Source: an uncultured Flavobacteriales bacterium
Lineage (GTDB): Bacteria; Bacteroidota; Bacteroidia; Flavobacteriales_D; Crocinitomicaceae
Length of the DNA stretch: 40,057 bases
Direction: 5' to 3'
Assembly (NCBI GenBank): GCA_903860985.1
Contig: CAIOSO010000175.1
Location: 1-40,057, forward strand
In this document: piece after piece, positions 1 to 40,057 of the stretch
Layout: every line of letters starts with the position of its first letter
Position numbering within the stretch: the first letter of the stretch is position 1
The notes under the pieces: model-generated
Databases searched by the model: none
Seen by the model: only the letters and a program-made list of their open reading frames with translations
Told to the model about the DNA's origin: nothing
Made by a program: the position numbers and the translations under genes

Positions 1-524
1 ATTATTCACCACATCAATACGAAGTATACCAAGCAATGTTGTATGCAGATACGAACGGAGTTTTAATGATTCACGCGGCAGGAAATGATGCGAAAGATGT
101 GGACGTCGAACCGAATTTTCCAACATCACATTTTGACTTTCAAGATGAGTCCTTTAGTAATTTATTAACCATTGGAGCTTCCACACGAACAAAAGGAGAA
201 GCCATGGTAGCTGAATTTTCAAATTTTGGAGCGGAAACAGTGGATGTATTTGCACCGGGATTGGAAATCTATAATTCCGTTCCGCAAAGTGCTTACATGA
301 ACCTACAAGGAACTTCGATGGCAGCGCCAATGGTTGCAGGTGCAGCCGCTATGTTGAAATCGTATTTCCCAAGCTTAGACATGTGGACAATCAAAACGAT
401 TCTATTAGAATCAGCAACAGTTTATACAGATTTTGGATTCCCATCGAAATCGGTAACAGGTGGTATTGTGAACTTGAAGTCAGCAGTGAAAGCTTGTGAG
501 AAAGCGGTTAAGTCAAGAAACTAA
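1..524 (+). CDS. Subtilisin-like S8 family serine protease, C-terminal part (5' end outside window)
   Basis: The reading frame is already open at base 3, so only the C-terminal part of the protein is present. It carries the oxyanion-hole Asn region (HAAGNDAK) and the catalytic-Ser motif GTSMAAP followed by MVAGAAAML, both hallmarks of subtilases; the Asp and His of the triad lie upstream of the window. It closely resembles the end of the complete S8 protease at 11374-12963 in the same motifs (HAAGNDAK, FAPG..IY..VP, GTSMA.P, YFP.L), so the two are paralogues. No T9SS C-terminal sorting domain follows the catalytic domain; the protein ends shortly after it. Probably exported, as its paralogue has a signal peptide. 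The next gene begins one base after the stop, suggesting co-transcription. Confidence 0.9.
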   Translation, partial: YSPHQYEVYQAMLYADTNGVLMIHAAGNDAKDVDVEPNFPTSHFDFQDESFSNLLTIGASTRTKGEAMVAEFSNFGAETVDVFAPGLEIYNSVPQSAYMNLQGTSMAAPMVAGAAAMLKSYFPSLDMWTIKTILLESATVYTDFGFPSKSVTGGIVNLKSAVKACEKAVKSRN

Positions 525-525
525 G

Positions 526-987
526 ATGCGGATCATCCTCTTATCTCTGTTTTTCTTTAGTACGTTTATTGCACGAACACAGTCCAATGAAACGCTAACA
601 AGCCTCGATAAACTGGTGAACGAATGGCATCTTTCTGCTGCCAAGGCGAATTTCCAGGAATACTTTAATGCGACGACGAACGATTTCATCTTTTTAGGAA
701 CTGCTCCAGGTGAACGTTGGAATAAAGCGGAATTTCAATCGTTTTGCAAACCATATTTCGATAAAGGAAAGGCATGGGACTTTAAACCGAGTAAACGACT
801 ATGGAATTTTACCGCTAACGGCACAATCGCATATTTCGATGAGGATCTAGATACTTGGATGGAGTCCTGTCGAGGAAGCGGTATCTGTGTACTGGAAAAC
901 GGTGAGTGGAAAATTGCTTACTATAACTTGACTGTCCTGATTGAAAACGAGAAAATCAAAGAATTTATAAAGCTTCGAAAAGAATAA
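526..987 (+). CDS. Secreted SnoaL/NTF2-like domain protein
   Basis: 153 residues. The in-frame ATG at 526 is preferred over one at 496 because it gives a clean signal peptide (MRIILLSLFFFSTFIARTQ) and avoids a long overlap with the protease gene. The mature part, about 130 residues, has the pattern of a SnoaL-like/NTF2-like cone fold: an N-terminal helix with a WHLSAAKAN segment, a middle segment F.FLGTAPGERWNK typical of DUF4440-like proteins, and a final strand block ENGEWKIAYYNLTV. Proteins of this family are usually small-molecule-binding or of unknown function, so no reaction can be assigned. The stop codon shares a base with the prmC start (TAATG), which points to translational coupling. 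The fold assignment is inference from pattern. Confidence 0.75.
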   Translation: MRIILLSLFFFSTFIARTQSNETLTSLDKLVNEWHLSAAKANFQEYFNATTNDFIFLGTAPGERWNKAEFQSFCKPYFDKGKAWDFKPSKRLWNFTANGTIAYFDEDLDTWMESCRGSGICVLENGEWKIAYYNLTVLIENEKIKEFIKLRKE

Positions 988-1856
988 TGTTTGTTTCTGA
1001 CAATACGCTGAAATCCGCAAAGAATTACTTTTACGATCGGCTTGATTCCCGTTTTTCTAACACAGAATTAAAGTCCATGTGGACACAATTGATTTGTAAA
1101 CGAATGAATTGGTCTTCCAGTGACTTGTTATTAAATCAAGGTGAACGCTTGTCGGAATCCGATCTTTTGTATGTGCGAAGTTTCGTGAAAGGATTGCTGA
1201 ACGATGTTCCCTTCCAGTATTTAGTCGGAGAAACGGATTTTTATGGGTTAAACATTTCTTGTGACTCCCGCGCATTGATTCCTCGTCCAGAAACGGAGGA
1301 ATTGGTTTCATGGATCATTGAAACGAATGCTCACCCCAAACGAATCATCGATTGCTGCACAGGAACAGCATGCATTGCACTCGCATTAAAAACTGCTTAC
1401 CCGAATGCCAGTGTTCAAGCATTAGATTATTCCAAAGAAGCATTGGACTTAAGTGCAGAAAATGCTAAAAAGCTGAACTTAGATTTGGAATTGATTCACG
1501 AGGATGCGCTGCATTTTACTGAGCGTTTTCTCTCGGAAGCAAACGGATACGACATCATCGTTTCAAATCCACCGTACATTCCTGAACAAGAAAAAAGCAC
1601 GATGTCCAAACATGTGCTCGAGCACGAGCCTTCGATGGCCTTATTTGTGGACGATCAAGATCCCATTATTTTTCACAAGGAACTCATCAAATTTGCTGAT
1701 CTCAAATTAGTCGAAGGAGGATTTTTGTTTTTTGAACTTCATGAATTATATGGGGAGGAAGTGAAAGAATACCTTCAATTATTTGAGTTTGATAAAATTG
1801 AAATACGTAAAGATTTACAGGGTAAATCTCGTATGTTGAAAGCGCAAAAAGTGTAA
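987..1856 (+). CDS. prmC: Peptide chain release factor N5-glutamine methyltransferase PrmC (HemK)
   Basis: 289 residues, normal for the family. PrmC methylates the Gln of the GGQ motif in release factors RF1 and RF2 with S-adenosylmethionine. The N-terminal helical domain carries PFQYLVGETDFYGL, the usual PrmC signature, and is followed by LIPRPETEELV. The catalytic motif NPPY is at residues 194-197 (VSNPPYIPE). The SAM-binding motif I is unusual: residues 122-128 read DCCTGTA where DxGTGSG is common, so two of the expected small residues are Cys124 and Ala128. The start overlaps the previous stop by one base, and ligA follows after nine bases, so it is probably part of a run of co-transcribed genes. 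Confidence 0.93.
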   Translation: MFVSDNTLKSAKNYFYDRLDSRFSNTELKSMWTQLICKRMNWSSSDLLLNQGERLSESDLLYVRSFVKGLLNDVPFQYLVGETDFYGLNISCDSRALIPRPETEELVSWIIETNAHPKRIIDCCTGTACIALALKTAYPNASVQALDYSKEALDLSAENAKKLNLDLELIHEDALHFTERFLSEANGYDIIVSNPPYIPEQEKSTMSKHVLEHEPSMALFVDDQDPIIFHKELIKFADLKLVEGGFLFFELHELYGEEVKEYLQLFEFDKIEIRKDLQGKSRMLKAQKV

Positions 1857-1862
1857 CTTTAG

Positions 1863-3871
<2,009 letters not shown>

Positions 3872-3872
<1 letters not shown>

Positions 3873-4342
3873 TGAGTAGTAAAAATATATGGGAATCTGC
3901 AAAATCTTTGCTCGTTGCGTTTAATTACGAAAATGAGGAGCAATTAAAAGAATTTAGGAAATCCTTAGATAGCATGCTCAATGCGAGTAATGTGGATCGC
4001 TTAATTATTGTCGTGAATGTTCCGAAAGAAGTGGACAAGAATACGCTTCCGCCACATTTTTTGATTTATTACAATTCCCCAATTGATTTTAATTTTTGGA
4101 ATAAATTAAAAGACGTTCAATTGGAAACCGAATTGCAAAGAGCATATGACCTTGTCATCTGGTTTGGACATACGGACGCAAAAATATTTCCATATATTCA
4201 AGATGCATCAGTGCAACGAAGAATTATTGTCAATGAAAAAGAAGCATCCTTCGATTTACAATTGAATGCTGGGTCAGATGAGCCCGCAGAAATGCTTCAT
4301 TTCGTTATCGAAACACTAAAAAAAATATCTACGAATGAATAA
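3872..4342 (+). CDS. DUF6913-like conserved protein between ligA and dapA
   Basis: 156 residues, starting with GTG that shares its first base with the ligA stop. No signal peptide or membrane segment is evident, so it should be cytoplasmic. The chain alternates helices and strands (DRLIIVVNVPKE, HFLIYYNSPIDF, YDLVIWFGHTDAKIF, FDLQLNAGSDEP) and ends in a helix HFVIETLKKI. It resembles the DUF6913 family that I associate with Bacteroidota; I recall no function and no catalytic motif stands out. It overlaps dapA by eight bases and ligA by one, so it is very likely co-translated with both. Family name is from memory of sequence pattern and context, so moderate confidence; that it is a real gene is firm. 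Confidence 0.8.
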
Positions 4343-5213
4343 TCCATTTACAGGATCAGGCGTTGCCTTGGTTACCCCCTTTTTAGAAAATGAACAAATT
4401 GATTTTGCAGCACTTCGACGTTTAGTTCGATTGCAAATTGATGGTGGTACTGATTTCCTTGTAGTTCAGGGAACTACTGGAGAATCCCCCGTTCTAACGC
4501 AAGAGGAGAAAATGGAGGTGTTACAAACGGTGATCGATGAAAATAAGGGGCAATTGCCAATTGTTTATGGAGTAGGTGGAAATAACACACGTGCTCTAGA
4601 AGGAATTTTCTCTAAACTTCCTAAAGGAGTGGATGGTATTTTATCCGTTTCTCCGTATTACAATAAACCAATTCAAAAAGGAATTGTTCAACACTTCAAA
4701 TTGGTGGCTTCTTATACAGATCTGCCGATTATTCTGTATAACGTTCCTGGAAGAACGGGTTCTAATATGTCTCCTGAAACAACGCTTGCATTAAGTGAAA
4801 TTCCAAATGTGGTAGCGGTGAAAGAAGCATCGGGTAACATGGAGCAAATTATGGAGATAATCCGACTGCGACGTCCGGATTTCGGAGTCATTTCGGGGGA
4901 TGATAATTTAACCATGCCGCTAATTTCGGCCGGTGCAGATGGAGTTATTTCGGTGGTAGCAAATGCTTTCCCTGAAAGATTTTCAACGATGGTTCATGCC
5001 TCTATGTCAGGTGATTTGGACATGGCGAGAAAAGCACACTACGACTTGTTTAACGTGACCAAGATGTTTTTTGAAGAAGGAAATCCAGGTGGAGTTAAGG
5101 TGGCCTTGAATGTGCGCGGACTGATGTTAGAAAAGATGAGATTACCATTGTATCCTGTTTCTGATGGACTTCGAAAACGAATTACTGCGGAAACACAGTC
5201 GATTTTGGCATGA
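4335..5213 (+). CDS. dapA: 4-hydroxy-tetrahydrodipicolinate synthase DapA
   Basis: 292 residues. DapA condenses pyruvate with aspartate semialdehyde, the first committed step of the diaminopimelate/lysine pathway. The TIM-barrel family signatures are intact: the Thr pair in QGTTGESP (Thr47-Thr48), the pyruvate Schiff-base Lys163 in VVAVKEASGNM and the catalytic Tyr135 in ILYNVPGRTG. The length matches E. coli DapA. The start is an ATG eight bases inside the end of the upstream DUF6913-like gene, and the stop overlaps the start of the dipeptidase gene by four bases (ATGA). The neighbour cleaves D-Ala-D-Ala, so this end of the cluster combines cell-wall amino acid synthesis and turnover. Confidence 0.97.
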   Translation: MNNPFTGSGVALVTPFLENEQIDFAALRRLVRLQIDGGTDFLVVQGTTGESPVLTQEEKMEVLQTVIDENKGQLPIVYGVGGNNTRALEGIFSKLPKGVDGILSVSPYYNKPIQKGIVQHFKLVASYTDLPIILYNVPGRTGSNMSPETTLALSEIPNVVAVKEASGNMEQIMEIIRLRRPDFGVISGDDNLTMPLISAGADGVISVVANAFPERFSTMVHASMSGDLDMARKAHYDLFNVTKMFFEEGNPGGVKVALNVRGLMLEKMRLPLYPVSDGLRKRITAETQSILA

Positions 5214-5953
5214 GGACGATCACTTTCGGACTTTCATTCATTTTTTTACTCTTCTCCTGCTCCGATACTCCTTCCCAAAAGGAAGGTACTAAGCTGCTTC
5301 AAGCTACTAATCAACAAAATCCAACGGAAAAATTAAAGGATACAGAGGCTGTTCCCCAATTTGATTTAGTCGATATTCAATCCTTGAATAAAGCAATTTT
5401 TGTTGACTTAAAATATGCCACAGCGGATAATTTCATGGGGATCGTTTTATATGAGCGCTTAAAAAAAGCGTATTTACAGAAGGATATTGCCATTCGCTTA
5501 GATAAAGTTCAATCCTATTTAAGCGATATAAAACCAGGATTCCATTTGTTGATTTACGATGCCCTTCGACCTGTTAGCGTCCAACAAAAAATGTGGGATG
5601 CCCTTGATTCCTTGCCACCTATCGAACGAGGGAAGTTTGTCTCCAATCCCAAAAACCGGAGTTTACACAATATGGGAGCGGCAGTGGACTTAACCATTGT
5701 TAACGAACAGTTGATTCCATTAGACATGGGAGCTGGATATGATGATATTCGTCAAATTGCTTATCCTTCGATGGAGAAACAGTTTAAAGCAGAAGGAAAA
5801 TTGACGGATATTCAATTTGAAAATCGAGAATTACTACGCAAAGTGATGAAGTCTCAAGGATTTCGACAACTTCAAACAGAATGGTGGCATTTTAATGCGT
5901 GTTCACGCGCTGAAGGACTTTTGAAGTATAAGGTCTTAATGGAAGAGCCTTAA
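5210..5953 (+). CDS. VanX-like D-alanyl-D-alanine dipeptidase (M15 family), lipoprotein
   Basis: 247 residues. An N-terminal lipobox (LLFSC, lipid-bearing Cys17) marks it as a lipoprotein. Zinc ligands of the M15D VanX/DdpX family are present: His153 and Asp160 in SLHNMGAAVDLT, and the EWWHF motif with Glu224 (general base) and His227. The substrate-binding Arg120 lies in YDALRPVS. The family hydrolyses D-Ala-D-Ala; here an envelope location suggests recycling of wall dipeptide rather than vancomycin resistance, since no vanH/vanA-like genes are nearby. The residues after the Cys (S-D-T) could fit a Bacteroidota lipoprotein export signal, which is speculative. It overlaps dapA by four bases and its stop overlaps that of the opposite-strand lipoprotein gene. 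Confidence 0.88.
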   Translation: MRTITFGLSFIFLLFSCSDTPSQKEGTKLLQATNQQNPTEKLKDTEAVPQFDLVDIQSLNKAIFVDLKYATADNFMGIVLYERLKKAYLQKDIAIRLDKVQSYLSDIKPGFHLLIYDALRPVSVQQKMWDALDSLPPIERGKFVSNPKNRSLHNMGAAVDLTIVNEQLIPLDMGAGYDDIRQIAYPSMEKQFKAEGKLTDIQFENRELLRKVMKSQGFRQLQTEWWHFNACSRAEGLLKYKVLMEEP

Positions 5954-6579
5954 TAACTAAAGTAAATTTGTGTGGTATCGAATGCTGTTGTATTGGCTTC
6001 TAAATACCCCTGATTCGTTGTGTTCATGACCCAATAAAGCAAGGAGTAAATCGTATTTCCTTTGTTGATGCAATAGATGGATGTATCCACCGCTCCGAAG
6101 AAATCCTGTGCAATAATTGGACAACAATCCAAGCAGGAAGCATATCCTGATTGTTTAATGTATTGAAAGTGGTCTTGTGGTAGCGGATTTGTGTTGATAA
6201 ATTTCAATTCCACCCATGATTTCGCCCAGGTAGCTAAAGGATAAACGTTTTCTTCTTTCAGTTTTAGTTCTGAAAAATAGATGGTTTTTTCGATCGGGAA
6301 ATATAGGTTTTTCGTCACGCGGAGAATATACTTTTCCATTCGTTCACGAGGAACAGTAAAATGATATGCTCCATCTGCACCGAGTATTTGACTTCCTATG
6401 TATTGTTCTGTATTCGAAGCGACGGGAATCTTGTAAATAGACACTTCAGCTCCTGCTAATGTAGTTTGAAACGTATCATCCGAAATAACACCACTTATTT
6501 TGAATTCGCCAGCACCTTTATTACAAGAAAACAACGTGCCGATTAAAAGGATGAATATGCTGAATTTTAGTCGTTCCAT
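5950..6579 (-). CDS. Lipoprotein with carboxypeptidase-regulatory-like N-terminal domain, function unknown
   Basis: 209 residues. The N-terminus (MERLKFSIFILLIGTLFSC) is a lipoprotein signal with lipidated Cys19. The first half (FKISGVISDDTFQTTLAG, then AEVSIYKIP, with GADGAYHFTVP further on) looks like a carboxypeptidase-regulatory-like beta-sandwich, a common adhesive or structural fold in Bacteroidota surface proteins. The second half is not recognised; it holds a cysteine cluster (ASCLDCC) and another Cys (YCINKG), which could be structural disulfides. The gene starts 13 bases inside the end of the FkbM methyltransferase gene, so both are probably one transcript. It converges on the VanX-like gene with four bases of stop-codon overlap. 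Confidence 0.8.
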   Translation of the reverse strand: MERLKFSIFILLIGTLFSCNKGAGEFKISGVISDDTFQTTLAGAEVSIYKIPVASNTEQYIGSQILGADGAYHFTVPRERMEKYILRVTKNLYFPIEKTIYFSELKLKEENVYPLATWAKSWVELKFINTNPLPQDHFQYIKQSGYASCLDCCPIIAQDFFGAVDTSIYCINKGNTIYSLLYWVMNTTNQGYLEANTTAFDTTQIYFSY

Positions 6580-7319
6580 CCCTGCACTAAATTTATTTTT
6601 TCACTAGGAATGAATAAATAATCGCCTTGCTCTGCTTGCTTTCCATTTTCAACTATGCATTTTCCAGCTTGAATGCCGTGTTGAACATAGTTCAAATCTT
6701 GAAAGAAGGATAATAAATATTCGGTATTCTTTGGGTCAATTTCAATTTGTACGATGGGACGTTTTTCCTTCAACACTTCCCCTAATTGACTAAAGACTTC
6801 CCATTCGTGACCTTCGATATCACATTTTATATAATCAATCCGTTCAAATGTGCTAAAGAACGCCGATGTGTTAATCATTTGAACTTGCTGAGTCGTTTGA
6901 TGTTCTCCTTCTTGTTCATTGCTCATAATGTGAGGTAATCCAGTTCGCATCATTCCATTTGTTTTTGGTAAAACCATGGTGATTGATCCGGATGTTTTTC
7001 CAAGCGCTACGTTGTGTAATTCAACATTCTCTTTGCTTCCAATGAAGTAATCCAAAACAGCGTGAAATTGGGGCAATGGCTCAATGGCAATTAATTTTCC
7101 GTTTGGAACCAAGCGGGAAAAGGTTTTTGCGAAATACCCTAGGTTTGCGCCAATATCAATGACCACATAATCAGGTTTGATGATATGCTGTATGAAATAA
7201 TGGAATTTAAAGGATGTTTTATTCTTTAAAAGACCTAAACGATACATAAAGTAGAAACTTCGATGTAAGGTCATCAAGTATTGACGTTCGCTTAATAAAT
7301 AATAGAGTAGTCTTTTCAA
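6567..7319 (-). CDS. FkbM family methyltransferase
   Basis: 250 residues. A SAM-dependent methyltransferase fold is seen from motif I (VVIDIGANLGYFAK) through the acidic residue of motif II (LIAIEPLPQF), then NVALGKTSG and the family-typical YIKCDIEGHEWEVF. FkbM proteins methylate hydroxyl groups, often of sugars or polyketides; the substrate here is unknown. The start given is a TTG, chosen because the region before the first ATG (7274) reads as a natural N-terminus (MKRLLYYLLSERQYL) and fits how I remember related flavobacterial proteins; the ATG at 7274 is the alternative. It is divergent from the S9 peptidase across about 100 bases and overlaps the downstream lipoprotein gene by 13 bases. 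Confidence 0.88.
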   Translation of the reverse strand: MKRLLYYLLSERQYLMTLHRSFYFMYRLGLLKNKTSFKFHYFIQHIIKPDYVVIDIGANLGYFAKTFSRLVPNGKLIAIEPLPQFHAVLDYFIGSKENVELHNVALGKTSGSITMVLPKTNGMMRTGLPHIMSNEQEGEHQTTQQVQMINTSAFFSTFERIDYIKCDIEGHEWEVFSQLGEVLKEKRPIVQIEIDPKNTEYLLSFFQDLNYVQHGIQAGKCIVENGKQAEQGDYLFIPSEKINLVQGWND

Positions 7320-7419
7320 TCTGTTTCCTTTGATAAACGAAGGTACGTGTTTCCAAGTGTACTTCCTTGTTTTTCGATCAAAAATGCACGTATTGAGCAG
7401 AGAATTGTAATTTTAAGGC

Positions 7420-9771
7420 ATGAAAAATTTACTCTTTGGATTGATGGGTATTTGCGCGTTTACATTTCAAGCGAATGCTCAATTGGATTTGAAACAAATA
7501 ATGTCCGGTAACACCTTCGTAGGGAATTCACCGGAATCGTATAATTGGTCCATTGACGGAAAATCCATTTATTTTTACTGGAATCCGGAAAACATGATTG
7601 GATCTAGTCTCTTTCAATATTCTTTAAAGGATCAGAAGTACACGAAATTATCCGATTCGCTAGCATCTTCTGTGGTGTTCTTTGATGCTGCTCAACGTGA
7701 TTTTCAACGTCAATTCATGAGCGATGAAGGTGTTTTGTGGAGCGTGGACAAAGCAACTGGTTCACGTCAAACCCATCTGCAAACAACCAATGGTGTTTAC
7801 AACGTACAACGCGCCAAGATTCCAACAATTGTACTTTTTCAGCAAGGTGATCAAGCGTATGCTCTTGATATCCAATCAGGGTTCATCAAACAATTGACAA
7901 ATTTTAAAGCGGGGGACAAAAAAACACAGGAAAAAGACAGTAGTTTTCTGGAAAAACAACAAGTCGAGTTGTTTGAGTTTATTCAAGATAAAAATGAACG
8001 ATCAGCCTATTATAAAAAACAAGGTGAAACCTCACGGTTTAGCTTTCCAAAGGAACAATTTGTCGGTGCGGCAAATTGGAGTGACATTCAAGTTGATCCA
8101 TCAGTCAGTTATGCGGTTTTTCGTGTGACAGAAGAAACGGATTCCAAACCAACAAGTGTCGAGCAGTTTGTGACGAACGATGGATTTACGAAACATCAAT
8201 TGGCTCGCGATAAAGTCAGTGCAAGTGAGCCAAATCAGAAAATGGTTTTGTATCAGATGGCTGCAGACACATTGATTTATTTGGATTTTTCCAAGTTGAC
8301 AGATATTCGCCTGAAACCAGCTTATTTGAGAGAGAAGGATTCTGTTTCGCAATATAAACAAGATCGTCCGCTGTTTATTCATGCGGTAAAATTTGCTCAA
8401 AATCAACCATTGGCACTTTGTGATGTTCGAAGTTCAGATAATAAAGACCGATGGATTGTGTTAATTAACTTGGAAAAAGCAAGTATCCAAGAAATCGAAC
8501 ATCAACACGACGAAGCATGGATTGGCGGTCCTGGTATTTCTTCTTGGAACGAAGCGGATGGCAACATGGATTGGATTTTAGATGGTGAGTCGTTTTATTT
8601 TCAATCAGAAGAAACGGGATATTCAACAGTGTATCAATATGAACTGTCGAAAGGAAAAAAATCATGCCTTTGGCCAGTGGCAAAAACAGAGGTTTACGAA
8701 GTACGATTGTCAAAAGATCGCGAAAACATGTACCTCGAGTACAATCCATGTGAAATTGGAAAAACGGGTCACCATGCTTTTGGTAAATTGAATCTTGAGA
8801 ATTTGACGTTTACGCCGTATGCACAATTGCAAGTTGGGTTTAATGAAGTGCGCTTATCACCGGATGAAAAAAACATGGTGGTTCGACAGTCCTTTGCCAA
8901 TAAACCTTGGGAATTGTATGTAAAGGAAAACAATCCAACGAAGCGCGATTTGAGTCAAATTACACATTCTACCTCGGACGCGTTTGAATCCTATCGTTGG
9001 ATTGATCCAGAAGTGATTTCGATACCCGCATCTGATGGTGTTCCCATTTTTGCGCGTATTTACGAGCCAACAAAGGAAACGAAAAATGGCGCGGCAATTT
9101 TCTTTGTTCACGGTGCGGGATATTTGCAAAATGCACATCATTATTGGAGTAATTATTACCGTGAGTACATGTTTCATCATTTGTTGATGGATAAAGGATT
9201 CACTGTCATTGATTTGGATTACCGAGCGAGTGAAGGCTATGGTCGTGATTACCGAACAGCCATCTATCGTCACATGGGTGGAAGAGATTTGGAGGATTTT
9301 GTCGATGCAAAAGCGTTCATGGTGAAAAACTATGGAATTGATGCAAAGCGAGTAGGGATGTACGGTGGATCCTATGGTGGATTCATTACTTTGATGGGAT
9401 TATTGACAAAACCAAATGAATTCGCATGTGGAGCGGCTTTGCGTTCGGTGACGGATTGGGCACATTACAATCATGAATACACAAGCAATATTTTAAATAG
9501 TCCAGAAACCGATCCGGAAGCTTATCGTAAAAGTTCGCCGATTTATTTCGCTGAAAATTTACAAGACCCACTTTTGATGTTACACGGAATGGTCGATGAT
9601 AACGTGCAATTTCAAGATGTCGTTCGTTTGAGCCAACGATTTATTGAACTTGGAAAAAAGGATTGGGATTTAGCTGTTTATCCAGTGGAATCTCATGGAT
9701 TCAAAGAATCCTATTCATGGTATGATGAATACCGACGCATTTTGGAATTAATGGAAAAGCACTTAAAATAA
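7420..9771 (+). CDS. Secreted prolyl oligopeptidase / dipeptidyl peptidase IV-like S9 peptidase
   Basis: 783 residues. A signal peptide (MKNLLFGLMGICAFTFQANA) sends it to the periplasm or beyond. The first 500 residues form a beta-propeller-like region, starting PESYNWSIDGKSIYFYW; the C-terminal 250 residues are an alpha/beta-hydrolase. The Ser is in GGSYGGF (Ser651), the Asp in MVDDNVQFQ (Asp726 or Asp727) and the His in ESHGF (His759), the triad of family S9. Members cleave peptides after Pro or Ala; specificity here is not determinable. A GNAT acetyltransferase gene follows after four bases, so both are likely transcribed together. An element TAATTTTA ends four bases before the ATG, like the one before ligA. 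Confidence 0.93.
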   Translation: MKNLLFGLMGICAFTFQANAQLDLKQIMSGNTFVGNSPESYNWSIDGKSIYFYWNPENMIGSSLFQYSLKDQKYTKLSDSLASSVVFFDAAQRDFQRQFMSDEGVLWSVDKATGSRQTHLQTTNGVYNVQRAKIPTIVLFQQGDQAYALDIQSGFIKQLTNFKAGDKKTQEKDSSFLEKQQVELFEFIQDKNERSAYYKKQGETSRFSFPKEQFVGAANWSDIQVDPSVSYAVFRVTEETDSKPTSVEQFVTNDGFTKHQLARDKVSASEPNQKMVLYQMAADTLIYLDFSKLTDIRLKPAYLREKDSVSQYKQDRPLFIHAVKFAQNQPLALCDVRSSDNKDRWIVLINLEKASIQEIEHQHDEAWIGGPGISSWNEADGNMDWILDGESFYFQSEETGYSTVYQYELSKGKKSCLWPVAKTEVYEVRLSKDRENMYLEYNPCEIGKTGHHAFGKLNLENLTFTPYAQLQVGFNEVRLSPDEKNMVVRQSFANKPWELYVKENNPTKRDLSQITHSTSDAFESYRWIDPEVISIPASDGVPIFARIYEPTKETKNGAAIFFVHGAGYLQNAHHYWSNYYREYMFHHLLMDKGFTVIDLDYRASEGYGRDYRTAIYRHMGGRDLEDFVDAKAFMVKNYGIDAKRVGMYGGSYGGFITLMGLLTKPNEFACGAALRSVTDWAHYNHEYTSNILNSPETDPEAYRKSSPIYFAENLQDPLLMLHGMVDDNVQFQDVVRLSQRFIELGKKDWDLAVYPVESHGFKESYSWYDEYRRILELMEKHLK

Positions 9772-9775
9772 AGAT

Positions 9776-10213
9776 ATGTTAGTGAGAGAATTGGTGGACA
9801 AAGAGGAAATGCTCATGCACCTTAATGTTTTGCAAGAGTTGTATCCAAGCTTGACCTTGGAAACGTATTCACGTGAGTTAGATGAGATGCTTCCTTGTCG
9901 CTACGGACAAGTGGGTGTATTTGAAGAGGAAGAGTGCATTGCCATTTCTGGTTTTTGGATTGGAAACAAACTTTGGATCGGTAAGTACTTAGAATTAGAT
10001 AACATCATCGTTCGTGCATCTCACCGTAGTCAAGGTGTTGGCAAGTTGATGTTTGATTTTCTAGAGAGAAAAGCCTTTGAACAACAGTGCAAGATGCTTT
10101 CACTGGATTCGTACACCAGTAACTTTAAAGCACACAAGTTTTTCTACAATGAAGGATATGCGCCAAAAGGATTTCACTTTGTGAAATTATTGGACAAGGA
10201 CGCGATTCGTTAA
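9776..10213 (+). CDS. GNAT family N-acetyltransferase
   Basis: 145 residues, no signal peptide, cytoplasmic. The acetyl-CoA binding motif A is clear: the strand LDNIIVRASH is followed by the RxxGxG loop (Arg84-Ser-Gln-Gly87-Val-Gly89) and helix KLMFDFLERKA. The end, LDSYTSNFKAHKFFYNEGY, is the usual motif B with the conserved aromatic residue. The acceptor is unknown; small GNATs of this type acetylate amines, antibiotics or protein N-termini. It sits four bases after the S9 peptidase stop and is the last gene of that unit, because a strong bidirectional hairpin follows at 10221-10245. Confidence 0.88.
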   Translation: MLVRELVDKEEMLMHLNVLQELYPSLTLETYSRELDEMLPCRYGQVGVFEEEECIAISGFWIGNKLWIGKYLELDNIIVRASHRSQGVGKLMFDFLERKAFEQQCKMLSLDSYTSNFKAHKFFYNEGYAPKGFHFVKLLDKDAIR

Positions 10214-10220
10214 ACAAAAA

Positions 10221-10245
10221 AAACCGAGTCTTTCGAACTCGGTTT
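10221..10245. terminator. Bidirectional intrinsic terminator between the GNAT gene and trxB
   Basis: A perfect nine-base-pair stem (AAACCGAGT at 10221-10229 pairing with ACTCGGTTT at 10237-10245) closes a seven-base loop. It lies between the convergent stops at 10213 and 10264. On the + strand the stem's own T-run follows it; on the - strand the A-rich run before the stem becomes a T-tract, so it is better suited to ending trxB and also serves the + strand genes. Confidence 0.8.
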
Positions 10246-10263
10246 ATCTGTTGTAATGCTTTA

Positions 10264-11214
10264 TTATGAATGTTTTGCGGCTAGATAACGTTCGGCATCT
10301 AACGCGGCCATACAACCTGTGCCTGCAGCTGTAATCGCTTGACGATACGTTCTGTCTGCAGCATCTCCCGCAACAAATACTCCAGGTACATTTGTTTTCG
10401 AACTTCCCGGTTGTTCGTATTTGATGTATCCCGTTTCATCTAAGTTGATGAAATCTTTGAAAATTTCGGTGTTTGGTTGGTGTCCGATCGCAACAAAGAA
10501 TCCCGTTGCTGGAATCGTGCGCTCTTCTTTCGTTTGAATATTTTGAACACGAGCACCAGTTACTAATTGACCATCACCTAAAACTTCTAAGGTTTCTGTG
10601 TTGAACAAAATTTCGATGTTCGGAGTTTTCATCACGCGTTCCGACATGATTTTAGATGCTCTGAATTCATCACGACGAACCAGCATCGTCACTTTCGTAC
10701 ACAACTTCGATAAGTAATGTGCTTCTTCACATGCAGAATCACCCGCTCCAACAATGATCGTTTCTTGGTTGCGGTAAAAGAATCCATCACACACAGCGCA
10801 TGCGGAAACTCCACCACCTAACTTCAAGTATTTTTGCTCACTTTCTAATCCAAGGTATTTTGCAGAGGCACCTGTGGAAATAATCACTGTTTCTGCATGA
10901 ATCTCTGAACCATTTTCTGTCCAACATTTGTGAACAGAATCACTAAAATCTACTTTCGTGATAAATCCAGAACGAATGTCTGTATCGAAACGTTTCGCTT
11001 GCTCTTCTAACTGCATCATCATTTCAGGACCAGTGACTCCTTGTGGATATCCTGGGAAATTCTCTACTTCATTTGTCGTAGTTAATTGTCCTCCTGGTTG
11101 TAATCCTTGATACATAACCGGTTTCATGTCAGCTCTTGCTGCGTAAATGGCTGCTGTATATCCAGCTGGACCAGATCCAATGATCAAACATTCAAGGTGT
11201 TCTACTGTACTCAT
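10264..11214 (-). CDS. trxB: Thioredoxin-disulfide reductase TrxB
   Basis: 316 residues, standard length for the low-molecular-weight type. It transfers electrons from NADPH through FAD to thioredoxin. The FAD-binding motif GSGPAGYTAAIYAARA is near the N-terminus, the redox-active CAVC pair is Cys139/Cys142 (SACAVCDGFF), the NADPH motif is VGAGDSACEEA and the C-terminal FAD motif is GVFVAGDAADRTYRQ. The ATG start is supported by a good -7 element at 11235-11242, giving a leader of about 15 to 20 bases. It is a single-gene unit ending at a shared terminator. Confidence 0.97.
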   Translation of the reverse strand: MSTVEHLECLIIGSGPAGYTAAIYAARADMKPVMYQGLQPGGQLTTTNEVENFPGYPQGVTGPEMMMQLEEQAKRFDTDIRSGFITKVDFSDSVHKCWTENGSEIHAETVIISTGASAKYLGLESEQKYLKLGGGVSACAVCDGFFYRNQETIIVGAGDSACEEAHYLSKLCTKVTMLVRRDEFRASKIMSERVMKTPNIEILFNTETLEVLGDGQLVTGARVQNIQTKEERTIPATGFFVAIGHQPNTEIFKDFINLDETGYIKYEQPGSSKTNVPGVFVAGDAADRTYRQAITAAGTGCMAALDAERYLAAKHS

Positions 11215-11234
11215 AATAAGTTAATTTAAGATGA

Positions 11235-11242
11235 CAAATTTA
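11235..11242 (-). promoter_or_regulatory. Candidate Bacteroidota-type -7 element for trxB
   Basis: Read on the - strand this is TAAATTTG, a full match to the TAnnTTTG element of the phylum. A TTC rather than TTG lies 19 bases upstream (11262-11264), a weak -33. The predicted transcript would start about 15 to 20 bases before the trxB ATG. Confidence 0.45.
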
Positions 11243-11373
11243 GTGCTTTGTGCCGAATCTTGAATCTGAAAAACGTTTGGATTCTAAACAACTTCTCAAC
11301 AATTCAGTAACAATTCAAGTGGACATGCGTCAATAAAAATAATTGCTTATTTTCGTGAACTAAAAAAATTGAA

Positions 11374-12963
11374 ATGAATAAAAGAATATTAATTTATTTG
11401 TGTTCATCACTTGTTTTTACGAGTGTTGCGCAGAAGAAAGAAGAAAGCCCAAATAAAGCACCATTAAATTGGTATTTAGAAGATCCAAGTAAGGGTGGTA
11501 TTTATGGAGTAGGAGCAGAGCGCGCTTATGAATTGTTAAATGCCGCAGGAAAAAAACCAAAACAAGTTATTGTTGCTGTCATCGATAGCGGAGTAGAAAC
11601 GGATCATCCGGATTTAAAAGATGTGATTTGGGTAAATGAGGATGAAATTCCTGGAAATGGAATTGATGATGATAAAAATGGATACGTGGATGATGTGCAT
11701 GGTTGGTCGTTTTTAGGTGGAGCAACGGAGGATATCAAAGATGAAGCATTAGAATTGTCTCGTATGTACCGAAACGAATCTGCTTATTTTAATGGGAAAT
11801 CTGAGTCTTCTTTCTCAGCGTCGGATAAAACGCGTTATGAAGCGTATTTGAAATTAAAGAAAAATTACGAAGGTGATTTAAAAAATTCTCAGCAGCAACT
11901 TGCAGCGATGAAGGCATTTAATGTGTACATCGAAAATGTGAAAAAATCATCCAATGGTGAATTCTCAAAAAAAACCAGTGCGGATTATATACCTGTAAAT
12001 GATCAAGAAAAACGTATTCAAGACCGCTTAAAAGGGATTTTACTTGTGATGCCTGCAGCTAACTTAGAAACTGAAATTCATGGCGCTACGGAATCCATGG
12101 AAGGAACTGTGAGAATGTCAACAGTGAACGCAGATAGTATTCGTGCCATCGTTGTTGGTGATCATCCAAATGATTTGACTGAAAAATATTACGGATGTAA
12201 CCGTTACGAAGGTCCTGATGCCATGCATGGAACACACGTTTCTGGAATCATTGCTGCAACACGTGGTAATGGAATTGGTATCGATGGAATTGCGAATTGC
12301 GCACGCATTATGGTTGTACGTGCTGTTCCAAACGGTGACGAACGCGATAAAGACGTTGCGAATGCAATTTACTACGCTGTAGATAATGGTGCAACAGTAA
12401 TTAATATGTCCTTCGGGAAATATTACACACCAAACAAAGAAGCGGTTGACGCAGCTATTCGTTATGCGGAAAGTAAAGATGTTCTTTTAGTTCATGCTGC
12501 TGGTAACGATGCGAAAAACAAAGATGTGGAGGATTCTTACCCAACGCGTATTTTGAACGATGGAAAATGGGCGAGCAACTGGATCGATGTTGGGGCAAGT
12601 AGTTCATCCAAAAAAGGAAAAACGATTTTAGCTGATTTCTCCAACTACGGAGCAAAATCTGTTGATTTCTTTGCACCAGGAGTCGATATCTATTCAACGG
12701 TTCCGGACGCGAAATACGAAGACGCATCAGGTACATCGATGGCATGTCCGGCAACAGCAGGAGTTGCAGCGTTAATTCGCGGATATTTTCCTGAATTAAC
12801 AGCAGCTCAAGTTCGTGAGGTTTTGATGCAAACTTCAGTGAAGTACAAAAAATCGGTAGTAGTACCGAGTGCGAAAAAATCCACAAAAATGACAGAGACC
12901 TGTATTACTGGTGGATTCGTAAATGCTGCTGAGGCAGTAAAATACTTATTGAACAAAAAATAG
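11374..12963 (+). CDS. Secreted subtilisin-like S8 family serine protease
   Basis: 529 residues. A short signal peptide (MNKRILIYLCSSLVFTSVAQ) precedes the mature protein. The catalytic triad is complete: Asp71 in VIDSGVETDHPDL, His285 in MHGTHVSGIIAA and Ser455 in SGTSMACP; the oxyanion Asn378 is in HAAGNDAK. About 214 residues separate Asp and His, much more than in classical subtilisins; this charged, helical insert (EALELSRMYRNES to about residue 280) could be a regulatory or propeptide-like element. No T9SS sorting domain is seen at the C-terminus, so export past the outer membrane is not implied. It is a paralogue of the truncated gene at the left edge. A terminator follows directly. 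Confidence 0.94.
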   Translation: MNKRILIYLCSSLVFTSVAQKKEESPNKAPLNWYLEDPSKGGIYGVGAERAYELLNAAGKKPKQVIVAVIDSGVETDHPDLKDVIWVNEDEIPGNGIDDDKNGYVDDVHGWSFLGGATEDIKDEALELSRMYRNESAYFNGKSESSFSASDKTRYEAYLKLKKNYEGDLKNSQQQLAAMKAFNVYIENVKKSSNGEFSKKTSADYIPVNDQEKRIQDRLKGILLVMPAANLETEIHGATESMEGTVRMSTVNADSIRAIVVGDHPNDLTEKYYGCNRYEGPDAMHGTHVSGIIAATRGNGIGIDGIANCARIMVVRAVPNGDERDKDVANAIYYAVDNGATVINMSFGKYYTPNKEAVDAAIRYAESKDVLLVHAAGNDAKNKDVEDSYPTRILNDGKWASNWIDVGASSSSKKGKTILADFSNYGAKSVDFFAPGVDIYSTVPDAKYEDASGTSMACPATAGVAALIRGYFPELTAAQVREVLMQTSVKYKKSVVVPSAKKSTKMTETCITGGFVNAAEAVKYLLNKK

Positions 12964-12980
12964 TCAAAGAGCCTATATGG

Positions 12981-13012
12981 AAAGGTCACATTTCGATGTG
13001 GCCTTTTTTTTT
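12981..13012 (+). terminator. Intrinsic terminator after the S8 protease gene
   Basis: An 11-base-pair stem (12981-12991 with 12996-13006, one G-U pair) closes a TTCG tetraloop and runs into a T-tract (13003-13012). It starts 18 bases after the protease stop codon and isolates it from the TerC-family gene. Confidence 0.9.
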
Positions 13013-13054
13013 GATTTTAACATTCGATCTCCAAAGCGTTCATAGATTTTGATT

Positions 13055-13082
13055 TTGGACTCGAATGATTTTCTTACTTTTG
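13055..13082 (+). promoter_or_regulatory. Promoter of the TerC-family gene
   Basis: TTG at 13055-13057, a 17-base spacer and TACTTTTG at 13075-13082 match the Bacteroidota consensus fully. Transcription would start near 13088, which is downstream of an in-frame ATG at 13065 and so selects the ATG at 13107 as the start codon. Confidence 0.68.
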
Positions 13083-13106
13083 TGTCCATTAAAACAAGCT
13101 CGCTTC

Positions 13107-14132
13107 ATGACCAATAATCCCGTATTAATTATTCTGTTCGCTGTCATCATTGTCTTCATGATGCTCTTAGACTTAGGGATTGTCAATAAGCGCAGTCATG
13201 AGATCACGAATAAGGAAGCGTTAAAATGGACTTTCATTTGGGTATCCGTTTCCATGCTTTTTAGTTTGGTTGTTTATTGGCAGTCAGGTTTTGCAAAGTT
13301 TGCTGATTATCAATCCGCATATTGGATCGAAGAGGCATTGTCGGTGGACAATATGTTCGTTTTTATTCTCGTTTTCCGTTTCTTTAAATTGGAAGGGAAA
13401 CTTCAGCATAAAGTATTGTTTTGGGGAATTATCGGCGCCATCATTTTTAGAGCGATTTTCATCTTTTCTGGAATTGGACTAATTAATTTAACGTATTTAC
13501 CTGAATTTAGTATTGGATCATGGAATTTCAGTTTGGACCAAGAAGCAAATCGCGGTTTAGCGGAAAATGCCGGAAAATTCTTTCGTCCAAATGCCATCTT
13601 AACGATCTTCGGTATATTCCTTATTTACGCTGGAATAAAGTCCTTGTTCGCATCAGAAGACGAGGACGATAAAGAAGATTATTCAACAAGTTTCGGTGCG
13701 CGAATGGCACGAAAAGTCTTTCCGATTTCGAAAAACTATTACGGAGATAAATTCTTTATGTCCTGGCACAAAAAGCGTTTTGCAACAAAGTTGTTTTTAG
13801 TGTTGGTGGTGATTGAAACCACGGATTTAGTCTTTGCGATTGACTCCATTCCAGCCATCTTTGCGATAGCACCAAATGATCCGGTGATTCTTTACACATC
13901 TAATATCTTCGCCATTTTAGGATTGAGATCGATGTATTTTTTATTGGCGAATTCCATCCACATGTTCTCGAAATTGAAATATGGATTAGCGTTCATTTTA
14001 TCCTTCATTGGATTGAAAATGCTCCTGTCTCCTTTTATTCACATTCCATCCTCGATTTCATTGCTCATCGTTGTCGGAGCATTGTTCTTATCGATATTGG
14101 CATCGATGTATTGGAAAGAGGAAGAGGCTTAA
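13107..14132 (+). CDS. TerC/Alx-family integral membrane protein
   Basis: 341 residues from the ATG at 13107. The earlier ATG at 13065 is rejected because it lies inside or before the promoter. Several hydrophobic segments begin at once (PVLIILFAVIIVFMMLLDLG). The family signatures are EEALSVDNMFVF and, in the second half, IETTDLVFAIDSIPA, with acidic residues inside the membrane as expected of metal-ion exporters. Relatives (TerC, Alx, MeeF/MeeY) have been tied to tellurite resistance and to export of Mn2+; the substrate here is unknown. Between the two membrane halves is an acidic cytoplasmic loop (SEDEDDKEDY). The stop codon directly abuts that of edd on the other strand. Confidence 0.92.
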   Translation: MTNNPVLIILFAVIIVFMMLLDLGIVNKRSHEITNKEALKWTFIWVSVSMLFSLVVYWQSGFAKFADYQSAYWIEEALSVDNMFVFILVFRFFKLEGKLQHKVLFWGIIGAIIFRAIFIFSGIGLINLTYLPEFSIGSWNFSLDQEANRGLAENAGKFFRPNAILTIFGIFLIYAGIKSLFASEDEDDKEDYSTSFGARMARKVFPISKNYYGDKFFMSWHKKRFATKLFLVLVVIETTDLVFAIDSIPAIFAIAPNDPVILYTSNIFAILGLRSMYFLLANSIHMFSKLKYGLAFILSFIGLKMLLSPFIHIPSSISLLIVVGALFLSILASMYWKEEEA

Positions 14133-15932
14133 TTAGAAAAGGAAACTAGCTCCTTCTTCGCTTTTCGTCACCATTTTACGAACGTTAGCAAACAATTCAC
14201 GTCCAAAAGCAAAGGTATCCTCGTTTGAGATATAGGTTGCTTCTCTCGCTTCAACTTCTGCTTGATTCAAAACGGTCAATTCACCATGGTAAGAATCCAA
14301 ACGAATGAAATCTCCTGTGCGGATTTTCGCAATCATTCCACCGTCTTTTGCTTCAGGTGTTAAGTGGATGGCTGCGGGAACCTTTCCAGATGCGCCAGAC
14401 ATTCTACCATCCGTCACCAATGCTACTTTAAATCCTCTCTTTTGAAGAATGGTGAGGGTAGGAGTCAACTGGTGTAACTCGGGCATTCCATTGTGTTTTG
14501 GACCTTGGAAGGGAATTACCGCGACAAAATCTTTATCCAATTCACCGTTTTTAAACGCTTTAATTAAATCACTTTGTTCGTGAAAGACAATCGCTAGAGC
14601 TTCGATCACACGTTGATCTTCTGCAACAGCAGCTGTTTTAATGACGGAACGTCCAAGATTTCCTTTGAGAAGTTTAATTCCTCCGTCCGCTGAAAATGGA
14701 TCACTAACAGAACGTATGATGGATTCATTTAAACTTTTACTTGCGCCATCAACCCATATTAATTGATGATTTTCAATTCTTGGTTCTTGTTTGTATTTGT
14801 TCAGTCCTTTTCCAAGAATCGTGTAAACATCTTCGTGTAAAATTTCGTGATCCAATAAGGTGCGGATCACAAATCCCATTCCACCTGCAGCGTGGAAATG
14901 ATTTACATCCGCTGCGCCGTTTGGATACATGCGTGTCAATAATGGAACAACATCAGATAAATCGGACATGTCATCCCAATTGATGATGATTCCTGCAGCT
15001 CTCGCAATTGCTATTAAGTGAATGGTGTGGTTTGTAGATCCTCCTGTCGCTAGTAATCCGATGATACCGTTCACAATGACTTTTTCGTCGATAATCTGTG
15101 CAATGGATCGTTCAAATCCGATACGTGTATTTTCGATGGCAACTTTCACCGCTTCTTCGTTCAATAAATCACGAAGTTCAGTTCCGGGATTCACAAAACT
15201 TGATCCAGGTAATTGCATCCCCATGATTTCCATCAACATTTGATTGCTGTTCGCAGTCCCGTAAAAAGTACATGTTCCTGGAGAATGGTAGGAATCCGAT
15301 TCTCCTTTTAACAATTCTTCACGTCCAATTTTACCTTCAGCGAACAGTTGACGTATGCGTCCTTTTTCGTCGTTGCTAATTCCACTTGGCATAGGTCCAC
15401 CCGGAACGAAAACAGTGGGTAGGTGTCCAAAGCGCAATGCACCGATCATAAGTCCAGGAACAATTTTGTCGCAAATGCCCAAGCATAATGTTGCGTCAAA
15501 CATGTTGTGCGATAATGCAATTGCTGTTGACATCGCAATTACATCTCGGGAATACAGGGAAAGTTCCATTCCTGGTTGACCTTGAGTTACCCCATCGCAC
15601 ATGGCAGGAACTGCTCCAGCCACTTGTGCGATTGCCTTGTGTTTATTCGCATAACTTCGAAGATTTTTTGGATAGTCTTCGTACACTTTATGTGCAGACA
15701 ACATGTCATTGTATGCCGTTACAATTCCGATGTTTGGTAGTTTGTTTTGCGCTAATCCTGCTTTGTCGTTTGTGTCACATGCCGCAAAAGCGTGTGCAAG
15801 ATTTCCGCAACTCATTGCTTGACGCGTCACACCTTCCTGATGTGCTCTTTTCATTTGTGTCAAATAAGTAGCTCTGCTTTCTTGGCTTCTCGTAATAATT
15901 CGTTTGGTAATCTCTAAAACTTTTGCATTCAT
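14133..15932 (-). CDS. edd: Phosphogluconate dehydratase Edd
   Basis: 599 residues, close to the E. coli length. It dehydrates 6-phosphogluconate to KDPG, the first step specific to the Entner-Doudoroff pathway. The IlvD/Edd family features are there, including the probable iron-sulfur ligands in [20 protein letters not shown] and [13 protein letters not shown], and the C-terminal [18 protein letters not shown]. The ATG at 15932 lies three bases after the pgl stop, in the order zwf-pgl-edd, so the three are one operon. KDPG aldolase (eda), often next to edd, is absent here. The last base of the gene abuts the TerC-family gene. Confidence 0.96.
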
Positions 15933-15935
15933 ATC

Positions 15936-16607
15936 TTATGAATTTTCACTGTAATAAATTCCTTCTAAAAATGGAATGAAATGACGTATGGGGTATTTTT
16001 CCTCAGTACTTTCCGTGAGAACATCCAATTTGCGTGCACCTGTGATCATTAAAAAGTTGTGCTTCCCTTTTTTTAAGATTGGACCACAGAATGTGATGCG
16101 TTGTTTTGGTTCGTTTGGAGCGTTTGTATTAGCTAATAAACGTTCTGAAAAGGTAGCATCATCCGAAGAAAGATCGTTCGGGAATAACGATGCCGTATGT
16201 CCATCATCACCCATTCCGAGTACGATGATATCTGGATTTTCTAATTCACGATTTTCTTCCGTAGCCAACGTTAAATTCCCTGAGTAATCTGAAGGATTAA
16301 TGACCATTGAATGAAAGTGAGCAGATGAAGCTTCGTTTTGCATCAAACTTTCACGAATGAGCGTTTCGTTGGAATATGGACTGTCTTGAGGAACAAATCG
16401 TTCGTCAACGAGTCCAATATGAACTTTTGACCAGTCCAATGCGATTTCACCCAATTTTTGATACAAATTCTTTGGTGTACTTCCACCGGAAAGCAATAGA
16501 CTTGCCCTACCTTTTTGAGTTATCTCTGCGCGAAGAATCGTTTCAATTCGCTGAGCCAACTGATGTTCTAGCGCTTCCTTAGAATCGAATGAAATTAATC
16601 TCTCCAT
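15936..16607 (-). CDS. pgl: 6-phosphogluconolactonase
   Basis: 223 residues from the ATG at 16607; a TTG at 16622 would add five residues (MDYKV) and is less likely. It hydrolyses 6-phosphogluconolactone, the product of the neighbouring G6PD, to 6-phosphogluconate. The DevB/SOL family motifs are clear: LLLSGGSTPKNLYQKLG, then IGLVDERFVPQDSPYSNE, then VLGMGDDGHTASLFPN with the catalytic-site His, and RITFCGPILKK. The start overlaps the end of zwf by 13 bases, and edd begins three bases after its stop, so it acts as the middle step of the operon in the order of the pathway. Confidence 0.94.
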   Translation of the reverse strand: MERLISFDSKEALEHQLAQRIETILRAEITQKGRASLLLSGGSTPKNLYQKLGEIALDWSKVHIGLVDERFVPQDSPYSNETLIRESLMQNEASSAHFHSMVINPSDYSGNLTLATEENRELENPDIIVLGMGDDGHTASLFPNDLSSDDATFSERLLANTNAPNEPKQRITFCGPILKKGKHNFLMITGARKLDVLTESTEEKYPIRHFIPFLEGIYYSENS

Positions 16608-18085
16608 GACTTTGTAATCCAAGATTCATTTTCATCTAAAATAAAATCTCCAGGACCCCATGTTCCTGCTTCGTAAAGTACGTTCGGCATGTTGCTTGAC
16701 TTCCACGAATTGGTAATTGATTCGATGTATGTCCAAGCTGCTTGAAGTTCATCTTGACGCATAAACAAGGTCTGGTTTCCACGAATGACGTCTATGATCA
16801 ATCGTTCGTATGCATCCGGGAAACGTTCCTTGAAGGAATCGATGTAATCTAGTTTTAATGCGATAGGCTTGTAGCGGTATCCACCTGGACCAGGAATCTT
16901 TGTCATTTGAATCAATTCAATACGCTCTTCAGGTTGAAGGCGAATGATTAACTTGTTGTTGTTTAATTTCTCTTTGGATGGAAAAATATTGTGACGCACT
17001 TCTTTGAAGTTGATCACAATCTCCGAATAACGTTTGATCATTCTTTTTCCTGTGCGCAAATAGAACGGTACGTTTTTCCATCGCCAATTGTCGACATATG
17101 CCTTCATGGCAACAAAGGTTTCCGTTTTTGAATCGTATTTTTCGATGTCCTCCAAGTAAGAACTTACTTGTTCACCATTCATTTTTCCACGTGTATATTG
17201 TCCCTTAACAGTATCCGTTTGAACACTTTTTTTCGTTAGGGGGCGCAAGGCACGAAGGACTTTTAATTTTTCATTTCGTACTTCATCCGCTTCCAAAGAA
17301 ACAGGAGGCTCCATGGCTACCAAACAAAGCAATTGCAATAAATGGTTTTGAACCATGTCCAACAATGCTCCTGAATTATCGTAATAGGATGCGCGTTTTT
17401 CTACGCCTAGGCTTTCCGCCACCGTAATTTGAATGCTATCAATGTTTTCTGAATTCCATGCGCGTTCGAATAAGTTATTCGCAAAACGAAGGACCATTAA
17501 ATTTTGAACGGTTTCTTTTCCAAGATAATGGTCAATTCGATAGATTTGATGTTCATCAAACGCTTGCGTAATTTCTTCATTGATTGCATTGGATGATTCT
17601 AAACTATAACCCAATGGTTTCTCAATTACCACTTTACTTGATTCGTTTACTAATTCACATGCTTTTAATGTTCGCGCAATCGGTCCAAAAGCAGAGGAAG
17701 GAGTGGAGAAATAATAGATATTTTGAAAAGAAGGAAACTGTTTGATATAGGTTGTTAATTCTGCATATTCCTCCAAAGTAGCATCGGCAACTTTAATTAA
17801 TTTGATTTTTTTTATGAATTTTTCAATTTCATTTCGATGGTAACGATGATGATCACTTGTTTCTAAGAAGGGAATTAACCTATCAAAAAAATCTTTTTCA
17901 ACCGGATTTTTACGGGTAATTCCAACGATGTTATAGTCAATATTTAATTGTCCATCAAGGTCTCTGTGAAAAAGTGCTGGATAGATTTTACGGATAGCTA
18001 AATCACCATCTCCACCGAATACCACAATATTAAACGATTGAAAACGTTCTGTACTATTATTGGTCTTTTTGTTGTTTGCATTCAT
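16595..18085 (-). CDS. zwf: Glucose-6-phosphate 1-dehydrogenase
   Basis: 496 residues from the ATG at 18085. It oxidises glucose-6-phosphate to the lactone with reduction of NADP+ or NAD+. The coenzyme site is VVFGGDGDLAIRKIYPAL (GxxGDLA), the active-site signature is YRIDHYLGKETVQN, and the C-terminal part with VPFYLRTGKRM is typical. A TTG at 18112 would add nine residues but overlaps the -7 promoter element, so the start at 18085 is chosen. It is first in the zwf-pgl-edd operon and divergent from the large T9SS protein gene. The promoter is well formed at 18110-18140. Confidence 0.96.
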   Translation of the reverse strand: MNANNKKTNNSTERFQSFNIVVFGGDGDLAIRKIYPALFHRDLDGQLNIDYNIVGITRKNPVEKDFFDRLIPFLETSDHHRYHRNEIEKFIKKIKLIKVADATLEEYAELTTYIKQFPSFQNIYYFSTPSSAFGPIARTLKACELVNESSKVVIEKPLGYSLESSNAINEEITQAFDEHQIYRIDHYLGKETVQNLMVLRFANNLFERAWNSENIDSIQITVAESLGVEKRASYYDNSGALLDMVQNHLLQLLCLVAMEPPVSLEADEVRNEKLKVLRALRPLTKKSVQTDTVKGQYTRGKMNGEQVSSYLEDIEKYDSKTETFVAMKAYVDNWRWKNVPFYLRTGKRMIKRYSEIVINFKEVRHNIFPSKEKLNNNKLIIRLQPEERIELIQMTKIPGPGGYRYKPIALKLDYIDSFKERFPDAYERLIIDVIRGNQTLFMRQDELQAAWTYIESITNSWKSSNMPNVLYEAGTWGPGDFILDENESWITKSWRD

Positions 18086-18109
18086 TCTTAGAACAGCATT
18101 AGTTTGTGT

Positions 18110-18140
18110 CAAAATTACACTAAGTAAATGAATAGCGCAA
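18110..18140 (-). promoter_or_regulatory. Promoter of the zwf-pgl-edd operon
   Basis: On the - strand, TTG (18138-18140), a 20-base spacer and TAATTTTG (18110-18117) match the phylum consensus completely. The predicted transcript start near 18105 lies upstream of the ATG at 18085 and downstream of the in-frame TTG at 18110-18112. Confidence 0.72.
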
Positions 18141-18192
18141 TAATTTTACCTAAATTTAGCAACTATTTAATGTTTATAACGTCTTTTAGCCA

Positions 18193-20958
18193 ATGATGAA
18201 TAAAACAAATTTTCTTCTAGTCCTATTTACTTTGCTGAGCAATGTGAATTGGGCACAAAACTATGTATTTGGTCAATTAACGGGTTCTCCAAATATGATA
18301 ACAACGGGTTGGAATTTAACGGGTAATGCACACATCGGAGACACTCCGGGAGATGTGGATGCATTTAACAACGAAATGCTCCTTACCAATAACACAACAG
18401 GTCAGTCAGGTGGTGTATTTTTTAACACACCAATTAATCTCACGGCCTGTCAGAAATGGACGGTTGAGTTTGAATACCGTATTTGGGGAGGTAATGCCGC
18501 AGATGGACTAGCTTTTTGCTTTATAGATGTTCCACCAGCTGGATTTGTTCTTGGCGGAGGAATTGGAATTCCAGGCACTGCAAATGGACTTAAGATTGTG
18601 ATTGACACTTATGATAATTGTAGTCAGGGTGGGACAAATCCAGAAATTCAAATTTTCAATGGTATTGGATATAACGAATGCTTAACTGGAACTCCAAAGG
18701 TTCAAAATTCAGGAGGTTCCTTGAATTATTTGCGCAATGCAAATTATCAACCAGTAAAAATCACCTATAACAATGGATTGGTTACTGTATTAGTCAATAA
18801 TGTTCAATTGTTACAAGCAACATCCCCAGTTAATTTTACTGGCTATGTTGGATTTACAGCGAGTACCGGAGCTTTATATGATTTACATTCGATTCGAAAT
18901 GTTATCATTTATACGAATCAAGCTGTTTCTAATGCGGGTATTGATGCCACAACATGTTCTTCCACTGGCGTAACCATTGGCGCTGCTCCGAATCCATTAA
19001 ATGTATATACTTGGTCTCCATCCAATGGACTTTCTTCAACAAATTCAGCAAATCCAGTCGTGACTTTACCAAATACGACCGGTTCGCCAATTACTCAAAC
19101 CTATACGGTTACCACTTCGTTAGCAACAAATCCGGGTCTTTGTCCAACTACTGATCAGATCAACGTGACCATTTTTCCTGAATTTAGTCAAAACGTTTCA
19201 CAAACACTTTGTAACGGAGGTCCTTACTTATTTAATGGTCAGAGCCTGACTCAATCAGGTGTCTATTATGATACATTAAACACCATTCATAGTTGTGATT
19301 CTATCGTGACACTTAATTTAACGATTGGTAATGCACAAGCGAATGCGGGTCCGGATATTTCCATTTGCTCTGATGATATAGGGAATTTAGGGATTAGCCC
19401 CTTGGTTGGATATACGTATTCTTGGAGTCCAGCCACGAATTTATCCTCTTCAATAATTTCGAACCCAACTGTTTCTGCGGTAAACACGACTGGTGTTCCT
19501 ATCGTTCAAAACTATACGCTCTCCACTAGTTCAGCAAGTAATCCTGGACTGTGTCCTTCATCAGATCAAGTGCAAGTGACTATTTATCCAAAATTCGTTA
19601 CCAATATCACAGACACACTTTGTAATGGTGGCCCGTACAATTTCAATGGCCAATCCATTACACAAACGGGAATTTATGTGGATAGCCTCTCTAGTATTTA
19701 TAGTTGTGATTCGATTGTGAATTTGAATATTGTCATTTCTACAGAACCTATATTCACGCTTTTAGATACGGCCCTTTGTATTGGGAATACTTTAACGATG
19801 ACTCCACAAGGTGTTGGGGGGACTTACACATATACCTGGACACCCCAAATGTCAGTTCCCTCAAGTTCTGGAAGTATGACCTGGAATCCAACTGTTTCAA
19901 ATGAATTCTTTTTACTGGCAACAAATAATTATGGTTGTACACACCTAGATTCACTTGATTTAATGGTGAACCCATTACCAAACATGGGCTTGGTTGCTTC
20001 TGCACAAGCATTATGCCCAAATGAGAATTTAACATTAACTGCATCCGGTGCGGCCATTTATTCTTGGAGTGGACCTGGCGTCACTTCAGCAACAACAAAT
20101 GTTCAATCGATTTTCCCAACGGGTTCTGGAGTATTCAATGTCACTGGGTACACGGCTGAAGGTTGTGTCAATTCCATTCAAACAAATTTCACCTTATACC
20201 CGAAACCCGTTTTAACATTTACTGCAGATCAAGAAATCTGTGTTGGACAAATGGCTTCGCTGACGGTTTCCGGTGCAGATACCTATACTTGGAATCCGAC
20301 AAATTTGCTTGGAAACCAAGTGTATGTGAGTCCAAATACCACAACTACATATCAAGTAATTGGATTCAATCAATTTAATTGTTCGGATACCGCTGTTTCT
20401 GTATTAACCGTTCATTCAAACCCAGCTGCTGGTATTGGCGCGGAACCCTATCTTTTAACCAGTGACTCCCCAAATGTGACGTTTACGAATTTATCCTCTG
20501 GACAATTCAACTCCACATGGAATTTCGGAGATGGAACAATTTTAGAAGAGTCAAATTCAACGTTTGAGTATCAGTATCCATTTGATGAAGGAAATTATAC
20601 GGTTGAGTTAGTCGTTGAAAGCCAATACGGCTGCCTTGATTCTACGACACAAATTATCCAAGTGAAAGGTGATGTTTTGTATTATGTACCGAACGCCTTC
20701 ACACCTGATGGAGATGAACACAATAATACGTTTTTTCCTGTTTTTACCTCTGGATATTTACCAGGAAGCTACCAGTTTGATGTGTACAATCGATGGGGAG
20801 AGTTAATGTTTTCCTCTCAAAATCCGGAAATTGGTTGGGATGGATATTATAACTTTGTGAAATGTCCTGAAGGAATGTATGCATATACTATTAAATTTGT
20901 TGTAAGCTCATCGAATGAACTAAGAACCATATCAGGACATGTCAGTTTGCTAAAATAG
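18193..20958 (+). CDS. Large secreted protein with lectin-like head, repeats, PKD-like domain and T9SS type B C-terminus
   Basis: 921 residues. Signal peptide MMNKTNFLLVLFTLLSNVNWA. Residues about 25-245 resemble an L-type-lectin-like jelly roll (WTVEFEYRIWGGNAADGLAF, IVIDTYDN, GYVGFTASTG), suggesting carbohydrate binding. Then two copies of a 137-residue unit (from Asn247 and Asn384), each ending in a module CNGGPYxFNGQ...SCDSIV. Further Ig-like units with WxP/YxW patterns follow, then a PKD-like domain (STWNFGDGT). Residues 830-921 are the gliding-motility-associated C-terminal domain (YVPNAFTPDGDEHNN, NRWGE, GWDG, PEGMY), which directs export by T9SS and usually cell-surface anchoring. The next gene starts nine bases on and encodes a protein with the same C-terminal half. 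Likely a surface adhesin. Confidence 0.88.
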   Translation: MMNKTNFLLVLFTLLSNVNWAQNYVFGQLTGSPNMITTGWNLTGNAHIGDTPGDVDAFNNEMLLTNNTTGQSGGVFFNTPINLTACQKWTVEFEYRIWGGNAADGLAFCFIDVPPAGFVLGGGIGIPGTANGLKIVIDTYDNCSQGGTNPEIQIFNGIGYNECLTGTPKVQNSGGSLNYLRNANYQPVKITYNNGLVTVLVNNVQLLQATSPVNFTGYVGFTASTGALYDLHSIRNVIIYTNQAVSNAGIDATTCSSTGVTIGAAPNPLNVYTWSPSNGLSSTNSANPVVTLPNTTGSPITQTYTVTTSLATNPGLCPTTDQINVTIFPEFSQNVSQTLCNGGPYLFNGQSLTQSGVYYDTLNTIHSCDSIVTLNLTIGNAQANAGPDISICSDDIGNLGISPLVGYTYSWSPATNLSSSIISNPTVSAVNTTGVPIVQNYTLSTSSASNPGLCPSSDQVQVTIYPKFVTNITDTLCNGGPYNFNGQSITQTGIYVDSLSSIYSCDSIVNLNIVISTEPIFTLLDTALCIGNTLTMTPQGVGGTYTYTWTPQMSVPSSSGSMTWNPTVSNEFFLLATNNYGCTHLDSLDLMVNPLPNMGLVASAQALCPNENLTLTASGAAIYSWSGPGVTSATTNVQSIFPTGSGVFNVTGYTAEGCVNSIQTNFTLYPKPVLTFTADQEICVGQMASLTVSGADTYTWNPTNLLGNQVYVSPNTTTTYQVIGFNQFNCSDTAVSVLTVHSNPAAGIGAEPYLLTSDSPNVTFTNLSSGQFNSTWNFGDGTILEESNSTFEYQYPFDEGNYTVELVVESQYGCLDSTTQIIQVKGDVLYYVPNAFTPDGDEHNNTFFPVFTSGYLPGSYQFDVYNRWGELMFSSQNPEIGWDGYYNFVKCPEGMYAYTIKFVVSSSNELRTISGHVSLLK
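18931..19341 (+). repeat. Internal tandem repeat unit 1 in the lectin-like T9SS protein
   Basis: Encodes residues 247-383, starting NAGIDATTCSS and ending after SCDSIVTLNLTI. It aligns in order with the following unit: SPSNGLSS/SPATNLSS, NTTGSPITQTYT/NTTGVPIVQNYT, NPGLCPTTDQ/NPGLCPSSDQ and CNGGPYLFNGQ/CNGGPYNFNGQ. The unit is about 137 residues. Confidence 0.85.
19342..19740 (+). repeat. Internal tandem repeat unit 2 in the lectin-like T9SS protein
   Basis: Encodes residues 384-516, starting NAGPDISICSD and ending near SCDSIVNLNIVIS. It is the second copy of the unit before it; the block order is the same throughout, so this is an in-frame duplication and not a shared motif alone. Confidence 0.85.
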
Positions 20959-20967
20959 AAGAATGGA

Positions 20968-23739
20968 ATGAAAAGAATAATAATCACGTTTTTAGAATAT
21001 TTTTTTATTTTCTTTTCGCTATTATTTTTCGAAAACACTGCGCAAGCTCAGAATATTTCAGGTGTTGTTAATTCTTATGTTGCCGTCAGTGCTGTTAGTG
21101 CAAATAGCGCAACCGTAACAGCTATAGGTCCTTTTCAAGTTGGGGATAAGGTTCTCATCATTCAAATGAAAGGAGCTACAATTACAACGACCAATACGCT
21201 TGCATTCGGAACGATTACCGCTCTTGGAAATGCGGGTAATTTTGAATTCGCAACCATTGCCGCAATAAATGGAAATACCGTCACGTTTACAAGTAACCTC
21301 TGTAAAACGTACACGCCATCTGGAAAAGTACAATTGGTTAAAGTGGCCGTTTATTCAAATGTCACAATTGTTGGAACGGTCACTGCGCAACCATGGAATG
21401 GGACAACCGGTGGAATCGTAGCCATCGAGGCGACAAACAGCATTACGTTTAACGCAAATATCAATGTTTCCGGACAAGGATTTATTGGTGGTGCAGTTTA
21501 CACAGGTTGGTTTTCTTGTGGTGATCCTAATTACGCCAATCAAAATGCCGGAAAAAAAGGGGAGGGAATTGCTGTTCCTCCCATCACCATGGATTCCAAT
21601 CGCGCGCCACTAGCGAATGGAGGCGGAGGATCGAATTCAGGAAATCCAGGTGCCGGTGGTGGCGGAAATGGCGGAATTGGTGGAAGAGGTGGAAATGAGT
21701 TCTATGGAAGTTGCCAGTTAAACGCCTCATATGGATTGGGTGGATTAACTCCGAGTTACGCTTCTTTCAAAGCATATCTTGGCGGAGGTGGAGGCGGTGG
21801 ATACAAGGACAACGGACTCAATGCGACAGCGGGATCAAATGGTGGTGGAATGGTTTTTTTAACTTCACCAACGATAAACGGAAACAATTTCACGGTGGAT
21901 GCCCGAGGAGCTAATGTCATTGGAAATACCGATTCTGAGGGAGCTGGTGGCGGTGGCGCAGGAGGATATGTGCACTATATGTGTTCCAACACTTCCTCTA
22001 CGATGAATCTAGATCTCCGAGGCGGTAGCGGAGGTAATATTTTTAGTACATTGTGGTCTTCCGCATGTCATGGACCTGGTGGCGGTGGTGGCGGTGGCGC
22101 AGTGAGTTATCAGCAAGGAGTTATTCCAGCAAATGTGACCAATTTACTTGCCGGTGGAAATCCAGGTACGGTCCTTCATACGGGCCCTGCTTGTGCTGGA
22201 ACTTCTCACGGTGCCGTAGGTGGTGCTGCGGGAATTCAAGTATTTAATTATCCAGTGCCAGCAGCTCCGATTTTACCAAATTTAGGTCCAAACATTTCCA
22301 TTTGTTCTGGACAAACAATAACCCTTCAATCAACAAATACCTTTAATTCTTATGTATGGAATAACGGTCAGACCACGGCATCCATTTCCATCAATACACC
22401 GGGAGTTTATTGGGTAGATGTCCCAAGTGGCTGTTCGACAGTTAGAGATTCAATCGTCATTGGACTAAGTAGTTTTTCATTCCAAATTGGACCAGATGTG
22501 ACGATTTGTCAAGGTGATTCGATAACTGTTCAATCGGTTGGGATATTTAGTTCCATCAGCTGGAATACTGGTGCTTCAACAAATGTAATTCAGGCAAATT
22601 CTCCAGGAATCTATTCAGCTATTGCTACAAATATCAATGGATGTATCGAACAGGATTCCATGGAGGTGTTTCAAAATCCAACGGTCTATTCAAGTTACGC
22701 TGATTCTATTTGTGCTGGCTCGACCTATACGTTTCAGGGTCAAACGTTAAGTCAAGCTGGAATCTACGTGGATACCTTGCAGAATGTCCTTGGCTGCGAT
22801 TCAGTTGTCACATTTCAATTATCATTGGTTCAACCAACTGCCTCCAGTGTTTCTGCATCCATTTGTGCGGGCGACACGTATGTTTTTAATGGACAGAATT
22901 TAACCGTTTCAGGACAGTACTCGGTGACCATTCCATCTGTCTTTGGCTGCGATTCGCTCGTTCAATTAACCTTAACCGTCAATCCATTACCGATTGTAAC
23001 AGTGCAAGACACCATGGTGTGCGTGAACACTCCCGTAACCTTGTTTGCGAATGGTGCCTTAACCTATGTTTGGGATGTTCCACAAAATCCAAACGGCAGT
23101 ATTTCTGTTGCTCCTTCTTTAACGACAGGTTATTCTGTTTATGGTGTGGATGCGCTAGGCTGTGTTTCGAATCCAGTAACAGCTACGGTTTTTATTGATC
23201 CAACGCCACAGCCTAATTTTTACGTAAATCCTGATCAAGTGGAAATTGATGAGCCTACCATCACCATTTTTAATTTGACTCCAGGAAATAATCAAAACAC
23301 TTGGACCATCGAAGGGTCTTCTTTTGTCAATAATCAAAGCTCATTTGATTATTCGCTGCCGTTTCAAGAAGGACAATATGCGATACAATTGGTAAGCGAG
23401 ACAAATTTAGGATGCAAGGATTCACTTACCTTGATAGCGATCGTTCAGGATAATGTGGCCTTGTTTATTCCGAATACATTTACGCCAGACGGAGAAGAGC
23501 ACAATACTGTTTTTCTTCCCGTGTTCTCCATTGGATTTACACCGAAAAATTACCGTTTATCTATTTATAATCGATGGGGTGAAACTATTTTTGAATCTAC
23601 GAATCATACCATTGGTTGGGATGGACGTTTGGAATTCCTTATTTGTCCGGATGGAATGTATAATTATCATATAAGTTATACCCGAAAAGATGGAGAGAGC
23701 CCAATCATTATTGATGGACATGTGAATTTAATGAGATAA
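20968..23739 (+). CDS. Large secreted glycine-rich protein with T9SS type B C-terminus
   Basis: 923 residues. Signal peptide about 27 residues (MKRIIITFLEYFFIFFSLLF, cleaved near AQA-QN). Residues 28-210 look like a parallel beta-helix with VTVTA-type strands. Residues about 215-430 are glycine-rich, with two runs of seven Gly (YLGGGGGGGYKD and GPGGGGGGGAVS). Then come Ig-like units, two copies of the CAGxTYxFxGQ..GCDS module (residues about 577-670), and a PKD-like segment. Residues 832-923 form the gliding-motility-associated sorting domain (LFIPNTFTPDGEEHN, NRWGE, GWDG, CPDGMYNY). It lies nine bases after the lectin-like gene, so they are probably one operon. It is likely a surface or matrix protein; binding target unknown. 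The last 12 bases overlap the opposite-strand acpH. Confidence 0.88.
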   Translation: MKRIIITFLEYFFIFFSLLFFENTAQAQNISGVVNSYVAVSAVSANSATVTAIGPFQVGDKVLIIQMKGATITTTNTLAFGTITALGNAGNFEFATIAAINGNTVTFTSNLCKTYTPSGKVQLVKVAVYSNVTIVGTVTAQPWNGTTGGIVAIEATNSITFNANINVSGQGFIGGAVYTGWFSCGDPNYANQNAGKKGEGIAVPPITMDSNRAPLANGGGGSNSGNPGAGGGGNGGIGGRGGNEFYGSCQLNASYGLGGLTPSYASFKAYLGGGGGGGYKDNGLNATAGSNGGGMVFLTSPTINGNNFTVDARGANVIGNTDSEGAGGGGAGGYVHYMCSNTSSTMNLDLRGGSGGNIFSTLWSSACHGPGGGGGGGAVSYQQGVIPANVTNLLAGGNPGTVLHTGPACAGTSHGAVGGAAGIQVFNYPVPAAPILPNLGPNISICSGQTITLQSTNTFNSYVWNNGQTTASISINTPGVYWVDVPSGCSTVRDSIVIGLSSFSFQIGPDVTICQGDSITVQSVGIFSSISWNTGASTNVIQANSPGIYSAIATNINGCIEQDSMEVFQNPTVYSSYADSICAGSTYTFQGQTLSQAGIYVDTLQNVLGCDSVVTFQLSLVQPTASSVSASICAGDTYVFNGQNLTVSGQYSVTIPSVFGCDSLVQLTLTVNPLPIVTVQDTMVCVNTPVTLFANGALTYVWDVPQNPNGSISVAPSLTTGYSVYGVDALGCVSNPVTATVFIDPTPQPNFYVNPDQVEIDEPTITIFNLTPGNNQNTWTIEGSSFVNNQSSFDYSLPFQEGQYAIQLVSETNLGCKDSLTLIAIVQDNVALFIPNTFTPDGEEHNTVFLPVFSIGFTPKNYRLSIYNRWGETIFESTNHTIGWDGRLEFLICPDGMYNYHISYTRKDGESPIIIDGHVNLMR
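21616..22240 (+). repeat. Glycine-codon-rich low-complexity segment
   Basis: GGN-rich DNA inside the second T9SS protein encodes clusters of Gly with Asn, Ala and Ser, including two heptaglycine runs near 21781-21801 and 22078-22098. The codons within the runs vary (GGC, GGA, GGT), which suggests selection for glycine and not simple DNA slippage. Confidence 0.7.
22696..22833 (+). repeat. CxGxxYxFxGQ...GCDS module, copy 1 in the glycine-rich T9SS protein
   Basis: Encodes about 46 residues beginning YADSICAGSTYTFQGQ, then SQAGIYVDTL and LGCDSVVTFQL. It matches the module at the ends of both repeat units in the neighbouring lectin-like protein. The paired Cys may form a disulfide; this is inference. 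Confidence 0.75.
22849..22980 (+). repeat. CxGxxYxFxGQ...GCDS module, copy 2 in the glycine-rich T9SS protein
   Basis: Encodes about 44 residues beginning VSASICAGDTYVFNGQ, then LTVSGQYSVTI and FGCDSLVQLTLTV. It is a second copy of the module directly before it, separated by about five residues. Confidence 0.75.
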
Positions 23740-24300
23740 AAATTCACGCTTTGCATCGGACATAAAACGATGAAAGACTTCTTCGATTTGTCGTTCTTTT
23801 TGATCAAAAACGAGGTGAGCTGTTGTTAGTTTTGTTTCAAAAGAAATTCGTTGAGCTACTCCTTCACATGATTTCATTAATCCATATTTTGTGGGATAAT
23901 GATTCATCCATTGATGTGTGCGGAGTTTATGCATGAATTCGATGAACTCTTCCGGATAGTGATCATGAAAATCCGTTTCATGTTGGTAAAAATCACTTAA
24001 AAAGCGAGTGTATTCTGTTGCGTGAAAGTCTGCCCAATTTCGCGCGAGTAAGTGATCAAAAAACAAATCCACCGCAACGGGTCCAACTTTAGGGAGGTCT
24101 GACATTAAGTCGAATTTCAATTCTTTAACAAGTGGATGATTGTCAATGTAAAAATCAATACTTCGATGTAATTTAATTCCCTGCTGAATCACTTCAGGAA
24201 AATGTTCCTGTTTCGATCCACGAACGAAATCCCCAAAGAGATTTGCTAACATCAACTCTTTGTCCGTTCCAGAGAAGTAGAGGTGTCCTAAAAAGTTCAT
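23728..24300 (-). CDS. acpH: Acyl carrier protein phosphodiesterase (AcpH-like)
   Basis: 190 residues. The N-terminus MNFLGHLYFS with LANLFGDFVRG, then GIKLHRSIDFYIDNHP and VAVDLFFDHLLARNW, matches the ACP phosphodiesterase (AcpH) family, which removes the phosphopantetheine arm from acyl carrier protein; conserved Asp and His residues in these blocks bind metal. The ATG at 24300 sits just behind the terminator of the DUF2795 gene, so its transcription depends on read-through or on an unrecognised promoter. The 3' end overlaps the T9SS protein gene on the other strand by 12 bases. Activity on ACP is inferred from family; some AcpH relatives remain untested. Confidence 0.88.
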   Translation of the reverse strand: MNFLGHLYFSGTDKELMLANLFGDFVRGSKQEHFPEVIQQGIKLHRSIDFYIDNHPLVKELKFDLMSDLPKVGPVAVDLFFDHLLARNWADFHATEYTRFLSDFYQHETDFHDHYPEEFIEFMHKLRTHQWMNHYPTKYGLMKSCEGVAQRISFETKLTTAHLVFDQKERQIEEVFHRFMSDAKREFLSH

Positions 24301-24302
24301 GA

Positions 24303-24329
24303 TAAAAAAAATCCTGCCGAAGCAGGACT
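24303..24329 (-). terminator. Intrinsic terminator of the DUF2795 gene
   Basis: Read on the - strand, TCCTGC (24327-24322) and GCAGGA (24317-24312) pair around a TTCG loop and are followed by a T-run (A-run at 24304-24311 on the + strand). It lies between the DUF2795 stop and the acpH start. Confidence 0.85.
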
Positions 24330-24332
24330 TAA

Positions 24333-24554
24333 TTAATATTCATCTTCGTTAAAGAGAAAATCTTCTCTTGACGGATAATCAGGCCAAATCTCTTCGATGC
24401 TCTCATACATATCACCCTCATCTTCTAAGTCCTGTAGGTTTTCCACCACTTCTAATGGTGCTCCTGTACGAATAGCGAAATCAATCAATTCCTCTTTCGT
24501 TGCTGGCCATGGAGCATCTTCTAAGTAAGAAGCAAGTTCTAAAGTCCAATACAT
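24333..24554 (-). CDS. DUF2795 family small acidic protein
   Basis: 73 residues, very acidic. The sequence (MYWTLELASYLEDAPWPATK, then EELIDFAIRTGAPLEVVENL) fits the DUF2795 family, small proteins highly conserved in Bacteroidota; the tail IWPDYPSREDFLFNEDEY is typical. The family has a helical fold suggestive of binding nucleic acid or protein, but no function is established that I can recall. It has a fully matching promoter at 24583-24612 and an intrinsic terminator at 24303-24329, so it is a single-gene unit and probably strongly expressed. The ATG start agrees with a leader of about 25 bases. Confidence 0.9.
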   Translation of the reverse strand: MYWTLELASYLEDAPWPATKEELIDFAIRTGAPLEVVENLQDLEDEGDMYESIEEIWPDYPSREDFLFNEDEY

Positions 24555-24582
24555 AATTCTTTGTTTTAGGTGTTATTTTTGG

Positions 24583-24612
24583 CAAAAGTAATTTTTATTT
24601 CGAATAATCCAA
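24583..24612 (-). promoter_or_regulatory. Promoter of the DUF2795 gene
   Basis: On the - strand TTG (24610-24612), 19 bases, then TACTTTTG (24583-24590) match the consensus completely. The -7 element is part of an inverted arrangement with a second TATTTTTG on the + strand at 24574-24581, though no gene follows on that strand. Confidence 0.72.
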
Positions 24613-24628
24613 ATTAAAAATGAAAACT

Positions 24629-24642
24629 ATGCATAAATGCAT
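24629..24642. promoter_or_regulatory. Palindrome ATGCATaaATGCAT upstream of the DUF2795 promoter
   Basis: Two ATGCAT sequences, each itself a palindrome, are separated by AA. It lies between the end of the cobalamin adenosyltransferase gene (24650) and the -33 element of the next promoter. It could bind a dimeric regulator. The stem of a hairpin would be weak and have a two-base loop, so it is not a good terminator. Confidence 0.3.
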
Positions 24643-24649
24643 GGAAAAT

Positions 24650-25198
24650 TTAATAACGTGGATGCCATTCTTTTTCTTGAATATTTAACTCCATAGCGAT
24701 TTTACGCCCCAAAACGAAGAGGTAGTCACTTAAACGGTTTAAATAGGTCAAAACTAATGGAGCGACAAAATCGTGCTCATCTAACGTAACAACTAAGCGT
24801 TCTGTTCGACGACAAACGCAACGGCATACATGAATGTGTCCAATAAATGGATGTCCGCCAGGAAGAACAAAGCTTGTTAATTCTGGCAGCGTGGTATCCA
24901 TCTCATCCATCCAGTTTTCTAAGGACTCCACATCGGACTCTAGTAAATCAGGGATTTTCATGTTGGATTTCTCCGGATCAGAGGCTAAACTAGATCCAAT
25001 TGTAAATAAACGGTCTTGTATTTCCATTAATTGTAGAACGGAATTCGAATTGATGTCGAATGAACGAATCAAGCCCACATAGGAGTTTAGTTCGTCCACT
25101 GTTCCATACGCTTCAATGCGCAGTTCTCCTTTCGAAACGCGTGTTCCTCCAATGAGTCCGGTATGACCTTGGTCACCTTTTTTGGTATATATTTTCAT
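24650..25198 (-). CDS. Cob(I)alamin adenosyltransferase, PduO type
   Basis: 182 residues. This enzyme adenosylates cob(I)alamin with ATP to make coenzyme B12. PduO-type signatures are present: TKKGDQGHTGLIGG at the N-terminus (ATP site), EAYGTVDELNSYVGLIR, and CRRTERLVVTL with the ATP-contacting Arg residues, ending LNRLSDYLFVLGRKIA. The four-base overlap with the start of ispH's 3' end (ATGA) shows tight coupling to that gene. No cobalamin riboswitch or other B12 gene is visible nearby, so the enzyme probably serves imported B12. The gene ends upstream of the DUF2795 promoter. Confidence 0.94.
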   Translation of the reverse strand: MKIYTKKGDQGHTGLIGGTRVSKGELRIEAYGTVDELNSYVGLIRSFDINSNSVLQLMEIQDRLFTIGSSLASDPEKSNMKIPDLLESDVESLENWMDEMDTTLPELTSFVLPGGHPFIGHIHVCRCVCRRTERLVVTLDEHDFVAPLVLTYLNRLSDYLFVLGRKIAMELNIQEKEWHPRY

Positions 25199-26412
25199 GT
25201 TATTGTAGTTAAAATTGTGCTCATCTCTTCGTTAGAGTGGACAAATGAAGCAAGTTTCATCATGACACCATCCACAATTGAATCTGGGCAAGAAGCACCA
25301 GAGGTGAGGATGATTCGATGGTTTGATTTCTCTGGCAAATATGTCGATTTATGCAGTGTTTTTGAATGGATGTCAAAAGAATTTATTTCTTCTTTAGAAA
25401 TCAACTCACTTTCATCTTTAATAAAGTAGCATGGAAATTTTTGCTCTAATAATTCCACCAAATGACTTGTGTTTGAACTATTGTATCCACCAACTACAAT
25501 CGCTAAATCCGCTTCGGTTTCCATTAAAGCGAGCGTAGCTGTTTGATTATCATTTGTGGCATAGCACAAGGTATCTCTTGTGTCTGCAATGTGTTCTTTG
25601 ATATTTTCAACTCCGTATTTCAACAACATGACCTCGCGTAAATAGTTAGTAATTTCTTGTGTTTCACTCGCTAACATGGTCGTTTGATTAACAACACCAA
25701 TTTTCGATAGGTCCTTCATTGGGTCAAAGTCAATGGATGATTTCCCTTTAAAAACTTGGTCAAACGATTGTAAGTCTCTTTTCCCTAGGATAAAATCACC
25801 CATAATTTTAGCTTCATCGATATCCTTTATAATGATGGTTGGAGCGTTTTGTGAACTGTGAGAAAAGGTAGCACGGGTTTCTTCGTGTTTGTATTTTCCA
25901 TGAATGATAATGGTATGATCGGTTTCTCCAAGTTTCTCGGAACGATTCCATACTTTTTCCACGAAAGGACATGTCGTATTGTATGTAGTAATATCCACGC
26001 CGATTGACGTAAGCTTTTGTTCGATTTCTAAGGTTGTTCCAAATGCAGGAATAATCACAAGGTCCTCGCTGTTTAACTCTTCAAATGGAATGAGTTGATT
26101 TCCTTCCGTATCTTGAAGAAATTGCAGTCCTTGACTAATCAAATCTTCATTTACCGCTGGATTATGAATCATTTGACTTAAAAGAAAAATGCGCTTATTG
26201 GGATTTTCATGAATGGCTTTATAGCTTTTTTCTATAGCATTTTCAACGCCGTAACAAAATCCAAAGTGTCGAGCGATAACAAAGGTTATATTTCCCAATT
26301 TCAATTCACTTGGACTAAAATCCTTTTTGCGTGGATCTTCTAATTTACGTTGCGCCTTCACTTTTGATATGAGGGGCGAACGATAAAAGGATGGAACTTC
26401 AAATTGTTTCAT
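25195..26412 (-). CDS. ispH: 4-hydroxy-3-methylbut-2-enyl diphosphate reductase IspH (long type)
   Basis: 405 residues, about 90 more than E. coli IspH. It performs the last step of the MEP pathway, forming IPP and DMAPP, with a 4Fe-4S cluster. Three cluster Cys are seen: Cys53 in GFCYGVENAI, Cys148 in TTCPFVEKVW and Cys375 in SGASCPDS. The extra length and blocks such as HGKYKHEETRATF and VGGYNSSNTSHLVELL resemble the plant and cyanobacterial form. An N-terminal stretch of about 40 residues (EVPSFYRSPLISKVKAQRKL) precedes the domain. The end overlaps the adenosyltransferase start by four bases; DUF1801 lies 33 bases upstream. I see no own promoter. Confidence 0.95.
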   Translation of the reverse strand: MKQFEVPSFYRSPLISKVKAQRKLEDPRKKDFSPSELKLGNITFVIARHFGFCYGVENAIEKSYKAIHENPNKRIFLLSQMIHNPAVNEDLISQGLQFLQDTEGNQLIPFEELNSEDLVIIPAFGTTLEIEQKLTSIGVDITTYNTTCPFVEKVWNRSEKLGETDHTIIIHGKYKHEETRATFSHSSQNAPTIIIKDIDEAKIMGDFILGKRDLQSFDQVFKGKSSIDFDPMKDLSKIGVVNQTTMLASETQEITNYLREVMLLKYGVENIKEHIADTRDTLCYATNDNQTATLALMETEADLAIVVGGYNSSNTSHLVELLEQKFPCYFIKDESELISKEEINSFDIHSKTLHKSTYLPEKSNHRIILTSGASCPDSIVDGVMMKLASFVHSNEEMSTILTTIT

Positions 26413-26445
26413 AGTGCTAACTCAACGATTGAATAATGAATTGGT

Positions 26446-26889
26446 TCATTTGCGTTTGTACATTTTTTCGTAACGATCGACCCAATCCTTTACGGTCATT
26501 TTTTGAGCAAGTTGTCCAATCAATTCGAAGGGAATCGGATGCCCGTGTTTGAAACGAATACACGATTTTCCCATGTCCAATTTTTTTGAACTATGTTTTG
26601 GGAATTCAGCAACAAACCAGTTCAATAAATTTTCATCGCTGTAAATCCCCATATGGTAAACAGCAATAAAGTTTTTCTGACAGGCGATATTCAGAAAAGG
26701 AAGTGGAAGTTTTGGTGTGCAATGGTAGCCATCCGGATAAATTTCATGCGGTACGACATAACCAATCATCCCATAGCTTTCCACCTCTTTAAATCCTTCA
26801 GGTATATTCCTTTGAATGATAGTCATGAGGGATAAAAAATCTGAGCGATAGGCTTCAGGAATGGATGCTACGTAGGTTTCTATCGACAT
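26446..26889 (-). CDS. DUF1801 domain protein
   Basis: 147 residues from the ATG at 26889. An earlier in-frame start would lie within the aminotransferase gene and is rejected; the chosen one leaves a two-base gap. The chain (MSIETYVASIPEAYRSDFLS, then PLPFLNIACQKNFIAVYHMG, then CIRFKHGHPIPFELIGQLAQ) fits the DUF1801 (YdhG-like) fold, a small alpha/beta domain of unknown role. No signal peptide, so cytoplasmic. It is between the aminotransferase and ispH on the same strand and likely co-transcribed with them, but that gives no clue to its job. Confidence 0.85.
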   Translation of the reverse strand: MSIETYVASIPEAYRSDFLSLMTIIQRNIPEGFKEVESYGMIGYVVPHEIYPDGYHCTPKLPLPFLNIACQKNFIAVYHMGIYSDENLLNWFVAEFPKHSSKKLDMGKSCIRFKHGHPIPFELIGQLAQKMTVKDWVDRYEKMYKRK

Positions 26890-26891
26890 GC

Positions 26892-28094
26892 TTATGAATT
26901 CGTTCGGCCTGGATAAACCTGTAAAGCGACACGTAAACATTCTACCGCTTTTTTCAATGAATCCTGGTTTAATACATAGGCAATTCTCGCTTCTTGTTTT
27001 CCTGCTCCTGGAGTAGAGTAGAATCCATTTGCTGGTGCCATCATGACGGTTTGACCTTCAAATTCAAAATCTTCCAACAACCATTGGCAAAATATTTCGG
27101 CATCATCCACAGGGAATTTTGCTACACAATAGAAAGCACCACTTGGTTTTGGACAAAAAACACCTGGGATGCTATTTAGTCCATCCACCATAATATTTCT
27201 ACGAGCAACATATTCGCTAACAACATCATCGAAATAGGATTGTGGCGTATCTAAAGCCGCTTCTGCCGCGATTTGATCTACTGTTGGAGGGGATAATCGA
27301 GCTTGTCCAAATTTCAACGCAGCACCCATCACTTCCTTATTTTTCGTAATCAAGGCACCAATCCTCGCTCCGCACATGGAATATCGTTTGGAAACGGAGT
27401 CGATCATGATCACGTTCTCTTCGATTCCTTTTAAATTCATTACTGAAAAGGGAATGGCACCATCGTAGCAAAATTCACGGTACACTTCATCTGCAAACAA
27501 ATAGAGGTCATGCTTTAAAACGATTTCTCTCAACTGTTCTAATTCTTCTTGAGAATATAAATAACCCGTTGGATTACCTGGGTTACAAATAACTATTGCT
27601 CTCGTTTTGGAGGTGATTTTCTTTTCGAATTCTTCCACTGGAGGAAGAGCGAATCCAGATTCAATGGATGATGCTACTGGAACGACGTTTAGTCCGGCAG
27701 TGACAGCGAATCCATTGTAATTCGCGTAAAATGGTTCAGGAATAATGACTTCATCTCCTGGATCACAGGTACACATGAATCCAAAAATCAGGGCTTCAGA
27801 CCCACCTGTTGTAATTAGGATATCCTCGCTGTTTACTGGAATTCCACTTTTTTGGTATGACAACGCCAGTTTGTTTCTGTAGCTTTCGAATCCAGCAGAA
27901 TGACTGTATTCTAATACTTTACGATCGAGGTTATGAATGGCATTTAATGCGGTTGCTGGTGTTTCGATGTCCGGTTGACCAATGTTTAAGTGATATACAA
28001 TTTTCCCGGCCTTCTTTGCTGTTTCAGCATATGGAACAAGTTTTCTAATCGGGGAAGCGGGCATCTGAATAGCCTTGTTTGAAATTTTTGGCAT
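26892..28094 (-). CDS. Class I/II PLP-dependent aminotransferase
   Basis: 400 residues from the ATG at 28094; a TTG at 28115 lies inside the -7 promoter element and is rejected. The PLP fold-type I features are LNIGQPDIETP at the substrate-binding N-terminus, ICNPGNPTGYLYSQEE, ADEVYREFCYDG and the Schiff-base Lys236 in DSVSKRYSMCGARIG. Relatives use aspartate, aromatic or other amino acids, so the substrate cannot be told. It is the first gene of a probable operon with DUF1801, ispH and the adenosyltransferase; the GT39 gene lies upstream with its own unit. Confidence 0.92.
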   Translation of the reverse strand: MPKISNKAIQMPASPIRKLVPYAETAKKAGKIVYHLNIGQPDIETPATALNAIHNLDRKVLEYSHSAGFESYRNKLALSYQKSGIPVNSEDILITTGGSEALIFGFMCTCDPGDEVIIPEPFYANYNGFAVTAGLNVVPVASSIESGFALPPVEEFEKKITSKTRAIVICNPGNPTGYLYSQEELEQLREIVLKHDLYLFADEVYREFCYDGAIPFSVMNLKGIEENVIMIDSVSKRYSMCGARIGALITKNKEVMGAALKFGQARLSPPTVDQIAAEAALDTPQSYFDDVVSEYVARRNIMVDGLNSIPGVFCPKPSGAFYCVAKFPVDDAEIFCQWLLEDFEFEGQTVMMAPANGFYSTPGAGKQEARIAYVLNQDSLKKAVECLRVALQVYPGRTNS

Positions 28095-28112
28095 GTGTAT
28101 GTATTTGTTTAT

Positions 28113-28120
28113 CAAAATTA
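28113..28120 (-). promoter_or_regulatory. Candidate promoter (-7 element) of the aminotransferase operon
   Basis: On the - strand this is TAATTTTG, a full -7 match. A TTC at 28140-28142 with a 19-base spacer is an imperfect -33. The predicted start near 28108 gives a leader of about 14 bases before the ATG at 28094. Confidence 0.5.
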
Positions 28121-28147
28121 ATCATTCTTCTCAAATATCGAATCGAA

Positions 28148-29779
28148 TCATTGTCCATAACAGTCAACCGATGACTCACGTTTTAAAAACACAAATCCAC
28201 CTTTTGATCCAATGTGTTTCAATTCAGGGTAAATGGACATGAATTCATCTTTTTGTTGAATTTTCACGACGAAATAGGCTGTTTTTCGAATGTTTCCAGT
28301 GGCCAGCTCTTTTTCGTTTTGCGTTCGTTCAATTCCAGGACGGACATTGCCATAAAATAAATTGGCATACGATTTAAATCCCAAAGTAGTAAAGTAAGCA
28401 TTCTCCAGTTGATGGCGTTTGTAAAAATCAATTGCAGCTCCTTGTGAAACATCTTCGATTTTCGGCACGACGAACGCATTGATAGTTACCAAACTAAGAA
28501 TGATACCAATCCCAAGTGATACGTAATATTTTATGAAATAGTTCTTTCTTAAGTAATTGAAAGATAATATACTAGTCGTGATTAGTAAAATAAAAGGTAC
28601 AAGTTGAATAACGGACCATTTGTAGGATTCTTTCATGGCTTGAACGGCGAAAGGATCCTTCACTTGAATGTTTTCTAAGATGATTTGGGTATGTCCAACG
28701 AGGTAACCTAAAACACCAAATACAAGCGCTAAAAACACGAGGAATGAAAGGACAAAGTAATGAATGCGTTTGTTGTTTGCAAAGCCATTCTCCCATTGAT
28801 GAATCACGAAACGAGCGCCGAAATAGGTGATGGGGAAATAACAAAAACTGGAGTAATGAACAATTTTAGTCTTGACAATGGAAAACAGAATCAAGGTAAA
28901 CCATAGCATTCCATGCATGATGAGATCTAAGCTTGTTTGCTTGATTTGATTGTTTCTCAAGTATCCAATGAGAAAGAAGGATGCGGGAAAAACACCGAAG
29001 AGTAAAATGATCCAATGGTAATAAATTGGTCCACCGTGTCCTGCGTCTTGAGTTTGGAACAAGCGTACTTGGTAGCTAATGAATTCCTGAATGATTTCTT
29101 GATGTCCTGTTGCGAAAAGCAAAATAAACCACAAAGAACCGATAAACAACGTGGTGCATAGAAAAATGCTGATTTTCGTAAGGGAAGGAAAATCCTTGAA
29201 TCGATTTAATAGAAAATAAACACCAAATGAGCCACCAATTAGGAGTAATCCGACTGGACCTTTTGTCAAAATAGCTAGTCCGAGAAACAATCCAGATAAC
29301 ATAAAGTTTCGCGTGTTTTTGTGGGTGCTTCCTTTATAGAACTGGATGATTCCATAAAAAATAAAGAAGTTAAACCAGGGATCGATGATTCCAGAATTAA
29401 AGTACATGAAGGGTAGGATGGAACACGCATAGAGTGCGCTCCATGCGATGCCGAATTTCTCTCCAAAAAACTCCTTACCAAAACGATACAAGGCCAATAA
29501 GGTAAAAACAGCAGCGATGACATTGGGAAAACGTGCAGCGAATTCATTGACTCCAAAAACGAGCATGGACAATGCCTGCATCCATATAAATAAAGGTGGT
29601 TTTTCCCAAAAAGCTTCGTAGTTTATCGTGACATTGAAGAAGTCCTTCGATACAATCATTTCCCGCGCGCATTCTGCGAAATTCACTTCGTCCCAGTCAA
29701 AAAGTGCAGACAAACCAATTACTGGTAAGCAAGCAATGATCACAAACAATACAATGAACCAATGGAAATATTTTGTCAT
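28148..29779 (-). CDS. GT39-family (ArnT-like) membrane glycosyltransferase
   Basis: 543 residues with about a dozen hydrophobic segments. The first loop carries the acidic motif FDWDEVNFAE (Asp28, Asp30, Glu31), as expected of GT-C enzymes of the PMT/ArnT type, which take sugars from polyprenyl-phosphate donors to protein or lipid A. Other blocks are EKPPLFIWMQALSM and NEFAARFPNVIAA. The C-terminal 100 residues form a periplasmic domain. The ATG start is three bases after the PAP2 gene, so they are one unit. Together with a PAP2 phosphatase it may modify a lipid-linked glycan or lipid A. The acceptor is not determinable. Confidence 0.88.
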   Translation of the reverse strand: MTKYFHWFIVLFVIIACLPVIGLSALFDWDEVNFAECAREMIVSKDFFNVTINYEAFWEKPPLFIWMQALSMLVFGVNEFAARFPNVIAAVFTLLALYRFGKEFFGEKFGIAWSALYACSILPFMYFNSGIIDPWFNFFIFYGIIQFYKGSTHKNTRNFMLSGLFLGLAILTKGPVGLLLIGGSFGVYFLLNRFKDFPSLTKISIFLCTTLFIGSLWFILLFATGHQEIIQEFISYQVRLFQTQDAGHGGPIYYHWIILLFGVFPASFFLIGYLRNNQIKQTSLDLIMHGMLWFTLILFSIVKTKIVHYSSFCYFPITYFGARFVIHQWENGFANNKRIHYFVLSFLVFLALVFGVLGYLVGHTQIILENIQVKDPFAVQAMKESYKWSVIQLVPFILLITTSILSFNYLRKNYFIKYYVSLGIGIILSLVTINAFVVPKIEDVSQGAAIDFYKRHQLENAYFTTLGFKSYANLFYGNVRPGIERTQNEKELATGNIRKTAYFVVKIQQKDEFMSIYPELKHIGSKGGFVFLKRESSVDCYGQ

Positions 29780-29782
29780 GTT

Positions 29783-30412
29783 CTATTTGTTGAGTGGCGT
29801 ATCTAAGTGTTGCCATTTGGATTGAAGGAATACTTGAGTATATTTCATGCAAAGAAAGCCAATCATTGCGCCGGCAAATAGATCTTCGAAATAGTGCTGT
29901 GATAAATAAACGCGTGTAAAGGCAAAGAATAGGGCGCCAATGAAGCAGAGAATTTGGGTCCGCCATGTTTTGGCAAAGTTCATAGCGATAAACGTGAACA
30001 AAACAAAAGAACTGGTGGAATGACCTGAAGGAAAACTTTGAAACAGGTGGTAGTGAAAGTCCTTCATTTGATGAAATCCTTTCACATGTTGAAAGACATA
30101 CATCGGTCTCATATGGTTGTCAAAAACAAAATGCTTTAGAAATTGGACAAATCCAGAGGAAATTAAAAATGCAATAAACAAAAGGATGGCCAAGCGCTTA
30201 CTGCGAAAAAGGAAGATTAAAAGACAGGTGAATAACAAGAATAATCCATCTCCAATATTCGTAAAAATGGGCATGGTAAAATCACCGATTTGCGAATGAA
30301 AGGAATTGAAAAACAAATGAAGCGAAAGTTTGTCCGTTTGAACAATGATCAACAGCGCAAAGCACCAAAACAGGTAATTGCACCAATCAAAGAGACTTGA
30401 TTTCATTTTCAT
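29783..30412 (-). CDS. PAP2-family membrane phosphatase
   Basis: 209 residues with five or six hydrophobic segments. The three motifs of the acid phosphatase are complete: KHFVFDNHMRP (Lys93, Arg102), FPSGHS (128-132, His131) and TRVYLSQHYFED (Arg167, His173, Asp177). Members remove phosphate from lipid phosphates such as undecaprenyl pyrophosphate or lipid A. Start: ATG at 30412 or the next ATG at 30406; the -7 element at 30417-30424 makes transcription start at about the first ATG, so the mRNA may be leaderless or begin translation at 30406. The GT39 gene follows after three bases. Confidence 0.9.
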   Translation of the reverse strand: MKMKSSLFDWCNYLFWCFALLIIVQTDKLSLHLFFNSFHSQIGDFTMPIFTNIGDGLFLLFTCLLIFLFRSKRLAILLFIAFLISSGFVQFLKHFVFDNHMRPMYVFQHVKGFHQMKDFHYHLFQSFPSGHSTSSFVLFTFIAMNFAKTWRTQILCFIGALFFAFTRVYLSQHYFEDLFAGAMIGFLCMKYTQVFLQSKWQHLDTPLNK

Positions 30413-30416
30413 GGGT

Positions 30417-30424
30417 CAAATTTA
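30417..30424 (-). promoter_or_regulatory. Candidate -7 element of the PAP2-GT39 unit
   Basis: On the - strand TAAATTTG, complete -7 match. The -33 is poor (TTA or TTC at 20 to 23 bases). It ends four bases before the first ATG. Confidence 0.4.
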
Positions 30425-30443
30425 CGCAATCCTGAGAATGATC

Positions 30444-31019
30444 TTAAGAAAAATGAACAGAAGAAGTTTTCTTTTCCTTAATCATGATCACAAATAAAAC
30501 GGCATCATAGGCAAAGTGAGCAGCGATGGAAAACCAAAGTCCGAAGTGAATAAATCCGAAGGAGATGATCACGATAAACGGCAGGACAATCAATCCATAC
30601 ATGGAAAATTTCCAATTCCATGGATTCAGGTAACCATGAAGCGCAACGAAAACGACTGACGTAATCCATGGTCCGAGTAGTGGTTGGATTCCAGCTCTAA
30701 ATAAAAGTTCTTCGCCAATCCCAGCGCATGCGGACAAAAAGATTCCATCTGAATAGGTGAGGGGTAGGTTGGTCAAGATGCGGTCGACTCTATCGGGTAA
30801 AGCATCAAAAAATGGTGCTTTCATAAAGAGATAGGCAATAAAGGCATAGGCGAAACCAAACTCCAATCCATAGCCAATTGAAATAGGATCAATTTTTTTT
30901 ACTTGAAAAAATTCTGTCCAACTCGTTTCATGAAAAAAATCAAGCAAAAAGAATCCAGGCAAAGGAAATAGAAGAAGTGTAACCAATCCAAGCATGCGTA
31001 TTTTTATAATATTTTGCAC
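30444..31019 (-). CDS. CPBP-family intramembrane metalloprotease
   Basis: 191 residues with several membrane segments. The family motifs are EELLFR (Glu103, Glu104, Arg108), ALHGYLNP (His128) and later AAHFAYD (His168), the metal and catalytic sites of CAAX/Abi (CPBP) proteases, which cleave within membranes. Substrate unknown. The start is a GTG at 31019; an ATG at 30995 (MLGLVTLLLFPLPG) is possible and would drop a short positively charged head. It ends about 30 bases before PAP2 on the same strand, separated by that gene's candidate promoter. Confidence 0.88.
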   Translation of the reverse strand: MQNIIKIRMLGLVTLLLFPLPGFFLLDFFHETSWTEFFQVKKIDPISIGYGLEFGFAYAFIAYLFMKAPFFDALPDRVDRILTNLPLTYSDGIFLSACAGIGEELLFRAGIQPLLGPWITSVVFVALHGYLNPWNWKFSMYGLIVLPFIVIISFGFIHFGLWFSIAAHFAYDAVLFVIMIKEKKTSSVHFS

Positions 31020-31142
31020 TTTTTTACTTTAAGATTTGGAGTGTTTAAAAATTTCTTCTATATTCGTCTCTCTAAACCTAAAAGAACGCCTATAGACCAA
31101 ATTTACTTTTAATTGTTGACTCATCAGCAGAAATTGTAAGTT

Positions 31143-31742
31143 ATGGTTTTATCTTCGTTAAGCGATTCTGAATTAATCCGTTTGTATATTAATGAGAATG
31201 AAAGTGCCTTTGAGGCTCTTTTAAATCGTTACAAAAATCAACTATTCAAGTTCATTTATTTGAAAGTGAAGGATGTAGATTTAGCAAATGACATCTTTCA
31301 AGAGTCATTTATTAAAATCGTTCAAAACATCAAAGCAGGGAAGTACAATGAAGAGGGGAAGTTCCTTCCTTGGGCCACCCGCATTGCACAAAACTTAGTG
31401 ATTGATTATTACCGTAAGCAAGGCAAGGTTCGTGTTTTTTCCGAGCGAAACAGCTTTAATGAAGACTTTGGTATTTTTCAGCGCATCGCTTGTGAGAATA
31501 AAAACTACCTTCAAGAGAAATCTACCCAGGAATTGGAGCAACAACTGATTGAACTTTTGCACCACCTCCCGAAAGTTCAGCGTGAAATTGTGGAAATGCG
31601 TATTTTTCATGATTTATCATTCAAAGAAATCGCTGAATCCGAAAAGATTAGCATAAATACCGCTCTTGGACGTATGCGTTACGCGCTGATTAATCTGCGT
31701 AAGCTATTGGAAGAAAACGAGATAGTTACGCATTTCGCCTAG
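31143..31742 (+). CDS. ECF-type RNA polymerase sigma factor
   Basis: 199 residues. Region 2 (AFEALLNRYKNQLFKFIYLK, then DIFQESFIKIVQNI) and region 4 (LPKVQREIVEMRIFHDLSFK, then EIAESEKISINTALGRMRYA) match sigma-70 family group 4. It lacks sigma region 1 and 3. No anti-sigma gene or FecR-like gene is visible on either side; ffh starts about 85 bases downstream in the same direction. It is divergent from the CPBP protease. What it regulates cannot be said. ATG start, no better alternative. Confidence 0.9.
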   Translation: MVLSSLSDSELIRLYINENESAFEALLNRYKNQLFKFIYLKVKDVDLANDIFQESFIKIVQNIKAGKYNEEGKFLPWATRIAQNLVIDYYRKQGKVRVFSERNSFNEDFGIFQRIACENKNYLQEKSTQELEQQLIELLHHLPKVQREIVEMRIFHDLSFKEIAESEKISINTALGRMRYALINLRKLLEENEIVTHFA

Positions 31743-31795
31743 GTAAATTCGCATTCTTTTTCTAATAACTACCGGACTTTTCATCCTAATTTGGC

Positions 31796-31803
31796 TATCT
31801 TTG
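31796..31803 (+). promoter_or_regulatory. Candidate -7 element of ffh
   Basis: TATCTTTG, full match, ending 23 bases before the ATG of ffh. No good TTG or TTC is seen at the usual upstream distance, so support rests on the -7 alone. Confidence 0.45.
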
Positions 31804-31826
31804 TTGCTTAATATTATTGGATTATT

Positions 31827-33173
31827 ATGTTTGAAAATTTAACGGATAAGTTTGAGCGCGCGTTTAAGGTCCTGAAAGGACAAGGACAAATCACCGAAAT
31901 CAATGTTGCTGAAACGCTGAAGGAGGTTCGTCGTGCTTTGTTAGATGCCGATGTAAACTTTAATACGGCTAAGCAATTCACCAATACAGTCAAAGAAAAA
32001 GCCATGGGGCGCGATGTGTTGAACGCCGTTTCTCCTGGACAATTAATGATTAAAATCTGCCATGAGGAATTGGTGGAATTAATGGGTGGAAATGAATCTG
32101 AAATTAATTTAAAAGGTAATCCGTCTGTGATTTTAATGTCCGGACTTCAAGGTTCGGGTAAAACGACATTCTCCGGAAAACTTGGTTCCTACTTAAAAAA
32201 TAAAAAAGGAAAAAATGTATTACTCGTTGCTTGCGACGTTTATCGTCCTGCGGCAATTGATCAATTACATGTCCTAGGTGAACAATTAGGAATAGAAGTA
32301 TATTCCAATCGAGAAGAAAAAAATCCCGTTGCGATTTCTACTGCGGCGATTCAATATGCTAAAAGTAAGTCCTTTAATGTGGTGATCATAGATACCGCAG
32401 GACGTTTAGCTATTGATGAGCAAATGATGAATGAAATTGCTCAAGTCAAAGAAGCTGTTCAACCTCATGAAACCTTATTCGTGGTAGATTCCATGACCGG
32501 TCAGGATGCAGTAAATACAGCGAAAGCATTTAATGATCGAATCAATTTTGATGGCGTGGTCCTCACAAAATTAGATGGTGATACACGCGGTGGTGCTGCT
32601 TTATCAATCAAAGAAATTGTCAATAAGCCCATTAAATTTGTTGGGACGGGTGAAAAGATGGATGCATTGGATGTATTCTATCCTTCACGTATGGCAGATC
32701 GCATACTTGGTATGGGTGATGTTGTCTCGCTAGTAGAACGTGCTCAAGAGCAGTTCGACGAAGAAGAGTCAAGGAGATTGCAAAAGAAAATCATGAAAGA
32801 TCAATTTGATTTCAATGATTTCTTAGCGCAATTACAACAAATAAAAAAAATGGGGAATGTCAAAGACCTCATGGGCATGATTCCTGGAATGGGGAAAGCC
32901 ATGAAGGACGTAGATGTTCCTGATGACGCCTTTAAAGGAGTTGAAGCCATTATCTTGTCAATGACACCAAAAGAAAGAGCGAATCCCGCTTTACTGAATA
33001 ATCCGAGAAAAGCACGCATTGCCAAAGGAAGTGGAACAAGCTTGCAGGATGTCAATAAACTCATGAAACAGTTTGAGGACATGCGTAAAATGATGAAAAT
33101 GATGAGTAATCCCCGAAATATGATGGGGATGATGAACAAAATGAAAGGGATGGGCGGAATGCCTGGCATGTAA
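31827..33173 (+). CDS. ffh: Signal recognition particle protein Ffh
   Basis: 448 residues, full length. Ffh binds signal sequences of nascent membrane proteins and, with the SRP RNA and FtsY, targets them to the translocon. Order of domains: helical N domain, G domain with the P-loop GLQGSGKTT (106-114), DVYRPAAIDQL, DTAGR and TKLDGDTRGGAAL, then the M domain with RRLQKKIMKDQFDFNDF and a Met-rich tail (MMKMMSNPRNMMGMMNKMKG). A single base separates its stop from the start of the M50 protease gene, so the two are coupled. Confidence 0.97.
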   Translation: MFENLTDKFERAFKVLKGQGQITEINVAETLKEVRRALLDADVNFNTAKQFTNTVKEKAMGRDVLNAVSPGQLMIKICHEELVELMGGNESEINLKGNPSVILMSGLQGSGKTTFSGKLGSYLKNKKGKNVLLVACDVYRPAAIDQLHVLGEQLGIEVYSNREEKNPVAISTAAIQYAKSKSFNVVIIDTAGRLAIDEQMMNEIAQVKEAVQPHETLFVVDSMTGQDAVNTAKAFNDRINFDGVVLTKLDGDTRGGAALSIKEIVNKPIKFVGTGEKMDALDVFYPSRMADRILGMGDVVSLVERAQEQFDEEESRRLQKKIMKDQFDFNDFLAQLQQIKKMGNVKDLMGMIPGMGKAMKDVDVPDDAFKGVEAIILSMTPKERANPALLNNPRKARIAKGSGTSLQDVNKLMKQFEDMRKMMKMMSNPRNMMGMMNKMKGMGGMPGM

Positions 33174-33174
33174 G

Positions 33175-34119
33175 ATGGAGGAATTTGATATTTACCCTCA
33201 AAAACCCTTGATTGAGAAAGTTAAAATCGAAAGCAATTGGGGATTAACGTTTTTTTCATTGGTGCTTTTTGTCGGCACATTCTTGTTCCTTTTTAAGGAT
33301 CAGCTTCGTTTTGTTTTATTTCTGATTCTCGTGTTATTCATTCATGAAATGGGACATTTTATTTTCATGAAAATATTCAACTACGAAAATGTCCGTATGC
33401 TTTTCATCCCATTAATGGGCGCTTTTGTTCAGGGAAGCAAAGATAAATATTCGCAAAAAGAAAGTTTTTTAGTGATTTCCGCAGGCCCTTTTCCGGGAAT
33501 TTGGATTGGTTCGGCCATTCTGATTTTTGCTTCCATATATCAACAAGAATGGATGTTAGAATTAAGCTTTTTGTTTTTATTTTTAAACGTCGTCAATTTA
33601 TTACCGATTGATCCTTTGGATGGTGGACAATTGTTCAAATTGTTCGTGAATAAGAAGCGGGATTTGTTCCTCATGCTTTTCGCTTTGACTTCTTCTCTAT
33701 TAATGATTATTGTCGGTTGGATGATTGATAGTTATATCATTTTAGCTTTTGGCTTTTTGATGGGATTCAAAGTGCGAGGATTCCAACGTAGCTTCCATTT
33801 AAGAAAAGTGTTAGATGCCAAGCAAATTCGCTATGAATCTACCTATAACGAATTGTCCAACGAGGAATATGCGAAAATAAAAGAGGTGCTCATTGAGGAA
33901 ACCCCAGCATTAAAAAAGTTCTTAAGTGTTTCGGAAGAAAACAATGATGACTTATTGGCTTCGCATGTCAATTCCGCACTTTTAGCACCAGTTAAAAAAG
34001 ATGCTAAGTTCATGTTAAAAGCCATTATTGTTTTTTTGTGGTTACTTTCCTTGACTTTACCCGTCTATCTGCTAACAAGTGATTTACTCGATTTTAGTTG
34101 GTATTTTGAGAAATTATAA
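33175..34119 (+). CDS. M50-family (site-2-protease-like) membrane metalloprotease
   Basis: 314 residues. Hydrophobic segments begin at about residue 24. The zinc motif HEMGH (His57, Glu58, His61) lies in a membrane segment and the third ligand motif is LLPIDPLDGGQLF (Asp146/Asp149), both typical of site-2 proteases. After three further segments comes a soluble part (residues 200-280) and a last segment near the end (LKAIIVFLWLLSLTLPVYLL). No PDZ domain is seen. Members cleave transmembrane regulators such as anti-sigma factors; an ECF sigma gene is two genes upstream, but no anti-sigma. The start is one base after ffh. The gene ends ten bases before the next. Confidence 0.88.
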   Translation: MEEFDIYPQKPLIEKVKIESNWGLTFFSLVLFVGTFLFLFKDQLRFVLFLILVLFIHEMGHFIFMKIFNYENVRMLFIPLMGAFVQGSKDKYSQKESFLVISAGPFPGIWIGSAILIFASIYQQEWMLELSFLFLFLNVVNLLPIDPLDGGQLFKLFVNKKRDLFLMLFALTSSLLMIIVGWMIDSYIILAFGFLMGFKVRGFQRSFHLRKVLDAKQIRYESTYNELSNEEYAKIKEVLIEETPALKKFLSVSEENNDDLLASHVNSALLAPVKKDAKFMLKAIIVFLWLLSLTLPVYLLTSDLLDFSWYFEKL

Positions 34120-34129
34120 AACGATATTT

Positions 34130-34828
34130 TTGAAGAATTTCCTAGTCTACTTTTTTGTTTTGATTTCATCTCAGTTGATGAGTCAATGTGAACAAGTATT
34201 TGTCTCAGGAAGAGTGGTTGATACGATGAACAGAGATATGTTTTATAACTTAATGGTCATCAATAAATCTACTGGTCGCGGTGTTTTTGGTCAGCCAAAT
34301 GGCTATTTTTCTGTCTATGTAAATCCTGGAGATAAAATCGCGCTTTCTACCAAAGGGTATCCGGTTTACGAGTTTATCGCTTCTGCCGATAAAGATTGTC
34401 AAAATCACCTTCTTGCCTACATTGAACGCATACCTCAGGAAATTGAACAGGTAGTCGTTCGTCCATTGAAATCACTAGAACAAATCAAAGAAGAGCGACA
34501 ATCTTTAACACAGCGAGAAACACGTTTAGTAACTGGAATAAATGTGCTAGAAAGTCCAATTACCGCTTTGTACCAAGCCTTTTCCAAGAAAGAACAGAAC
34601 AAACGATGGATTTCGGAGCAGCAGTACAAAGATGACCAACGTCGCGTCGTGAAAGAGTTACTTCGCTTGTATGTGGCTTTTGATATCATTGATCTTTCTG
34701 AAGCTACATTTGATGACTTCATAACCTTCTTGAACATCGATGAGAACTTCATCAAAACGGCATCCGAAATGGAACTTGTGTTATTCATCAAAGATAAGTA
34801 CGATCATTTCAATCGCTTAAACCGCTGA
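34130..34828 (+). CDS. Exported protein with carboxypeptidase-regulatory-like domain, function unknown
   Basis: 232 residues from a TTG at 34130, chosen because it gives a normal signal peptide (MKNFLVYFFVLISSQLMSQ) and begins ten bases after the protease gene. A GTG at 34079 would overlap that gene by 41 bases and spoil the signal peptide. The mature part begins with a beta-sandwich-like segment (VFVSGRVVDTMNRDMFYNLM, then GQPNGYFSVYVNPGDKI, ending KGYPVYEF) of the carboxypeptidase-regulatory-like type, followed by a charged helical C-terminal half. I do not recognise the second half. It converges on the GT2 gene with a two-base gap. Possibly a partner of the protease, inferred from position. 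Confidence 0.75.
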   Translation: MKNFLVYFFVLISSQLMSQCEQVFVSGRVVDTMNRDMFYNLMVINKSTGRGVFGQPNGYFSVYVNPGDKIALSTKGYPVYEFIASADKDCQNHLLAYIERIPQEIEQVVVRPLKSLEQIKEERQSLTQRETRLVTGINVLESPITALYQAFSKKEQNKRWISEQQYKDDQRRVVKELLRLYVAFDIIDLSEATFDDFITFLNIDENFIKTASEMELVLFIKDKYDHFNRLNR

Positions 34829-34830
34829 AT

Positions 34831-35994
34831 TTACTGAAGTCGTTTGGTTGGTTCCCAAATACTCGATTTTACCCCTCTCAAAAACTTGAAGAATCCAAGG
34901 AACAATGCTATGTTCATGGAGGTAAAGTGTAAAATGTATCGCAGCCATTTAAAATGAATTCCTATTTTCTTTCCAATATAATCTGGGATATACAAAGCCA
35001 AGGGGAGGGTAAATAATGCATTAATGATGGAATACGCAAAGTGTTTGTGTATCAAAAAGCTTGATCCTATCCAAATGAATAGCATGAAAAACGGTAAAAT
35101 CCAACGGAGAAATTTATGAGAGAAAAAAGCGTAAGAAATGCCGTCAAAACGCAGTAACATCGGCCAAAATTGACTTAGGTTTTGAAAGTTCCCAGCGGAG
35201 ATGCGGATCTTTCGTTTGAATTCTATCCATGATTCATTGGATACATCCTCGTAAACAAAGGCATTCTGTTCGTTTATACATTGATATCCTTTCTGAAGGA
35301 TAAGCATGTTTAAATAAAAATCATCCACTAAAAAATGTGTAGGTATCGGTTCAAAACATACTTTTCGAAATGCGAAGCAGCCACCAAATGGACCCATCAT
35401 AGCGCCCCAAATTTTCCCTTCTGCATTTTTAGTTTGAACTTCGTTTGAGATGTAACCATTTTCTGCATAAGAAATCCCCGTGTCTTTGAGTCCAAAGTGC
35501 TCCATGCGACTATCAACCAAACCGATTTTAGGGTTTTTAAAATGTTTGACCAATTCCGGTAATGTTTTCGCATCAAAAAGGACATTGGCATCGGTCATAA
35601 TGATGATGTCGTGCTTCGCTTCTTGAACTAATTTATTGACGACCTTGATTTTTCCTTGCCTCTCTTGAAATTCAATGAGTTTCATGTCCTGAAACTTGCT
35701 TTCATAGGAGCGAATGATCTCACCTGTTTCATCCTGACAATTGTCAGCTCCAATCAATAATTGAATGCGATTAAAGTCATAATTAGTCTGTAATAAGGTT
35801 TCTAATTTTTGTCTAATGACTTTTTCTTCATTGTGCGCGGGAATGATGATGGTAATATGTGGAAAATCCTCCGTATAGATCATTTCGTTGGTTTTTCGAA
35901 AACGAGCGAAATATTGAACCATTTTAGGATAGATTACATAACTGTGTATGATTAATCCAACCCCTAGCCATAAAATGATTTCAATGATAAACAT
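34831..35994 (-). CDS. GT2-family glycosyltransferase, membrane bound
   Basis: 387 residues from the ATG at 35994; a TTG at 36015 overlaps a -7-like element and is rejected. An N-terminal membrane segment (MFIIEIILWLGVGLIIHSYV) is followed by the GT-A domain: ITIIIPAHNEEKVI, LLIGADNCQDETGEII, TDANVLFDA (the metal-binding acidic motif), GGCFAFRK and HFLVDDFYLNMLIL, then KRKIRISAGNFQNL. Two or three further membrane segments end the protein, as in processive enzymes of the hyaluronan/poly-GlcNAc synthase type. Its product is unknown. It follows a GT4 gene on the same strand after about 54 bases and probably belongs to an envelope-polysaccharide set. Confidence 0.9.
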   Translation of the reverse strand: MFIIEIILWLGVGLIIHSYVIYPKMVQYFARFRKTNEMIYTEDFPHITIIIPAHNEEKVIRQKLETLLQTNYDFNRIQLLIGADNCQDETGEIIRSYESKFQDMKLIEFQERQGKIKVVNKLVQEAKHDIIIMTDANVLFDAKTLPELVKHFKNPKIGLVDSRMEHFGLKDTGISYAENGYISNEVQTKNAEGKIWGAMMGPFGGCFAFRKVCFEPIPTHFLVDDFYLNMLILQKGYQCINEQNAFVYEDVSNESWIEFKRKIRISAGNFQNLSQFWPMLLRFDGISYAFFSHKFLRWILPFFMLFIWIGSSFLIHKHFAYSIINALFTLPLALYIPDYIGKKIGIHFKWLRYILHFTSMNIALFLGFFKFLRGVKSSIWEPTKRLQ

Positions 35995-36012
35995 GATAGA
36001 ATCCTTATGACA

Positions 36013-36046
36013 CAATATTAAACATTATTTACTGATTGTCTTTCAA
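36013..36046 (-). promoter_or_regulatory. Candidate promoter of the GT2 gene
   Basis: On the - strand TTG (36044-36046), 23 bases, then TAATATTG (36013-36020), one mismatch from the -7 consensus. The predicted start near 36008 fits the ATG at 35994. Confidence 0.35.
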
Positions 36047-36048
36047 AA

Positions 36049-37233
36049 TCAAGCGATGGAGGACAATTCTTTTTGTAGAATATCGATCACTTTTTTAGAG
36101 GAGAAAGCGGATTGAATGTATGCTTTCCCGAGATCTCCACGCATTTTTTGTTTGGATTGATCATCAAGTAATTCGATGACATCAGAAATATAGGATTCTT
36201 TATCCAAGTGAATAGGCATCTTCGTGTCTAACGATAGACCTTCGGCTGCTTTCGATGTTAAAACACAGGGAGCGCCAATGCTCATTGCTTCAAGTACTTT
36301 CATTTTAATCCCTGATCCAGATTGAAGACTCGCAATAAAAAGTCCATTTTCGGCAATGAACAACAAAGGATTCTCGACAAATCCATGGATGATGACATTT
36401 TTACCTCTCCATTCATTTGGAATGAGTTGACTTTTTCTACCAGCAATGTGAAATTGTAAAAGCGGGTATTTGGCTAGAAGCGAAGGAAATACTTCTTGAA
36501 TGAACCACTTCATAGCTTCCATATTTGGTTCCCAATCAAAGGCGCCCAAGAAACAAATTCGGTCCTTATTCCATTTTACTTCCATCGCGTTTTCGGGCAT
36601 AGAAGATGGAACACAGTGCACTGTTTTGTGTGTGACTTGTTTCATCATTATAGCATCCTCTTTCGAAATAGAAAAAATACAATCGACTTGTTTCCAGATG
36701 GATAATTCCTCTTTTTTTAGCGATTTAGCTAATTGTCGGATGTACCATGCTTTCAATGGTTTGTGTTCGTTTTTGGATAAATCCTCCCAAATGCGGTATT
36801 CCAAATTGTGAGAGCGATAGCAGATTTTTCCACTGAAAACTTCTCGTATGACAGGCGTGTAAATCGCAGCATATAAACTTTCGAAAATAACTACATCATA
36901 GCTTTTTGAACGAAGTTTCTCAACTAAAATTTTTGAAACCTTGTTGTTAAAGAAACGCTTTGTGTGATAGGATTGATTGGTCAATAAGCAAGTCAAAGCC
37001 GGAAGCATTTTCAGTTTTGTGTCAATTTCGATTCCTTGAAATGTGACTTTGGGTAAATCAAGTGCTTGATAAGCTTGCGGTTCGAATTGATGTTTATGCG
37101 TACTTAATGTCAAGTAATCAATCTGTTGAATCATTGGCATTTCGCATAAATCCAGGAGAAAACGACTCATGGCTAGACAGCCACCATCGACAATAGGGTA
37201 GGGTGGTTTGTGACTAAGTACGAGAATGCGCAT
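36049..37233 (-). CDS. GT4-family glycosyltransferase
   Basis: 394 residues from the ATG at 37233 (MRILVLSHKPPYPIVDGGCL), which is the natural GT-B N-terminus; an upstream extension lies inside the permease gene and is rejected. The C-terminal half shows the donor-binding pattern: FLGAFDWEPNMEAMKWFIQE, HIAGRKSQLIP, NVIIHGFVENP and SGIKMKVLEAMSIGAPCVLT with the Glu of the EX7E-type motif. Hydrophobicity is low, so it is probably cytoplasmic and membrane-associated. The sugar is unknown. Overlap with the LptF/G-type permease gene by 20 bases suggests one operon. Confidence 0.9.
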   Translation of the reverse strand: MRILVLSHKPPYPIVDGGCLAMSRFLLDLCEMPMIQQIDYLTLSTHKHQFEPQAYQALDLPKVTFQGIEIDTKLKMLPALTCLLTNQSYHTKRFFNNKVSKILVEKLRSKSYDVVIFESLYAAIYTPVIREVFSGKICYRSHNLEYRIWEDLSKNEHKPLKAWYIRQLAKSLKKEELSIWKQVDCIFSISKEDAIMMKQVTHKTVHCVPSSMPENAMEVKWNKDRICFLGAFDWEPNMEAMKWFIQEVFPSLLAKYPLLQFHIAGRKSQLIPNEWRGKNVIIHGFVENPLLFIAENGLFIASLQSGSGIKMKVLEAMSIGAPCVLTSKAAEGLSLDTKMPIHLDKESYISDVIELLDDQSKQKMRGDLGKAYIQSAFSSKKVIDILQKELSSIA

Positions 37234-38674
37234 TTTTCCTGAATAATTTAGTAGCGAATTTACTCCACATTTCTTTGGAGAAAATTTGTGCGTCATTTGC
37301 GGCAGCACGCGTGATTACCCAGGCAACTGGGGTAAAGAAAAATCCAGCTAACCACATGCCCACAAATGGAGAAACGGTATTCACTTCCGCTAGATTTTGT
37401 CCGATGCTATTGAGCATGAAATACACCATGAATGTTAATGCGGCTACAACAACAGGGGCGCCAAATCCACCTTTGCGAATAATTGCACCAAGTGGACCGC
37501 CAACAAAAAACAAAACTACCACAGCATAGGTTAATGCGAGCTTTTTGTGGAACTCAATCCAGTAAAGGTCAGCCTCCTTTTCCATTACTTCCATAAACCG
37601 GTCTTGATTATCAACTGTTTCATTGGTTCTCCTTAATCTGGAAATAACGATGTTTCGTGCTTGTAGTTTATCAAGATTTGTTAAACCTTTAAATTGTACA
37701 GTGGGGATTTTTTCTGGTTCGGCCAATCCTGTATTTGGATCATGGTAGACAATTTTATCGTTAAAACTGACAAATTCTTTGCTGCTATTTTTTGCGAATG
37801 TTTTATATAGATCACGTTTCTTCTTTTCTAAAGAATCCATCGCCGAACTAATTTGAAAGACATTCATCATTTCATATTTATCCGTGAATAAGTCCTCATC
37901 CGTGCGATTCAAGCTAAATCCAGCAATATTCAATTTATACGTTCCATGCTCAAAATACGAAATCCTAGATGGTCTTCCAGAAGGATTCTGAATACTGCCA
38001 TTCGGGAGAAAAAGTGGATTTTGAATATCTAGTTCCTCAAGGATTTTGCCATTTTTTAAATCAAAAAACATGAATTGACCATTTTCTGATTTATAGATGC
38101 GGGCTTCTTTAGCCTTTACTGTTTTTAATTCGCTTGGGTGGCTGTAATCATGAATGGTTATCCCTTTGTATACTGAATCGTTATAGGATTCTACTTTAAT
38201 AGAGAATCCTTCGAAATCTTTTGTGTAAACTCCTGGCGTCAAAATAGAAGATATTTTGGTGTTTTGAATGTCGTAAATTAAGGTGTGAAATTTTAAATTA
38301 AACACAGGAATTACATAATTTGCAAAATAAAATGTGCTGATGGAAATAACGACTACAATCAACATAAGTGGACGCATGATGCGATACAGTGAAAGTCCAC
38401 TGGATTTAAGTGCAGTCAGCTCATTGTTTTCAGCGAAACTGCCGAAAGTCATTAAAGAGGAAAGAAGAATGGCTAGGGGCAATGCTAATGGAATCAGGTT
38501 TGCGGAGACATAGAACAGCAATTCAAGAATGACCCAAACGCTAAGTCCTTTCCCCATTAAATCATCCATATATACCCAAAAGAACTGCAAAATTAAAATG
38601 AACATCGAAATCACCAGTGTCACTATAAATGGACCGGCAAATGATCGAATGCTAAATAGATACAGTCTTTTCAA
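37214..38674 (-). CDS. LptF/LptG-family permease
   Basis: 486 residues. LptF/G proteins with LptB extract lipopolysaccharide from the inner membrane. The membrane segments are N-terminal (FIVTLVISMFILILQFFWVY, LIPLALPLAILLSSLMTFG) and C-terminal (KKLALTYAVVVLFFVGGPLG, VVVAALTFMVYFMLNSIG), with a periplasmic beta-rich domain of about 250 residues between, and the typical FAENNELTALKSSGLSLYRI. The start is taken as the TTG at 38674 (MKRLYLFSIRSFAGPF), because the longer one at 38692 coincides with a -7 promoter element. LptF and LptG cannot be told apart. GT4 overlaps by 20 bases; the START-like gene is upstream. Confidence 0.88.
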   Translation of the reverse strand: MKRLYLFSIRSFAGPFIVTLVISMFILILQFFWVYMDDLMGKGLSVWVILELLFYVSANLIPLALPLAILLSSLMTFGSFAENNELTALKSSGLSLYRIMRPLMLIVVVISISTFYFANYVIPVFNLKFHTLIYDIQNTKISSILTPGVYTKDFEGFSIKVESYNDSVYKGITIHDYSHPSELKTVKAKEARIYKSENGQFMFFDLKNGKILEELDIQNPLFLPNGSIQNPSGRPSRISYFEHGTYKLNIAGFSLNRTDEDLFTDKYEMMNVFQISSAMDSLEKKKRDLYKTFAKNSSKEFVSFNDKIVYHDPNTGLAEPEKIPTVQFKGLTNLDKLQARNIVISRLRRTNETVDNQDRFMEVMEKEADLYWIEFHKKLALTYAVVVLFFVGGPLGAIIRKGGFGAPVVVAALTFMVYFMLNSIGQNLAEVNTVSPFVGMWLAGFFFTPVAWVITRAAANDAQIFSKEMWSKFATKLFRKNAHSRT

Positions 38675-38689
38675 TGCTGAAAATTTCGT

Positions 38690-38719
38690 CAAAGGTAGCT
38701 AATATACGCTGAAAATGAA
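38690..38719 (-). promoter_or_regulatory. Candidate promoter of the LptF/G-type gene
   Basis: On the - strand TTC (38717-38719), a 19-base spacer and TACCTTTG (38690-38697). The -7 is a full match. The in-frame TTG at 38690-38692 is part of it, so the start codon should be downstream. Confidence 0.5.
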
Positions 38720-38734
38720 GAAGAATTGTGTGTG

Positions 38735-39118
38735 CTATGAACCAATCACTCTTTTTAAATCATTCACTTGTTGATTCCATAACATGATGGAACTTTCTTT
38801 ATCTGAAGGATCAGCAAAGTCAGTGATTTGAAGCGAAACAGAAGAAGTCATCGGATCCACGATGTATGCGATTTCGAAGTAAACATCAAGGTTATCTTCT
38901 TCATCAGAAAGCCAACGCCAACGAATCCTTGCATTCGGTTTATTTTGCAATAGGCGCGCTTCTTCTAAGTTTCCATCCCATTCAAATGAATAGATGTCAT
39001 CAATGATGTTGACATCATCCGCGAACCATTCTGATAATCCATCAGGCGTATTGATTAATTTCTCCAATATACGGGGTGATGTTTTCAACAGGAATTCTAA
39101 TTCGTATTTTTCTTTCAT
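38735..39118 (-). CDS. START-like domain protein of the Bacteroidota type
   Basis: 127 residues from the ATG at 39118 (MKEKYELEFLLKTSPRILEK). An upstream TTG extension is rejected. The blocks LINTPDGLSEWFADDVN, IYSFEWDGNLEEARLL, ARIRWRWLSDEED and SLQITDFADPSDKES, ending WNQQVNDLKRVIG, match a small START/AHA1-like family common in Bacteroidota, with a hydrophobic cavity that could bind a lipid or other small ligand. No function is established that I can recall. The ATG faces the divergent methyltransferase-like gene across 61 bases; the permease gene follows 60 bases after its stop, with its own promoter. Confidence 0.88.
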   Translation of the reverse strand: MKEKYELEFLLKTSPRILEKLINTPDGLSEWFADDVNIIDDIYSFEWDGNLEEARLLQNKPNARIRWRWLSDEEDNLDVYFEIAYIVDPMTSSVSLQITDFADPSDKESSIMLWNQQVNDLKRVIGS

Positions 39119-39138
39119 GGGACTTCCGTAATAAATTC

Positions 39139-39146
39139 TAATTTTG
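39139..39146 (+). promoter_or_regulatory. Candidate -7 element of the ICMT-like gene
   Basis: TAATTTTG, a full match; a TTC 22 bases upstream is weak. The transcript would start near 39152, upstream of the ATG at 39180. The TTG at 39144-39146 is in frame with the gene but belongs to the promoter. Confidence 0.42.
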
Positions 39147-39179
39147 TTAAGCCTCTGCAATATACTAATTAAATCGGAA

Positions 39180-39920
39180 ATGTCGCTCTCCAATTCGTTT
39201 GAACAAATAGGGAATCAACTTTTTAGATACCGTGGATTTGTCCCCGTGATTTTTGCTGTTGGAGCGTTTTTTATCCAAGTACAGGATTCGCAAGAACGAA
39301 TGTCCTTTGGTTTGTGTGAGGAAATAGCACTTTTTTTAGTTTTTTTTGGTCATTTGATTCGTGCCCTGACAGTCGGACATCGCAGCATGCAGACTTCTGG
39401 ACGTAATCGTAGTCATCAGGTTGCGGAATTGCTTAATACAAAAGGAATGTACTCCATCGTTCGACATCCGTTATACTTGGCGAATATCTTGATTTGGATA
39501 GGCTGGACCACCTTACTTTGTATTCCTTGGTTGATTGTGGTGGCGACGTTTGTTTTTGTCGTATACTACTTGTTCATTATGTATGCGGAGGAGCAATTCC
39601 TGCGGAGAAAGTTTGGTCAGGATTATGAAAGATGGCAGCGCAGAACGCCTCGATTGATTCCCAATCCATTTTTGTACGCTTCAAGTTCCAATGATTTTTC
39701 GTGGAGAATCGTATTCAAAAACGAATATCCAGGCTGGACAGCCAGTATGACAATAGCCTTGTGTATTTACTCTCTTCTTGTTAATATGAGTTATCCATTT
39801 TCACAATATTACCAATTCTACATTAAGGGGTGGTTGCTCTTCGGAGGAGGCATCGCTTTGTTTGGATTGACTTTTCGTTACCTCAAACATCGAACGAAAC
39901 TCTTTCACGAGATGGACTAA
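39180..39920 (+). CDS. Isoprenylcysteine carboxyl methyltransferase-like membrane protein
   Basis: 246 residues from the ATG at 39180. Several hydrophobic segments are present, and the family signature is clear: TKGMYSIVRHPLYLANIL, then a long hydrophobic stretch, then AEEQFLRRKFGQDYERWQRR (the EE...FG..Y..W pattern), shared by ICMT, NnrU and phospholipid methyltransferase (PEMT-like) membrane enzymes. It presumably uses SAM on a membrane substrate; which one is unknown. Two further segments follow near the C-terminus. It converges on recR with a four-base overlap of stop codons and is divergent from the START-like gene. Confidence 0.87.
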   Translation: MSLSNSFEQIGNQLFRYRGFVPVIFAVGAFFIQVQDSQERMSFGLCEEIALFLVFFGHLIRALTVGHRSMQTSGRNRSHQVAELLNTKGMYSIVRHPLYLANILIWIGWTTLLCIPWLIVVATFVFVVYYLFIMYAEEQFLRRKFGQDYERWQRRTPRLIPNPFLYASSSNDFSWRIVFKNEYPGWTASMTIALCIYSLLVNMSYPFSQYYQFYIKGWLLFGGGIALFGLTFRYLKHRTKLFHEMD

Positions 39921-40057
39921 TGTCCGCTTTGAAATACTTGACGTTGCTGAAGGGAACGTCCAAGCGTGAGTTCATCTGCATACTGCAATTCGGATCCAAC
40001 CGCAATTCCGCGAGAAATCGAAGTGATCAAACATTCGAACCGTTGAAGTTTTTTGAA
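39917..40057 (-). CDS. recR: Recombination mediator protein RecR, C-terminal 46 residues (5' end outside window)
   Basis: The frame is open to the right edge and ends in TAG at 39919-39917. The translated end (LITSISRGIAVGSELQYADE, then LTLGRSLQQR) matches the end of the RecR Toprim domain, with the conserved ELxYADExTLGR block. RecR acts with RecF and RecO to load RecA at gapped DNA. Only the C-terminus can be checked, so the N-terminal zinc finger is not seen. The stop overlaps that of the ICMT-like gene by four bases. Confidence 0.9.
   Translation of the reverse strand, partial: FKKLQRFECLITSISRGIAVGSELQYADELTLGRSLQQRQVFQSGH

Follow-up and report, generated by a model that had tools for sequence, protein, structure and literature searches.

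A lineage-specific ffh-M50 protease-exported protein gene unit in the Crocinitomicaceae, and a probable remote relationship of its exported protein to BamP

Results

Genes and features of the locus

The window, by which we mean the whole stretch of 40,057 nucleotides analysed, corresponds to contig 175 of a draft genome that totals 2.44 Mb in 191 contigs, assembled from an uncultured member of the Crocinitomicaceae (Bacteroidota). Towards its right end lie four genes in a row, encoding an ECF sigma factor, the signal recognition particle GTPase Ffh, an M50 intramembrane protease and an exported protein (Table 1). The initial annotation had drawn attention to this row, and its structural observations were all borne out: firstly, the four genes occupy the positions assigned to them; secondly, a single base separates the ffh stop codon from the M50 ATG (TAAGATGG); thirdly, both the HEMGH and the LDGG motif of the protease are intact; and fourthly, no anti-sigma gene lies next to the sigma factor, which we found to have regions 2 and 4 and to be followed, after 84 bases, by ffh. 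For the exported gene, the TTG at 34130 is the most likely start codon; an alternative GTG start at 34079 would lengthen the frame and make it overlap the M50 gene by 41 bases.

Table 1. Positions of genes and sequence features at the locus, in window coordinates
Feature	Position	Strand	Evidence or remark
ECF sigma factor without adjacent anti-sigma	31143..31742	+	Sigma70_r2 and r4 matches
Promoter-like box of the -7 type, TATCTTTG	31796..31803	+	31 bases 5' of ffh ATG
ffh, signal recognition particle GTPase	31827..33173	+	TIGR00959, 623.4 bits (cut-off 473.2)
M50 intramembrane protease, PDZ-less, SpoIVFB/mjS2P-like	33175..34119	+	PF02163, 49.5 bits (cut-off 27.2)
HEMGH motif of the M50 protease	33343-33357	+	
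LDGG motif of the M50 protease	33616-33627	+	
Exported BamP-like protein: signal peptide, CarboxypepD_reg-like domain, conserved linker, helical C-terminal domain	34130..34828	+	
SPITALY motif in the linker of the exported protein	34553-34573	+	

The protease carries the motifs of M50, or site-2, proteases (HExxH and NxxPxxxLDGG) within membrane segments, and its catalytic residues H57, E58, H61, D149, G150 and G151 are invariant in 29 aligned orthologues, which makes it very likely that the enzyme is active. Its profile matched SpoIVFB at E = 1.1e-14 and the Methanocaldococcus S2P (MJ0392) at 4.9e-13, the best matches in the PDB, as against 0.0033 for RseP. With SpoIVFB and MJ0392 it shares HExxH, an (L/P)DGG motif and the lack of any PDZ domain seen in family searches; unlike them, it has no CBS domain (Pfam, E <= 0.05), possesses a C-terminal region of its own and is not a sporulation gene. 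The window protein also scores well below the cut-off of the RseP model TIGR00054 (24.1 bits, cut-off 147.55). The source genome encodes one other M50 protein, a 469-residue frame on contig 149 that passes the same model at 177.4 bits, and this is its RseP.

Distribution of the ffh-M50-exported unit

In a comparison sample of 150 genomes of the family, ffh was found in 148, the exported gene in 147, a sigma orthologue in 141 (E <= 1e-30) and the M50 protease in 117, with 33 genomes lacking M50. M50, ffh and the exported gene are each widespread in the family, and we therefore regard each as an old gene of its own. Across the order, the M50 protease is present in 140 of 245 genomes, 134 belonging to this family and 6 to one other. 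Among 19 genomes drawn from the genus, 17 carry the three genes consecutively, in the order ffh, M50, exported gene; the gaps between ffh and M50 in these 17 range from -20 to +6 bases, and those between M50 and the exported gene in genus genomes, measured by longest frame, from -59 to +45 bases. A profile search for M50 gave a second set of 80 named loci: ffh precedes M50 and the exported gene follows it in 57, neither neighbour ever occurs without the other, and both are missing in 23, a few of which have short upstream flanks.

Synteny of ffh with this protease in relatives, which the initial annotation had put forward as a check, with absence in relatives counting against its reading, holds within the genus but not beyond it. 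Outside the genus 98 genomes have M50, and adjacency to ffh was seen in none of the 93 in which both genes were located. In ten of these a single contig holds both genes, with 134 kb or more between them. In the other 83 the two genes fall on separate contigs, where, with no fewer than four M50 genes running up to a contig end, adjacency is excluded less firmly. The close spacing of ffh and M50 in 17 of 19 genus genomes goes beyond what chance would give, and the ffh-M50-exported unit is real and lineage-specific.

History of the unit

In a four-gene tree of 46 tips, all unit carriers fall into a single clade at split support 99, and the two genomes of the genus without the unit are its sister group (support 100). 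A tree built from M50 alone, with 119 loci, kept the 74 M50 genes that adjoin ffh together, save for one intruder, a non-adjacent locus of another genus (L086) placed inside the clade at support 0.49. The lineage that has the unit includes both freshwater and marine Bacteroidota; an Ffh tree from partial data set the marine group apart, whereas the four-gene tree, on which we relied, put it inside the clade.

On a 28-tip clade with a summed branch length of 4.7 substitutions per site, ffh acquired a different preceding gene five times, the exported gene a different following gene four times, and the adjacency of sigma to ffh changed twice; the linkage between ffh and the exported gene was never broken, and M50 was lost once. 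Since 10 of the 28 tips are named loci picked for having the unit, the unbroken linkage is partly a matter of choice, and the M50 tree of 119 loci offers a fairer check on it. The loss concerns two genomes of the genus (G169 and G189), in which a search of the whole genome gave no M50 profile match at E <= 1e-10 and in which ffh and the exported gene remain neighbours with 75 bases between them. The M50 protease, being absent from these two genomes, is dispensable.

Beyond the clade the genes keep other company. In 16 of 20 loci M50 precedes a gene with an Smr domain (Smr was named on one representative), as it does in both genus genomes without the unit, and in 16 of 20 the exported gene lies beside a divergent mnmA-like gene, named by eye. 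Family synteny offered no common partner of M50, the exported gene or sigma that would name a function, and class-wide no neighbour of the exported gene recurred in more than four loci (25 of 26 loci readable). Given these separate gene orders outside the clade and the single clade of carriers, three independent old genes that lie apart in other genera were joined once, in the stem of most of the genus, and have been kept together since.

Such a history bears directly on a neutral account of the gene order, in which M50 and the exported gene came to lie behind ffh by chance and are kept there because any move away from an essential gene's promoter would be costly, and in which the products have no functional link. 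This account, which we rate as a real possibility falling short of probable, would sit comfortably with a single origin, with genes that are each old and located elsewhere in other genera, and with the loss of M50 from two genomes without disturbance to ffh or the exported gene. It is less at ease with a unit that has outlasted the 28 tips and their branch length while both flanks were rearranged, and with three products that all act in the envelope by annotation or homology.

The ECF sigma factor as a neighbour of the unit

The sigma factor is itself conserved (70 % mean column identity over 12 aligned orthologues), and the initial annotation had thought conceivable a quality-control circuit that links SRP-dependent membrane insertion to sigma release; in such a circuit the M50 protease would free sigma from an anti-sigma in the membrane once insertion fails. 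Sigma, ffh and M50 are indeed contiguous in the window and in 35 of the 57 named unit-bearing loci, and on the tree the loci with sigma fall into two separate groups. Among 17 unit-bearing genus loci, however, sigma lies beside ffh in 9 and elsewhere in 8, although protease and sigma are both present in those genomes as well; outside the clade the genes beside sigma varied. Behind sigma, no anti-sigma gene recurred in 30 loci, and in 29 of them none lay next to sigma as judged by eye; at the remaining one, a sigma paralogue (L145), an overlapping 288-residue gene is a possible anti-sigma. Fifteen genes of the source genome match sigma region 2, two of them long and primary-like, and a membrane-protein gene follows within about 50 bases of at least 9 of the other 13 (by eye), a pattern to which the window sigma is an exception. 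In all nine loci where it was found, a CPBP (Rce1-like) protease gene is sigma's divergent neighbour, and it is a nearer positional partner of sigma than M50 is. The locus recalls the RseP/RseA/sigma-E system in that an M50 protease and an ECF sigma factor lie near each other, but here the protease is PDZ-less and SpoIVFB-like, the true RseP is encoded elsewhere and no anti-sigma gene lies alongside.

The sequence upstream of ffh points the same way. A TAnnTTTG box, which we take to be the -7 box of the Bacteroidota type, its consensus coming from work on Bacteroidota promoters, is present no more than 100 bases from ffh in 90 of 97 loci as compared to 9 % in shuffles, and in all 44 sigma-adjacent loci it lies between sigma and ffh; the named and unnamed locus sets share genomes, so these box counts and the 35 of 57 above are not independent. 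Because ffh has a promoter-like box of its own and its adjacency to sigma is labile, the upstream ECF sigma factor is most simply read as a separate transcription unit, a predicted neighbour and not a member. With that lability, the box at every sigma-adjacent locus and a protease that falls short of the RseP model (24 against 147.55 bits), a circuit between M50 and sigma is very unlikely. What had been called the most system-like arrangement in the window survives in part: ffh, M50 and the exported gene form a conserved unit, probably an operon, in one lineage, but the sigma factor is loosely attached and the circuit, which the initial annotation had rightly labelled speculative, found no support. 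SpoIVFB is described as cleaving pro-sigma-K, and it is the link to the window sigma that our data speak against; they leave room for a signalling role of the M50 protease itself.

Layout and relationships of the exported protein

The CarboxypepD_reg-like domain of the exported protein fell below the cut-off in a domain search. An AlphaFold2 model (mean pLDDT 85.6, pTM 0.48) predicts an N-terminal beta domain, a linker and a helical C-terminal domain, a layout like that of BamP. Over 51 class-wide members, conservation is highest at residues 142-152, which contain SPITALY (3.55 bits), followed by the C-terminal domain (2.38 bits), the rest of the linker (2.05 bits) and the N-terminal domain (1.90 bits). 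The model is least sure near residues 131-150 (block means 54 and 68); a stretch that is at once the most conserved and the least surely modelled is as expected for a segment that would fold on a partner.

According to PMC12611786, BamP of the Flavobacterium johnsoniae BAM complex is tripartite, with an N-terminal domain on POTRA 4 and 5 of BamA, a linker in the BamA barrel and a three-helix C-terminal domain. The exported protein resembles BamP (PDB 9n2d; NF053692; PMC12611786) in being exported, in its length of about 230-250 residues, in its tripartite layout with a CarboxypepD_reg-like N-terminal domain and in a remote full-length profile match. The profile of 51 class-wide members matched 9n2d_E over positions 5-235 of 239 (E = 1.7e-7), a profile-profile comparison against 24 BamP-like proteins, all from one other family, gave 99.9 % over 250 columns, and the BamP model reached 31 of 33 members of the exported family at E <= 1e-3. 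Controls (reversal, 30 column shuffles, sigma, M50, Ffh and the N-terminal half of BamP) gave at most 0.3 %. The protein differs from BamP in scoring 28.8 bits against NF053692, far under the curated cut-off of 230, in a linker of its own with the near-invariant SPITALY, in the occurrence of its family in other lineages and in the position of its gene beside ffh and M50. The source genome holds two further weak matches to the BamP model (26.6 and 23.7 bits); class-wide, 19 genomes match it at E <= 1e-12, 7 of them at the exported-family gene itself.

Part of this signal has a more general origin. SusC N-terminal domains outscored BamP in the search with the 51-member profile, and hence much of the BamP signal comes from a common domain. 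Foldseek ranked BamP first with the weaker model and third with the better one, the match falling on the N-terminal domain; the BamP chain in Foldseek has 146 residues, which limits the fold comparison to that domain. VIA-align placed SusC and carboxypeptidase domains (Z 10.3 and 10.1) above BamP (Z 9.1, 81 residues, N-terminal domain). Taken by itself, the C-terminal half gave 96.9 % with the 24 BamP-like sequences and 6.8 % with the five nearest BamP, so its match rests on intermediate sequences, and none of the 19 PDB sequences that its profile matched up to E = 10 is BamP. The protein could accordingly be just another CarboxypepD_reg-like periplasmic protein and no counterpart of BamP, given an N-terminal domain common to SusC proteins, a curated cut-off missed by so much and a C-terminal half that alone is weak against the nearest BamP. 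We consider this a real possibility, if less than probable; against it stand the full-length profile match, the tripartite layout with its helical C-terminal domain and the flat controls. At the level of sequence homology, these comparisons place the exported protein in a family that is probably a remote relative of BamP.

The family is present in 70 of 197 sampled Bacteroidia genomes, and six genomes of one family that have clear BamP-like sets are not among the 70 carriers. This lack of overlap, seen in that one family alone, fits a replacement of one protein by the other.

Discussion

We think it somewhat probable, though far from assured, that ffh, M50 and the exported gene form a lineage-specific operon for envelope biogenesis, read from ffh's own housekeeping promoter. 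Within it, Ffh would target nascent inner-membrane proteins, the M50 protease would clear or mature membrane-embedded peptides, and the BamP-like protein would attach to BamA on the periplasmic side and, by analogy with BamP, insert its conserved linker into the barrel. The benefit would probably lie in co-expression at a housekeeping level and not in a regulatory circuit. This function, including the role of the exported protein at BamA, we infer from homology and gene order. A literature search turned up no paper on an ffh-M50 operon arrangement by title.

A bolder proposal, which as a whole we consider unlikely, extends beyond the genus: the exported family would take the place of BamP in Bacteroidia outside Flavobacteriaceae, where the SPITALY linker would fill the barrel of BamA together with the lateral seam, protect it and confer insensitivity to darobactin, and in the genus a single message shared with Ffh and M50 would tie inner-membrane targeting to outer-membrane assembly.

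PMC12611786 reports BamP homologues as detectable solely in Flavobacteriaceae and states that the remaining Bacteroidota either withstand darobactin by other means or possess analogous proteins that have escaped recognition. Widespread, single-copy and remotely homologous to BamP, the exported family is a concrete candidate for this gap. In the genus, an operon of ffh, M50 and a BamP-like gene would link SRP, intramembrane proteolysis and outer-membrane assembly genetically in an unusually direct way, and the two genomes that have lost M50 provide a natural deletion as a control. The new lead from this locus is the widespread family of remote BamP relatives.

Gene neighborhoods and a natural protease deletion

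The ECF sigma factor gene upstream of ffh has a CPBP/Rce1-like gene as its divergent neighbor in 9/9 genus loci at which the cluster of that neighbor was found, and the pairing is kept even at genus loci where ffh is located elsewhere. Outside the clade that holds the genus genomes carrying ffh, the M50 protease gene and the exported BamP-like gene in a row, a Smr-domain gene lies downstream of M50 in 16 of 20 loci (L071–L089).

The exported protein reaches ~410 residues in some genera (loci L093 and L096), with its C-terminal part duplicated, as revealed by second matches to residues 150–226. One other family carries three to six BamP-model matches per genome, several of them in tandem (L296–L298, L318–L323).

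Coordinates of the features
Feature	Locus	Position	Remarks
CPBP/Rce1-like intramembrane protease gene	Window	30444–31019	Divergent from sigma; PF02517, 35 bits
ffh + BamP-like gene	L274	6517–8646	No M50 between
ffh + BamP-like gene	L275	7423–9552	No M50 between

In the two genus genomes of L274 and L275, 75 bases separate ffh from the BamP-like gene, and genome-wide searches of both found no M50. This absence is a naturally occurring deletion of the protease.
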